DNA from: Sipunculus nudus
Lineage: Eukaryota > Annelida > Sipuncula > Golfingiida > Sipunculidae
NCBI GenBank assembly: GCA_026874595.1
Contig: CM049320.1
Coordinates: forward strand, 23,693,714 to 23,757,713
DNA: 64,000 nt
Direction: 5' to 3'
In this document: piece by piece, positions 1 to 64,000 of the stretch
Layout: each line of letters opens with the position of its first letter
Numbering within the stretch: position 1 is the stretch's first letter
The notes under the pieces: generated by a model
Seen by the model: only the letters and a program-made list of their open reading frames with translations
What the model was told of the DNA's origin: nothing
Database searches by the model: none
Program-made: the position numbers and the translations under genes

Positions 1-1071
1 AAATTTCAGTTCATCTATTAAAATTTGGAAAAATAAATTTTCAAGAAAAAAAAAGATTTGGAAATCTGAGGTTCTACTGTAATTTAAAATCTGAGAAGTT
101 TTCTTTTTCAAAACAGTTCGGCCATATTTATGACAGTCAAGGCCACTGGGCACATACAAGAACAACTACAACTTATTGATGACACCATGACATTCAGCAG
201 CAAGACATAGAAGTATCCAGGAAGTTGTAAACTATAAACTTTGGTTCTTGTCTCAATGCTTTGAGTCTCATTTGCAAAGTGAGAAACCTCAATTTCATTT
301 GTGTTTTACAGTTTGAAAATAAAAATCTGAGAAAAACTACTGAAAATTTCAGAAGGCACCCTCTGTTTCAACAAACTATACTCCAATGTGACCTCTACAG
401 TTAAACTAGAGGAAACATTTAATGTATAAAGTGTCATGTGGAGCTGCTTATATATTGTTTTAATAGTCCCCTTTAACTCATTTTTATAGTACTTCTGTAA
501 AGTACAAATGGGCAAGTGATAGGAGGATGACTCCAATGAGATCGCAAGAGTACATGGCAACTGTAGTTCTTGATCACACCACAAGGGGGAGGTAGGCTAT
601 TACCCAAGGACTGTTACAAACTCTTGCACGCAATGAGCTGTGTAAGGAGTGAAGAATTTACTGGATTCAGTTGTAAAAGTTTTATTGATACTTTATTGCC
701 CAAAAATATCCTCTCAAAAGTGGCATGTATATTAATAAATAATATATCTTTATTAGCATGATGCACAAGAACCATACATCATATTATCATAATGATTATC
801 ATAACGAGAAAAGTCAGTGTAAATGGCTGACACTTCTAACAATAATATATGACTCGTATATAATATGTAAAATTATATATCCAATAACAACGTATTCATA
901 CTAAAATGTCAATATATCAAAATACTTCAGTGTAAATGTATGGAAAACTTATCACAACTGCGATCATGTGTGTATTACATCACAGAGTCGATCGGCCAGT
1001 GATGCAATAGTCCATGACATCATCACCACATACATGTTACCATGGCAACGGATGAGTCGCCCACCTTATAC
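1..1071. other. WDR33 intron, left edge
   Basis: This stretch lies downstream, on the minus strand, of the last WDR33 exon in the window, so it is intron of that gene. It is AT-rich. I see no further WD40 exon, no recognisable repeat end and no RNA gene. The remaining WD40 blades and the long C-terminal region of WDR33 must lie beyond the left edge. Confidence 0.6.
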
Positions 1072-4000
1072 CGCGGATGGGGTCCTTGTGCGCTTGGAAC
1101 ATTTTCACGTTATTCATGTTGCTCTGCCAGTATTTCACGAATCCTCCATGGTCGCCCGTTAACATCCAGAGGTCGTTATGACTCCAAATCATGGAGCGGA
1201 TTGCCACGTCATGGGCCTGAAACGGCAAAAAATAACACCCTATGATTAAGGTGAAAACTGATTTCAGGAGAGATGCTGAAATAAAGACTGCAAATCTGTA
1301 TAATATATTGAACTTGGGGCATCAGGGTAAATATATTTTTTCAAACACCATGGAGGCTCTCACTCCTCACTGTTGTTTCTTTGCTGGTAGGATCAAGCGA
1401 AAAACTACAGAAGCAATTTTCATTTAACTTTCCAGAGTGGAGTGTTAAGGGCAAGATAAGATTGCATAAAGGCCATATATACAGTAGGAATGAGACCAAA
1501 GAAAGCAGGCACTGGATGTATATAATTTGGAGCAGGATGCACATTGCTATACCATGCTCTCGTTAGTCTGACAACAATTCTTTGCTCTGTGCCAGCCCTG
1601 GTGGTGGAACCCAGAGAAACTTGCTATACAAAGCAGCAGTTAGAGCAAAGGAACTATAGAACAACTGCACTGTATAACTGCTGCGTGGGATGTGTAAATC
1701 CATGGGTATAGGTGGAGATCTGTGATGGTCACATAACAGTTTTAGAGAATTTTATTTTTGGTAAGGATCTTGATAAGGTGGCATAACCACTACAATAATT
1801 TTACACTTGCAGACTGCCACCTGCTTCCAACTCTCTGCTAATTTAAACAATAAAGAAACAAGGCACTCTATGAATATAAAAAAAATCACAAATGGACTCT
1901 AGTCCAGATGTAGATTAAGGGGCAGATCCATTAAGATTGCTTTAACTTGGAGGAGCTACTACACAACCTGGTGACATTTCATTAATGGGGAATGGGGGAT
2001 GTTACTTGAATACAGTGAAACCTCATTGTGTTAAAGTTGAAAAAATCTGACACATCCAAGGTTTGACACAAGTGGGTTTTATTTGGTAATAATTTAACAA
2101 GAGTTGTCCGGAATATCGAGTCTGAAACTTCTACATAAGTGGGGTATTTGACCAAAGCAAGTTTGACACATCAAGGTTTCACTGTAATACCAAAATACTG
2201 GCATTAAATCCACAATTATTACACAGTCACATTTTTGGTGAGAAAATAGTTCCCTGAGCCCAAGTAAACGTGATTATCATAACTTACAAAAATGTAAGAT
2301 GTCACTCTGTCTTTGCAATAAGTCAGTGACTGCTTATTAATTTGCACCTATATTCAATGCATATACAATTGACTTTAAATGTTCCCTTTCCGAGAACTTA
2401 CTGTCAATATATAGTAGTAAAAAAATTCATTATATCACCAAGTTGAAAAGAATATGCCTCATTTACACATAAACCCTTGTCTGCATACAGAGTCTGAATA
2501 AAATTAGAACCACAAGGTCTTTAAAATGTAACCAGCAGTTTGTGAATCTTCAATACAGTTGGTCCATTTTTAGTACGTTTTGATTAAAACTGGCTCTTTT
2601 TGAGTAAATTTTTATATAAAAACTTCTATCAATGTAAATGAATGATCTTTATGATTTGAAATTTTCCATGTTGATCTCCTAAAATCTTTGTCCACTGTGT
2701 AAGACCAATGGCATCCACTTTAGTTTCATATCAATTTTATCAGTCCATGGTATAAGACTACTGGGCCACCTGTATTTTAATATCATGTTATTCTCCGGTA
2801 AGACTACTGCGTACCAGTGCAAACTTGTATTTTTAAATCATCTTTATCTGTCCATTGTATATATATAACTTGACATTTCTTGGCACCTCTGGTGCCATAG
2901 TATCGCCAGACAAATGAGGTTTTGTGGTATTTTGTTGATATAATGTGATGTATTTGTATTTTAGCAATGAATGTGAGAAACATTTGTACAAAATATAGGA
3001 ATATTTAAAGTGAAGGCAATTGTTATGTAAAAGGTTATGTATAAATAGAAGTATATATTTAATGATGTATTGAGTTGTATATGTATGTTTGGAGTAACTT
3101 GTTTGAGAATAATATAGAGTAAAGCAGAAAGAAAGAGAAAGAGATGGATAGACAGGATTTCAGAGAGATGGAGAGATATGATGAGAATGAAATAATAATA
3201 TCTGTTATATTCTGTTTCACATCATATTTTGTTCTTTGTAATAAATTGTTATATTGTCATAAAAATTGTCATTCGTTCCTTATCAATAGCATAAACTGTG
3301 GAAAAACAAGAAAATAGAGTAGGGGATGCCACCATGCAGTTCCCAGCAAATGACTCATCACATTACCCATATCTATCTATATGCATAATATGAAAGATAT
3401 CTGCCAATTAGTTTCCAGCACATGACAACACTATCCAACAACTTTTTAATTTTTATTTTATAATGCTGACAATACTGTCAAGTCCCATATAGGCAACATT
3501 CATGAGCCATTTTAAATAGTCTTCGTCCAAAGGTCAAGACCACTCTCAAAGGAAAATGATCCAGTTGTGACTCTGTGGTACACCCAGTGCACTAATTCAT
3601 TTATCACTGACCATCATATCTATTTATAGAATCTGACCATGGCCCAGAACTGCTAATGTTTGGGCAAAACATGATGCAACACCACGTGCAGACCACTAGC
3701 TGAAGCAATCCCCCAGGTTCACTGGAGATTTTCATGATTGTTGGTGATTTTTACCATATATGGCAATATTTAAAGTCAAGTCCACTCTCATATGCAAGGT
3801 CAGGACCCAAATTTAAATATATCTCATCCCATAATCCAAATCTATGTATATGCATAATATAAAAGAAATCTGTCCATTAGTTTTTGACTTATAATGCTCA
3901 CAGTGCTGTCAAGTGGCCCTTTTTAAGATATTCATGATTTTTTGTTTTTCACCAAATATGGGAATATTCAAGGCCAAGGTCACTCTCATAGTCACAGTCA

Positions 4001-7000
4001 TGACCCCAAATCAATAAACTGCATTCCAAAATATCCAACATTTGAAAAAAAAAATTAAATTAAAAAAAAAATAATTTAAATTAAATTAAATTTTAAAATT
4101 AAATTTAAAATTAAATATACCTCATTCCATAAACCATATCTATATACATGCATAACATGAAAGAAATCTGTCCATTACTGTTTGACTTATAATGCTCACA
4201 GTATATACTGTCAAGTGGCAATGATGGTGTATTCAAAGGCGCAAAAAACAAGAAAAGGACAACAGGTGGCGCTACCTATCTTCTGCAAAAGACAAAACTA
4301 TCCAAGATCTTCCGTCAACTTGATTTTTGGACCAATCCATGCATCCCTTTTTAAGATATTCATGATTTTATGTGATTTTCACCATATATGGTAATATTCA
4401 AGGTCAAAGCCACTCTCAAAGGAAAGGTCATGACCCCAATTTTAATATACATCATCCCATAACCCATACCTATGTATATGCATAATATTAAAGAAATCTG
4501 TCAATCAGTTTTTGACTTGTGATGCTTAAAGTACTGTCAAGTGGCAATGATGGGGGTATTAAACGGCACAAAAACAAGAAAAGGATACTAGGTGGCACCA
4601 CCAGTTTCCGGTACATGACATCACTATCCAAGATCTTTGTCCAACTTGATTTTTGGATAAATCCATGAAAGATTTCTTGAGATATTTAAGAATTTGTGTG
4701 ATTTTCCCCAAAAATGGATCTATTCAAGGTCAAGGTCACTCTCCTAGTTGAGGTCATGACCCAATTTTAAATAGGCTTCGTCCTCTCACCTATATCTATA
4801 AATGTGTCAAGTTTGAAAAAGATCCTTGAAATATTTTTTGAGTTATTGTATCCAAAAGAAATCTCTGCGGCGGCGGCGCAACCGTGCCCAAACCATAGTA
4901 TCTCCAGACTATGTCTGGCGATACAATAATGACACCTACATATCATATCATTTTAACCAGTCTATTGTGTAAGAATAATGGTACCATTTATATCATATTT
5001 ATGTTTATCTGTCATATGTGGAAAACTAGTGGAGCCACCTAAATTTTTTTTTTATCATTTTTATCCCAGTTTATTACTTATTTTGATTTCTGAGACAGAC
5101 AAATCAGGGGTTGTGACAGGTTTTACTATGTAATTAAAATCTTTGCATTGCATTGGAAATTTTAAATTTGGTGTACTTCAAAACAGGTTCTAGAAATTAC
5201 TATTATTAATGCATGTTTAAATATCCTGTGCATAATATACTTGTATATATGCAAAGGTTAGTGACATGGATCAGAGGGCCATAAGTCACTAAGAGATTAT
5301 TATACATTGTCGCTACTACCTTCACTGTGGTAGACGGTACACAAAGCAAACCACTTGCTTTCAACACATATGAATGGGCGATGTTATTGTTTAAGGTTTT
5401 TTTTCAGAGTCCCGTATTAGGCCTACAGACAGTATGTGTTTGATGCCTGCCATACATAACAATTTATGAATGTGGTAGTGTGTGACAGCTCATTAACGGA
5501 GTGTTAGAGCAAATATAGACAATTTCAGCCAACACATTATGACACCTGGTGTCCTATATACTTCTTCAGGTCTATGCATTCTGACCTCCGACATCTGCCT
5601 TGTGACATGCAGGTTTTAGTCTGTGCAAAAGACAGCAGCTCCATAAGCAGTTCTAAAATGCTTGCGAGAAATATATCAGACAGGGTCTGATACAGCTATC
5701 AACAGCAACACTTAGTCTTTTTTAAGTTTCATATTTGAAACCGTTGCATCACCACTTCCCCAAAGTGTTTAATGGGATTATAGGGCGAAATAATCTGTAA
5801 CTCTTAGAAAGGAAACTGAATGAAGAAAAGTTCTTGTGGTTGTATCATTCTAATGTTCTAAAAAAGTTTCATGGGCAGTTGTGACATTTAACTGCACTAT
5901 TTCATTCTGAGAAAAGTTTCTTACCAAAGCACACATTTCTCAATAATATATGAACAGATTGCCTTAACATTTGCTGCACTTGTTAATCTTGGATAACTTT
6001 ATGGGTTCTAAAGGACTTGTGGCATCTATAATTGCATTTTATGCATGTGTTATGGTCATTTTGAGATAAGAAAATAATAAGTCATATCAAATCATTAACT
6101 CAACAAACACTTTTTGTTTTGTTTCATAATACTGAAATGGCAAGGTTAAATCAAGCCTGTAATTCCGAGCTTGCAATACAAAATTGTAGTAACTGGCGTT
6201 CCATGCAGTAATACAGGAAAGCTAGTGATAACTTATAACAGTGGAGTCGCACATATGTCATAATAAGTTAAGTACTTAGTATCATATTATTATACCCCTG
6301 TAGTCATCCAAGACTAATATAGTTAAACTATGTTTTCTTTAGGGGTTTAAATTTGTGAAAATTGCTGACTGAAAACGTCTCATGAATAATTCTGAACTGA
6401 CACTGCATTACAACTTTTTAACATGTTGGCATGTCTGATGTCATAATTCTCCTCCAGCAATCCTTCAGTCAGGTCCGGCTCTATCATTTACCTGTAGAAT
6501 AGTTTCAAAGTTGAAGGTGAGGCCATTCCAGAGTGTGAACTCCCCGCTGGATGCACCAGTCACAAGTCTTCTCCCCTCAGGGGTCCACTGGAACACACAA
6601 ACAGAATTTGGGAATTACCGGACTGATAAAGAGTGCACAGTTTATTATCTGAAATATTGTACATTTCAATCATATACTGATATGGAAATAGTGTTGGAAA
6701 GAGACAAGCTACATTTAAACTAGAAAATAGTCCAACATCACAAATCCTGCCATGATGCTTATCAAATTTTGCTGTGTTTTACGCAGTAAAAGTGTGTTAT
6801 GTTAAGGTCCACCAACTCAATGGATGGTTCACAGGTCAGCCCCAGAACAAAGGTGGCCATTAATACCAGTGAACTGCTATGTCTTTCAGTGGGATAAGAA
6901 ATTATGATGGTATAATTTATCAAATTAATGTAAAGGACATTATTTCTATGTATCATATTCATGTATACCATGCATGGACTTTCATGTCCAAGGATATACC

Positions 7001-10000
7001 TCTGACAGACTAACATTACAGCCCGTGGGCCAAATTAAAATGCACTGTTGCACACTACTGCAACAATTTTGTCATCACATACATCCAATGCCCACTGCCA
7101 AGATGGCAGGCCCAGCCTCTTTGTGACCATGTGTATTGGGTCACAAAGCAACTGCCAACATGAGAACTGTCATGTTTCTCTTTCAGCCAGCAGTATTACA
7201 TTTTAACTGCTAGCACCGTCACCAGGAGAGAATGTCCTATGTGCGTCCTATGTGCACAAGTATGAACACCTCACTGGCCCATGCTGACTAACTGAGCTAG
7301 AATTTGTTACATTTTGTTTAAATAGGCCAACTTTGAGGAGAGGTGGGCTGATAAGCATTAATTATCAGACCTACTACCACGGCAGGACTACCAAAGGTGA
7401 ACGACCAAAAAATAGAGCAGGTGCTCTAGTAAAAAAAAAGAGTAGCCTTCTTTGAAATAAAGAGTGAAGAAAAAAGTTAAATTTTGGTAATTCCCCATAT
7501 TTTTATCACAAATTGAACAAAGATGTGCTTCACATACTAAGTATTTGTGTATATTTAACAATCCAAAAAGTCAGAAATATACATTGCACATCTCCCTGCG
7601 TGAAGATACGGGCATTTTACACACATTGTGAGACATACTGGATATTTGCAATCAATGCATTGCGAAGTGTCCCATTCTTGTTCTAACTGGACTGTTAAAG
7701 ACTGAGAGAAACAGTATGTTTAGGAATTTTTCACTGGAAAAAAAAGAGTGCTGCCAAAAAAAAAGAGTGAAAATAGAGTAATTATTATCATTTTCATTAA
7801 ATGCTCAATAAAAAGAGTGACCCTTTTTAAAGAGAGTGATTTGGCAGGCCTGCTGACTGTTTATTTGGGGCATTATGGTGTGTAGTCTAAGGGTTGTATT
7901 GGTGAAACTCTCAGTGAATGGCCATTGGACTCAACATATCGGAGCCCAAGGGCCTAATAATATTAAGACAGACTGAATCAGCATATTAGTAGCAAACTTG
8001 AAGCATGCAATAGGTGATGACTGAATGAACCATGGTGGTTTGGAGTAAATTTCTAGGAAAGACCACCAATAATTGCTGAAGTCACTGGAAAAGAACTTAG
8101 TTCAGCGAAGCGGTGATGTGTGGCACTGACCATACCATAAATGATCAGACATTATCAGTCTGTAAAATGAGTCATGTCAGAGAGCTGTAAATTACTTTTA
8201 TAATTAGCCACAATGTGGCAGCACCTGTCCTCAGTGTTGCAACACAGCTAGAGCATGTTTGATGGTTCTGTTAGTGGGAGGAATTAAGTGTTAAATACTC
8301 ACATTATTCCCACTTTTAATTATTATCACCTGCACCAACCAAGGAATATTTAGTCTTGACAGGACAGAACTACATTTACAGACTGAATTCAGGCACTGAA
8401 ATACTTTGTGAATTTCACCTTTTCAACGGAAAAGCATTAATACAGGTTTGCCTTTCAACAGAAAAAAGCCTTACTGGTAAAGATGCATTCTACCATCATA
8501 TCAAATTTTTAGTCATAGTGCCCTCAGTGTAAACCTGATTCTGCCATCTTACATGCCGTCCTACATGCACACTTGCACCCAAAAACAAAAATGTTTTTAA
8601 AAGTAACACTGTTATTTCAGAAACACAATTGTGCAGTGAAACAAAATAGAAAATTTACAAGAGATGAGGGCCTAAATGCAGGAAAGTATAAGAAATTATA
8701 GACCATTTTTATAGGAAAATACAGAAAATATAGGGAGGTGGTGGAAAACTTGAGACAGGTGGAAAGGCGTTATTTCAACCCCTGGAATTATACACAGAAT
8801 ATGCGAGCATTTAACCTTCCTGAGAGAATATCTTCCTTAAAGCAGTGCTCACACTATATCATGGTTATCACTTGCTCCATCAGGTTATCCAACCGGCTAT
8901 ATCAATGAAGAATTCTTAACAAGAGTATCTCCAGAGTGCATCATACGGCCATCATGTCTTGTACCCTTTGACCTTATTTTTTAGGCACAGATTTTGCAGA
9001 CAACTGAACCAAGGAGATTTACTTTAATACTTGATCATGTCACAATATCTCAACAAAACTAATCAAATTCCTTGTTATCACAGATGTACCAATTGTAGAA
9101 GTATGATGACCTCTGACCTCACTGAATATCCAGGGATTTTGCCGAGTTTGTTTAATTCAGATGAAAAACTATATTGGTTTACTTTTATGAGTTTCACAAA
9201 AGGTAATTCATTAAGGTGCCACTAAAGTCTGGTGACCTCTGACCTTGTAAATGTATCATATTGGATAATATTATTTCAATATGATCAAAATCCATCCTAA
9301 TCCTAAAGGTTAACACTACAACACCCCAAAGAAATCTGTCGACATCTGACTTCATTTAAAATGAGTGGATTTAGCCTACAATCTAACTTTGACAACCTAT
9401 TGGTAAGTAATCATAGTGAGTTTTGTGAAAATCCATCAAATCCCTGGCAAGTTATCTCAGTGACACTAAAAGTTAACAGATGATTGGAGCTATACCATAA
9501 TATGACCCATCTTAGACAGGCATACAAAAGCAAATTGAACCAAACAAATGACTTACATATGCTTCCTGGATGGAATCAGCAAAACAAATCTGTTGCTATT
9601 TTTAGATCTTGAAATGCAAAATGTTGTTCAGAACCTGATTATAACGGCAAATGTGTACTCGCTGATAAGACAAAAGAAAAGTTTATTACTGTGAGGGGTT
9701 TACTTTTGTTGCTGGATTTTAATGACCACTATGATGTCAGCCCAATCACATGCAAGCTTGTTCTTAATCAATGAAATTGCTGACCAGAAAATCAACTGAT
9801 GCAAAGTCTCATTGCAATGGAGCCAGAGACTCTTATATGAAGATGTGTGAGATTAGAATGCAAAATATACAATATGCAAGATCTACAGTAACTTGATATC
9901 AATGGCAAACTACACTCACCACGACACAGAATATTGGACATTTAATCTTATTTGTGGAGGTTCTGATGAACTTTGTAGTCACGCAATTCATAGGGTTATC

Positions 10001-11278
10001 CAGATGGCCAATAGGTGGATGCATCTGCAATAAAATAATCAATGTCAGCATTTACATAAACAGATGTATTATATTACATAATATAGTTTAAATACAAGTC
10101 AAATGGTATAAAATCCATTTGCTTTTACATGATTATATTGCATGTAAAAGTGCTAATATTCTATTCTATTATATTTATTTTCAAGTACAAATAACATGGG
10201 TTAAAATGCATTTGCTTTTACGTGATTACATGCATGTAAAGTTGCAAATATTTTTTTTTTTATTTTGTAAAACCAATGTGTCGATCAGGGTATATGCATA
10301 ATTGCGTGAATGCGTAAGGCCTGTGAACTTAGGGATTCATATGAATATGATATCAGTTTAACATCTACCCTAATTTCTGCACAAGTCCCAAGTAAAAGAT
10401 GCATCTATATTTTCCCCCTGTATAGGCATATCAGTTTCATCTGACCTCTCCTTATTGAGTGATTTACAGTTAATGATTTTAGGCACATTGCCATTTTCTA
10501 AAACTATCTGGATGTCCATTTGTACAGAGTACTCACATTGCCCTCATACAGCTGGTCTGTCTGGATTGCCCGCAAGTCTCTGTGATCCCTCTGCCACAGT
10601 CGGTTCTACAGACACAAGTTGAAAAAAATTAATTAAAGCGCTATATTATAGCCATTATAAATTAATCTTAATTATACATCTTAAAAGATTTTGACGCATC
10701 CAAACCAATTCGACCAGTTCACAAAAACTATTTTTTCAGTACTAGTAAATGCACGTGTAACATTGTATATGATTCAGTGAATTAACCGAGGTGCTCCTTT
10801 AACAAATTTATTCAGTCAAAAATTAAACTTGCAGTTGTATCATGCCTAATTTATAAGCTCACTATTTCATCTCATATTTCTTCAACAATTTATTATGCTA
10901 GGATATTGAAAACATGGATAAATATGGGTTATAGATGCAGTTTCAAAATTGTAGGATTTTGTAGAGTCAGGCCAGCTTAACAAACTTACAAGACCATAGC
11001 TGATTAAACATACTTACCTCCAAGTAATGTGCCATTGAGGAATTATAATCAATTGTGCGTCGAAGGATTGCTTTACGAAGGTGTTTGCCATCAAAGGCTG
11101 CAGAAACACTGGCTGCATACTGATTTTTGGAATCCATTGAACGGGGGCCTCCTATTGGACCTGATGGTGGGGGCATCGACATCGGACCTCTCGGCATGGG
11201 CCCTGGCCCCGGACGTGGCATGAACCCAGGAGGAGGCTGTGACATCATCCTGGGCCCAGGGATCATGGTCATTGCCAT
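1072..11278 (-). CDS. WDR33: WDR33, pre-mRNA 3'-end processing WD40 protein (5' part, five exons)
   Basis: WDR33 is the WD40 scaffold of the CPSF complex that binds the AAUAAA signal in the nucleus. Coding exons on the minus strand are 11278-11018, 10605-10537, 10024-9920, 6587-6492 and 1216-1072, all with AG/GT borders. The first four end in phase 0 and the last in phase 1. They encode about 225 residues. The start is the ATG at 11278, followed by a Met/Pro/Gly-rich stretch ([20 protein letters not shown]), then the family block [20 protein letters not shown] and [22 protein letters not shown]40 blades follow with [20 protein letters not shown] and MWMLTGD-like [20 protein letters not shown], close to vertebrate WDR33. 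The exon at 11018 extends as 5' UTR to an acceptor near 11324. The gene is cut by the left edge. The intron between the last two exons is about 5.3 kb and full of repeats. Identification is secure; an upstream noncoding exon is inferred. Confidence 0.96.
2680..2887. repeat. Tandem repeat of about 53-55 bp, left part (interrupted)
   Basis: Diverged units of about 50-55 bp read like GTCCATTGTGTAAGACTAAT, then a GCCACC/GGCACC word, then a T-rich stretch ending in ATCATTTTTAT. About three and a half units are visible here. The same unit resumes at 4930-5085, so the array was probably split by insertion of the hairpin-ended element between them. It lies in a WDR33 intron. Confidence 0.6.
2888..4928 (+). 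mobile_element. Hairpin-ended nonautonomous element, family A copy 1 (Helentron/HINE-like)
   Basis: The left end carries GTATCGCCAGACA (2900-2912). The right end carries its inverted copy (4912-4924), which also forms one arm of a hairpin: GTATC, one mismatch, CCAGAC, loop TAT, GTCTGG, one mismatch, GATAC. Inside are four to five diverged units with period about 300-330 bp, each with a word like CCCATATCTATxTATATGCA (near 3366, 3836, 4134, 4459 and 4788). No long reading frame is present. An inverted repeat reused in a terminal hairpin plus a tandem core is the plan described for Helentron-derived HINEs. The class is inferred; the structure is seen directly. The element splits a shorter tandem array that continues on both sides. 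Confidence 0.6.
4930..5085. repeat. Tandem repeat of about 53-55 bp, right part
   Basis: This continues the array seen at 2680-2887. Words such as AGTCTATTGTGTAAGAATAA and GGAGCCACCT recur, ending in a T-rich run. It marks the right flank of the inserted family A element. Confidence 0.55.
5086..6491. other. WDR33 intron sequence, nothing recognised
   Basis: AT-rich intron between the family A repeat and the WDR33 exon at 6492. I read both strands and see no exon, RNA gene or clear repeat end. Confidence 0.5.
7400..7856 (-). repeat. Dispersed repeat with Cys-rich coding potential, copy 1
   Basis: This segment matches, in inverted orientation, the segment at 43451-43920. Shared words include the end GATTTGGCAGGCCT (here near 7840, inverted near 43453), TTCCAGTTAGAACAAGAATG (minus strand here) and runs of AAAGAGTG. 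Read on the minus strand, part of it encodes a Cys-rich peptide like [20 protein letters not shown]. The plus-strand copy at 43.6 kb has a matching CGKCSYLHAGGCAPC. This may be a fragment of a transposon protein with a zinc-binding motif. No family was assigned. It lies in a WDR33 intron. Confidence 0.55.
8418..8800. repeat. Hairpin-type dispersed repeat, family D copy 1
   Basis: The left side reads TTCACCTTTTCAACGGAAAA and the right side GAGACAGGTGGAAAGGCGTT followed by ATTTCAACCCC. The same left and right words occur in order at 24545-24990, so these are two copies of one repeat. The left end of the second copy forms a hairpin with GGAAAGGC and GCCTTTCC arms. No reading frame was recognised. 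Confidence 0.5.
10100..10260 (+). repeat. Short local duplication
   Basis: Two related stretches, around 10119-10150 (TTTGCTTTTACATGATTATA) and 10210-10240 (TTTGCTTTTACGTGATTACA), are both followed by TGCATGTAAA. It is a roughly 90 bp direct duplication within a WDR33 intron, with no coding potential. Confidence 0.5.
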
Positions 11279-11579
11279 GGTTACCTTGTGATGATCACAC
11301 CTTTAGAAAATTATGTCTTGTAACCTGGAATATAGAAATAAAAAACACTGTAGTCTGCATCTATAATAAATGATGTTTAACTAAAAGAATCTGGTCGTAG
11401 TGATCTAATTTCAAGTCTAACTTAAGAAATAAATTGGCTGCATGATAGGCAATGGGACAAATATGTGCTTTCTAGCAATAAGCATTCTTCCCAATTTTAC
11501 CTTTTAGAGACAACATACCTGACAACTTTGATAAAATGTACTGTTTTGATTTATCATAAAACTAGAATACGGGTAGTCG

Positions 11580-12730
11580 TCAAGTGACTACGTTATATCT
11601 GCCAAAATCAGAGTGGAACGGGTAAAGTGAGGCATCGATTGAATGGCAAGGGGAAATAGGGTGAGGTGTGTTGCATATATGCATGGATGTCTGCAGCCGA
11701 AATGTGTATGTAGGTTGCTCCAACTGCCAGAAAAAACGAGAAAGCTTATAAACACGCAAAATTTTAGGCAGATAAATCAAACCACTACTGAGATAGGAAT
11801 GATTTTAGCCCACGGCAGACAAACAGACAAACGCTGTGCAAAAATGGTTGCAGGTGGTCCCTCCAGTTTTGTGTAACATAAAGAGCTATGCAAGCAAAAT
11901 TTAAGCCCAATCGGTCAAATGGTTCACGAGATATGAGCTTGGATGTCTGCAGTGTAAACTAGAATGTAGGTGGCGCCACCTGTCATAAAATCAAGATAGC
12001 TGTCCAGGATGTATAAACCTGCAAAATTTTAGGCAGTTATGTTGAACCACTGCCAAGATATGAGTGATTTTATCTCATGGCAGGAAAACAGACTGACGCT
12101 GTGCAAAAATGGTAGCAGGTGGCACCACCAGTTTTGCATGAGATGAGGAGCTTAGTGAGATCTATACATATGCAAAATTTTGGCCTAATCAGTTAAAACG
12201 GTTCCCAAGATATGAGCTTGGATGTCTGCAGTGTAAACTAGAATGTAGGTGGCGCCACCTGTCATAAAATCAAGAAAGCTGTCAATGATGTATAAACCTG
12301 CAAACTTTTAGGCAGATATGTCAAACCACTGCAGAGATGAGTGATTTTAACCCAAGGCAGACAAACAGATGGACACTGTGCAAACATGGTTGCAGGTGGC
12401 GCCACCATATTTGTGTATGTTATAAAGCTATAGCTATCCAAGGGCTACATTTGTACAATTTTTTTTTCCTGATCGGTCAAAATGTTCCCAAGCAATGTGG
12501 GTTTATGCGTGAAAACAGACGCACAAATGGACGCTGGACAGAGGAAAGGTCAGAGGTCAACGTCAATTGGTTAGGCACCAGTTCACATGTGACCCGATAA
12601 TTGGTGCAAGTTTCGGAAAAATCAGTCCAGTAGTCTCAGAGGATTTCTCCAGAAACGAATACAGTGCCATTGGTGGCAGAACCCGGTCAAAAACATAGTA
12701 TCCGCAAAACTTCGTTTTGGCAGATACAAT
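11580..12730 (+). mobile_element. Hairpin-ended nonautonomous element, family A-like copy 2
   Basis: Near the left end TATCTGCCAAAA (about 11597) is preceded by a small hairpin with GTAGTC and GACTAC arms. The inverted copy at the right end (about 12716-12727) is one arm of a hairpin from 12698 to 12727: GTATC, mismatch, GCAAAAC, loop, GTTTTGGC, mismatch, GATAC. The core has three diverged units with period about 257-279 bp, seen as GGATGTCTGCAG at 11684, 11941 and 12220. The second and third also share GTAGGTGGCGCCACCTGTCA. Layout and hairpin match the element at 2888-4928 although most sequence differs. It sits in the 5' UTR intron of WDR33. Confidence 0.6.
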
Positions 12731-13039
12731 TATCACACTGGTAAGGCATGTTATAATTTCTAAAACAAGAACATCCTTTGTCAACATTAATGGGGATTTA
12801 TTGCTAATTCATCAAAAATAATCTTAATCCATGAGAATTGTTTTAGGGGTGAACATCCATTAACTTTTTTACTATGGCTTAATTGAACCTGAATACAAAA
12901 TTAAAGCTTGCAGGTATCAGTGTTGTAAATTGCATCCAGTCTCAAAATGACAGACATAAATTTACATGTACAGAATTCTTCATAGAATTTGAGTGACAAA
13001 TTTTAGATGTAAGAAACAAGGGAACCATGGGGTCACTGT

Positions 13040-14662
13040 GGCTGTGCTCAGCTGAAGTTGACCTTAAAAGTAAAAACCTAAAATAATATTAAATGGAGAT
13101 AAAGTCTGAGAGGAAGATATTATATAGGCCATGGTTGGTTGATATGATTGGTATCAAAGAGTAAGAAATTGTTGCACATAATATTTTGTGACATGACCAT
13201 TGGTTTCCTAATGTTGAAAATGAAGCATGTGAGCGGTTTGTGAAGATATGTATATGATAGGTATACTATTACCATGATCATTGGTTGGCTTTTCGAAAAA
13301 TTAATGACAGTTCAGCAGTTTACACATTTGTTCAATCAGATCTATTTTCTTTATTATATTATTAAATATATATATTTTTATTTTATAAAATGTACACAGT
13401 TGCAATATACCTATTAAAGTTAATTCACAATCACTGAATATTTAAATCTGGACATGGAGACTTGTAGGCAAACAAAGCTGATCATTTTATCTCCCATTCT
13501 GCTGAGGCAGGAAAATATATATGAAGTTTCAATTAGATCTTAATTTTTTATTATATCAAATTGTTTTAAAGTTTATAAATTGTATACATTTGCAATATTA
13601 CACATCAGAATATAAAGTTGCTTTCAAATTTCAGACTGTAATAGCTTAAAATCATATACATACAGCATATGAAAGTTATTTCAACAGTGCTTATAAGAAA
13701 AAAGTTCATAATTGATATATATATTTAATGATAATGGAGTGGATGATGGACAGACGGAGCTGATCAAGGATTAAATAGCAGGGGAGGGGGAATGGTGGTA
13801 ATTACAAAACCTCTGCATATACATACAGGACAAACAAAGCCTTATTTCTCATTCTGTACACCTGTCACAGCAGGGGATTTCCCCTAGCAATCCATTACAA
13901 TTCAGGTACCCTGGCACAGCTAACCTGCATGACCAGTGGACTGCCTGCATCTGGAAAAAAGTGATTGCAATAGAGCCTAAAAAAAATTCAATAACTAGCC
14001 TAATTTTTTTAGCTTTTATTTTCAAATTTGAGATTTAAACAGATTAAATACTTACATTTACATGATGTGAAAATCAAATCAACAGTACTTACAGGGAAAA
14101 AAACATGCCTTGGTCAAAGCTGGGCAAAATTTAAGGTACTGATTTTATTTTTATGCTAATAACTTAGATTTTCAAAATTCAGATCTAATTTGGGTATTTA
14201 ATTGTATCTTGATTAAACAAGTTGTATACCTGAAAAAGTCTTTAGCCTCTTTAATTATCATATTGAGTAAATATCTTTCCTGATTCTTCAAAAAAAGCAT
14301 TATGTTCTGGCCCATTGCTTCAAGATATTACATAATATGGACTGTATTGCTGGCTGTTGTAGAGGAAATATATAGGAGAATATTCGTGGAAAATATTGAG
14401 AAAATCAGACAAGTCTTTTGATATCATGCAGTCCTGTGATGTGATAATAGTAGGTTTTTAATAGAAAATGGAGGTTTTTCCTTAATTTCTTGAAGGAACG
14501 GAGTCACAATGACCCAAATTTCACTTGTAAGAGATTCTGGGGCCCCTATAACAGTATGCCAGATTTTGATTTGTAGGTCTTACGGTTTCAAAATGTGCCA
14601 GTCTAACGGACAGATGGACAGACAAAGGACTATAGCTCAGATGACCAAGAGTCTGCTGAGCT
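13040..14662 (-). mobile_element. Hairpin-ended repeat, family B copy 1
   Basis: A hairpin at 14634-14662 has arms AGCTCAG and CTGAGCT with an inner TGAC/GTC-type stem. It is followed inward, on the minus strand, by a GTCTGTCCATCTGTCC simple repeat, then sequence shared with 35846-37290 and 38810-40514. Shared words (minus strand) include CTTAAATTTTGCCCA and the CATGG...GTAAGTACTG block. A left-end GCTCAGCTGA near 13053 may be the partner inverted repeat. Matching with the 38.8-40.5 kb copy extends over about 1.6 kb. There is no open reading frame of note. Confidence 0.6.
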
Positions 14663-14989
14663 AAGAAAAGGTAGATGTGGAAGTAGAGTAGTCTGAATTG
14701 AGTTATGACACAGTGTGCCACCTTGCAAATTGCACTCCCTCTGCTGGTCATGGGCCTGTTCCAACCTAGACACATGTGGGTGACATCCACCTCCACCCAA
14801 TGGGTGGCAGGTTTCTTATGTCCAAGTACCACCTGGCCTGGTCAATTTCTGGTGCCCCACCCACATTCTCATGTGGCACCCGTCAAGGGTGTATCATTTG
14901 ACCTTTGTCTCAGACCTTCCCAAGGGTACATAGGTAACAGTGTACCTGTAGGTTACCCCTAAAGCAAGCCTTACTACCACACCTACTCA

Positions 14990-15360
14990 TAGCTCTCTTT
15001 CATCATTAATATATAGTCCCCTTGGTAGTCCATGCAAATCATTGGTGTATAAAAATATCTTTTGGATTTTACACTGCCAAGATCACAAGATGAAACAAAA
15101 GGACAACAAGAGATTTTACATAGCAGCCTTACCAACAGTCATATTGAGATCATTTTCATTTGTATTCTAATGCGAATACTCAAATACAATCCCTATGAAC
15201 GGAGGCTGAGTTTTTGGGCTACCTTGAACTTGGCCCAAGGTGTACCAGAGCCGGTATTCCATCCATACAAATCATTGGTGTGTAAAATGTACTTTTTGAT
15301 TTTACAATGCCAAGATCACAGTATGTTGTGGCAAGCTCTTGTATTTGATATCCACCAGGG
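14990..15360 (+). repeat. Tandem duplication of about 233 bp
   Basis: CAAATCATTGGTGTATAAAA at 15035 and CAAATCATTGGTGTGTAAAA at 15268 are each followed by a TTTTxGATTTTACAxTGCCA block and AGATCACA. The spacing gives a unit of about 233 bp, present roughly one and a half times. Noncoding, in the WDR33 5' intron. Confidence 0.6.
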
Positions 15361-15399
15361 GGCACAAATGCTATGAAACTTTCAATAAAACAGATATGA

Positions 15400-17300
15400 G
15401 ACTGGTGTTCTTATGTGTAATCCGTTATTGGAAAAACCTTTGGTGATCTGTGTATTCACCTTTTGTTACCAATGCTTTACTTACTGCTTTAAACTGTGGT
15501 TGGCTTTTCGTTTGCAAAGGTTTAAATTGCATGATGTTCACAAACGGGAAATAATCGCGAAATTGAAACCCTCGTGAATAAGATGCCCCATCCACACAAA
15601 TGAAGTGTCATTTACACTGTAATATTGATTTCATATGTAATAACATGTTTTGACTGATATATTAAATGATATCAGACCATTTAAATTATCTTATTATGAA
15701 CAAAAGTTTACACTGTGCCTGGTTTGATGATTCATATAATAATATATATACTCATGAAGGTAACTTTATTTTGAGATGGTGAAAACTGAACCTTCGCTAA
15801 CCACTGTTAAAGTGAAAATCATGAAAATTTAACCAATATGAGGCCAATCACAGTATACAGACATATTGCTTTATCAATGAGGGTTAAAATAATAACCATT
15901 ACTGGCTTATTCACTACTCATTAAATGTCCAATATAGCAGGACTACAGATGCTGGTGCCAGCTGAAATCTGGATCTGATATTTAAGGATTATGCAGGTTT
16001 GTCACATGCTAATTATATGCTAAAGAATTTATTATTCAGACCAGTAATTGTTTGATCAATCAAGACTTGGGGCCTTTTTTCCTTAAAATGTGAATTATGC
16101 TTGTACTGTGTAATAGGTGAAGGGGGAATTTTGTGTAAAAATCCCGCTTTAACAAAGGGAAGAGGCCAAAATAAGGCACCAAAGAAGTTAGAATAATCCC
16201 TGCAGACTTTTGTTTGCATCTGTATTGGGCTTGTTATTTATTAGCCCTTATTTGTTAAAAGCTGAATGTGTGTGAAGGGGTGTAGGTTACTCTTATTGAA
16301 TAATAGGTTTTATTGTGCCCTGACCATATTCTTGCTCCATTGACCTGTAATTTGTTTAACAAAATGCTGCCCCTCTGTTCCCAGCAGTGTGTTTGTGGGC
16401 TTGTGTGCAATCAGTATTTAAACAAGATGTAAGCATAATGGCTTTTGCACTCTGTGGGTGAAGTTGAGGGTAGCCCTAACATTCAGCCTCAATTCATGGG
16501 GGATGCATGCCTTGCCAGGATGTAAAAAAGCCTATGTAGACAACAATTATCTGATTTTCTTGAGATGAAGTGTCAATATTTCAATACATACTGAATTTTA
16601 AGTTACAATTAATATCCCTAGAGAGCACAAACATCAGTAATGCTGTATTATACAAAATATGTTGGGGTTGTTGCATATTCTCATGCTGAACATGGTGATC
16701 TGAGCATGGGTAAACTCTGTCTAAACCCAAAACTCTGTAACGCAAAGGACATATTTTCAGACACAGGAAGTAGTCCGAAATAAAAATATTGCGAACTTCA
16801 ATAAACTGATTTGACCTGTCTGCCATCAATATTTTCATTTACTTTATAAAAAAATGTAGTGCTTTGAATAATTGTACAAATAACAAATATTAAACCATCC
16901 AGTAACAAATGTACAGTAAAACCAATAGCAACTGGTTTCTCTGCAAAGATTACAGGTTTTACATTTTGGAGGGACCAGTGCCCATTACAGCTTAACTGTA
17001 ATGTTTTAAAGTTTGTTCCATCATTTTTTGTCTGGGTTTGCAATTAACTCAGGGTTTTGCCCAGTTTATTACCCAAACTTTACCCAAATTTATTTGCTAT
17101 TATCAAACAGGACCAAAGCCTAGGTTCTCTCTAGGTGGTCAGCAAAAGTTGTACACATATTCTGTAAATATTGGTAGCTAGCAAAGTGGCTCTGACCAAA
17201 TTTAACCCTGTGTAAGAAAAGCCATTTACCACTGACACTTAAACTCTGTCAACTTGGCTGAGCAGAGCACATCTCTGAACAATAGGAAATAAGGGTAAAA
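15400..17300. other. Intronic sequence, nothing recognised
   Basis: AT-rich sequence in the inferred long first intron of WDR33. No exon, RNA gene or bounded repeat was found on either strand. Confidence 0.5.
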
Positions 17301-17301
17301 C

Positions 17302-18076
17302 TAGTGATGAGTCAATCGAGTTTTTTCAAAAGTCAGTCGGTTTGCTGCCACCTTCAAGCGCTCGATTACCAAAGGCAACTATCGATTACATTATACTCAC
17401 GATTGTTTTTACCCAAATGTCTTTATGTTATAGGCAAAAAGTTTTCTTCCATTTTTTACAACATTCCGCGCTTCATATATGAGTTTGAGTTCCCATTAAA
17501 CCTCTGTATATAACTGAGTATGACACAGTAGATGAGAGAACGGAGGACCTATTAAACCTCTGTGATCTGGCAGGGAGCTGCAGAATTAGCTGAGAGTTTT
17601 CTAATGAGATGTTCAATGCAAAGAATGGGCAGTATGGCTTTAAAATGCTCCATAATTCTCCAGGTCTATGCCAATTTTGCGAGATTCTCTTAGAAATAAT
17701 CTCCTCAACTAATGTCAGCTGCCGCTGCCGCACGAGTAATTATATTTTTAGCTTTCAATTTCTTTTTTTTAAATTTTTACCCAAAATTATATGGGCCTTT
17801 AATTTTTCTGGCAGGCCTGTGAAACCAGTATGCATGTCGGCAGTCATCATAATTGTTATAAAGTGAAAGTCCTAGCTGGTGGTAAAGTTAAAATGATACG
17901 TGGGAGTATTCATGAGGGCCAGCAAGTAGGTGTCCTGGACTGTGGTTTAATTCTTGATTACTATAATTAATCTTTATAATTTCTTTATATTTGTCTGAAC
18001 CGATTAATAATGGATCATCGATCGGTTTGGGAAAACCGATGATCGATTATGAAAAAGGAACGGACTCCCACCACTA
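17302..18076. mobile_element. hAT-like TIR element, about 775 bp, nonautonomous
   Basis: The left end is TAGTGATGAGTC and the right end, inverted, is TAGTGGTGGGAGTC. These are imperfect terminal inverted repeats of the TAGTG type common in hAT elements. The flanks GGTAAAAC and GGAAAAAA could be a decayed 8-bp target duplication (6 of 8 match). A subterminal GATCATCGATCGGTTT and its inverted partner lie near 18015-18045. No transposase reading frame is visible. Superfamily is inferred from the termini only. Confidence 0.5.
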
Positions 18077-18079
18077 GGA

Positions 18080-19390
18080 AAAAAATCTATGAATCCTGGG
18101 TAATACCTGTGTAAAACTATTTTACCCAGCCCATGTTTTACCTATGTGTTAGGTAAAATATGCCCAGAGCCCACCTGTTCTTTGCTATGAAAATTGTAGT
18201 AGTTAAATTTTACGGGAGAAAATTTTTTGTAACTTTCGTTAGGTAGATAGGTAGGTAGATATGATAGTAGGCCTAATTTCAAAAAAGGGAAAGGAAAAAT
18301 ACCTTACAAAATACTTGAGAAATAAATATTTGAAAATTAAATATGAAATCAGTATACATTATACATCAGCCCCACTTATGGCAGTAAAGGCAAAATCTGC
18401 CTCTATTGACAGCTGCTGATTCAATGATTTCATGTAAATGCTAAAAAAATAGATGGCTACACATGTATACAGTATCTGTAGGATCATTGGAAAAGAGTCC
18501 AATAAGTTGTGAAACAAAATTATTTTAAAATCCTTAGACTGCTATATGGTGAATGTTGAAATCGGGTCTACAACTGAAACGCACCCACTGAGTGTTATAT
18601 AAACTTTTGCTTCCTCAGAATTATAGAAGGCACCTAAGGGGATAAATATGCTGTAACTCTGTTCCCAAAAGCAACAAATGTTTGTTATCATATACTAGCT
18701 GCTAAAAAAGTACTGGCCTGGATATCACAACAAATAAAATTGTCAATTTATCACTTTTAAATAGAAGCAAAAAAAAAATTGATAGAAAAACTGCTAGAAA
18801 ACAACCAAAAAAATGTATTTAAATTTCCAAACAACTGAATCTATAAAAATGTATTAATTTCAAATGGCACTGAGACCTAGAGTTGAAGAGGTGTGCATGA
18901 AACAGAATTGCTCTTCATTTGGTCGTCCACGAGCGACCTCTGGTGTCGCACTAGAGGTCGTCACACTGGTGTGAAAGAAAGGGTGTCCTATTTTGTGGAA
19001 CAGCCCTTGATAAACCCCCAACAGCATCAGAGTGTTACAGAATCAGTGATAACGAAATAAATAGGGACAATATCAGCATTGGATTTGCTGTGCTTGGGCA
19101 TTTATTCACAAACATTATATCCGAGTACTTTTTGCACCAATAAAATTCACCATAACTGCTAATATTTTCATTTCAGTTGACATCTGGCCTACTTCCGATT
19201 TACGTCCAAGATGATTGACAGTAAATAAAATTTATTAACAGTCCATATTAACTCATGTAACTCTACAGGGTTAAAAAATTATATACAAGCTATAGTCATA
19301 TGAAAGTTAAAAAAAAGTTATTAATAAAATATAGCAAATTTTTAAAATCTGCATCCTGGTTTTACAAATAGCCGAGAAAATCAGCAGAAG
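18080..19390. other. Intronic sequence, nothing recognised
   Basis: AT-rich, with short A-runs. A small inverted pair (CCTCT and AGAGG) occurs around 18935-18960. No coding or RNA feature is supported. Confidence 0.45.
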
Positions 19391-19394
19391 TTTT

Positions 19395-19870
19395 TTTAAA
19401 GTGGCCCAATCACCTATAAAGCATGCTGAGGTAACAAGAAAAATAGCTTCTTCCCTTTAAAATAATTCTGTACCTGCCAAAATATAGCCTTGAAAGCTTT
19501 GCTTACTCCTGTATACGAGTGTTAAAAACAGTGAACTGGGCATGATGGCAGGTGTAAATATAAACACAGTGCGTCGGGCCGTGTGCTACGCGGAGCCACA
19601 ACATGTGCCAATCAGTGAGATGCCCTGACTGACTTGGCTAAAAAAAAAAGAAATACGTGTTCCCTCTGGCTGAAACATAGCTTGTTGCTCCTCTAAACTG
19701 ATCCTTCAGTCACGCGGCCTTGTCATGGTAAACAGACTGTGTTTACAAACACCCAGTGCTATAACAAAGTGTTCAACAGTCGTATGCAAGGAAATGAGAC
19801 TGTGTGCTGGAATGGTTTTGCTGGGATACTTTTGTATAAAGCCAAATTGAACTAATAGTGAGAAATAATA
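19395..19870 (+). repeat. Dispersed duplicate of about 0.5 kb, copy 1
   Basis: This segment aligns by eye, same orientation, with 21050-21775. Shared words in order include GTACCTGCC, CTGACTGACTTGGC, GGCTGAAACATA, CACGCGGCCTTGT and GTAAACAGAC, then CTTTTGTAT. It is GC-richer than its surroundings. No protein or RNA gene was recognised. It may be a repeat family or a local duplication upstream of WDR33. Confidence 0.6.
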
Positions 19871-20345
19871 TTAATAATTATTATATTGCTCCTGATTATA
19901 TCCCTTTAATATTTTTTTTCATCTATCGAAAAGTATATTAGCCCAACAGGCCACCACTTCCATATGCAGCTTTCTAGGAACTTATTAAAAAATATAAATT
20001 TTTCAGAAAAATTTCTTTACAAATTTTAAACTGCTGGACACATGTTGGCAGAAAAGAGAATAGTAAAAAAAAGTAGCGGTAAGTAAGTTTACTCCATATG
20101 GAAAGTGAAATTAAAATTTAACCTCAAATGCTTAAAATATCATTTACAGGGTATTTATGCGGATATCGCTTTCTATCGGCGGCACACTGTCAATGGCTCT
20201 TACAGTGACAGTCCACAACCTGTGTCTGATGATGTTTCTCGTTGGGCTGACAAAGTGACAGAGACAACTGACATGTGCCGCTTTACCGGGGCGTAGTTCT
20301 TGCAGCCTAACTAGACATAGGTCTTGTGTAATTTCATATATTTAC

Positions 20346-20500
20346 CGCGACGTTCTCTTTAATTCAGTGCGTCATTCACGGTTTTATCCGCCAGTCTCAG
20401 CGGAGTTGAGTAACTCGTGCAGATATCAAATTTTTGTTTCAAAATAGCGCACAACACATTTGGACGCCATTTTATATCGCTCCTTACTTCCGGTTTTGAA
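20346..20500 (-). promoter_or_regulatory. Likely WDR33 promoter and first noncoding exon
   Basis: On the minus strand this region reads ACCGGAAGTAAGGAG, an ETS/GABP-type site, followed closely by AAAATGGCGTCC, a YY1-type element often found just downstream of start sites in animal housekeeping genes. The sequence is locally CpG-richer. A donor (GTCGCG then GTAAAT) occurs at 20346. It could join to the acceptor near 11324 just upstream of the WDR33 start codon, giving a 9 kb first intron. The motifs are seen; their assignment to WDR33 is inference from strand and position. Confidence 0.45.
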
Positions 20501-21049
20501 TCCTGACACAGGTTAATAATATTTTTGCAGGAAAGTATTTATGTTTGACCTTCGTATTTGCATTTTAAAAAAAATTAGAAATATAGAGAACATGTGATAC
20601 TCTAAGGTAAAAGTATTTTGATTTTTTTCTAATTTCATATTAAACTAGACTTGTCTGTTCTCATAAGATCAAGATACTGTTTAAAAATTGGAGGTAAGAA
20701 ATCTGACGTTGGATGCCAAGTCTGACGTCAACTAGGATGCCATAAATCGATTAATTTATACTCCAGCAAACTTGTATATGTATTTTAGTGTAAATGAGTG
20801 TGCATAAATATGTTAATGACGTATGAGTGTGTATAAACATGTTTACAGGTGTATTGAATATTATACTATCCGAGTCGCTCACCACTATATTAATTATATC
20901 ATTGAATATATTTTGTTATACATTGTTAATTGTACTTATCTATCATGTACCTACGACAAATATATGTTTAAATCGTAAAAAATTATATATTCTTATTGTT
21001 CTTACTTGTCCCTGACATCTGGAAATTTGACTCATATTTGAAATATCCA

Positions 21050-21775
21050 TTTAAAGAGGCGTAATCACCCATATAGAGCATATTGAAGTAAAATTAAAAA
21101 TATAAATACCGTCTTCTCTATGAAATACATTGGTACCTGCCAATTTTGTACCTTGAAAACGTTTAATTGCTTACTGTTGTACATGGTTGTTAAAACAGTG
21201 GACCGGGCGCGATCACAGGCGTTAACATAAACACGTGAGGCAGCATCGCCCGGGCAACAACACCTGTAAATCACAACACTCTGACTGACTTGGCACCAAA
21301 AAAGTAAAGTGTAATACATATGTTGTAATACATACCAGCTGGCTGAAACATATCGCCTGTCTCAGGCCTTGAACCGGATACTCGACTTATGTTTTCCACT
21401 GGGGCCCCTGGATCTATGCCACAAATCGGATGCGACAGGTTTCTACAATGAACATACATTCGGCCCACGGATCGTAATGTCCATCCAGCAGAGATATATA
21501 AGAGGACATGAAGGTCCAGGTATGGACCAGTGTGATATTTGTGTTGAATCTGTCGCGCATGCACAAAATTGGACCTTCGTTCACGCGGCCTTGTTATTGT
21601 AAACAGACACACGTGGACCGTGTTTACTAACACGCAAAGCCAAAACAAGGCGTTCAACTGCACAAAGGGAGGTACTGAGACCGTGTTTTGTGATGGTTTT
21701 GCCTGGAAACTTTTGTATTAAGCAAAAGTATAAACTGACAGTGCAAACTGCGAAGAATAGGCATAATATCACTCC
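21050..21775 (+). repeat. Dispersed duplicate, copy 2, with internal insertion
   Basis: Second copy of the segment at 19395-19870. It is interrupted at about 21355-21565 by roughly 200 bp absent from the first copy. On the minus strand the insert contains GGTTCAAGGCC, close to a pol III B box, so a SINE is possible but not shown. On either side of the insert the copies rejoin at GGCTGAAACATA and CACGCGGCCTTGT. Confidence 0.5.
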
Positions 21776-22524
21776 TGATTGTGTTCGGTTAAAGAATTGT
21801 TAATTTTAATTACAGCTAACATATAGAATAGATGCAACTAAAATATGTAAAATAACCTTTTCTCCATATAATTTCTTGATGATGTACCTAAGCTCAATCT
21901 GTCCCAAGATTAGTGTCTCCAACAGATGCCAGGTGTCGCGAACGCTAAAAGCAAGGCTTGAACCTTTTGTTCAAAGTGACACCCCCAACCTGTACGTGTC
22001 TCCATATGAAAAGCTTTCAAGGTTGATCATATTAGGAATAAATAAAATAATCCGAACTTTAGAAAGCACATGTAAAATAATTAATCACAACTTTTCCAAA
22101 AACCGATAGTCATTTGTATCATTTGGATACCAGGATATTACCTTTTTTAGGGGACAGCCTTAAACTCTAGACCAATTAAGTCGGGATCAAACTGGTTGTC
22201 TTTCAAAGCAATTTGTTGCGTGATAACGCCTCTATATTCACTCGTTATTAGTATTAACGAAAAGGTTAAATCTCTCACCCGATTGTACTGAAAATGTTTT
22301 ATTATAAATGAATTTCTAAGCATTAATCTTGGCCATTTATTGAACGTATATATGTCCCCGAGTCAGCGTCAAGGCGAGCTCACCTGGGACCACACATGAG
22401 ATGCCTATGACCAATTAAAACAATTTTTTTCCCATTTACATGAATTACGTTTAAACAGTCTATAAACATGAACTGCACACAGCATTGTATGAAACCTTTA
22501 ACTATCCAAATAATAATAGACATC

Positions 22525-22525
<1 letters not shown>

Positions 22526-22577
<52 letters not shown>
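22526..22577. repeat. (AT)n microsatellite
   Basis: About 50 bp of uninterrupted TA dinucleotides. It produces artificial Ile-Tyr reading frames on both strands, which should be ignored. Confidence 0.95.
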
Positions 22578-23023
22578 CTGGACTTTGTTTCAAATAATTA
22601 TAATCTTTACCTAAACTGTAATTTCCAAGACCATGCACAAAAACATCGCATAATTTAGAAATGAAAAAATTCTTGCAGCATGCACTGGCATGTGTAAGGC
22701 CAGATCTGAGCCATGGTGTCAATTGGCAACGTTTTCCTTTTTCATGACTAGATTTAAACTTACAGTCCAATTATTGGTGACCCCATAACATGGATTCTAA
22801 AAATTATACACCTCTCAATTACGCAGAATATCATCTGATATAGCTCTCTGGCGAAATAATCAAGGAATGCCCCCGACCAATCTACCTTCAACTACTCATA
22901 CGTATCTTGGTACGACCGCGACTTTTCACTTTACATTAACCATTAAATGTTATTTTTGTGATACGGAGCATTGTCTCTTTTTTTTCCTCTTGGACGTCCG
23001 GCTTGATTCGATTCCAGCAGAAC

Positions 23024-23025
<2 letters not shown>

Positions 23026-23091
<66 letters not shown>
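23026..23091. repeat. (AT)n microsatellite
   Basis: About 65 bp of TA dinucleotides followed by a short G-run. Apparent Ile-Tyr peptides here are artefacts. Confidence 0.95.
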
Positions 23092-23093
<2 letters not shown>

Positions 23094-23099
23094 GGGGGG

Positions 23100-24540
23100 G
23101 GACAAAACTTCTTCAAATGAATTCTCAAGTTAATGGCCTTTTCCCTATCCATGAAAACTGGAATGTTCGATTTTTTTAAATGTGGTATTTCGGTCTTCAG
23201 ATATTTAAAACAAAGTTTCCATGGTAAAACTAATTTGTTTGCGTTCGTGAATCATAAATGTAACTGGTGTTACCCTATATACTTGGATCTAATGAGTGTT
23301 CCGAATTGCAGCTATAGTGTAAGGTAAAAATCTCCCAACAGAAAGTAATATATTGAGTAAAGTGTAAGCCCTGAGGATGCATTTGAACAAGCTTGTTGCA
23401 TTCATCTATAACGTACAGGTGGCCCCCGGAACCAGCCAAATCGGGAAATGAAATAATGCACGTGATATATACTATACATGTATATCTATTTAGTGTGCTA
23501 ATAAAATCAAATTTCTATGAGGATCAACACTGACACGTTTCTTAACTTTTTTTTTTTTCATTTTGTTGTGTACATTCTCAGCCTGTTTCAAATTACGTGG
23601 CTTAGCTAAAGCTTCATATTCTTCGCTAGCTGCTGACCGCGACACAACATGTTTCAGGTTTCTGTATATATGCGTCAGTCACTAAAAAACAATTGAGGAG
23701 TCCCTCTTCTGGGATAATTCTGCCGTTATTTCTGTACAATGTTCTATTCAATGTTATTTCTATACAACCCAATAGCTGTTCCCCACTACTTTCATTGTCA
23801 TTTTAATGCCCTTTAACACCGAAGGTAAAACCAGACATATTCCTGCGCGATCACTATATGTGGTTTCCTGAACCATGAAGGCTACCTACATCATAGGTGC
23901 TTGAATTGATATCAGTGTGGATTTCGGTTAAATTTGTTACTTTTCTGGGTCATTTCCTTATAGCTATTACTAAGCTGATATTTTACTAGCGTTTTTCACA
24001 CTATATGGTCTCTTTATTATTTACTTAAATCTGAAAAGGTATATATAGGGTAATATGCAGCCCCAGGTTATGTGTAAAATCAGGAGAAAATCAATCACAG
24101 TCAGGTCGCTGAGATAAAAATAACCTTATTGACAAAATTAAATGTTCCACAGGTAAATGAAAAAAAGGCATTCGTGATCTTAAACCAAATTTTTTGTAGG
24201 TAAAAAGAGGTCATCCGCGTCAATAACAGCCCATTGACCAAGGGCCCTTTCCAGCCATTGGTTTTGTTGGAGGAATGGACTAGAAATGGGGCATTTGTGC
24301 GCGAAAAATGATCAAGAAAGTGGTAAAGCTTGAGATAAAAATGATCTCTGGCAACATTCGTTGAGGAAATTTTAATGGAACATAATTTAATTGAATGGGC
24401 CGTATGAGGTATGGAAGGCTGCAATGAAATATAAGATAAACTGGAAATCTACATTTTAAAATGATAAAGAATGAAAGTTTCCACCATTCACTTATTCGGT
24501 CAATATTTTCAGGTTCATTCGTGTATAAGCAGGTTTCGTA
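23100..24540. other. Intergenic sequence, nothing recognised
   Basis: Lies between WDR33 and PPP1R35, which are transcribed away from each other. No exon, RNA gene or bounded element is visible. Confidence 0.45.
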
Positions 24541-24544
24541 ATAC

Positions 24545-24990
24545 TTTGAAATGTTCACCTGTCCAACGGAAAGGCATAAATCTGGTTTTGCCTTTCCGCT
24601 ATAGATGCATCTTTCTTTCATAACAAACTTTCAACCAGTCATTTCCCTTGTTGACACTTCTGCGCGGAACGGTTAACCCGTTGTTGTTATGGTGCGGGTT
24701 CGGGTATCGCATATTTAAATTTAGAGCTATTGCACAATTCGACACCACGCTCTCATTAGTCTGCTCATTGGTAGCTGCGGTTTCCCTATTATGCAAGGGA
24801 CTATTTTTCGGGAATATTTTTCCGATTTGTGTATTTTTCATTATTTGTGATGTGAAAAAACATCTGGGAGTTCACCTTTCCAACGGATTGGTTTAATATG
24901 AAAACATGCCTTTCCGTGCATGTGTTTGCCTGTCTGAGACAGGTGGAAAGGCGTTATTACCACCCCTGTAAGTGATTGTACATTTGTGTA
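24545..24990. repeat. Hairpin-type dispersed repeat, family D copy 2
   Basis: It starts TTCACCTGTCCAACGGAAAG and forms a hairpin with arms CGGAAAGGC and GCCTTTCCG (about 24557-24599). A second such hairpin starts near 24868 (TTCACCTTTCCAACGG). The right end is GAGACAGGTGGAAAGGCGTT followed by ATTACCACCCC, as in the copy ending near 8800. Noncoding. Confidence 0.55.
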
Positions 24991-25124
24991 TTCAATATTC
25001 CTGAATGACGTTCCTGGATCCGGATCATGTTCCTCTGGATCCACACCTAAATCTATTAATTACTTCAATAGATCATTCTCAAAATGCTTTTAAAATTTCA
25101 TGAGATTCCATTCTGGATCGCGTC

Positions 25125-25160
25125 GTGAACACACACACACACAAACACACACACGAACGA
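25125..25160. repeat. (CA)n-rich microsatellite
   Basis: An interrupted CA repeat. It is followed by a CCTCCTTGCGGAGG small palindrome at about 25178-25192. No function is assigned. Confidence 0.8.
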
Positions 25161-25249
25161 ACAGGGAAGAACGCATACCCTCCTTGCGGAGGCAATAAGT
25201 GAACAAAATTGCGAACGCTATGGGGAAGGGCTATGTATTGCAACTGATT

Positions 25250-26480
25250 GATAATAATATTCAAAGGACCACATTAATGCTCAGGTGATCCAGTGACTAT
25301 CAAATACTGCCATCTGTTGCACAGAAATGTGTAACCAGTCGAAAATCGCAAAAATATTACCGGATTATAAATTATCGTGTAAAATTATACAAGAACTTAT
25401 AAAATGCAAGGGCTGGTCAACTGTGAGAGCCACCCACTTTGGGACGATCCTGAGTGGACTTTGTGATATGAAACATACAAGGATGTAATAATTAATACAA
25501 ATTTTACATACCTAGTGGATAACTACACGCAGAAAGAATATGGATGTATTATCGAATGGTGTTGCTCGAGACACAGCCAGCCCATATAACCGGTGCATGA
25601 ACTTATGTTTTTCATGTTTTTTATTGGTCAACAATAATTTTATTTGTTTCAGCTTGCAATGTTTTTATGTGTAACACATAACTGTGTGTAGATATGTATT
25701 ACACATGAAGGTCACGGTCTTGGTGAACAGTCCGTGCATGATGTCCACATCAGTCACCAAAGCCTGACACCAAATGTCATTTATAAACAGGCCAGCACTG
25801 CTTGTCTGAGCCTCCATACCCCACGGTAATGCCTGGTCATACTGCAGTATCATCAGTCAATTGCTTTGCTTCAGTTTAGCTTTATTGTAATACATTTCAA
25901 CCACAATGATATAAACATATTTCTAATCCTCAGAATATCCTCTGTTTGCCCTGCTTAATATAAATAAGGATTTTGTTGTTGGTTTAATGTAATATTTTTA
26001 AAATTAAAAGCAGGAGTTCATTTTAAAATGATAATAAATAAATTAATTTAATTTTTCTTATGATGAGCAAATGTGTTTATAAAAAAATTAAAAGAATAAA
26101 TTAATTTATTTTTTATGATAGGCAAATTTGTTTATAAAAAAATTAATTGTAACTAAAAAATAATATTCTTTATAATGACACAAATAATGACACAGGCTGT
26201 CACAGCTGGCCGTCAAACTGAGCGGTGTGGAGAGCCCTCTATTGGCCGTTGGGAGAAGCAATAGGTGTAAGAATCTCGCCGTAATAGTGGATGATACCAG
26301 ACTACTCTAGGGATACAACCTTAAAATGATTCACTTTTCACGAATCACTTTACCGTTATTCATTATATACGTTTCATCATTCCGAAAGTAAAATATACAG
26401 TACATTTATAATTAGAGGTGATTACACAGAATACATTTTAAGTTAATTTAATTTGACTCCATTAGAAAAAGGAACATTCA
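25250..26480. other. Region upstream of PPP1R35, nothing recognised
   Basis: AT-rich; includes a T/A-rich stretch at 26000-26170 with two related AAATTAATTTA words. No coding feature is supported. Confidence 0.45.
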
Positions 26481-26504
26481 CTCAGATTGACAAATATGTT
26501 TTTC

Positions 26505-26597
26505 ATTGCAAGGTCCCTTTGTATCATTATGGCGGCCCATCCAAAAGTAGAATTTGACGAAAGAGGCGACACATTGTCATAGATTTTGCTATTTCAT
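26505..26597 (+). promoter_or_regulatory. Likely PPP1R35 promoter and first noncoding exon with short upstream ORF
   Basis: A YY1-like TATGGCGGCC at 26528 lies in a small CpG-bearing patch. A donor (TTTCAT then GTAAGT) at 26598 can join to the acceptor at 27300 just before the PPP1R35 start. The patch contains a 17-codon reading frame starting at the ATG at 26529 and ending TAG at 26582 (MAAHPKVEFDERGDTLS). It would be an upstream ORF if this exon is used. The assignment is inferred from position and splice signals only. Confidence 0.4.
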
Positions 26598-27334
26598 GTA
26601 AGTATGGTGGTCATAAATTACTAGCTTGATTATTTATGTTCACGAACTACAAGAAATTTATTTTAAATTCCATTGCGAGTCTAAATTTCACCAGTATTAC
26701 CGGCTCGAAAGTCGCAAAGCTTGCGAGCAACTGTGGAGCATTGAGGGCCAGTCCAGACTTGCCTCTACCCTGGAGAATGATACCAGTACTCGGTAGCAGT
26801 AATACCAGTATTATTGTTTATTGGAGGTCTACACTTTCTCAAGAAATCACAGTACAAGATAAAAGATATTATACAAAACATAAAAAAGGTACTGTTAAAG
26901 GAACATTTGAATTTTTTGAAGTGAAGATAATGATAGATCTGTCAATGCATGGATACCAAATTGTTTACATGGGCGATAACAGGTGAAATGTCAGTTTATC
27001 TCTGTTGCCATATGTATATATTGGATCAGACTAATATGGCATAATATGCAGTTATTGACATAAAAGTATTATAGTTAAATTGTTGCCTTCAAGTGGTAAT
27101 TAATTATTTATTTTATCCTGTAAACAGAAATGCTTCCATCAACACAATTGCAGCTGAATAACTTTTCAGACAATAAAAAAAAATCACCTTGCAATTGTAT
27201 TAACAATTTTTTTATACCAAAAAAAGGCATTTCTTTCTATATTATCCCATTCTTTTTCTTTGCTCCTTCATAACAGTATAAGTTATATTTTTGATTGCAG
27301 GGTAAGATTTAAAGTCACCAAAGTCAAGACCAGG

Positions 27335-30300
27335 ATGGCCCATCATTTACTTTGTCACGCAAATGATATAATGCCTAACTCATTCCCACCAGCTCAGCCA
27401 ACACTAAAAGACCATGGCTATGTGTCTCAGTATGAACAAAATCGCTACACGCAAAGAACTTTACCACAAAGTCTCAGGGAAGCCTTCACAGAAAGTGATG
27501 ACGAGGACGCACTTCCGATTTCTGCACCACCGAGACCAACACAAAATATTTTTATTCCACAGTCTACAAGTGCATTGGACTTAACCCCAGATAAAAGGTC
27601 AAAAGGTCACTCAAGTGTGGAAAATGACACAAGGACATACTGTCCGTCCAAATACCAGGCAAAACAAGAGGGGAAAATGACAGATTCTGGAAAGTCAAAA
27701 AGCCTTAAAGTAACATTTGATCCTGTTGTTGATGTGCGACATACATCTCCTAATCCCAGTATTAGGGAGTCCGATGTTAGCATTGTTGAAGTGGAAGCCC
27801 TAGGTGAGAGCTTCACAGATGGAACTGATCATAAAACGTATGGTTATCAAATAAAAGGGGATGGTGATACACCAGGTTCTGATAATAATAAAAATGAGAG
27901 GATGGGGTTTGGGAGAAATGATTTGCAACAAGAAATATTTGATAGTTCAGCAGGCAGCACTGAAAACAAAAGTGACATTACATCAGTGGTGCAAAAACTG
28001 CAAGAAAAACTTAATGTGTCTAATAAGTCTTTATTGGGAACACTTTGTGAACCTGTCCTACCAGTAGTGAATTGTAATATTATCACAGCTGACTCAATGA
28101 GAGATCGAAATACAGAGCAAGAAAGTGAATCTCAGTTTCCGGAGAGTAAAGAATTGAGTGACCTTGCAACTGACATGGATGTACCAGCAGTGTCCAAAGT
28201 CCAACATGTATTAGCTCGGCCAGAGTTTAATTCTATGCTGCGAGTTACAAGGGAAATTGAGAATTTGTCCAACTCTGAGCTTAATATCAAGCAGGCTGTG
28301 GAAGAGAAATTAAAAAGATCTGAGGAGCTGAGGACAAAAATAAATGAAAAGGTTAGTTGGTTTATTACAATAAAATTTTACAAAATGACCATGATATCCT
28401 GGAAAATTATCTTGTTGATGTATAAATATTGGTTATGTCATGATTATATCAGTTAAAGAAATCAAGTTTATACAAGTGTAGATTAAAATACCTTTACAAA
28501 CATGAAATATGATCATTCATTGTTATTACTTTTACAGTTTGCCAAGTCATATATTATATGTAGACAATTGAGACAAACCTAAATAAATGCAAATGCTCAA
28601 GCCCTCAGAATCGTCCAAAGCATTTTACCAGACTTTCTTCATTTTGTTTCTCAAAACAATGGGAAAACATCTTGTCTCTTGTTTCAGTGTAAAATAACCT
28701 AGATGGCCCTCAATATAAAAAAGAGTGAACTGCCAAAAAAATATTTTTCCGAATCGAAAATGTTCTTGTATAAAACCAAATTACAGTTTAATGAATAATT
28801 GCATGAATGATAAAATACTAGAATAATATTCAGTTAAAGAAAATAGCCTGTCCATTTTCAGTAGCAGGTGGTTATCATGAATGACCAATTGCTGTGATAA
28901 GTTATTTGACCACATATCTGTTTCAGGCTAATTCCACACTGAACGTGCGAGGGAGAGAATTCTCTGACCTGATCAGCGTGGACACAGACACTGCAGAAAT
29001 AGCGGAGAGGAGGAAGAAACAAGTGAAGAAACAGAAACCTCCACCCCCAGTTAAATCTACAGTGAGTATCTAGACAGATCTTTCATACCTCTGGATTTAT
29101 GGCTACCCAGGTTTAGTTACCATGGAAGAATTTCACCCCAAGATGTGTTGATTTTTGTGCTTCCTTATTTTGCACATGCAGAAGTTAGCATGAATGCAGT
29201 TAGCCCCCCAACACACAAACAAACACAAAAAACTGTTAGTGTAGATTCATGAGGAATTGGTAAGTTCACTATTATAAACCCCTTTTACACATAAATATAG
29301 GATACGTATACAGGAATTTGAGCTGCACTGTGTTCGCCTTTATGAGTTCTGTAAGAGGGATGTCACATGTACAGTTTATGATCTGTAAAGAAGGGCTGTG
29401 GTATATTTTTTCTCATTTGGCATCATAATTTGACATGTAGAATTTGCATGTGAATTCCCAGCATTTCTGTGGATTTAAAAAAAAAATATTAAATGACAAG
29501 GCATCCTAACATTGAAAACAGGGGTTTAACAATGCATTGAAGAATTCATGCATAGAATCGCAAGCCCTTAATTAAATTGTAATAAATTATTTATTCTAAA
29601 TAGATTCATTTGATTATCATTTTATTTTTGCATGTACCATCCTGAAGTCCTCTGTGAGCTCTCAAACCTGACGGAGCAGTTCACAGTGACAAAGCTCTTT
29701 ACCATGTATGTGCCCTTAATCTACTTTAAACGTTGGCCGGTGGACCACTCCAATTACATTAACATATATGGTGGCGACAAACAGAAAGTATATTTGCTGA
29801 AAGTTACTTACATATGTTTTTATAAATTGCTTTTATTTTGGAAAAGGTCTGAAATTTACTACTTAAGTAATTATTAAATTGAGAATTGAATCAAAGGTAA
29901 GGCCAAAAAAAAAAACCTTTGTTTCCGGTAACATAGCAGAAAAATCTTGGGTCGGTAGGTAGGTAAAAGTTTTTTTTTTCTTTTTTTTTTTTTACATCCC
30001 GTTTCATTACACGAGTTCAATGCTACATGGTCTCTATATGCTATCAATTCACACACAAAACACCTTAAATTTGTAATTACACGGACACACATGTATCTGA
30101 AATAGATATTCCGCCACGTATTAAGACATTCTGTATCAAAGTCTGACAGGTCCTTAAGTGTTGTGGCCTGATCTACATCTTCGCTCACCGCAAATTTATG
30201 CAAAGAAGACAAAGCTGCATTCAGGTAACTTGCCACAGTCCCGAGTGATGTCAGAAAATGTCTGTTTAATTTTACCTTAAAATTTGAAATGGAGACGTGG

Positions 30301-33300
30301 ATGGGGGATAGGAAACAGGAATTTATTTTCCCTTGTCGTATCGTAAAAGCGGTCCTAATTTGGATGATGCTATAATGGAAATATTAATGATGGCTATCAT
30401 ATAGATTGTTGCAAGGTGAGTCAGAAAAAAAGTATAAATACCTTTAAATGCATGTTTATATTGGTTATTATAAGTATTTATGCAATGCAATAAATTGTAT
30501 TTGATGTTTGCAAATTAGTTAAAACATGGCATTTTATTGTAATGATTGTATCACTGGTATTGAGAAAATATTGATGTGTTTACTTCCAAATCATCATAGG
30601 ACTTAACAATTTTAAAAGTGTCCAAAGGTTGTCTTTTGATTGTAAAAATTCAGTGTGTACCTGGAGGTTCCAGTGAAAATATGTGATCTGATCTGCTAAT
30701 CGCTGTTTGTAGGTATTTATTTTGATCAGAAAAACAAAACTCCCTAAATTCATGGAATCCCCTAAAAAGAGTTCCTTGGATTTATATTTGATTTATTACA
30801 ATTATCATACTATTCTTAATCATTTTCTGAGCATAAAGTTTGTACTATCTGGAATTTTCAAGGAAAGATCAGAAAATCTAATAAATTTCGCACAGATTGC
30901 CTGTGGTCATGATCGTCACTTAATCTAATTGACACATCATTCATGTCACCAGGTCACTTCCTTTTGCCCGGGGCGCATTTAAAAATATTGCCGATTAACT
31001 GAATTGACTAGAAATATCCGAAGTTACCATGTGGATTTTCGCGGGAAACTGAAGTGGATTTGCGATCACTGATTTGCCAGAAGTCACTTGGCGCTCTGTT
31101 ACCGTCAACTCATAACTGTCGAGAGGTCAGGAGTTCGTGCAATGCAGCTTGGGTGTGGAAAAAATGTGGTTGTTCCTTTTATCGTGCACTGCGTACAACT
31201 GCTCAATTTAATATTCAAGATAATAAAGGGATTGTACGCACAGGACGGAACAGCCTCCCGGAGCGCTACCGTGTCTTGTACTCTTTGTGACAATGCATAC
31301 AACCGCGTAGTTTCCACTGGCAATGTGGCTTCTTGGACGAGGGAATTCATCAAATAATACAAATATTACTGTTGAAATGGAATATTTTGTTATATTTATA
31401 TATAGTAATAGGTGAAACAAGCCCATTTTATATCTCTGAATAACTTTGTTTAGACCAGTTGACGTGAAAATCAGTTCCGCCGACCGTGTCCGTTTTAAAC
31501 TTCTGTTAGCAATATCAAAGTTGAAAGAAAAGAAACTGCAGGGGAATTTGACTTGAGAAAGAGGCGACTTGTAAGGTGGAAAGATGAAATTCAGACATTT
31601 TTGCTGCAAAAAGTTTCATACATATACATTTAGTCCAGGATATTTTGGCGCGAAAGGAAAATCATACGCTCAAAACGTATTTTGCTTAACCTTTGCCGAA
31701 TGAAATGCCCCCCCCCCCCCCCTCGTAATTGGTCGGTGCAAGTTTTGTCAGAAAACTCTGACAGTAGTATTGGTATACGTCAACGTAAGGTCTACCTCGT
31801 TTAATACCAGACGGTCGGACTTGAGAGCCTGGACTTCACATATATATAAGCCTGGACCTCCAGCGATACATGTCAAGCGGAGATACACGGAGGTCGGCTA
31901 ATGAGGAAATTTGACCAGTTACGTCAGAGACATTGTTAGGTCATTTATTAGAATAGACTCTTCATATTATATAATAAGGCAACCTGACATAAGCTGCCAT
32001 AAATTACAACAATTACATGTCAAGAAAAAGAGAAGCTTCTAGAAGCTTGCGTATTTAACAGTGGTGAACTTTTGAAATACCAAATGTGTCAATAAACTTT
32101 ATCCTGTGCGGCGACTCTTAGCAAACGTCAGCCTGACAGGGAATACCGAGAGCGCTTTTTCTTAAGAATAATTATAGCGGAAATCTGCACTGAAAAGGTC
32201 TGGCGGGAAAATTGGGACACTTTTTTATTCTACGAAGGCATGTATTTATTGCTTATTTTGGCATACAAATCACTCTAAAAACTTTTGAGTCGGCTGGAAA
32301 AATTAGGGTCGGTCGGGTGACCGGTAACAAAAGTTTTTTTTTTTTTTGCCTAAAGAATCAATAACTGAGTCCATTCTAAGGGCTCTCACAATTCATAGGC
32401 CTAATTGAAACCTGGTAGTACGGGATTAAAAAATCTCAAAAGCCACAAAATATCAACATCAGATTTTGTGAGACCTTTCTTCAGTGGCAACAGATTGGTA
32501 CAATTAAATTCTAAAATATAGAAAATATGGTATTAAGTATTTAACAGGACTCATAAAATGAGTCATAATATATTTCATGAGTTCAGCTCTGTCCAGTTCA
32601 GCAATCAGGCTTGTTTTGAGGATGTACTCTCACAGATGACAAGCAACAAACTTAAATTAAAAACGGACAAGACTGAAATTATGCCTGTCGGATCTAAGTC
32701 CCTACTAAGAATGATTGACAGTGAGTCTATTAGCATTTGGGGCTGCACTGTACCTTTTCAAGATTCAGTGAAGTCTCTAGGTGTTACGATTGATCGTGAT
32801 CTTTCAATGCATGATTATATAAGTAGTATATGTTGTGCCACCTTTCTCGAGCTCCGCCATATAGCTTCCATCCGGCGTTTCCACCCTACAGTCCCAGCTA
32901 ATGCGTGCTGTAGGCTCATTTGCGCTGCAATAATATTACCAGCAGAGCAAGTCTCGCGGCTACAGATGGTCCAGAGTAATGGTGCCCATCTCATTCTTAA
33001 GAAGCGTAAGACTGACCATGTCACACCCCTGCTGAAACAGCTCCATTGGCTTCCCGTCAAGTACCGCATTCAGTACAAAATTGCTGTTTTTGTTCACAGC
33101 CATTTTGATTACTCATTCCCATCATATTTGTCTGAAAAAATAATAACCATTGGCCTTTGCGTATGCTGCGCTTAGCTGGCGGAAATCTTCTTAAAGTACG
33201 AAAGTGTAATATGAAAGTCGGTGAAAATTTCATAGCCCCAAAAGGTTGGAATTAACTTCCAATTACAAATCTCCAACTCTTGTATCATTTAAAACTAATT

Positions 33301-34289
33301 TAAAAATGTATCTCTTTCGGAAAGCTTTTGGTAATTAATATGCATCATTTTTTTTCTTGGGTCAGGCACAGGGAGTATACTTCCATAAAATTGTATGTGG
33401 CTATGTGTGTGTGTGAATTGCACTGTGAGTCTGACCATTCGAGAATTGGCGCTATATAAATACTATATATTATTATTATTATTATTATCATTTGCAGTAT
33501 CACACACTGCAATACTGTGCCCATGTTCTTAAATTCAGGACAGTGTAAGCTGTCTGAAAGACCACCTGTCTAATAAGACAGGTGGTATTTTTGTCCCTGC
33601 TTCCTCGGAATGGGGGACAATGATTGGGGTTTGTCTATCCGTCTGCCCGTCAAGTTTTAGTTTCAGTGTGATAACTTTCTTAAATATTATCCGTTTTTAT
33701 TCAGATTTGGGTCAGTAATTGCTCCAGTCCATACCTTGGTTAGGATTGGTTTTGGATTGTCTGTCTGAAAATTTTTATCACCAACTCCAAAACATTTCCC
33801 TTTTGTTCACAATTCACAACAAAAATTATGACATGTGGAGACATCTTCAGGGGTCATTGAAAACTACAACACAGGCACCTTGACATGTAGCGACATCTTC
33901 AGGGGAAAATGAAAACTAAAACATATTTGGAAGACAAGCATAAAGATCACAGGAGGCTAAAATAACAAGAGGCAGTAGTTGGGGACATCAATTCCACAAA
34001 TTTGCTTGTTTATTAATGGTTCATTTTATATATTACAGTGTGCCACAAATCTAATGTTCTTTATTGTTCAGAGAGAGATAACCAAAATTCTTATCATTAT
34101 TCCTTTATTATCTTTTAGACGGTTAGACCACCTCCTGATCTGTTAGACTTCTGCACTCCTGACCTACAGAGGGAGACACTGAGCCTGGAAGTTGACGGAT
34201 TACCCAACATGCAGTTCAGTCCAACAGTGGCTCCTCGGGAGCAGGCGTTTGCTGTCTATCGACACATTCGTGCTAATAAACAGTGGTGA
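27335..34289 (+). CDS. PPP1R35: PPP1R35-like protein phosphatase 1 regulatory subunit, three coding exons
   Basis: In vertebrates PPP1R35 is a PP1-binding centrosomal protein needed for centriole elongation and centriole-to-centrosome conversion. Coding exons are 27335-28351, 28927-29061 and 34119-34289, all phase 0 (AAAAG/GTTAGT, TTTCAG/GCT, ACA/GTGAGT, TTTTAG/ACG), giving about 440 residues. The start chosen is the ATG at 27335 after the acceptor at 27300; an ATG at 27260 lies within the intron. Residues 125-128 are KVTF, an RVxF-type PP1 docking motif in a basic stretch. The last 120 residues match the family C-terminal domain: KQAVEEKLKRSEELRTKINE, STLNVRGREFSDLISVDTD, RPPPDLLDFCTPDLQRETLS and LEVDGLPNMQFSP, ending AVYRHIRANKQW. 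The region between is Ser/Asp-rich and looks disordered, and the protein is longer than the human one (about 250 residues). Intron 2 (5.06 kb) holds a TAA-flanked element, a LINE piece and a hairpin repeat. Confidence 0.93.
29901..32350. mobile_element. TIR element with TAA target duplication (PIF/Harbinger-like ends), about 2.45 kb
   Basis: The left end is GGCCAAAAAAAAAAACCTTT preceded by TAA (29898-29900). The right end, inverted, is GGCAAAAAAAAAAAAAACTT followed by TAA (32351-32353). Both continue with a xTTGTTxCCGGT word and a nearby GGTCGG motif. TAA flanks with GGCC-type ends fit PIF/Harbinger. No intact transposase was found. A minus-strand open stretch at 30060-30236 reads like protein (SSLHKFAVSEDVDQATTLKD) but was not recognised. 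It lies in PPP1R35 intron 2. A related short element occurs at 51749-52087. Confidence 0.5.
31705..31722. repeat. Poly-C tract
   Basis: About 17 consecutive C bases. Exact length in an assembly is uncertain. Confidence 0.9.
32558..33489 (+). mobile_element. Non-LTR retrotransposon 3' end (CR1/L2-like), degenerate
   Basis: The plus-strand frame 32558-33175 encodes the C-terminal part of a LINE reverse transcriptase: WMSS-like MTSNKLKLKTDKTEIMPVGS, then VKSLGVTIDRDLSMHDYISS and LKQLHWLPVKYRIQYKIAVF. It then falls apart with a stop and frameshifts; a downstream GNLLKVRKCN-like remnant continues in other frames. The 3' end shows GGCGCTATATAAAT followed by an (ATT)n tail at 33468-33489, typical of CR1/L2-type elements. 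The polymerase catalytic core is missing, so the insertion is 5'-truncated and dead. It lies in PPP1R35 intron 2, on the gene's strand. Confidence 0.85.
33561..33960 (+). repeat. Hairpin-ended repeat, family C
   Basis: A perfect hairpin at 33561-33586 has arms ACCACCTGTCT and AGACAGGTGGT with a 4-nt AATA loop. About 50 bp further comes GTCTATCCGTCTGCCCGTC, the same kind of GTCCGTC simple sequence that follows the hairpin in family B. A 60-bp pair of similar stretches (TGACATGTGGAGACATCTTC and TGACATGTAGCGACATCTTC) at about 33829 and 33880 is a small tandem core. The outer right boundary is uncertain. Confidence 0.45.
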
Positions 34290-34414
34290 TGATGTTGATA
34301 ATGTAAATAATATGATTACAGTCTTGAATTATTTTCATCCTTATGTGCTAGCCTGTCACTAGGTATAATGTTGTTATTTTATTAAAAAAAACATATGCAG
34401 GATATTTATAATAA

Positions 34415-34420
34415 AATAAA
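34415..34420 (+). terminator. PPP1R35 polyadenylation signal
   Basis: AATAAA 126 bp past the PPP1R35 stop codon, in an AT-rich 3' UTR, followed by T/G-rich sequence. It is the first canonical signal downstream of the stop. Confidence 0.7.
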
Positions 34421-34439
34421 GTATCAAACTGTTTTGATT

Positions 34440-35840
34440 TGTTTATTTAATAACAAAAAATTGCAACTAACTCACCTTTCTAAGTTTTGTTAAATCCAAA
34501 TAACTTGAAAGAGAATTTCCAGATGGCTGATGAATTGGCTGAAGAAATTACCAGTATATATTAATGCTGGTGTGCTGTTGGTATTATTTTAGGGCCACTT
34601 TAAAATTTACAGGGCCTATTTTTCATCATTAATTTCCTTATAAATTACTTTCTCCACAGGGTATACTTGAATGGATTATATTATTTATTACTATATTTTA
34701 GGCTTGATTTTCTACTTTTTTTAACATAGAGTGGCAGCACTGATATCCACTCACGGTCTCAATTATCACTTTCCAAGATGATTAAAGAAATGAAATACTA
34801 CTTAACTGCAGAGAGATTATAGAGAGACTTATGGTAATTACAACTCAAAATTGCTGTTAAATGAATGACAAGTATATTTGTCATAGGCACTAGGAGAACC
34901 AAAATAAATGACAAATTTTCTTATCATAGGAACTAAATGTGTTAACTTCCCAACCTCTTTTGGGTTACAGATTGAAATGTTACGTTTTAGTGGCTATTTT
35001 GTTCACTGTCTTGAATTTTCAATAGCTAAGCGACATAAAACGATACAGAGACCTTCCAAGGAGCAAATTTCCTCAATCACTGGATGGAATTAAGAAATTT
35101 GTCGAATGAAAATGTGAATTTTATATTGCATTTTTTTTCTGCACTAGTCTACCAAAACTTAGGGTCAGCATTTGTGAAAGTAATATCACGAAGCAACAAA
35201 GGTCTACTTTTGTGTAGAATGATCATGGGAATCCTGGTGAACAGATAACATATAATGAAATACGGCATACAAAAAAACTGATATGGTCAGTATTTGTCAC
35301 GAATATAATAGTTTGAGTAATTTGTACAACTTATTCATTCATACTTCAAGATATATTGAAGGTCAATTTTATATTATAGGTGCTTTTCACTGTTATTAGT
35401 TGAACATACAGACCCCAGATGGCAGCACGGCCTGGTCACCTACCTGCAACTGGTCTTCATGTGCAAAACAATGTCGGCCAAAAACAAAACAAAGAAAACC
35501 TCTGTGTCACAAAATATTTTAATGAATCATGTATTTTGTAAACCCTGTTTACATGGCAGTTTAGTATTATTTGATAAAATCTAGTATGAAGGTTACATTA
35601 TAAGACAGTAAGCCGTAAAAAATGCAAAATCTCAGAACAGCCATGCACATTAATTCTACTCACTTTCTACTATAAACAACAGGAAAATGGCCTGAAGGGT
35701 CGCCACCTCTGATACGTACAAAACACTTATCCCAGTTTATACAGACGTAGCCAGACAGCATTTTGTGACAGATTTAGGTGTTTGTGCAGTCTTAAACTAT
35801 GCTGGAACAATGCGTTAATTTTTTTTCAGTAGGGCAACCC
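34440..35840. other. Intergenic sequence, nothing recognised
   Basis: AT-rich sequence downstream of PPP1R35. No exon, RNA gene or bounded element was seen. Confidence 0.5.
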
Positions 35841-35845
35841 TTTTT

Positions 35846-37290
35846 AGCTCAGCTGACTATAAGTCATCTGAGCTATAGTCGTGGTCCATTGTCCGTCGTC
35901 CGTCCGTCTGTCCGTCCGTCCGTCCGTAGATGTGGCACGTTTTGAAACCGTAAGACCTAGGAATCCAAAATTCCACATAATGTTAGATGTCCCCAAGATC
36001 TCCTACCAAGCCGAAAACTGGGTCTTTGCGACTTCGTTCCTTTTAGAAATTAAGGAAAAACCTCAATTTTTTATTAAAAACCTATTTTTACACTTCAGGA
36101 CTGCCTTATATCAAAACCACTCATCTGTTTTTCCTCATATTTACCATAATTATTCCTCTATATAGTTCCCATGTACATGCCAGAAATTATGTCTGTATTA
36201 TGTAAATTTAAAAAGTTATGGGCCCAAACATAATGCATTGTGTAAAAAATCAGGAAAGATATTTGATCACTTAACACAAAATATGTTAAAGCTATAAACT
36301 TTTTTCCCAGTAATATAACTTTAATTAATCAAAATTAAATTGTATACCCAAAATTAGATCAAAATCTTTTAAATATTTTAAAATATTAACAAAAATAAAA
36401 AATTGGTACCTTAAATTTTGACCATGGCACGTTTTTTTCCTGTAAGTACTGTGGATTTAATTTTCACAGCATGTTTTTTTAGCATTTTGTCTGTAAACAC
36501 CAAAAATTTGAAACCTGTTGATCATAAACTGTAGATTTTATTCAAGTTTTCAAGCACCATGTAACATATTGTTTACATCAAGCTAGTGTCATGCAGTTTG
36601 CAAGTGCTCAGCTCCCCAGCTTCAGCTCTCAGTTCCTAAAATTTGGCATGCAATTACATGTCTCAAAAATCCCCTACCATGCCAAGAATTTGGTCACTAG
36701 GACTTAATACCTTTGAGATATTAATGAAAAACTTCATTTTTCCATTAAAAACCCATTGTTACACTTCAAGACTGCCTAATATCAAAACCACTGATCTGAC
36801 TTTAATCATATATAATATACATATTTTTCTATACATTCTCTATGCTCATGCCAGAAATGATGTCAGTATTGCGTAATTGTTTTAAGTTATGGGCCCAAAC
36901 ATAATGCACTTTGTAAAAAATCAAGAAATCTATTTACTCCCTTAACAAGAGGATTGCTGAAGCTAGAGATTTTTTGTCAGGGATGTAACATTATTTAATC
37001 AAGATTCAATTGAATACCCAAAATAAGTTCTGAATTTTTTCAAATTTTATAAGTTATTAGTATAAATATAAAATTAGTACCTTAAATTTTGCCCAACTTT
37101 GACCATGGCATGTTTGTTTCCTGTGAGCACTGTTGATATAATTTTCATATCATGCACACATAAAGATTTCAGCTTTTTAGTTTAAAAAGCTGAAAGAAAT
37201 TGGCCAAAAATTGTAGCTTTTATTAATGTTTTTATGAGACCATGTCAGACCTTGGCTCTCTGTAGCACCTCTTGAGTCACCTGTGTGTTG
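35846..37290 (+). mobile_element. Hairpin-ended repeat, family B copy 2 (two internal units)
   Basis: It begins with a hairpin at 35846-35874, arms AGCTCAG and CTGAGCT plus inner TGAC and GTCA with a C/T mismatch. A CCGTCCGTCTGTCCGTCC run follows. Two internal units of about 655 bp are recognisable by GGGCCCAAACATAATGCA at 36222 and 36891, and by a block with TACCTTAAATTTTG and GACCATGGCA at 36408 and 37077. No protein-coding capacity was seen. Copies in the opposite orientation are at 13040-14662 and 38810-40514. Confidence 0.65.
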
Positions 37291-37299
37291 ACCTTGTTG

Positions 37300-38390
37300 A
37301 ACTTTCAGCAAATTGTGCATGCTTGAGGCGAGGCATAAACTGTGGCTCCAGGCAGCTTATTTAGTACAGTCATTTTGTAACATGACCTCACACAAATTGC
37401 AACAAAAGCTATCTCATTTGTTTTGTATCCCAGAAGGTATCCTTTTGAACATATAAAAAGTCCTAAGATATTCTCCTGGGGGAAAGTAGTATAATTTGGG
37501 AATATCAACAATTGGCCGCCAGAAGGCCTAGAATCAATCAAATTTAATTAATCAAAAGGGTATAAATATGTAATACAACATTTTCAGGTTTATTTTTGGG
37601 TCGCAGAATCCAGTTCTGGTCTTTATTTGTTAATTTAAAAATTCCCAAGACTCATATGTGGGGGTCGATGTGGAAACGGTCTGAAGCATGGGGTGCGGTA
37701 GGGGTGGGGGTTGTAGCACGACTCAGTTTGCATTTATATTGAGCAGGTAACCCTAATTTGGTAATGTGCAGCGCTCAACTAACCTGTTGCAATAAATTGT
37801 AGTAATTAGATTTTCAACAAACATGAAGAGGGCTTGACTGATATGCTGGGTTAAAACGGAATTGTTCTCCCCAGGTAGGGGTTGTTAGAAAGTATACTAA
37901 AACAGTCACGATTGGTCTTTTTTTATGTCAAATGACGAGTCGCCTGCTTTTGAAACGCTCCAACAGGTTATTAGCATGTAGCACCAACCATTAATGCAAG
38001 GCCACCTGTTTCTTAACGGTAATACATAACTAATATACAGTACAAGTAAAACATTTTTCACAAGGACATGAATCTGCACAGGTCACAAAGTACAAAGGCA
38101 AACCTGAGTACAGTTACTTTCATCCACTGAAGTCATTTTTTATTGTGGGATACACATGATATATGCTTGATAACAGAGTGCATGGATCTTTGAATATTAT
38201 TAATAATTAATTTTGAATTGTCAATTCCAAATTTCTAGTTTCATTTTGCTTTGCTTTTCAGTTACAATTTAAAAAAAAAAATCGGTTTGCAGTAGAATGA
38301 CGTTTTTGAGAAGAAATGAATTTGGTGGCTTTGTTTTTTTTTCCAAGAAAACCAGCTGAAAGTCCGGGAATATTCTAACAAAACGTTTGC
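37300..38390. other. Intergenic sequence, nothing recognised
   Basis: Unique-looking AT-rich sequence with a G-rich patch near 37685-37715. No coding or RNA feature is supported. Confidence 0.45.
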
Positions 38391-38394
38391 TGAT

Positions 38395-38630
38395 CGGGGT
38401 ATTTTCAACATTTGGACAATCTCTTTGGATTGAACTTTCTAATGATGTTAAATGAAGCGAAAATATTGATGACTTTAAAAGAAAATTGAAAACGTACCTT
38501 TTTTCGACTTAGATTTTTATTAAATTTTTACTCTTGTGTCATAATATAATTAAGTACTTTTGTAAAGCGCCACTGAATAAAAATATTTATAAAAGTAGGC
38601 GCTATATTAAATAAATAAAGTTTAGATTTA
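38395..38630 (+). mobile_element. LINE 3' end fragment (CR1/L2-like)
   Basis: In broken frames it reads like the common LINE C-terminus: WIELSNDVK-like, then DDFKRKLKTYLFST. A GTAAAGCGCCACTGAATAAA stretch and GGCGCTATATTAAATAAATA at the very end follow. The GGCGCTATAT...AAAT end matches the 3' end of the LINE at 33489. Short, 5'-truncated and inactive. Confidence 0.65.
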
Positions 38631-38809
38631 AAAGTCAGAGATTTTTTATCCGAGTTGACTGCTGGAAACCCTGTGCGTAACTGACAACAGACACTTTGTG
38701 ATAAGAATGGACAAGATGACGTCTGATTTAACATGTGCTCATTACATATCTACATGATTTTATTGATATGGTGATTTAAAAAAATCTAAAATATAAACTA
38801 ATTAAGATA

Positions 38810-40514
38810 ACGTCTGAGCAGAAAAGGTAGTATAAGCTAGATATTGGTTGATATGATTGATCTGAACTGATAAGTAAAAAAAATTGTTGCAAATAATACT
38901 TTGTGATCTGACAATGTGTTTTCTAATGGTGAAACTGGAGCATGTGAGCAATTTGTAAACATGAGATCTATACCATTTCCATGATCTATGGTTGACATGT
39001 TGATAAGTTGTTGACAGCTCAGTAGTTGGAACATTTGTTCAATTAAATCCATATCTTTTTTTCATACCATTTTATACAGTTGCCTTATAATTAACGTCCC
39101 CAGTCCACAGGTGCAAGGACTTATGGTGGGGGAGGGATTTTGAGGTACTGAATAGCGGGAGTTTCAACATCTCTGCATTTACATATGGGATATGAAACTT
39201 AATTCAACAGTTCGTACAGGAAAAACAGTAGATGCATAATTACTGAATATTTATAAATCAACAGACAGACAGGTAGACGAACGAATCTGATCACATTATT
39301 TCCCATTCTCCTTGGGCAGGAAATTGATGAATAAAAGTTTGCATTAGTTCCTCACTTTTTATTTTATCATTTTTTTAAGATTATAATTTTCATACATTTG
39401 AAATATCATATATATTTGGATATACATATATGTCAATTCGAAATTCTTAATATCATCATCATTTATCGCTTATTTTGCTCATATAACATCACATTATGCA
39501 AAATGATTGATTTAATCTTATTTCGAAATTATTCAAAAGGAATTAAGAGCCACAATACCACAACATGGCATCTTGTAGATTACATTGGAGATAAAACAGC
39601 ATTTCAGTTTTGGATATACAGTTCAAGCAATAACAATTATTCCCTTACACTTTATGTATATTGCTGTGGGGGTTATGGGAGTGATTTGAGAATAACTGTG
39701 CACCTTCGACAGCTGGGGGGGGGGGGGGATTATTGACAATGCAAGTGGATCTTGGCAATGCAAGTGAATACAATAGAGCCCCGACCACTCCCCCCCCCCC
39801 CCCCCCCCCCCAAGTCAAATTTTACCTCGCCTTGTTTGTGAGCTTTGATTTCAAATTTCATATTTTAACCGATTAAATCCTTATGTGTATATGCTGTGAA
39901 AATCAAATCAGCAGTGCTTACTAGAATAACATGTGTTATGGTCAAAGTTGGGCAAAATTTAAGTTACTAATTATACACTCATGCTAATAATTTTAAGAAT
40001 TTACAAAAAGTTGATCTAATTTCTTTCATACAATTAAATCTTGATTAAATAGTTGTTAACTTGAAAAATCTCCAACTATAGCAGTTATCATGTTAAGACA
40101 AAAAAAATATTTTTCTTTATATTTTGATATCTTATTAATGCTTTGGTCCATAATTTTTAAAAATTATGTAATATTGACCTAATTTTTGGCCCGTTCATAG
40201 GAAATATATAGCGGAAATTTATAAATGTTTATAAATATGAACAAACATAGACGAGGGGTTTTGATTTTAGGCAGTCATGAAGTGTAACAACAGGTTTCTC
40301 CTTAAATTCTCGAAGGACCGAAGTCGCATTAGCCCAATTTTGGGCTTGGTAGGAGAAGTAAGGGAACTTATGGACATCGAATTGTATGTCATATTTTGGA
40401 TTTGTCGGTCTAATCGTTCCAAAACGTGCCAGTCAAACGGACAGACTTACGGACGGACGGATGACAGACAATGGATCATAACTATTGCTCAAATGACTTA
40501 TAAGCGGCTGAACT
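38810..40514 (-). mobile_element. Hairpin-ended repeat, family B copy 3
   Basis: It matches 13040-14662 along its length: GGTTGATATGATTG, AAATTGTTGCA, a CATTTGTTCAAT word, GTCAAAGTTGGGCAAAATTT, then GTGCCAGTCAAACGGACAGA. It ends with a decayed hairpin at about 40487-40514 (GCTCAAATGACTTATAAG, then a GCTGAAC partner). It contains poly-G and poly-C tracts at 39715-39727 and 39789-39812. Noncoding. Confidence 0.6.
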
Positions 40515-40519
40515 AAAAA

Positions 40520-42640
40520 TTGTAATGTATGTCAACACTTTGGAGATTGATAAGGTTATCCGGAGATCTTTGGTTATTGTTGCCATTTTCAGATAGTGTT
40601 GCTCATGTCATGATGTCCCTTTAATTCACAGATTGCTGATTTTATATCTGTACCATAGTGTCTTATAGTTCATGAAATACACTTTTTTTTCAAAACTATT
40701 TGAACAAGAATAAGCAAGAGGTTATAAGACGATAACCAAGTGATTATTCATACAACACTGTCTGATGTATATATGGTGATATAAAAGTAATTTTCTACTT
40801 TGTCAAATTTGACGATTTTCAAACTTTCCCCCCACACAATTGCTTAGGACTTTTTTTCTTACATTTAGGCCATACTAAGGAATCAAAATCAGTTGCGTTT
40901 GCTTTTGTTGCAATTTGTGTGAGGTTGACCACTTATTTCGGGTAAAATGCCTGTACTACAGTTGATCCAGGTGTCCAACCCAACTCATCTAGTAGTTTTA
41001 ACCAACAACATAACAATAAACAATAAATTAATAAATTTTTATTGGTTTTTAATAACAAATTAAAGAAAAATAGAAAAGGAATTTGTTAGTTTATAATAAC
41101 AGGAAATTAACTTGCAGTTACCGATGATATAAGAATCTTGTATCGATGGATAGAATGTCACGTATTCCAAATAACACCATGCAGTCACCTATGGTATTTT
41201 TCAGTTAAATTTAAATGATAAAAAAGTAAATCATATTCATTACTAATCATTAGGGATCATATGAAGGAAATTAATGATAAACAAAGATGCAGTTGATAAT
41301 ATTATTATCTAGATTCCTACTGTGTCTATAGTTAGTACATTGATGTGAAATTAGTCCAAAATGAATATATTACATTTTTTTAATATAAATAAAAGCCATA
41401 AAACCAGGTACTTATGATCATTATTTAAATGTGTGAATTTTGTATATTCTGGATTCTCAACTTCATTGTTTGGTGAAAACTGAATAAATACCATACATGG
41501 TGCGAATACTTTAGCTATTGTATTTAAACACGAATATGAATATGTACTCCATTATAAAATTTCTTTCATAAGAATGGGAATTCAGGTAAAAATGAAAGTA
41601 TATGAATACCAGTGCAAATACTTTCAAAATGTATTAATGAATGCATTCATGAATATATTCTTTAATATTATTTTAATAATCATTTCAGTTATATTTTATT
41701 TGAAAAAAATCATACTATTCTCTTATTATTTTTAATAAAAATTATATTTGGGACAATATTTGTAATTTTTTTAATAAATAGTTAAACTCATATTATATGT
41801 TCTGCTTAAAAGTTATATGGCCAAGTCAAAATCTGTGTGACAATCGCACTCCATTTGTTAATAAAATAAATGAAATTAATCCTCTTTCCTGTCTCCAAAG
41901 GTACTATCAAAATCATACATAAGCTAAACAACAACAACTCATAATACAGCTTATTTTTATTACCACATAAAACCAGCATGTGCCTCATTTCTAAATCATA
42001 TTTTTTTATCATATATAACAGCTGAGCACCGTGACCCATAGGTCCCTTGTTTTTTATTTGCTGTTATTGTAGGCTTCGCCTAAACATGAATGGGTTATTT
42101 AAAAGATTAATATAAAATTAAAAAAAAACACAAATGACCATTCTTTTACCATCATAAAAGCTAGAATTTAGCCTTCAGTAAGTTTCCTGATGTATTGATA
42201 TATCATAGTTTTACCATATGGATAACAGGTTGGTGGGCCGCATTGTCATACAGAGCTTTTGTCCAGCCTTTTGGAAATCCCTCACTCTATTCTAAAGGAC
42301 CAGAAACATACCAACGTTTTCTGTATAAACCTTATTTGTTTATTGAATTAATACAAATTCATGTACCTTATCAGTCAATTCTCATGGAATAACCAACAAT
42401 TATCACTCATTCATTTTAAAATGACTTAAAATGGACTTTTTAAGGTTGACATAACATTTTTGTTTGACACAAATCTTTCAATAACCGGTTTTAAACAAAA
42501 GACCCATGGCTCAAATTTTCTCAGTTGACTTAACACATTGGTATTATCTCCAAGCATATGCAACTAACAGTCAATGGCACCAAATTTTTCAACATATAAA
42601 ACAACTGTCCACTCGAAAACCCTGCCCTTGTGATAAGAGA
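40520..42640. other. AT-rich intergenic sequence, nothing recognised
   Basis: Roughly 2 kb, very AT-rich, especially 41000-42160. I saw no exon with splice sites, no RNA gene and no bounded repeat. Confidence 0.5.
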
Positions 42641-42648
42641 CAAAAGGG

Positions 42649-42808
42649 CAGAAGCGGATCCAGGGGAGGGGTCCAGGAGGTCCGGACCCTCCCTCCCCCT
42701 TTTTCATCCACTTCACCTTTCCGGATTTGGCGATCTTTTTTTAGGTTTTTCATTAGTGCTCCTTGGTTGGACCCCCCCCCCTTTTCTTAAATCCTGGATC
42801 CGCCCCTG
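42649..42808. mobile_element. Small TIR element (CAGxxGCGGATCCAGG ends), copy 1, 5-bp target duplication
   Basis: The left end is CAGAAGCGGATCCAGG and the right end CCTGGATCCGCCCCTG, inverted near-copies. Direct 5-bp flanks AAGGG occur at 42644-42648 and 42809-42813. The 160-bp body is C- and T-rich and noncoding. A related element with its own 5-bp duplication is at 45037-45240. CAGGGGCGG-type ends resemble hAT families; the 5-bp duplication is atypical for classic hAT. Confidence 0.75.
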
Positions 42809-42825
42809 AAGGGTGATCCCTATAT

Positions 42826-42854
42826 AGCTCAGATGACTAAGTTACAGCTGAGCT
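42826..42854. repeat. Solo family B hairpin
   Basis: Arms AGCTCAG and CTGAGCT with inner TGAC and GTTA, the same hairpin as at 35846 and 14634. No family B body was recognised beside it. Confidence 0.6.
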
Positions 42855-43450
42855 AAATAAATCTCAGGTGGCCCGACCAGTGTGACATTTATACCGTTGC
42901 TGTAAATAAGGGAGAAATTAACAAAAATTAAGAAAAATACAGACTGCACCGCCAGTCTTTAACAGCTGATAAAAAAAGCTCATGCACACAGTCCAGTTGC
43001 AATGTGTTGATGAGCATGAAATTAATTGAAACCACACACTTATGAAGACTTCCTGTATAAGGTAAACCTATCAGTAATAGTTAACGTGACAAATGATGCC
43101 AACACTGCACTTAATCGGCTAATTGTATTAATCAATGGAAAACAAAGAGAATGGTCAGAATAACAACAACTTACTCGTACACAGTGCTGAAACACCTCGT
43201 CTCATAATCGTAATCGGGATAAATTGAAAATATTTTCGGTCACAGTAACACTGTTAGTATTTATATAAAAACAACGAATATGAACGTATCCTTATGCAAG
43301 GTTTCCCTCATCGTCTCTCTATGTCTTTGCTTGACAGAATAAGCACATAAAAGGGAAGAAATGGTTAAGTCTCCGCCACCACTTAGACTAATTAAATGTA
43401 AATTACCGTCGAAATTTACGTCTTTAAACTACGTTGATACGTAGGGTTAT

Positions 43451-43920
43451 TAAAGGCCTGCCAAATCACACTTTTTTAAAGAGACACTTTTTTTTCTGAA
43501 GATTTCTTTAAAATTAATTACTCATTTTATCAGCAGCACTCTTTTTCTTCTTTTTCTTTGGTGAAAGAATTCCGTTATATATATTTTATTTCTCTACTGG
43601 TTTAACATTCCAGTTAGAACAAGAATGGGACATTTTTGATTTTTTTATGTGTGCAAATGTCTAGCATGTGTCACAACATGTGGAAAATGCTCTTATCTTC
43701 ATGCAGGGGGATGTGCGCCATGTATGTTTCTGACATTGGAAACGACGTGCGTCGATATATACACACAATTGTGGTATGCGAAGGATATTTTTATTCAGTT
43801 TGTGATAAAAGATGGGGGAACGGACGCTAATTTTACTCTTTTCTTCACTCTTCATTTCAAAGCCGTCTACCCTTTTTTTCTGAAACATTTACTCTGTCGC
43901 ACGGAATCCCAGTTCCTTTT
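43451..43920 (+). repeat. Dispersed repeat with Cys-rich coding potential, copy 2
   Basis: Inverted relative to the copy at 7400-7856. It starts GGCCTGCCAAATCACACTTT and contains CCAGTTAGAACAAGAATGGG. The frame from 43649 reads CLACVTTCGKCSYLHAGGCA, continuing open for 109 codons. An overlapping frame reads CAMYVSDIGNDVRRYIHTIV, suggesting a single ancestral frame now shifted. Cys spacing hints at a zinc-binding fold. The family is unassigned. Confidence 0.5.
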
Positions 43921-43979
43921 AGTAATAATAAAGGAGGCACAGAAGTGTTTTGTGGATACGCGTGTTAGATGCAGCTAAG

Positions 43980-45030
43980 CATCCACGTGACGTCGCAGCT
44001 ATTCTTTAAGGGCAAAGGTCGATTGTACTGAACGGCTCCTAAGGTGACTGCGATGCTGAGTAGCTACTCCGGAGAGCCTCGCACAGCTACTTCTATTGCA
44101 GTTTACCACTAGAATTACTGTTTTGACCTCAGCTTGCGTAACTATCGCCTACTAGTGTGAAGAAGCTCGCACATTGCACGGCAAGGTCATACATATATGC
44201 TTTCAGGCAATGACTATTTATATGTGACTTTAGGCAACTTGCGTTAAATCTCATAATGATTCACTGGTCTTATAGCATAGCGTTATGTGTTGGATACCAG
44301 GAACCCAGTTATATTGCGTGCGTTCAATAGAAGTAGTAATGGACACCAATTAACGTGCGAGTCATGATCCTGAATTCGGAGGGGCAGATCATAATTTTTA
44401 TGCAACCCAGTTTTAATACAAACCTGTTAAAAGTTAAATATCGACATATGTTGAAAGATTGCTCTTAATGTATTTTTATCAGCATGTAAATGTGTATATT
44501 ATGTCAAGTTAGAATTCACAATTAGCGTACACATCAGTAAACAGCGTTTGCTCTATGAGTTTAGTGGGCATATACTAAACTAGTTATCAGTAACGTCAAG
44601 AGTGCTACATTATGCAGGAATCAATAAAAGTGTAAAATATATCCTGTGAATTTTCAGGACAGTTGAACTAATGCACTCAGCACCATATAACTGCCACGTT
44701 CTGAAAGGCGTTCTTGGAAACGACCTTTATTTATAGCCTCTGATGACGGATTTTAGCAGTAATGAATTCTTTTGGTGGCAGGCACGGCGGGTACACAGGA
44801 ACAAACCAGATAGCCTGAATCCCTGTACGTATCGTTTTTCCAAGTGTTCAGTGGCTTGAAAATGCATCAAATAGTCAACGATTTATTGCAAATCTGTAAA
44901 TAAAGATATGTTGTAAAGTACTTTATTATTTGCATTTCATTTAAAATGTATTGTATGTATGTATTACTGAGATATAAACATCTCTTCATCAATACTAAAA
45001 CATGCAAACGATAATGGAAAACAGAATTAT
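43980..45030. other. Intergenic sequence, nothing recognised
   Basis: Mixed composition, slightly less AT-rich near 43980-44160. No exon, RNA gene or repeat boundary is supported. Confidence 0.45.
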
Positions 45031-45036
45031 TGACCG

Positions 45037-45240
45037 CAGAAGCGGATCCAGGGAAGGAGTCCAGGGGGTCCGCCCCCCCCCCCCCCCTTTCTGTCGCCGC
45101 AACTTTTTTAAAGGTTTAGACCAAATGTTACGACCTTGGACCCCCCTTTTTTTCCAGACCTAGGGACCTTTTTCCTTTTTTTAGGAGTCCTCCTGGGTTG
45201 GAACCCCCCCCCCCCCTTCTAAAACCTGGATCTGCCCCTG
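45037..45240. mobile_element. Small TIR element, copy 2, 5-bp target duplication
   Basis: The left end is CAGAAGCGGATCCAGG and the right end CCTGGATCTGCCCCTG, flanked by GACCG on both sides (45032-45036 and 45241-45245). The 204-bp body contains long C- and T-runs. It shares ends with the element at 42649-42808. Confidence 0.75.
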
Positions 45241-45249
45241 GACCGAACT

Positions 45250-46525
45250 ATGAAGATGTTTCCCTAAATCCCGCTGTTTATGTTCATTTCAGATCTATTT
45301 TAACCAGCATTTGGTGAATTTGGTGTTTATATTAAGTTACTTTCCTCTAATACTACAACAAACTCACTGACTGTTAGAGAGCAATCTAGGTTCCACAAGC
45401 TTATAATTCATAGGAATTTCCAAACAAATTCATAATAAGAGATCAGAATAAACATAATTTAATTCAAATTATCCATTGCAAATAACAAACGTGGCAGTTT
45501 ATGTAAATAATTCTTTTCTGGAAATTCGAGGGATAATAGATGAAATAATTGATAGAATAATGTATTTTTTTTTTTGATTGAGAGTGGTAAAATGTATGAA
45601 CAAAGTGTAAATTAATGTATGCGTAAAGTAAAATGTGATGACATTTTTTTAATCTGTGTAGTTAGAGTGCTATATCCATACTTTTTTTTCTTGCATGAAG
45701 TGATAATAAAATTAAAATAATGGACCTGAGGCTTACTAGCTGATTAAACCTTTTTTCTTTTTTTCTACGATTGACACTCATTTTAACAAAGTTAGATAGA
45801 CGTGTACATTTTTTTATTTTTCAAGTATTCTTTCATAGGTGAAAACAGGTTCTGATGGCAAGCCCTTAATAAACCTTCCCTTGAGGGTTCTTTTCCTTAA
45901 CAAAAACAATTACATGTATTGCAAATGAAACAAAGTAAATCATCATATTACGAACTAAATCAGGGGAAGGCAAATTTTGTACAAGAAAGCACAAGGAGCA
46001 TCAGTATGGTCTTTAGCTGGCCGCATCGATAACAAGCCAAATTTACTAAATTAAAAAATTATTACAACGGATTTGTAGTGTGTTTCTTTATAAAAGATAC
46101 TAAAGTTTCTCAAGTTTTTAAAATATTATATGCAAGCGCACGCTATCCTTTACAAGGTTGTTACAATCAAGACTGAACATATGTGCATGTAGATATAATA
46201 TTTACACAATAAAAGTCTTTTCAATATATAAGGTAAATGAAACAAAGAATACGCATATTACTCGGGCACACTTTACAAACTTAATAACAGTCGGATATCA
46301 GTTTAGGGTGATTCAATATTAACAGAAAACTGATCTGTTTATAAGATTTAATCCAACAAACCAAGCTTCATACTCATGTGACACAAGTACACAATTATTG
46401 CAAAATATGCCTTATCGATACACTCAGTAGATTCAGATTTTCTCAGAGATAAGAAATGACATAACACAAAGGACCAATCATTATCTAACATATATCCATA
46501 TAGACTAATATATATAGTCATTTCT
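45250..46525. other. Downstream of the caspase, nothing recognised
   Basis: AT-rich sequence beyond the caspase stop codon on the minus strand; part is presumably its 3' UTR. I could not fix a polyadenylation site with confidence. Confidence 0.45.
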
Positions 46526-46529
46526 ATAT

Positions 46530-48547
46530 CTACTCAATGCCAGGGAAAATGTAAAACGAACGTTGAAGTCCCATAATGCACTCTGGAGTTTGCACTTTTC
46601 CCTCATCCTCTTGGCCATATTTACTGGACACATTGTCCCGTACCTAAAATGAGGAGACATTTTTGTTTATGCTTGGTAGTTTAATGGAATATTTCCACCC
46701 ATTACACAAGTGTAATTTGGAGTTTATAGTCTGTAGTAGAGTCACTGACTATAAACGAGTGGTTTACATTCAAGCATAGGATTTAAGATCAAGCTTTTTA
46801 TCGTTTCGCAAGTCATAATCTATATAAGTTTATAAAAATTCGAAGAACTGCTGCAATCCAGAAATGGGTAATATTTATAATTAATGTCTCTGTCATTCTT
46901 TTGCACAATTATACTAAATCATTACAAACCTCTGCCATTAGCTCTTGCATATGCTTAGTTGCAGCTTTCACCCTAAATACTGCGTCTATCTCAGATATAT
47001 ACCGGCTACCGAGTCCTCGATCTCGAATGGCTGGTCTCTCTGTAATTGTTACAAAAAAAAGAGCGATGATGAAGTTACGTTGGTTTAACTTCAGTAGCGT
47101 TCTAATGGGAGATAATGCTTATTAAAAAATACCGGGTCTTATATTTTTCGTACTTGGCTGACTTGCGAAGCCGAAGTAGTAGTTGCAGAATGTTGGAACT
47201 TTTATAAACGTGTTCCCTTGCAAAACGGATGAGTCCATTTCTGCTCCCGAAGGCCACGCTATGCTGACGCCTTCGTCATTTTCTTCTGTGAACAGTAAAA
47301 GTCAAGTTAGAGTTTTTCGTATATCTACAATGACTGCTTTAATTTCATCTTTTAAAAATATGACTCTGTTGCATTTCCTTTAAGCATGATAATTATGATG
47401 TCTTAAGTTTAACGAGCCTCAACGACGCAGGCACAGAATGCTTTTACGCTTTCTGAACTGTCTCCTTATAAGTTAAAATTTCAACCATAAATACATTATG
47501 TACCTCCCTGACAAGCCTGAACTAACACTACTTTTGGTATGGAGGCCAACTCAGGAGCAGCAGTACTTGAAAAGTATTCTTCAATCGCCTCTCTGACTCC
47601 GCCCTTATCCCCATCATTTGTCATAATGTGCGGTAATCCCCGATGCAACCCTCCGTGAGACATCAATACTATGAAGACACTCGGTGCATTCATCAAGGTG
47701 GCCTTCTTGACAAAACATTCCAATGCTGATTTGAATTCCTTGGAAAATGTATGAATGATCACACAGTAACTGCATATCTAGGGCAACATGTCATGAATAA
47801 AACAAACGCCCCATGTAGCTTTGTGCTTCCTAAGCTGTATAATAGTAAAGCCATATACCGACTTTCTTTTGAAAGATATGTGCAGGTTATAAAAGAACAC
47901 ATATAGGCCCGCTTTATTTACTAAATACTCTGGTACTACATTATTAGCTTACTTTGACGATTACGTCTTCATATATTTCAACAATGAAACCCAAGTCATG
48001 GAACAAGGCTGTGATGCAATGGCGGTCTTTTACCGAACCAGTCCTGGTAAAAATTTTCCCACTTTTCTTTACTTTTACTTCTGTCATGTTGATAACCAAG
48101 ACAAACCCCTTAGGAAAACCGTGCATGGGATAGCTCTGATGTTGAATAGCAAAACAACAATAACAATAACAATAACAATAATAATAATATATGTCTTAAA
48201 ATGACATGAAATGTATAACATGACATAACCCGAGCATTCGGGATAAATGTATAGTTTCCATCATGCAGAGTAGGCCTGCATTCACTGTAAATTGTTGCAT
48301 TTGGTTTTTCACAAACAAAAATCTTTATGAAGTGCCTGCAGAAAAAGACAGTCATCACATACATCTTTCCAATGCTTCTCATAGAAGGCTGTCGTGCATT
48401 TAACAACATTTCCTTCCTGTATGGCCAATTAACTCTTCTGTTCTCCGGCTGTGGAACCTTTCAACGACACAGGTGGTCCTGTGGCTTCGGTTTGTTCTTT
48501 ACCAGGTGTTTGTTTGACGCGAACATCTGATTCTGATTGACACAGGC
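46530..48547 (-). CDS. Caspase protease, p20 and p10 (six exons; probably C-terminal part of a kelch-caspase gene)
   Basis: Caspases are cysteine proteases that cut after Asp. Minus-strand exons are 48547-48503, 48135-47953, 47738-47504, 47285-47154, 47039-46930 and 46643-46530 (stop TAG 46532-46530). Junction phases are 0, 0, 1, 1, 0, with AG/GT borders throughout. p20 begins SYPMHGFPKGFVLVINM; the S1-pocket Arg is in RTGS, the catalytic His in LMSHGG (codon 47657-47655) and the catalytic Cys in QACQG (codon 47513-47511; the usual motif is QACRG). p10 has FCNYYFGFAS, then RPAIRDRGLGSRYI with the third binding Arg, and ends FYIFPGIE. All key residues are present, so activity is likely. As a separate gene it could start only at the ATG at 48526, giving about 265 residues with almost no prodomain. 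The preceding kelch exons join in phase, so it is probably the C-terminus of a larger protein. No CARD or DED is visible. Confidence 0.95.
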
Positions 48548-48826
48548 CTGTTAAAGATATTTTATCAAGAATAATACAAGAGAAAGAAAATTTAAAGTAA
48601 ATGAACAGGGATATAAATGAAACTCTTCTACCATATCCAACCAAATGCAAATCACAGTACAAGAATCCATACATATTTAAAAGATTATATTTGTCCAAAA
48701 GCTGTTGTCAATATTTATATGTAATTCTAAAATAGCTAAATCATTAACCTTACCAACGAAGTTTACATAGGTAAAATACTATTGCCTATTTGTCTGTCCT
48801 GTAATCTGTTTCCGTTAAATGATTAC

Positions 48827-51800
48827 TTTCACGTACAATGTTAAAAAATGGAAATAATAATTGGCAACTATTGACAACATGCCTATGCTAAGAACGGTCA
48901 GGTCGCAATTCTGGGCACATCCTGAAGATTTTCTTCTAAAAATGAGAAAATGGTGAATTTGAAATAAGAGGCTGAGCGAAATAATGAATACTGGATGAAA
49001 CAACATTAACATTTTAAATAGGAGTAAATTACATTGTTCTTCGATCACACTACAAAGTAAATAAAATTATGAATACAAAACACCCATTTGAATCAATTGT
49101 AGTTTGCTCAACATTTTTTGTAAGCGTTTTTAAAAAAAAGGAGTCAAGTATCAGAGATAAATCGTTGGGTTACAGTAACCTTTGAGGCAAATAAATAATC
49201 ATCCCATTGATTCTTTACATTAAATTTTATTCAACTTCTAAGCCCAATCTTCTTTCCTCCAGCAAACTATTGATTAATGATAAAAATGTCCCCCTTTACT
49301 CAGCTACTGCAATTAAACTACACATTTTTATAAACTAGTTAGGTCTGCAATAAATTTCATCTGAACATTTTCCTTTACGGATATTATGAATTACCCGATG
49401 AAACACAAGCATGACGTTTAAAAAGCTTTGTCATTTACATTAATTACATAAACATATACATAAAGTATATTTACACAAAGTCACATATCATAAAGTATGA
49501 CACGCATCGGTCATATATATGCTTTTCTAACAGAATTATTCTAATCCCGCTCAAGTCTTAAATGTTTCATGTACATGTTTATTACTGATATATGAAAAAT
49601 TTATGTACCAGATCAATCGCTGAAATATTCCTCTGACTTATTGCTGATAATATGTACAACATTTGTAAAGCTCGAAAGTAAATCATTGTCTCATATTTGT
49701 TTTTCAGCTTTTCTATAAAGTACATTGTATATCTATAAATTTGCAATAAACCGCAAGCATATTACATTTCACAGGGATATTTAAATAAAAAAAACACACA
49801 CACATATATGTGCATCTATATCTACATGCTATATACATACATACCCAATTATTACTATATGTCTGCCAACCGCTACACATTGGTGGCCATATAGTGGATT
49901 TGGCACAGCACAAGAAATGGTAATGTGACTCCAATTGTAATGGTCTGCAAACGTATGATAAATATTCATAATCTCCTTTTCTTCAACCCGAGATATATCA
50001 GACTAATTATAAGTCACTCCACTTTCTGCTGATACAAGATTACATATGACCGCTAAGTAGTCCACACACAGATTTTTTGCAAAGCTAGCTTAACTAAGTA
50101 TATGTACATCTGCAGAATCCCATTCCGGTTTCGGACAACTTGACAGGGCAGTATCACACGCTTCCTCCCATTTTATATCCTGGTGTTAACCAGGCCCGGT
50201 GACTACTGCACTTGCGGGCTGTGGGTCAGTAATCGGCCCCATTCTTTTGTCATTCCATCGAGGAAGCCCCGAAAGGCGCATTCGTCCCCATTAAGCACGG
50301 CCTTCCCATTGAGCTGCAGAGCGCCCACCCTGGGTGGGGGCTCGAGGTGAAACTTCACCGCTTCGGCAGAGATTCGAACTCACGATCTCCCGGCTTTGAG
50401 TCCTGTGCTCCACCCCTGAGCCACGGAAGCCGGTTAGTCCACAAACATATGACACTTTACAAAATCCCCTCAAGCGAGGACAGTTTGGACTGCTAAGGAT
50501 TTATTATTACATGGCTACCAGCTGAACACGAAAACTTTAAACATTAAAAGGGGTAATTACCAGTATGAAAACTGTAGATGTCATTTCTTGTCCCTGATTT
50601 GGTGTACCCTCCGTATATAAATATTGTGGATTCTAAAGTCACTAAAAAGAAAGACGATATCCATTATGATATTATTTTTCACGCGCTTTTCACAATATAC
50701 ACATATATGTATATACCCAGTGAATAACATATATAACCTGAATTATAACTGTTACTATGTGAGACATTTTTAGTTGAATAACTTCGAATTTTTCCAAGTA
50801 CTTCTCATTAATTATGCAAATATTTGACGTTTAATAATACTTTCGATAATACGCCTTTGGTGTACATTTAATTTTAAAGGAACCATGACCTGTCAGAAAA
50901 TATTCTTGGATCAGGGAATTGATGACCTATTATAGTACATTGTTGATACTTTGTGACCGTATGCTGGACTCTAACAGATATATAGACAGAACAGCGAAAA
51001 CAGATATGAAGATCTTATAACTGACCACTAAACTGAGTAATAGAAAATGAAAATAAATATCAAAATACAGTTTTCCTGTATAGAATAAAAATATGCATTG
51101 AACCGAGGTATGCAAAAAATATGATTGACATTTGCTTGTTCCGAATTAATGGGTGTGGATGTGTAGTGCATCCAAAGGCCGACGACAACGTACGGTTTTG
51201 CAACTAAACGGAACTAGACAGGTCTTGCTTAGGATAGACAATTGGGTGATGGGTCCAGTATTTGTTATTTGCCTTATTAGAATGATTGGGCACATACTGA
51301 AGCCTCTTGCTGTAAATTACTTTCTTTATACTTCCACCCTATTTCTACAGTGGATATTCATAATTTTGCAATTACCTATATGAAACGTAAAGCCTGCTGG
51401 ATTTTCAACATACTCTTGAGCACTAGTTGTTAGGAAAAAATATTAACGCTAAAGTATCTGCATGTATCAATGAACGTCTATGGTATGGAAAGAGACTAAC
51501 GCCAGCAACAAGTGTAAGCGTTAGACCAAATTAGACTACAACTGGTACCGTCCTGATGCGGGAACATTTCATCTATATGCATTCATTGCACTGTATGGAT
51601 ATAAATTATATTTAATCAAGAACCCATTATGATATAAATGATTCAGAGCTTCATAGTATGACCAACACCAATGATTTATTTAAACCTTAAACTTCGATTT
51701 CATGATGAAGTGAAGTGCTTGCCAAATTGAACTAGAACAGAAAGGTAAGGCCAAAATAAAAAAAAAGGTATGGTTCTCATGCACTTTTTTTGTTTCAGAA

Positions 51801-54800
51801 ATCAATGCAGGCGGGCGCTTTTATTTTAAATTTTTTGGTATGTTTCGATTAATATGTCAAATGATAAAGGAAAAGCATGAAAATAACAGTTTTATTTTGC
51901 TAAATAAGTAAAAGCACTACAAAACAAAGGAAATTGTATGGTTTTATCTTCTTGACAGAAATGTCGGAGCGGCAGCAGCTCAAAATTGGAAAGTTTTTAT
52001 TGAAAATCAAAATAAAAATTTTTGATGCGGGGGTTTAAAATTGATGCGGGCGGTGCCTGAGAACCATACCTTTAATTTTTTTTGGCCTAAGTGCCCTTTT
52101 TTATTACATACTTTGTGTATGTGTGATAATAATTTTATAGTTCATCTAAAGTGATAAAGATTTGTGGGAGGCGAGGATGTAATTACATCAACATGTTTAA
52201 TGAAACGCAAATAATAAAAAACTTTACAATATATCTTTATTTTTTGATACAACAGTTTTACCTGCACTATGTTCAGTTCTTGGTAACGGTATATCTCCAC
52301 TCATAGAAGGCGTATGCCATTTATTGCTACGCACATCATAAACCCTGACGAACTCTTCCTTTGTTTTGTACGTTTGGTTCCATCCACCTATAACGTACAT
52401 TAGTCCTTTGATTGCGGAAGCTGTGTGACCAGTACAAGCATGTGCCTGTAGGTTTAGAGAAATAAGAAAATATGATCCATTAGAGTACGAAAAACCCCAG
52501 GTACTTTACAAAACTACCTCAAAATATCATAATTTGTAATGTAGACAATGAAGCCAATGAATAATTTCAACTTGTATCACCAGACTATTTAATGTTACGC
52601 CATAAACAGCTATGACAGAGGGGTTATAACTAATGTATTACTTGGTGGTAAATGTTTGAAAGTGAGCATGAGATTCTCTGTAATTTTAGATCTGTATCTT
52701 AATGGCTAATTACCTGTAGGTATAATTAGCAGTACAGTGAAGGCCAAAGCATGTTCAGACAGGATGACACTTAGGTCAGAGCTAATTAGCAGTTCAAGGA
52801 ATTGCAATTGAATTTTATAAAGAATAATACACCTTTGGTTACAGTGCCAGCCGGGCTGAGAGATGTTCACACTCGTGCTTTTACAGTTAATCAAAGCATT
52901 CTAGTTGATTAGTTATAAAAGAGATAATGATAGTTCAATATGTATGTAAGGATTGGAAATCTAGACATATGGAGGTAGAGGAGCCTTGGACAGAGATGTT
53001 AACGTTGTGCATGTCTGTCCTCCGCTGTAGGACCTGGTGGAAGTTTGGCACACTAGGATGGAACTGGACTGGCTGCATGCTCAGAATATTACTTAAGTAA
53101 GTAATGGCGGAATTTATGACCACAATGTGAACCAATAGCTGCGTTCTACGATTGTTCTGTTAAGTAAATGTGAGACTTTAATGTTTAACAGGAAGATGTA
53201 TGCTAAATCTACAATCGGAATGTGTATTCTAAATGTTCACCAGAAACCTGTGACATGGCATTCAACTGGAATGTGTGACTTTTATGTACTGCCGGAATGT
53301 AAGACATAATGTGAACAGGAACTGGTAACTGTATTTTTCAACTGTGAAGCTGTAATTGTGATGTCAGAAGAATAAACTATGTGTTAAAGTTACAAAGACT
53401 TCCTACTTCGTGTCATCAACTTAGAAATACATAGAATAGCTATGTGGCACAGCAATACATTTGAATTTCATGTAACAGACGGCATCTTTACTTATGATGT
53501 GATATTTGATAGAGATGGGTAAATGAGGAGGTACCAGCCATCCATATGTCACGCAAAAAGGATCTGGGTTCACTAATTATTGAGTGTAAGATTTTTTTCA
53601 TGCATCATCGAATGACTTCACCAATTAGAAAACTTGGTTATATTTTTCTTATTTTCAATGAAACAAGTGTGAATGGAGAGATGATGGTAACACATGTAAC
53701 CATACATAGGGGGTGACCTACTTATAAAGGGTACGTTACTACCTGCCAGCCACTGGTCGGGTTAACAGTAACCCAGGTGTAAAAAAACAACTGAAGAGAC
53801 TCCTGTCATATTTAACAGATACAACTATCAATGATCATAAAAAAAGAATTTACAAAGCAATCAATTTTTTTTTACCTTTCATCTACACTCAGCTTAGAAA
53901 CGGATAAGAGAAATATGAAACGATCTGAAATATGATCTGAGATATCATTAGGGTATTCATGACGCATTTACTGAAAAATCTCATTATTGCAAACATAAGA
54001 TAAAATAACGGGGCGTAATATGTATAACTGCATATATACACCTTCTTCTAATACTTTATTTTTATAGAATTTCAAATATAGACCTAAACATATGTCCAGA
54101 AAACTGGTAGCTCAAAGTAACACAAAATAAATTAACATCAGAGTAAAAATTACACTTTTGCAATACATGTTTGAACGTTTGTTCGGTAAAACATATAAAG
54201 ATAACGAGGATAAACAGTAGTATTGCCGACAGTTTCACTTCTATTGTCATTTTACAAATACCATCACATATTGTGCTGGTCATACATATGCATATAACTG
54301 CAGGGTGTCCCAAAGGGTGGTATGTATTCCTTTGCTGTATTTGTAACATGACAATGGAAGTGAAAAGCAATGTAATTTTAACTATAATGTTAAATATATT
54401 TTGTGTTACTTTGAGCTTCTGTCATATTCCGTAAACAATCTTTGACGTTAGAGTCTGATGATAAGTGATTCATCCTTTTCCTTCCTATACTTGTCCAGTC
54501 ATGTGTCTATAAATGTTAAACTATCCAAACTCTGTGATGGCTTAAACTTACCTGTGGTTTGGACTCCCATTTGTAAGTGTTAAGGTTTAACAGAATAAGG
54601 TTACTCTTCATCTTACAAGCACCCTGTCGAAACGAAGTTACAAGAATGCAGTTCATTTACATTGGAGCGAAATGTGTTTAGAAAAAGCATGTTCATAATT
54701 AAACATGCGGCAGGGACTAGATTTTTCGTGGGTGTAAGGGAAAACACTCACAGAGACACCACCGAACACAATCATGTATTCATCAATCATACATGCGGAA

Positions 54801-57231
54801 TGGTATGACCTGGCTTCGGGGACGTCACCGTGGACTGTGAGACGGGACCACTCTTCCTTTGCTGTGGAAACAAAGTTTTGCTATTATCTGTTTAATGCCC
54901 CTTATTTGCATTGAATGGATAACTTATATCCCGTCTTGTGACATCATGGCACATGTTGAAAATTGTGCAATACATAGTGTGAAAATAGCCAAGAATACAT
55001 TGACTCTAAACATAATTCCATATTTGTTCTCTTACACCTTTTCACGAGAGATTTGTTTTTCATTTTTTCCCATTATGCAGGTATCAGTAAAACATTAAAC
55101 AAATTAAACGAATAATCCTCAAATTATCTGCCTTGATTAAAATCCAATATGCTACTAGAAAACCACACTGATGAATACTTAAAAATAGGCCTCGATCAAT
55201 AATAATATATATGAAGTATAAATGTTATAATACAATTCAACAAACAAAAGAGTGACATCTACAATTTAAGCCTCATCAGTAACAACATCTGGAACATAAC
55301 AAATAAGTGATCAGTCAAAAGTTTGGGACGTATCATTTGGATGACTATTTCATTTGTTCTGTTAATATGACAACAAAGAAAGGTCATCAATCAGTGCTAT
55401 GGAAGAATATCCGTTTGTACACAGGCTGAATAAGACGATGGGGTACCTTGAACAAGGTTATTGTTATTTACGGTAACTACCGCATTTGCTTATCAGCGCC
55501 ATCTTGTGTCCATTTAGTGAAACACATAACGTTTGTGTAAAGCATTAGAACTGGCTAATTCCTTTGTATATTCTTACACATTTGAGTGGATCACCAACAG
55601 GAATACATATAGCTTCATTACGTTGAGTTGCAATATGATTAAAGTTAACGTTTAACCAAAAAGATACATATCTTGAACTTCTAAATCGTTCAAAGTTCGA
55701 ATACTGGATGGTGCTGATAAGCAAATGCGGGAGTTACCGGCAATAATATAGTTTTGTTCAAAGGATTATTAACATTGGCAATCAACCATTTATCAATTTT
55801 CAACTGCTGCCATGTTTTGACCAAAGGTAGTATTTTTTGTATCATAAGTTTACAACAATAATTACTTAATAATTGTAATGATTAATCTACGGTTATTTTA
55901 TAATATTTACTACCACTTACACGGATCAAAGCACCAGAGTTTGTTATCCGAGTGTTTATCAAATTCTTCTTCGCCTCCCCATAAATAGATCTTTCCTTGA
56001 TACCCTGCAGCTGTGTAACCATATCGAGAGGATGGCGTGTTGTCACCCTCGGCCCATCCTGTCTTTTCTGATATTTCTCCCCATTGATAGTTCTCTGAAT
56101 ATGAATTACTATTTTCTTTTTCAGATTGATTTAAAATCGGCACACTCTGATTGTAGCTATATTCTATTGTATAAGGTGCATCCGTAGACCTCTCAGAATT
56201 AAAATTCTTGGAAACAAGTGTTAAATGGCATAGTATAGTTTTCTTAAAGTTTAAAGTGTTGTTTTTTATTTCATGAAATACATGCTGATGTGAATATTAA
56301 ATATTGCCAATCATTTAAAATATATGGTAGAAAACGCCATTTTAACATGAATTTTAGGATGAAGACCAAATGTACCTAAGAGGATCATTGTTGGTTGAAA
56401 TATCATTTCATATATTGCTTTATTTTATTGAAGATTTTGAAAAAGGCCCTATATACCTTATCAAATTAATTTACTGCCAAATAATTCTGTTTTTTTTTTT
56501 TGGGGGGGGGGGGCTTACGAAATTTTGAAAATGGCTATACAATCCTGCACTTATTACCTACAACCCAGTACATATAAATATATATGTGTGTGTGTGTGTA
56601 ATAAATATGACTATTGAAGTACAAAAACAATGGTGAAGTGTTCAGATAACGCATAAGTGTAATTCAGCCATTTCAATTTACTTACACTGCATTGCATCTA
56701 TATACAAACAACCTTTTTTGGTATCGGTGTTTTATAATGTGTATGTATACAACCGAAATTATTTCAACACAAACAAATTATTTATGTACAAACAAAAGAA
56801 AGCTCTCCTGTTCCATATGAAGTAAAACCATAACAATTTTTAAAATATCTGGTGACAAACGAAATATTATAACTAGAACTTTCTACAAAGCCGTCACATT
56901 GCGAACAGGATTATATAATGAGATAGGTACATTCTTGCCTTTCTACCTATTTATAACATTGCTAATTACGCTCTCAATCACAAACAATCACAAAATGTAC
57001 TGTTGCAAAATAAATAGATGTGTAACATGATATCTGAACAATGTTTGTGCTCTCATTATGTCAGTCTATTCGGTAGCAGTTGAGGTAAATTTTGATACTG
57101 TTTATCATTAAAATATTGCAAACCCAAGGTAATATGTATAGTAAAACCCGAGGCTAATAAGCCATATATAAGTGGACAAGAGGTACATTTATTTAGTTGA
57201 AATTGGGTAATTTAATAATAATAATAATAAT

Positions 57232-57273
<42 letters not shown>

Positions 57274-57447
57274 CAAATTCATATTATCCTTGATAATACC
57301 TGTATTAAGAACATTTACTACAATCCTGTCCATTTCGGGGGGCTCTGCTCCACCAAATGTATAAATGGAGTATCTATCAGGAACATGAACTGCTTGATGT
57401 CTCCACGTTGCTAGTCCCCCATCTCTGTGTATAGTGCAGGATGCCAT
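48827..57447 (-). CDS. KLHDC3-like kelch propeller (exons K1-K8; probably N-terminal part of a kelch-caspase gene)
   Basis: Minus-strand exons are 57447-57300 (or to 57319), 56206-55921 (or from 56163), 54861-54752, 54623-54552, 52445-52262, 50641-50561, 49944-49845 and 48935-48827. Junction phases from the second exon are 1, 0, 0, 1, 1, 2, 0, all compatible. The start ATG at 57447 gives MASCTIHRDGGLATWRHQAV, close to the KLHDC3 N-terminus. Kelch blades show YSIYTFGG, RYGYTAAGYQGKIYLWGG, ARSYHSACMIDEYMIVFGG, HTASAIKGLMYVIGGW, TLESTIFIYGG, and LYGHQCVAVGRHIVIIGG followed by CDLTVLSI. A Ser/Asn/Glu-rich insert sits between blades 1 and 2. KLHDC2/3 proteins are CUL2 ligase receptors for C-terminal degrons. 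Here the region after the last blade runs into the caspase exons instead of an obvious BC-box. The K1/K2 join has two phase-valid options. If the last exon is not spliced at 48827 it stops four codons on (TAA 48817-48815). Confidence 0.92.
50111..50434 (-). mobile_element. tRNA-derived SINE
   Basis: On the minus strand it starts CCGGCTTCCGTGGCTCAGGG. A pol III A box TGGCTCAGGGG (50423-50413) and B box AGTTCGAATCT (50380-50370) are about 33 bp apart, as in tRNAs. Roughly 240 bp of non-tRNA body follow, ending near a CCGAAACCGGAATGGGATTC word. The head does not close into a full cloverleaf, so this is a SINE and not a tRNA gene. It is in the kelch intron between 50561 and 49944. A 60-codon frame across it is not a gene. 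Confidence 0.75.
51749..52087. mobile_element. MITE with TAA target duplication (PIF/Harbinger-like ends)
   Basis: The left end GGCCAAAATAAAAAAAAAGG continues TATGGTTCTCAtGCAC. The right end is its inverted near-copy (GTGCcTGAGAACCATACCTT, then a T-run and GGCC). TAA flanks both sides (51746-51748 and 52088-52090). The 339-bp body is AT-rich and noncoding. The GGCCAAAA ends and TAA duplication link it to the 2.45-kb element at 29901. It lies in a kelch intron. Confidence 0.65.
53140..54060. other. Kelch intron, nothing recognised
   Basis: Intron between the exons at 54552 and 52445. At 53160-53360 there is a loose ~50-bp periodicity of GGAATGTGT/GAATGTGAxx words, too diverged to define. No exon is needed here because the flanking exons join in phase 0. 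Confidence 0.4.
54109..54417. mobile_element. Foldback (long inverted repeat) element
   Basis: The left arm starts AGCTCAAAGTAACACAAAAT and the right arm is its inverted copy ending at 54417. The arms continue through TTTCACTTCxATTGTCATxT and TACAAATAC toward the centre near 54300, with about 55 extra bp in the left arm (roughly 54170-54225). Because the strands resemble each other, both yield similar-looking reading frames, which are artefacts. No target duplication was identified. It lies in the kelch intron between 54552 and 52445. Confidence 0.65.
56485..56514. repeat. Poly-T/poly-G tract
   Basis: A T-run followed by a G-run, intronic. Length may be unreliable in the assembly. Confidence 0.8.
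57210..57272. repeat. (ATA)n/(AT)n compound microsatellite
   Basis: ATA trinucleotides pass into about 40 bp of AT dinucleotides immediately beyond the donor of kelch exon K1. Ile-Tyr and Ile-only reading frames here are artefacts that extend the true exon frame. Confidence 0.9.
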
Positions 57448-57449
57448 CG

Positions 57450-58058
57450 GGCATTAACAACTCCAGACCGTACAATCCACTAAAGGTTCCACTGGTGATG
57501 TGTCCTGTGTAAAATACCCGATTCCATGTATATGAATACAATTAAATGTGTATAAATACATTGGAGAAGTAATATTTGAAGACTATTATATGTCCCATTC
57601 ACGGTCTGCACAGTAAACACTATTGGAACGTTTCATCCATTTATTTAAGGATTGAAATGCGACCTTTTTATTCATTAGGGACAGCTCTGGCTTTCGTGAT
57701 TGACGGCTTTAATAATTCAAATATGAATACTTTGTTTTGGAAATTTGCAATAAAGCAATTGTTTAGCCATTGAATACTTGACAACAGCGAAACATACCTT
57801 GAATCAGGCTATCCGGTTTGTACATGTGTACCAGCCGTGCTTGTCGCCAAATCATTTTGCCCGTGCTAGAACTCCTTATCAGAGACCATAAATAAATGCT
57901 AGTTATATACCAAAGCGGGGGAACACTGATAAAAGCACGATTCCAAGAACAGCTGCTTGTGACCGTGCAAAAGTGTATTTGCTCAACTATTCTGATAACA
58001 CTGGATAAATTTTACTTCCTGAATAATGAAACCCTTTGGACGTTACTGATATCACACA

Positions 58059-58096
<38 letters not shown>

Positions 58097-60420
58097 GCAA
58101 TCATTCAACATATACCGACATTTAACTTTTAACAAGCTTTTATTACAGCCGGACTGCATAAAGACTATGCTCTACCCTTTCGAATTCAGGTTGGAGCCGT
58201 ATTAGAGGGAGGTTAAATGATAACTTACATTAGTCCGGGACAAAAAGGGTTGTCGTCTTAGCGGGGGTGGTCGACATGTGAGATTTCACTGTACTCTTCA
58301 AAGGTATTTTTTCAATATATAAGAGATTACGGTAATTCGATTACACTCGAAAATGTTAAATATGTTTATATGAATAGCTCCTATTTGATTTTCACTATTC
58401 ACAAGACACATGGACGAAGGCGTCACCACGGAAGGATCCTCAACAAATGAAATGATCTTAATCCATTCGCAAGCATATCTGCCGAAAAATTTTCCCAGTA
58501 GTGGGAATGCACATCTTTCTTCTTGAATGGCAATGCAAGGATGAGGATAGGATTCAAATTATAGGATTAGCTATCGGAAAAACACATGTCAGACAACTGT
58601 CAGGCTTCCCAACTCCCCTTGATGAGCATGAATGAAATTACTCTCATCCTATCATGCAATCAGCAAGGTGTTCTCTTGGTGACCTAGTGAACGCAAATCC
58701 CTGTCCGGTCAAGCTCATCCTGTCGGATGATTTTAAGATAAATTTGGGACCGCAGAAAATGGAGACACTGAAAACGTACACTTATAACGCTGATGAGTTA
58801 AAACTACTCAGACTGACGATGCTCTCAGTGAGTTACTTAACCTCAGACTGAGCACTTTCAATTAGCTACAATTTTAGGCTGCGATTTTTCTGCGGTGCCC
58901 TGACGTTACGTTGGCGGTCAGAATCGCTCTAGTGTTTTACTCATGTAGTCTTTCCAAGTACGTGGGTTTCCGCGGGGGGAACCCGCGGGTTATTCATCGA
59001 ACGGCCAGGAGCGGGACTGGGCGATTTCTGCGGCAGGCTTTTAAACGCCCCGCTAGGTACATACCAAGACGAATCAAAATACGGAAAATATAGCTCACCC
59101 CCCCCTCCCCCCCAAAAAATGCAAGAAATTGTTTTATGGTGATTTTCTCGGCTAAAGGATTAGCTTAACAATATATAAAAAGTTTTCCAAAATTGTACTC
59201 CCGGAAATTTTCTATTTTCAAGATGGCTTCGAAGATTGCCGCCAGCGCACCTCATATAACCTCAATATGACTATTGGGTCCAATAAAAACATCATCTCGT
59301 ATTTATATTACTGGGAAATCCAGGATGGCCTCCAAATCATCAAACATGGCCATAAATCATTCATTTTTTTTCATTTGGAGGTGTAGTTTTGATATCTAAT
59401 ACGAGGTGTAAGGGATAAAGGAATCCTTTGGAACCTTTGGAATCATTACGTATTTATGTCATTGACAAAGGTCCTTTTATCATCATAGAGTTGTAAACTA
59501 TGTATCTACTGTAATACTATATGTATTACATTTATTGGTTAGTATGTCAGATGAAACCAAATAAAGCATCGCTGTGTAGTCGTGGGGCTGTGAAATCAAA
59601 AATGGCTGTCGATTATTTCATTTGCATTAATTGCTCGTAAGTAATCTTCACATTATTGCCTAGTTTTGGTGTCTATACTTATTTTTGGGGTATTTACCCT
59701 GTAGTAAATTGTTAGCGAGTAAACTTGTACGTGCAGGTAACCCATACCTCCAAGATGTCAGACAAATAATTTTACGCTAATATGGTTAACTTTAAAGGTT
59801 CTACCCTTGACAACAGTTTGTTGTCTTTCCCAATACTTAGTTTTCATAAATTGAGAAAAAAGACTAGTAGTAAATCCTTGAGTATTCAGATAATCAAAAA
59901 TATCAGACACTGGACCTAAGATTGCCACTAGTACATTGAAACCGGATAAAACTGGTGCATTTCAATTAGATCGGTAATGTTTTCTTCCAGACTCCCAGAA
60001 ATAAAATAGCTGAGACCACCTGAATTAGGATCGCACGATGAGCGGCATCAGTGAAAAATAGTTATTTGTATGATATTTCTATCTATCTGAACAAAGTCAG
60101 GTGCAAAATTATCATCCTTGATCTTCTATTATCTTGCTGTTTGGAATGCTGTATCTGTTAAGTATATCAGGTCCTAAAACACTGGTATAGTCTCAAACGC
60201 CTACAGCTACGTCGTTCTTTTAAGTAGAAGCTATGGACCGTCTTCAGAGGACAATGAGGAGTGACCTCTTCCTATATCATCCAAGTGTGTGACATTTATG
60301 TCACTGTTGTTCAAAGACTTATTACCAAAATAGTTCATTCAAAGTTAATAACAGTTAATTCAATATATTTAGATATTGTTAGTAAAAAGGTTGTAAACTT
60401 TTAAAACCGGCACCTCCGTG
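57450..60420. other. Region upstream of the kelch start, no gene recognised
   Basis: It should contain the promoter of the minus-strand kelch-caspase locus, but no convincing core motif was found. A (CA)n microsatellite lies at 58054-58092. A GC-richer patch at 58860-59050 contains a CCGCGGG palindrome. Near 59219 CAAGATGGCTTCG resembles a YY1-type element on the plus strand, but related AGGATGGCCTCC words nearby suggest a repeat. No exon is supported. Confidence 0.45.
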
Positions 60421-60429
60421 AAAAGTTTC

Positions 60430-62364
60430 TCGACCTGTTCAAAAGCAGCTAGTTCAGGGTCTGACCACGTCCACTGCAAATCTTTTCTAGTTAGGTTACC
60501 GAGTGGTTTTGTGACTCAAGTGAGGTTCGGAATCAGCATGCCCAGTGTAATTTGACATTCCTACAAACGCCGCAGTTGTACGGTGTTTGAAGGTGGAAGT
60601 GGGTTATTTATGGCACGTAAATGTATCAGGGTCTGTTTGTAACCCTTTCTCGGTAATGCCGTGGCCCGTGAAAGTGATCGAAGATTGTCTAAGCTCAAGT
60701 TTGATGCCTTTGCTGCGGCACCTAGATAAAAATGCCACAAGTCTCTCGTCGTGCACAGCTTGGTCTTTCTCATATATGACAACATAGTCAGCCACACATA
60801 TGAAGAAGGGAAGTATATTTAAAGCTTTAAGCAATTTCTTCTGAAAAATCTCAGATGATGCAGATACTCCAAAAGGAAGTCTCAAGCATCCAAAACGTCA
60901 AGCAGGTTTGAAAGGTTGGTGGCCTGCTTGACTCTTGTACCAATTGTACATTCCAGTAACCTGATGATAAGTTTGCCTTTGAGAATACACGTCACATTCC
61001 CAATTCGTTAAGTGTCCCTCGAACGCGCGGATTGATAGAATTTCGTAACTCACCGGTTTTCTTGTCAGTGAGTTATCTGACGAAGTAGGTTTATCGACAG
61101 TCTTTATGATACCCATTCCCAGAAGACAATCCAGCTCTACTTTGAGCTCAGGCCTGATTGAGACGTCTGGTGGAATTATGACAGGATGTACATTTGGGTC
61201 AACCTCAAAGTGGACAATCCCTTCCAGAGTTCCTAAGTCACTATTGAACACATCAGAGAATCTTGCAGTTACCAAAGCTGATGCCACTCGTTCCATCTTA
61301 TCTGTGTTTATAATGACATGTTTCATTTGTGCAGCAGGTTTCAGTCCTATAAGAGGTGTCAAGTCCTCTTTAACAACCATGAATTCAATGGAGAATTTCT
61401 TTTGATTTTTCGGATTCTGTATGTTTGTGCGACAAATGCCAAGTGACGTGATTTCTGTTTCTTTCCACAATTTTAACTTTCGTTCCGTTCAACTCACCTC
61501 TCTGAGGTACATTGAGGAAGTGCATTTACTGACGCCCCATTGTCAATTATAAAAGTCACACGAGTGCCATTGACCATCATTCTACACCGTACATCTTTCG
61601 TGTTTCAATCTATCAATCTATTGCACGTCAGAGTCACTCGACTCCCCATCTTGTTTTGTGATTTAATGCACAGTTTGTCGGCTTTGCAATATGATCTCAC
61701 ATTCGCAAAAGTAAGGATTTTTTTCTCTTGCACTTATTGCATGTTTTACCTCATGTCGGACAGTCTTGCTTTCTTATTATGTGTCTGTTTCCGCAGAATT
61801 TACAGTTCATGCTTGGTCTTGTTGCAGAATGAGTACTCTTAGGTTTATTTATCCTTCAAACAGCTCTATCTTTCTTGGCCGTGTACATTTTGTTTATATT
61901 GTCCGGTCGGAGAATTTTTTTTCTTGAATGATTGCATTTTCGGCCGTTTTGCAAATGTCAATGCAAGTGTCCAGTGTTAGATTCCTTTCTCTTAACAGTC
62001 CTAATATATAGATCTAGCCCATCCATCGGGAATAGTGAAGTGAAATCCTTGTACATTTTCAATATGTCATCCCCTATATTGGCAATAAAAGGCAACTTGT
62101 TACTGACGGTCTTGTTTGTGCAGCTTAATGAAAATAGAGTAGTTTTTCGCTGCTGTTTGAACAGTTTCCAATCGTCAGTAGCAAGTTTAACCGTATCCAA
62201 GTTATTCGGACGGGGTGGTTTGAAACCATGTACAGGGATTTCGAGTTCAGAGCACCAATTTGACTCATGATGTCGCTGTTACCAGTGAACGCGGGATCAA
62301 GGCATATGCATATGAGGAGCAGAAGCAACAATCTGCGGGCATGGAGAGGACGGTCTAGGCACAT
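60430..62364 (-). mobile_element. Ty3/Gypsy LTR-retrotransposon remnant (gag, protease, RT), inactive
   Basis: Read on the minus strand from 62364 down: a gag-like region (frame 62200-61958); a zinc-knuckle remnant near 61820-61740 (CKFCGNRHIIRKQDC) with a stop inside; a retropepsin active-site region near 61560 (FIIDNGASVNALP, where DTG is expected); then the RT N-terminus at 61470-60898 (FEVDPNVHPVIIPPD, ELDCLLGMGIIKTVD). RT palm sequence follows at 60885-60604 (LRLPFGVSASSEIFQKKLLK, VADYVVIYEKD). The catalytic YxDD-type motif is altered (DD to DY) and several frameshifts and stops are present, so the element is dead. LTRs were not identified. It sits between the kelch start and the inverted caspase copy and could be connected with loss of that copy's 5' exons. 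Confidence 0.85.
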
Positions 62365-62399
62365 GGGGTTGTTTATCTCATAGAACCATTCATAGGTCG

Positions 62400-62980
62400 C
62401 TTCTGTTTTGATATTTATTATCTTTTGATCATTTATGTGTACTTATTTACTAATCCGGCAATTTTTGGCAGTTTTATTAAAATCTGTTCTTGGTCCAATA
62501 GCTCTGATTGTGCATTTTCTAATTTAGACTTTAAGCTTTTAGTCAAATACGCAGCAAAGGCTTACTTGTATTTATCAGTGAGGTTATTTTTCCACCTCGA
62601 TTTTACAGTGAGTGTATTTTTCTCTCTTTTTTTCCACTGATATCAGATATGTCACTCACAGTTTTTCTGCTGGCATTACTTAAGGATTAACAATCTGAGT
62701 TTGCCATTGACAGTGTGATGCATACTGGACACTGTATATCAGATAAACAATTGTCTTGGTTTTTAATTTAAACCTCTGATTTTGGGAAATAAACATGTAT
62801 GGTGATGTTATAATATAGTGAACTAGAAAAGCACTCAGTGAACTATTTTGCATAACATAAAATTAAAGAATTTAAGGATCAGCATTAAGTCAAATAGGCG
62901 CTTTTTATTATATGAAACATTAAACTGTGAAAAATTATGAATTGAGACATCATATAATATTTCAAAATATATTGTCAGAT
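62400..62980. other. Sequence between Gypsy remnant and caspase copy, nothing recognised
   Basis: AT-rich. This is where the rest of the caspase p10 and the p20 exons of the downstream copy would be expected; I find none. Confidence 0.5.
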
Positions 62981-62981
62981 T

Positions 62982-63607
62982 TGCAACTATTTCTACGGCT
63001 TCGCAACTCAGCCAAGTACGGAAAATGGCATTATATAAATCGGCAGTTATCAATTCTGAAATTAGGATAACTGAACTAAGGATTGCCATTGCATTCACGT
63101 TTTGCTATATACTTTTGATATTATCATGTTATTGTTCTACCATTGACAGGGGAACCTGCCTGCCGTGTTCCAGGACTCAGTAGCTGGTACATCTTAGAGA
63201 TGAGAGAAGTATTCAGTGGAAAAGCAGCTATCAAACATGTGGCTGAGCTAATGACAGAGGCGTGTCACGTATCTGAATAAATGTGCAATGATATAACCAA
63301 TTAGGATAATCATCACTTTTAAGAGAAGTTTAATTTTCGAGACTATATAAAAACTATAAATTTATAGATATTAAGATAGTAAACAATATCAGATTAAACT
63401 ACAATGATTCATTTCAAATCTGACATGAATGTAACGGGTAGACACATTTCTATCAAATACCCAGCAGAAATGATATGCCAAATAGTCTGATTTTAGGTAC
63501 GCAAAAATGTATCCAAGAAATACGGTCATGCGGAAGAAATAATCCAAACTCCAGAGGCAATTAATGGACTAGAAAAGACGTTTTATCTTTTCCCTGGCAT
63601 TGAGTAG
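62982..63607 (+). pseudogene. Second caspase copy, p10 exons only, inverted, 5'-truncated
   Basis: Three plus-strand blocks match the last three exons of the caspase at 46.5-47.3 kb. They are 62982-63015 (CNYFYGFATQP, the tail of the p10 exon), 63150-63259 (EPACRVPGLSSWYILEMREV) and 63497-63607 (VRKNVSKKYGHAEEI, ending FYLFPGIE then TAG). The middle block has exactly the 110-nt length and phase of its counterpart, and the last is one codon shorter. Upstream of 62982 similarity stops in mid-exon. No p20 exon with SHG or QACxG is found before it. The donor after 63259 reads GAG/GCGTGT instead of GT. This fits an old duplicate that lost its 5' part. A functional gene with distant exons cannot be excluded but is less likely. 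Confidence 0.8.
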
Positions 63608-63609
63608 AC

Positions 63610-64000
63610 ATAAGAATAAAAATATGTGAAGCCGCTATATTTGCCATATCCGGTATATTTGGCAAATAACATTGAAACTCATTCCAAGGAAATCGAGGAA
63701 TGTTTTGTGAATTCAGGTTACACAAGCATGTATGAATGTGAAGGGATTCACTTGTCCATTTCGTGAATGTTGCTACTTTACCCTGGCAAACGCACGATTG
63801 CTATATATTCATTAATATATTAAGTTGATTTTGGAAGTTAATTAACATATACTTGACGGTGAAGTGTGAGACATAATTATTCACCGATGAATTAATATAA
63901 GGTTACTTTGGTTACTTTTATGATTGCATGAAATCTTTTGATAACATACATCCTGTGCAAATAACGTGCAAAGTGAATGGCAAAAGCAGTACAGTGCAGT
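63610..64000. other. Right edge, nothing recognised
   Basis: AT-rich sequence past the stop of the caspase copy. After GGCATTGAGTAGA, similarity to the sequence after the intact caspase stop fades within about 20 bp. Confidence 0.5.

Follow-up and report, generated by a model that had tools for sequence, protein, structure and literature searches.

A predicted family of kelch-caspase genes in Sipunculus nudus

A kelch propeller of the KLHDC3 type followed by a caspase is probably a real, and apparently undescribed, caspase architecture in the genome of Sipunculus nudus. Judged from the genomic sequence, the members of this kelch-caspase family are likely to be single genes that have multiplied on two contigs of the assembly, C13 and C15. 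The copy in the window, by which we mean the whole 64,000-nucleotide stretch of contig C15 that was analysed, is not the best example of the architecture.

Exons rebuilt from the sequence place the two halves in tandem on the window's minus strand, the KLHDC3-like propeller first and the caspase after it, from the ATG at 57447 to the end of the caspase at 46530 (Table 1). Read to its TAA at 48817-48815, the kelch half has 329 amino acids and matches PF24681 (Pfam, 4.8e-59), and the caspase half, read from the ATG at 48526, has 265 amino acids and matches PF00656 (Pfam, 5.3e-29). Domains, order and strand are thus as described in an earlier note on this DNA. The junctions proposed there, including 48827 to an exon at 48547-48503 and on to 48135, are phase compatible and leave the joined frame open. 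As the note had also stated, neither AATAAA nor ATTAAA occurs between 48815 and 48547, an in-frame stop (the TAA at 48817-48815) lies just past the proposed donor at 48827, and a caspase starting at 48526 would be very short before its core, with 8 residues ahead of SYPM by the note's route. In our reconstruction, however, these junctions add up not to 1761 nt (587 codons) but to 1797 nt, stop codon included (598 aa).

Table 1. Exons of the window copy (positions in the window) and kelch-caspase loci on contigs C13 and C15
Feature	Position	Strand	Basis
K1: start ATG and first kelch strand, KLHDC3 N-terminus-like	57300..57447	-	rebuilt exon, Pfam, limpet KLHDC3 comparison
K2, kelch exon	55921..56094	-	rebuilt exon
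K3, kelch exon	54752..54861	-	rebuilt exon
K4, kelch exon	54552..54623	-	rebuilt exon
K5, kelch exon	52262..52445	-	rebuilt exon
K6, kelch exon	50561..50641	-	rebuilt exon
K7, kelch exon	49845..49944	-	rebuilt exon
K9, last kelch exon (K8 of the earlier note); ends DLTVLSI + 1 nt, phase-1 site, GC donor ATAG/GCATGT	48883..48935	-	paralog comparison
Linker and D1 exon (GLCQSESD...EQKS*LAIQEGNVVKCTTAFYEKHWKD), phase 1 to phase 0, in-frame TAA inside	48363..48547	-	paralog comparison
In-frame TAA on the conserved route	48429..48431	-	route reading
Ca: start of caspase p20 (SYPMHGFPKGFVLVIN...)	47953..48135	-	rebuilt exon, alignment
Cb: p20, catalytic His (SHGG) and Cys (QACQG)	47504..47738	-	rebuilt exon, alignment
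Cc: intersubunit segment, candidate site AEMD/S, start of p10	47154..47285	-	rebuilt exon
Cd: p10, presumed substrate-binding Arg (AIRD)	46930..47039	-	rebuilt exon, alignment
Ce: last caspase exon, TAG stop	46530..46643	-	rebuilt exon
Locus W	window		
Locus A18	C15:18.14M		
Locus B08m	C15:8.24M		
Locus C08p	C15:8.26M		
Locus D29a	C15:29.85M		
Locus E29b	C15:29.87M		
Locus F10	C15:10.47M		
Locus J40	C15:40.16M		
Locus G13a	C13:34.74M		
Locus H13b	C13:32.05M		
Locus I13c	C13:32.00M		

The same layout recurs elsewhere in the 1.43 Gb assembly. The caspase family gave 83 exon matches, and the kelch protein of the window copy matched at 55 places, including the window itself. After addition of nine extra places, from the 72 of a search with a paralog caspase, merging the matches of the whole assembly gave 29 clusters for kelch and 61 for caspase. 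C13 and C15 together carry 15 kelch clusters. Eleven of them, the window's among them, have their closest caspase on the same strand and no more than 10 kb downstream. The other contigs carry 14 kelch clusters, with no caspase inside 25 kb of any of them. As for the caspases, such an upstream kelch accompanies all three of the C13 clusters, 8 of the 35 on C15 and none of the 23 elsewhere. The earlier note had cautioned that phases may match by chance; the recurrence of order and strand in 11 loci goes beyond chance, but the loci are related by duplication and hence do not represent 11 independent events.

Contig C15 harbors 35 of the 61 caspase clusters of the genome, and 27 of these have no detected kelch; the kelch query was a single protein, so that diverged kelch exons may have escaped detection. 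The upstream stretch was checked for two of the 27. No kelch match was present in about 9 kb upstream of L039 (C15:17.43M), a caspase with a D1-like segment (ICPTPMEFYKAKKDE, see below for D1) and a Ser/Thr-rich stretch, for which kelch was not found. In the case of L040, neither half was matched and even its own caspase was missed, which gives this result little weight. Conversely, the remaining four kelch clusters on C13 and C15 are not directly followed by a caspase of their own. One such cluster, L022 (C15:8248427-8251880), is situated between two kelch-caspase copies. Downstream of A18, a kelch exon with an in-frame TAA (L016, C15:18130682-18130855) is likely a decayed copy. On C17 (20698274-20701182, minus strand), there are caspase exons that are at most 65% identical to those of A18 (43% over p20), and no kelch match is found near them. 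The window itself contains a partial copy of the same caspase family on the plus strand (62964-63604), with the p10 exons (end of Cc, Cd and Ce); upstream of it, no p20 or kelch match was found on the plus strand within the window.

The join between the two halves was studied by an exon-by-exon comparison of ten loci, with J40 added later, and could be traced in 8 of the 11 (W, A18, B08m, C08p, D29a, E29b, H13b and I13c). In F10, G13a and J40, searches for the last kelch exon were negative, and the best candidate in G13a runs into a stop. In all eight traced loci, the end of this exon falls at an identical codon position, in phase 1 and a few residues past the DLxV core, with a GT donor in six loci and a GC donor in W and A18. 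For the window copy, this position is 48883, and not the donor at 48827 on which the earlier note had relied. The route from 48827 to 48547, which is not conserved among paralogs, was dropped as the main route, and the exact junction given in the note is probably wrong for the window copy. Its C1 exon (48547-48503) has a fitting acceptor, but its end was misplaced, as the exon extends to 48363 and includes the missed VVKCTTAFYEKHWKD.

Past the last kelch exon, the order is a linker, then a segment D1 (a short exon or an exon end), and then a caspase exon starting with SYPM or similar. Examples of D1 are CTTAFYEKH in W, CTRNFYEEH in A18 and CTRQFFEEH in C08p. With loose patterns or by eye, a D1-like segment can be recognized in all 11 loci; the strict motif CT..F[YF]E.H is present in three, and the F[YF] core alone is common to all. 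Linker and D1 form a single exon with phase-1 start in A18, B08m, C08p and W, and a separate linker exon, starting in phase 1 and ending in phase 0, was assigned by eye in D29a, E29b, H13b and I13c. Two loci gave complete models. C08p can be read as an open frame of 616 aa in 14 coding exons, with all 13 introns of the GT-AG type, and A18 as an open frame of 602 aa with a single GC donor. Both models match PF24681 (1.6e-65 and 1.1e-73) and, like the window copy, PF00656 over positions 2-233 of 233 (2e-35 for C08p and 5.2e-36 for A18; all Pfam).

The agreement of the phases has to be read with care. The phase series from the window and the comparisons was imposed on the choice of splice sites in the paralogs, so that equal phases are partly so by construction; independent of that choice is the finding that those phases do give open frames with acceptable splice sites. 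When linker acceptors were ranked without regard to phase, the best one was in phase 1 in C08p and A18, and in phase 2 in B08m. The inner acceptor between linker and D1 is weak in D29a and E29b, where other AGs outscore it.

The linkers also bear on whether the two halves are translated together. That of B08m spans 82 codons and that of H13b 59; neither contains an in-frame Met or stop, and their two other frames have 3-6 stops. Translation of these linkers would therefore have to begin in coding sequence further upstream, for which the last kelch exon is a fitting candidate. It seems unlikely in this light that kelch and caspase are two separate genes duplicated together as a linked pair, a reading also at odds with the shared phase-1 position at which the last kelch exon stops in all eight traced loci, even if the kelch exon of the window copy can be read to a TAA of its own and yields the 329 aa given above. 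Kelch-only clusters do occur, and the caspase L039 has a D1-like segment and no kelch detected within about 9 kb, both as one would expect of separate genes. The same is true for the in-frame Mets in the linkers of A18, C08p, I13c, D29a and E29b: together with the Met of SYPM, which is available in most copies, they would make a separate caspase start possible. Because of these Mets and the imposed phases, we hold the single-gene reading less firmly.

Comparisons of sequence divergence bear on the same question. For D29a versus E29b, the 41 codons ahead of the first linker Met of D29a have w = 0.41 (7.5 synonymous and 11.5 other changes), and the whole linker has w = 0.76. The H13b/I13c linker has w = 1.17, and a purifying signal is absent. 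Distances between loci co-vary for the kelch and caspase halves (Mantel r 0.54, reached by 24 of 5040 permutations, seven loci, some of them partial), as expected for a unit that duplicates as a whole, but a linked pair would fit as well.

The conserved route in the window copy runs from 48935-48883 to 48547-48363 and on to 48135, and it is open except for a single in-frame TAA at 48431-48429. With this stop in the linker on the conserved route, the copy is damaged or unusually spliced: we may be dealing with a pseudogene of recent origin, with an allele, or with a copy that is spliced differently. We lean slightly towards a pseudogene whose kelch-caspase family is otherwise functional, as the TAA would suggest, in spite of the otherwise open route and of a comparison with A18 in which w is 0.21 (kelch) and 0.13 (caspase) with synonymous sites near saturation, so that the window copy has probably been under constraint for long. 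Two routes keep the frame open, from the donor at 48827 to an acceptor at 48416 (1806 nt) or by way of an extra small intron from 48503 to 48412 (1791 nt). Splicing by such a route of its own, which would make the window copy an intact kelch-caspase gene, is conceivable but doubtful, since neither junction was seen in the paralogs and the acceptors score -0.2 (48416) and -6.3 (48412). The proposal of the earlier note that the propeller stands where a caspase would have its prodomain is supported in part: the 11 loci with kelch and then caspase, the open models of 616 and 602 aa, and the Met-less linkers of B08m and H13b speak for it, and the stop on the route of the window copy speaks against it.

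Two further features of the window should be mentioned. A nuclear RNase P RNA gene is located at 14677-14980 on the minus strand (167.7 bits, full length). A kelch intron contains, at about 50150-50431 on the minus strand, a stretch resembling tRNA-derived repeats (GTTCGAATC box), the start of which has one copy in the window; a tRNA scan, set to bacterial code, reported no tRNA there.

KLHDC2 and KLHDC3 are kelch substrate receptors of CUL2 ubiquitin ligases. The kelch-caspases resemble them in the N-terminus and the propeller, which is of the KLHDC2 type by the PF24681 matches in W, A18 and C08p, and the best solved match of C08p residues 1-301 is KLHDC3 (PDB 9d1i, 8e-27). In limpet KLHDC3 (P0012), SPSLKTLCNLAVL comes directly after the last blade, DLYVLDF, and fits what we take to be the BC-box pattern. 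The kelch-caspase propeller ends where this BC box would start. With the same presumed pattern, a BC-box motif was detected at the junction in P0012 and in none of eight kelch-caspase copies; a loose CUL2-box pattern was matched by one of the eight (D29a) and also by P0012. Where KLHDC3 is expected to have its tail of BC box and CUL2 box, the kelch-caspases continue into a linker and a caspase. A kelch half without the KLHDC3 BC box also speaks against separate kelch and caspase genes.

The caspase half belongs with peptidases of the C14A type, as PF00656 is matched over its full length. In C08p, residues 354-614 resemble caspase-8 (3h11, 2.4e-19) and residues 339-501 resemble a caspase-2 chain (8vp4, 7.9e-22). 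The residues that we take to be the catalytic His and Cys, together with the p20 Arg that presumably contributes to the S1 pocket, are invariant in all ten aligned copies (J40 was outside the alignment), and the p10 Arg is present in the window copy within AIRD. Caspase models that had the GSWFI equivalent in exon Cc were dropped, because the alignment assigns it to Cd. A D-S pair is found in 7 of 8 intersubunit segments, and xExD/S in 5 of 8 (D29a, H13b and J40 were outside the set), which makes these positions candidate cleavage sites. Neither CARD nor DED was detected in A18 and C08p (Pfam, E 0.001), where only kelch or propeller families precede PF00656.

We also looked for relatives of the fused protein. 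A public protein search for a fused homolog found PF00656 in none of the 120 matches listed out of 167, and a profile search built on four paralogs found it in 0 of 49 matches. Searching with the caspase part alone among proteins of fused length gave no match at E 0.001 in 932 candidates, but known caspases were missed as well, so this method is weak for a diverged caspase, and the protein databases may still contain a fused relative that escaped detection. No protein with both domains is among the matches listed; the earlier note knew of no described one. Likewise, among the matches listed for kelch and caspase in the literature (titles and abstract openings), no description of a kelch-caspase protein was found.

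KLHDC3 is a substrate receptor, and caspases are steered by a handful of interaction domains. On the family layout of a KLHDC3-type propeller, then a variable linker at the BC box / CUL2 box point, D1, and a caspase with what appear to be intact catalytic residues, the simplest reading of the sequences would be a substrate receptor wired to a protease rather than to a ligase. Kelch and caspase exons would be joined in the mRNA, and the propeller would bind a partner and thereby bring the caspase to it or dimerise the caspase. The caspase might then activate itself at the intersubunit Asp and cut bound or neighbouring proteins, so that a protease would act in place of a ubiquitin ligase. Initiator caspases bear N-terminal recruitment domains (PMC7836458), and the kelch half might accordingly be an oligomerising platform, i.e., a prodomain in the sense of CARD or DED, instead of a substrate receptor; we regard this as possible but not probable, given that KLHDC3 is its best solved match. 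If the propeller is indeed a receptor, one may speculate, at rather long odds, that a degron-receptor propeller exchanged its ligase-docking tail for a caspase and became a natural targeted protease that captures and cuts proteins with a given terminus, and that the lineage then expanded it into a varied set of sensors that might serve in immune recognition or cell death. A KLHDC3-type propeller in the position of a steering domain, followed by the caspase exactly where the ligase-recruiting tail would start, suggests that the same receptors for substrates can also serve to direct proteolysis. The family may thus offer a natural model for targeted protein cutting, with the 616 aa of C08p as a concrete protein model.

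In comparison with caspases of the caspase-8 or caspase-2 type, the kelch-caspases differ in having a kelch propeller and no CARD or DED. The term kelch has no occurrence in the main texts of two studies of bivalve caspases (PMC7836458 and PMC10967218). According to these texts, 46 bivalve caspases have CARD, DED, DD or DSRM prodomains or none, with the DSRM prodomain in an oyster caspase (PMC7836458), and the caspases of Mytilus coruscus have CARD, DED, FN3 or PB1 prodomains or none (PMC10967218). The bivalve caspases with DSRM, FN3 or PB1 are similar to the kelch-caspases in that they too belong to an expanded family and have their caspase domain after an unusual N-terminal domain. Going by both texts, unusual prodomains are already known in bivalve caspases, and the kelch propeller adds another.
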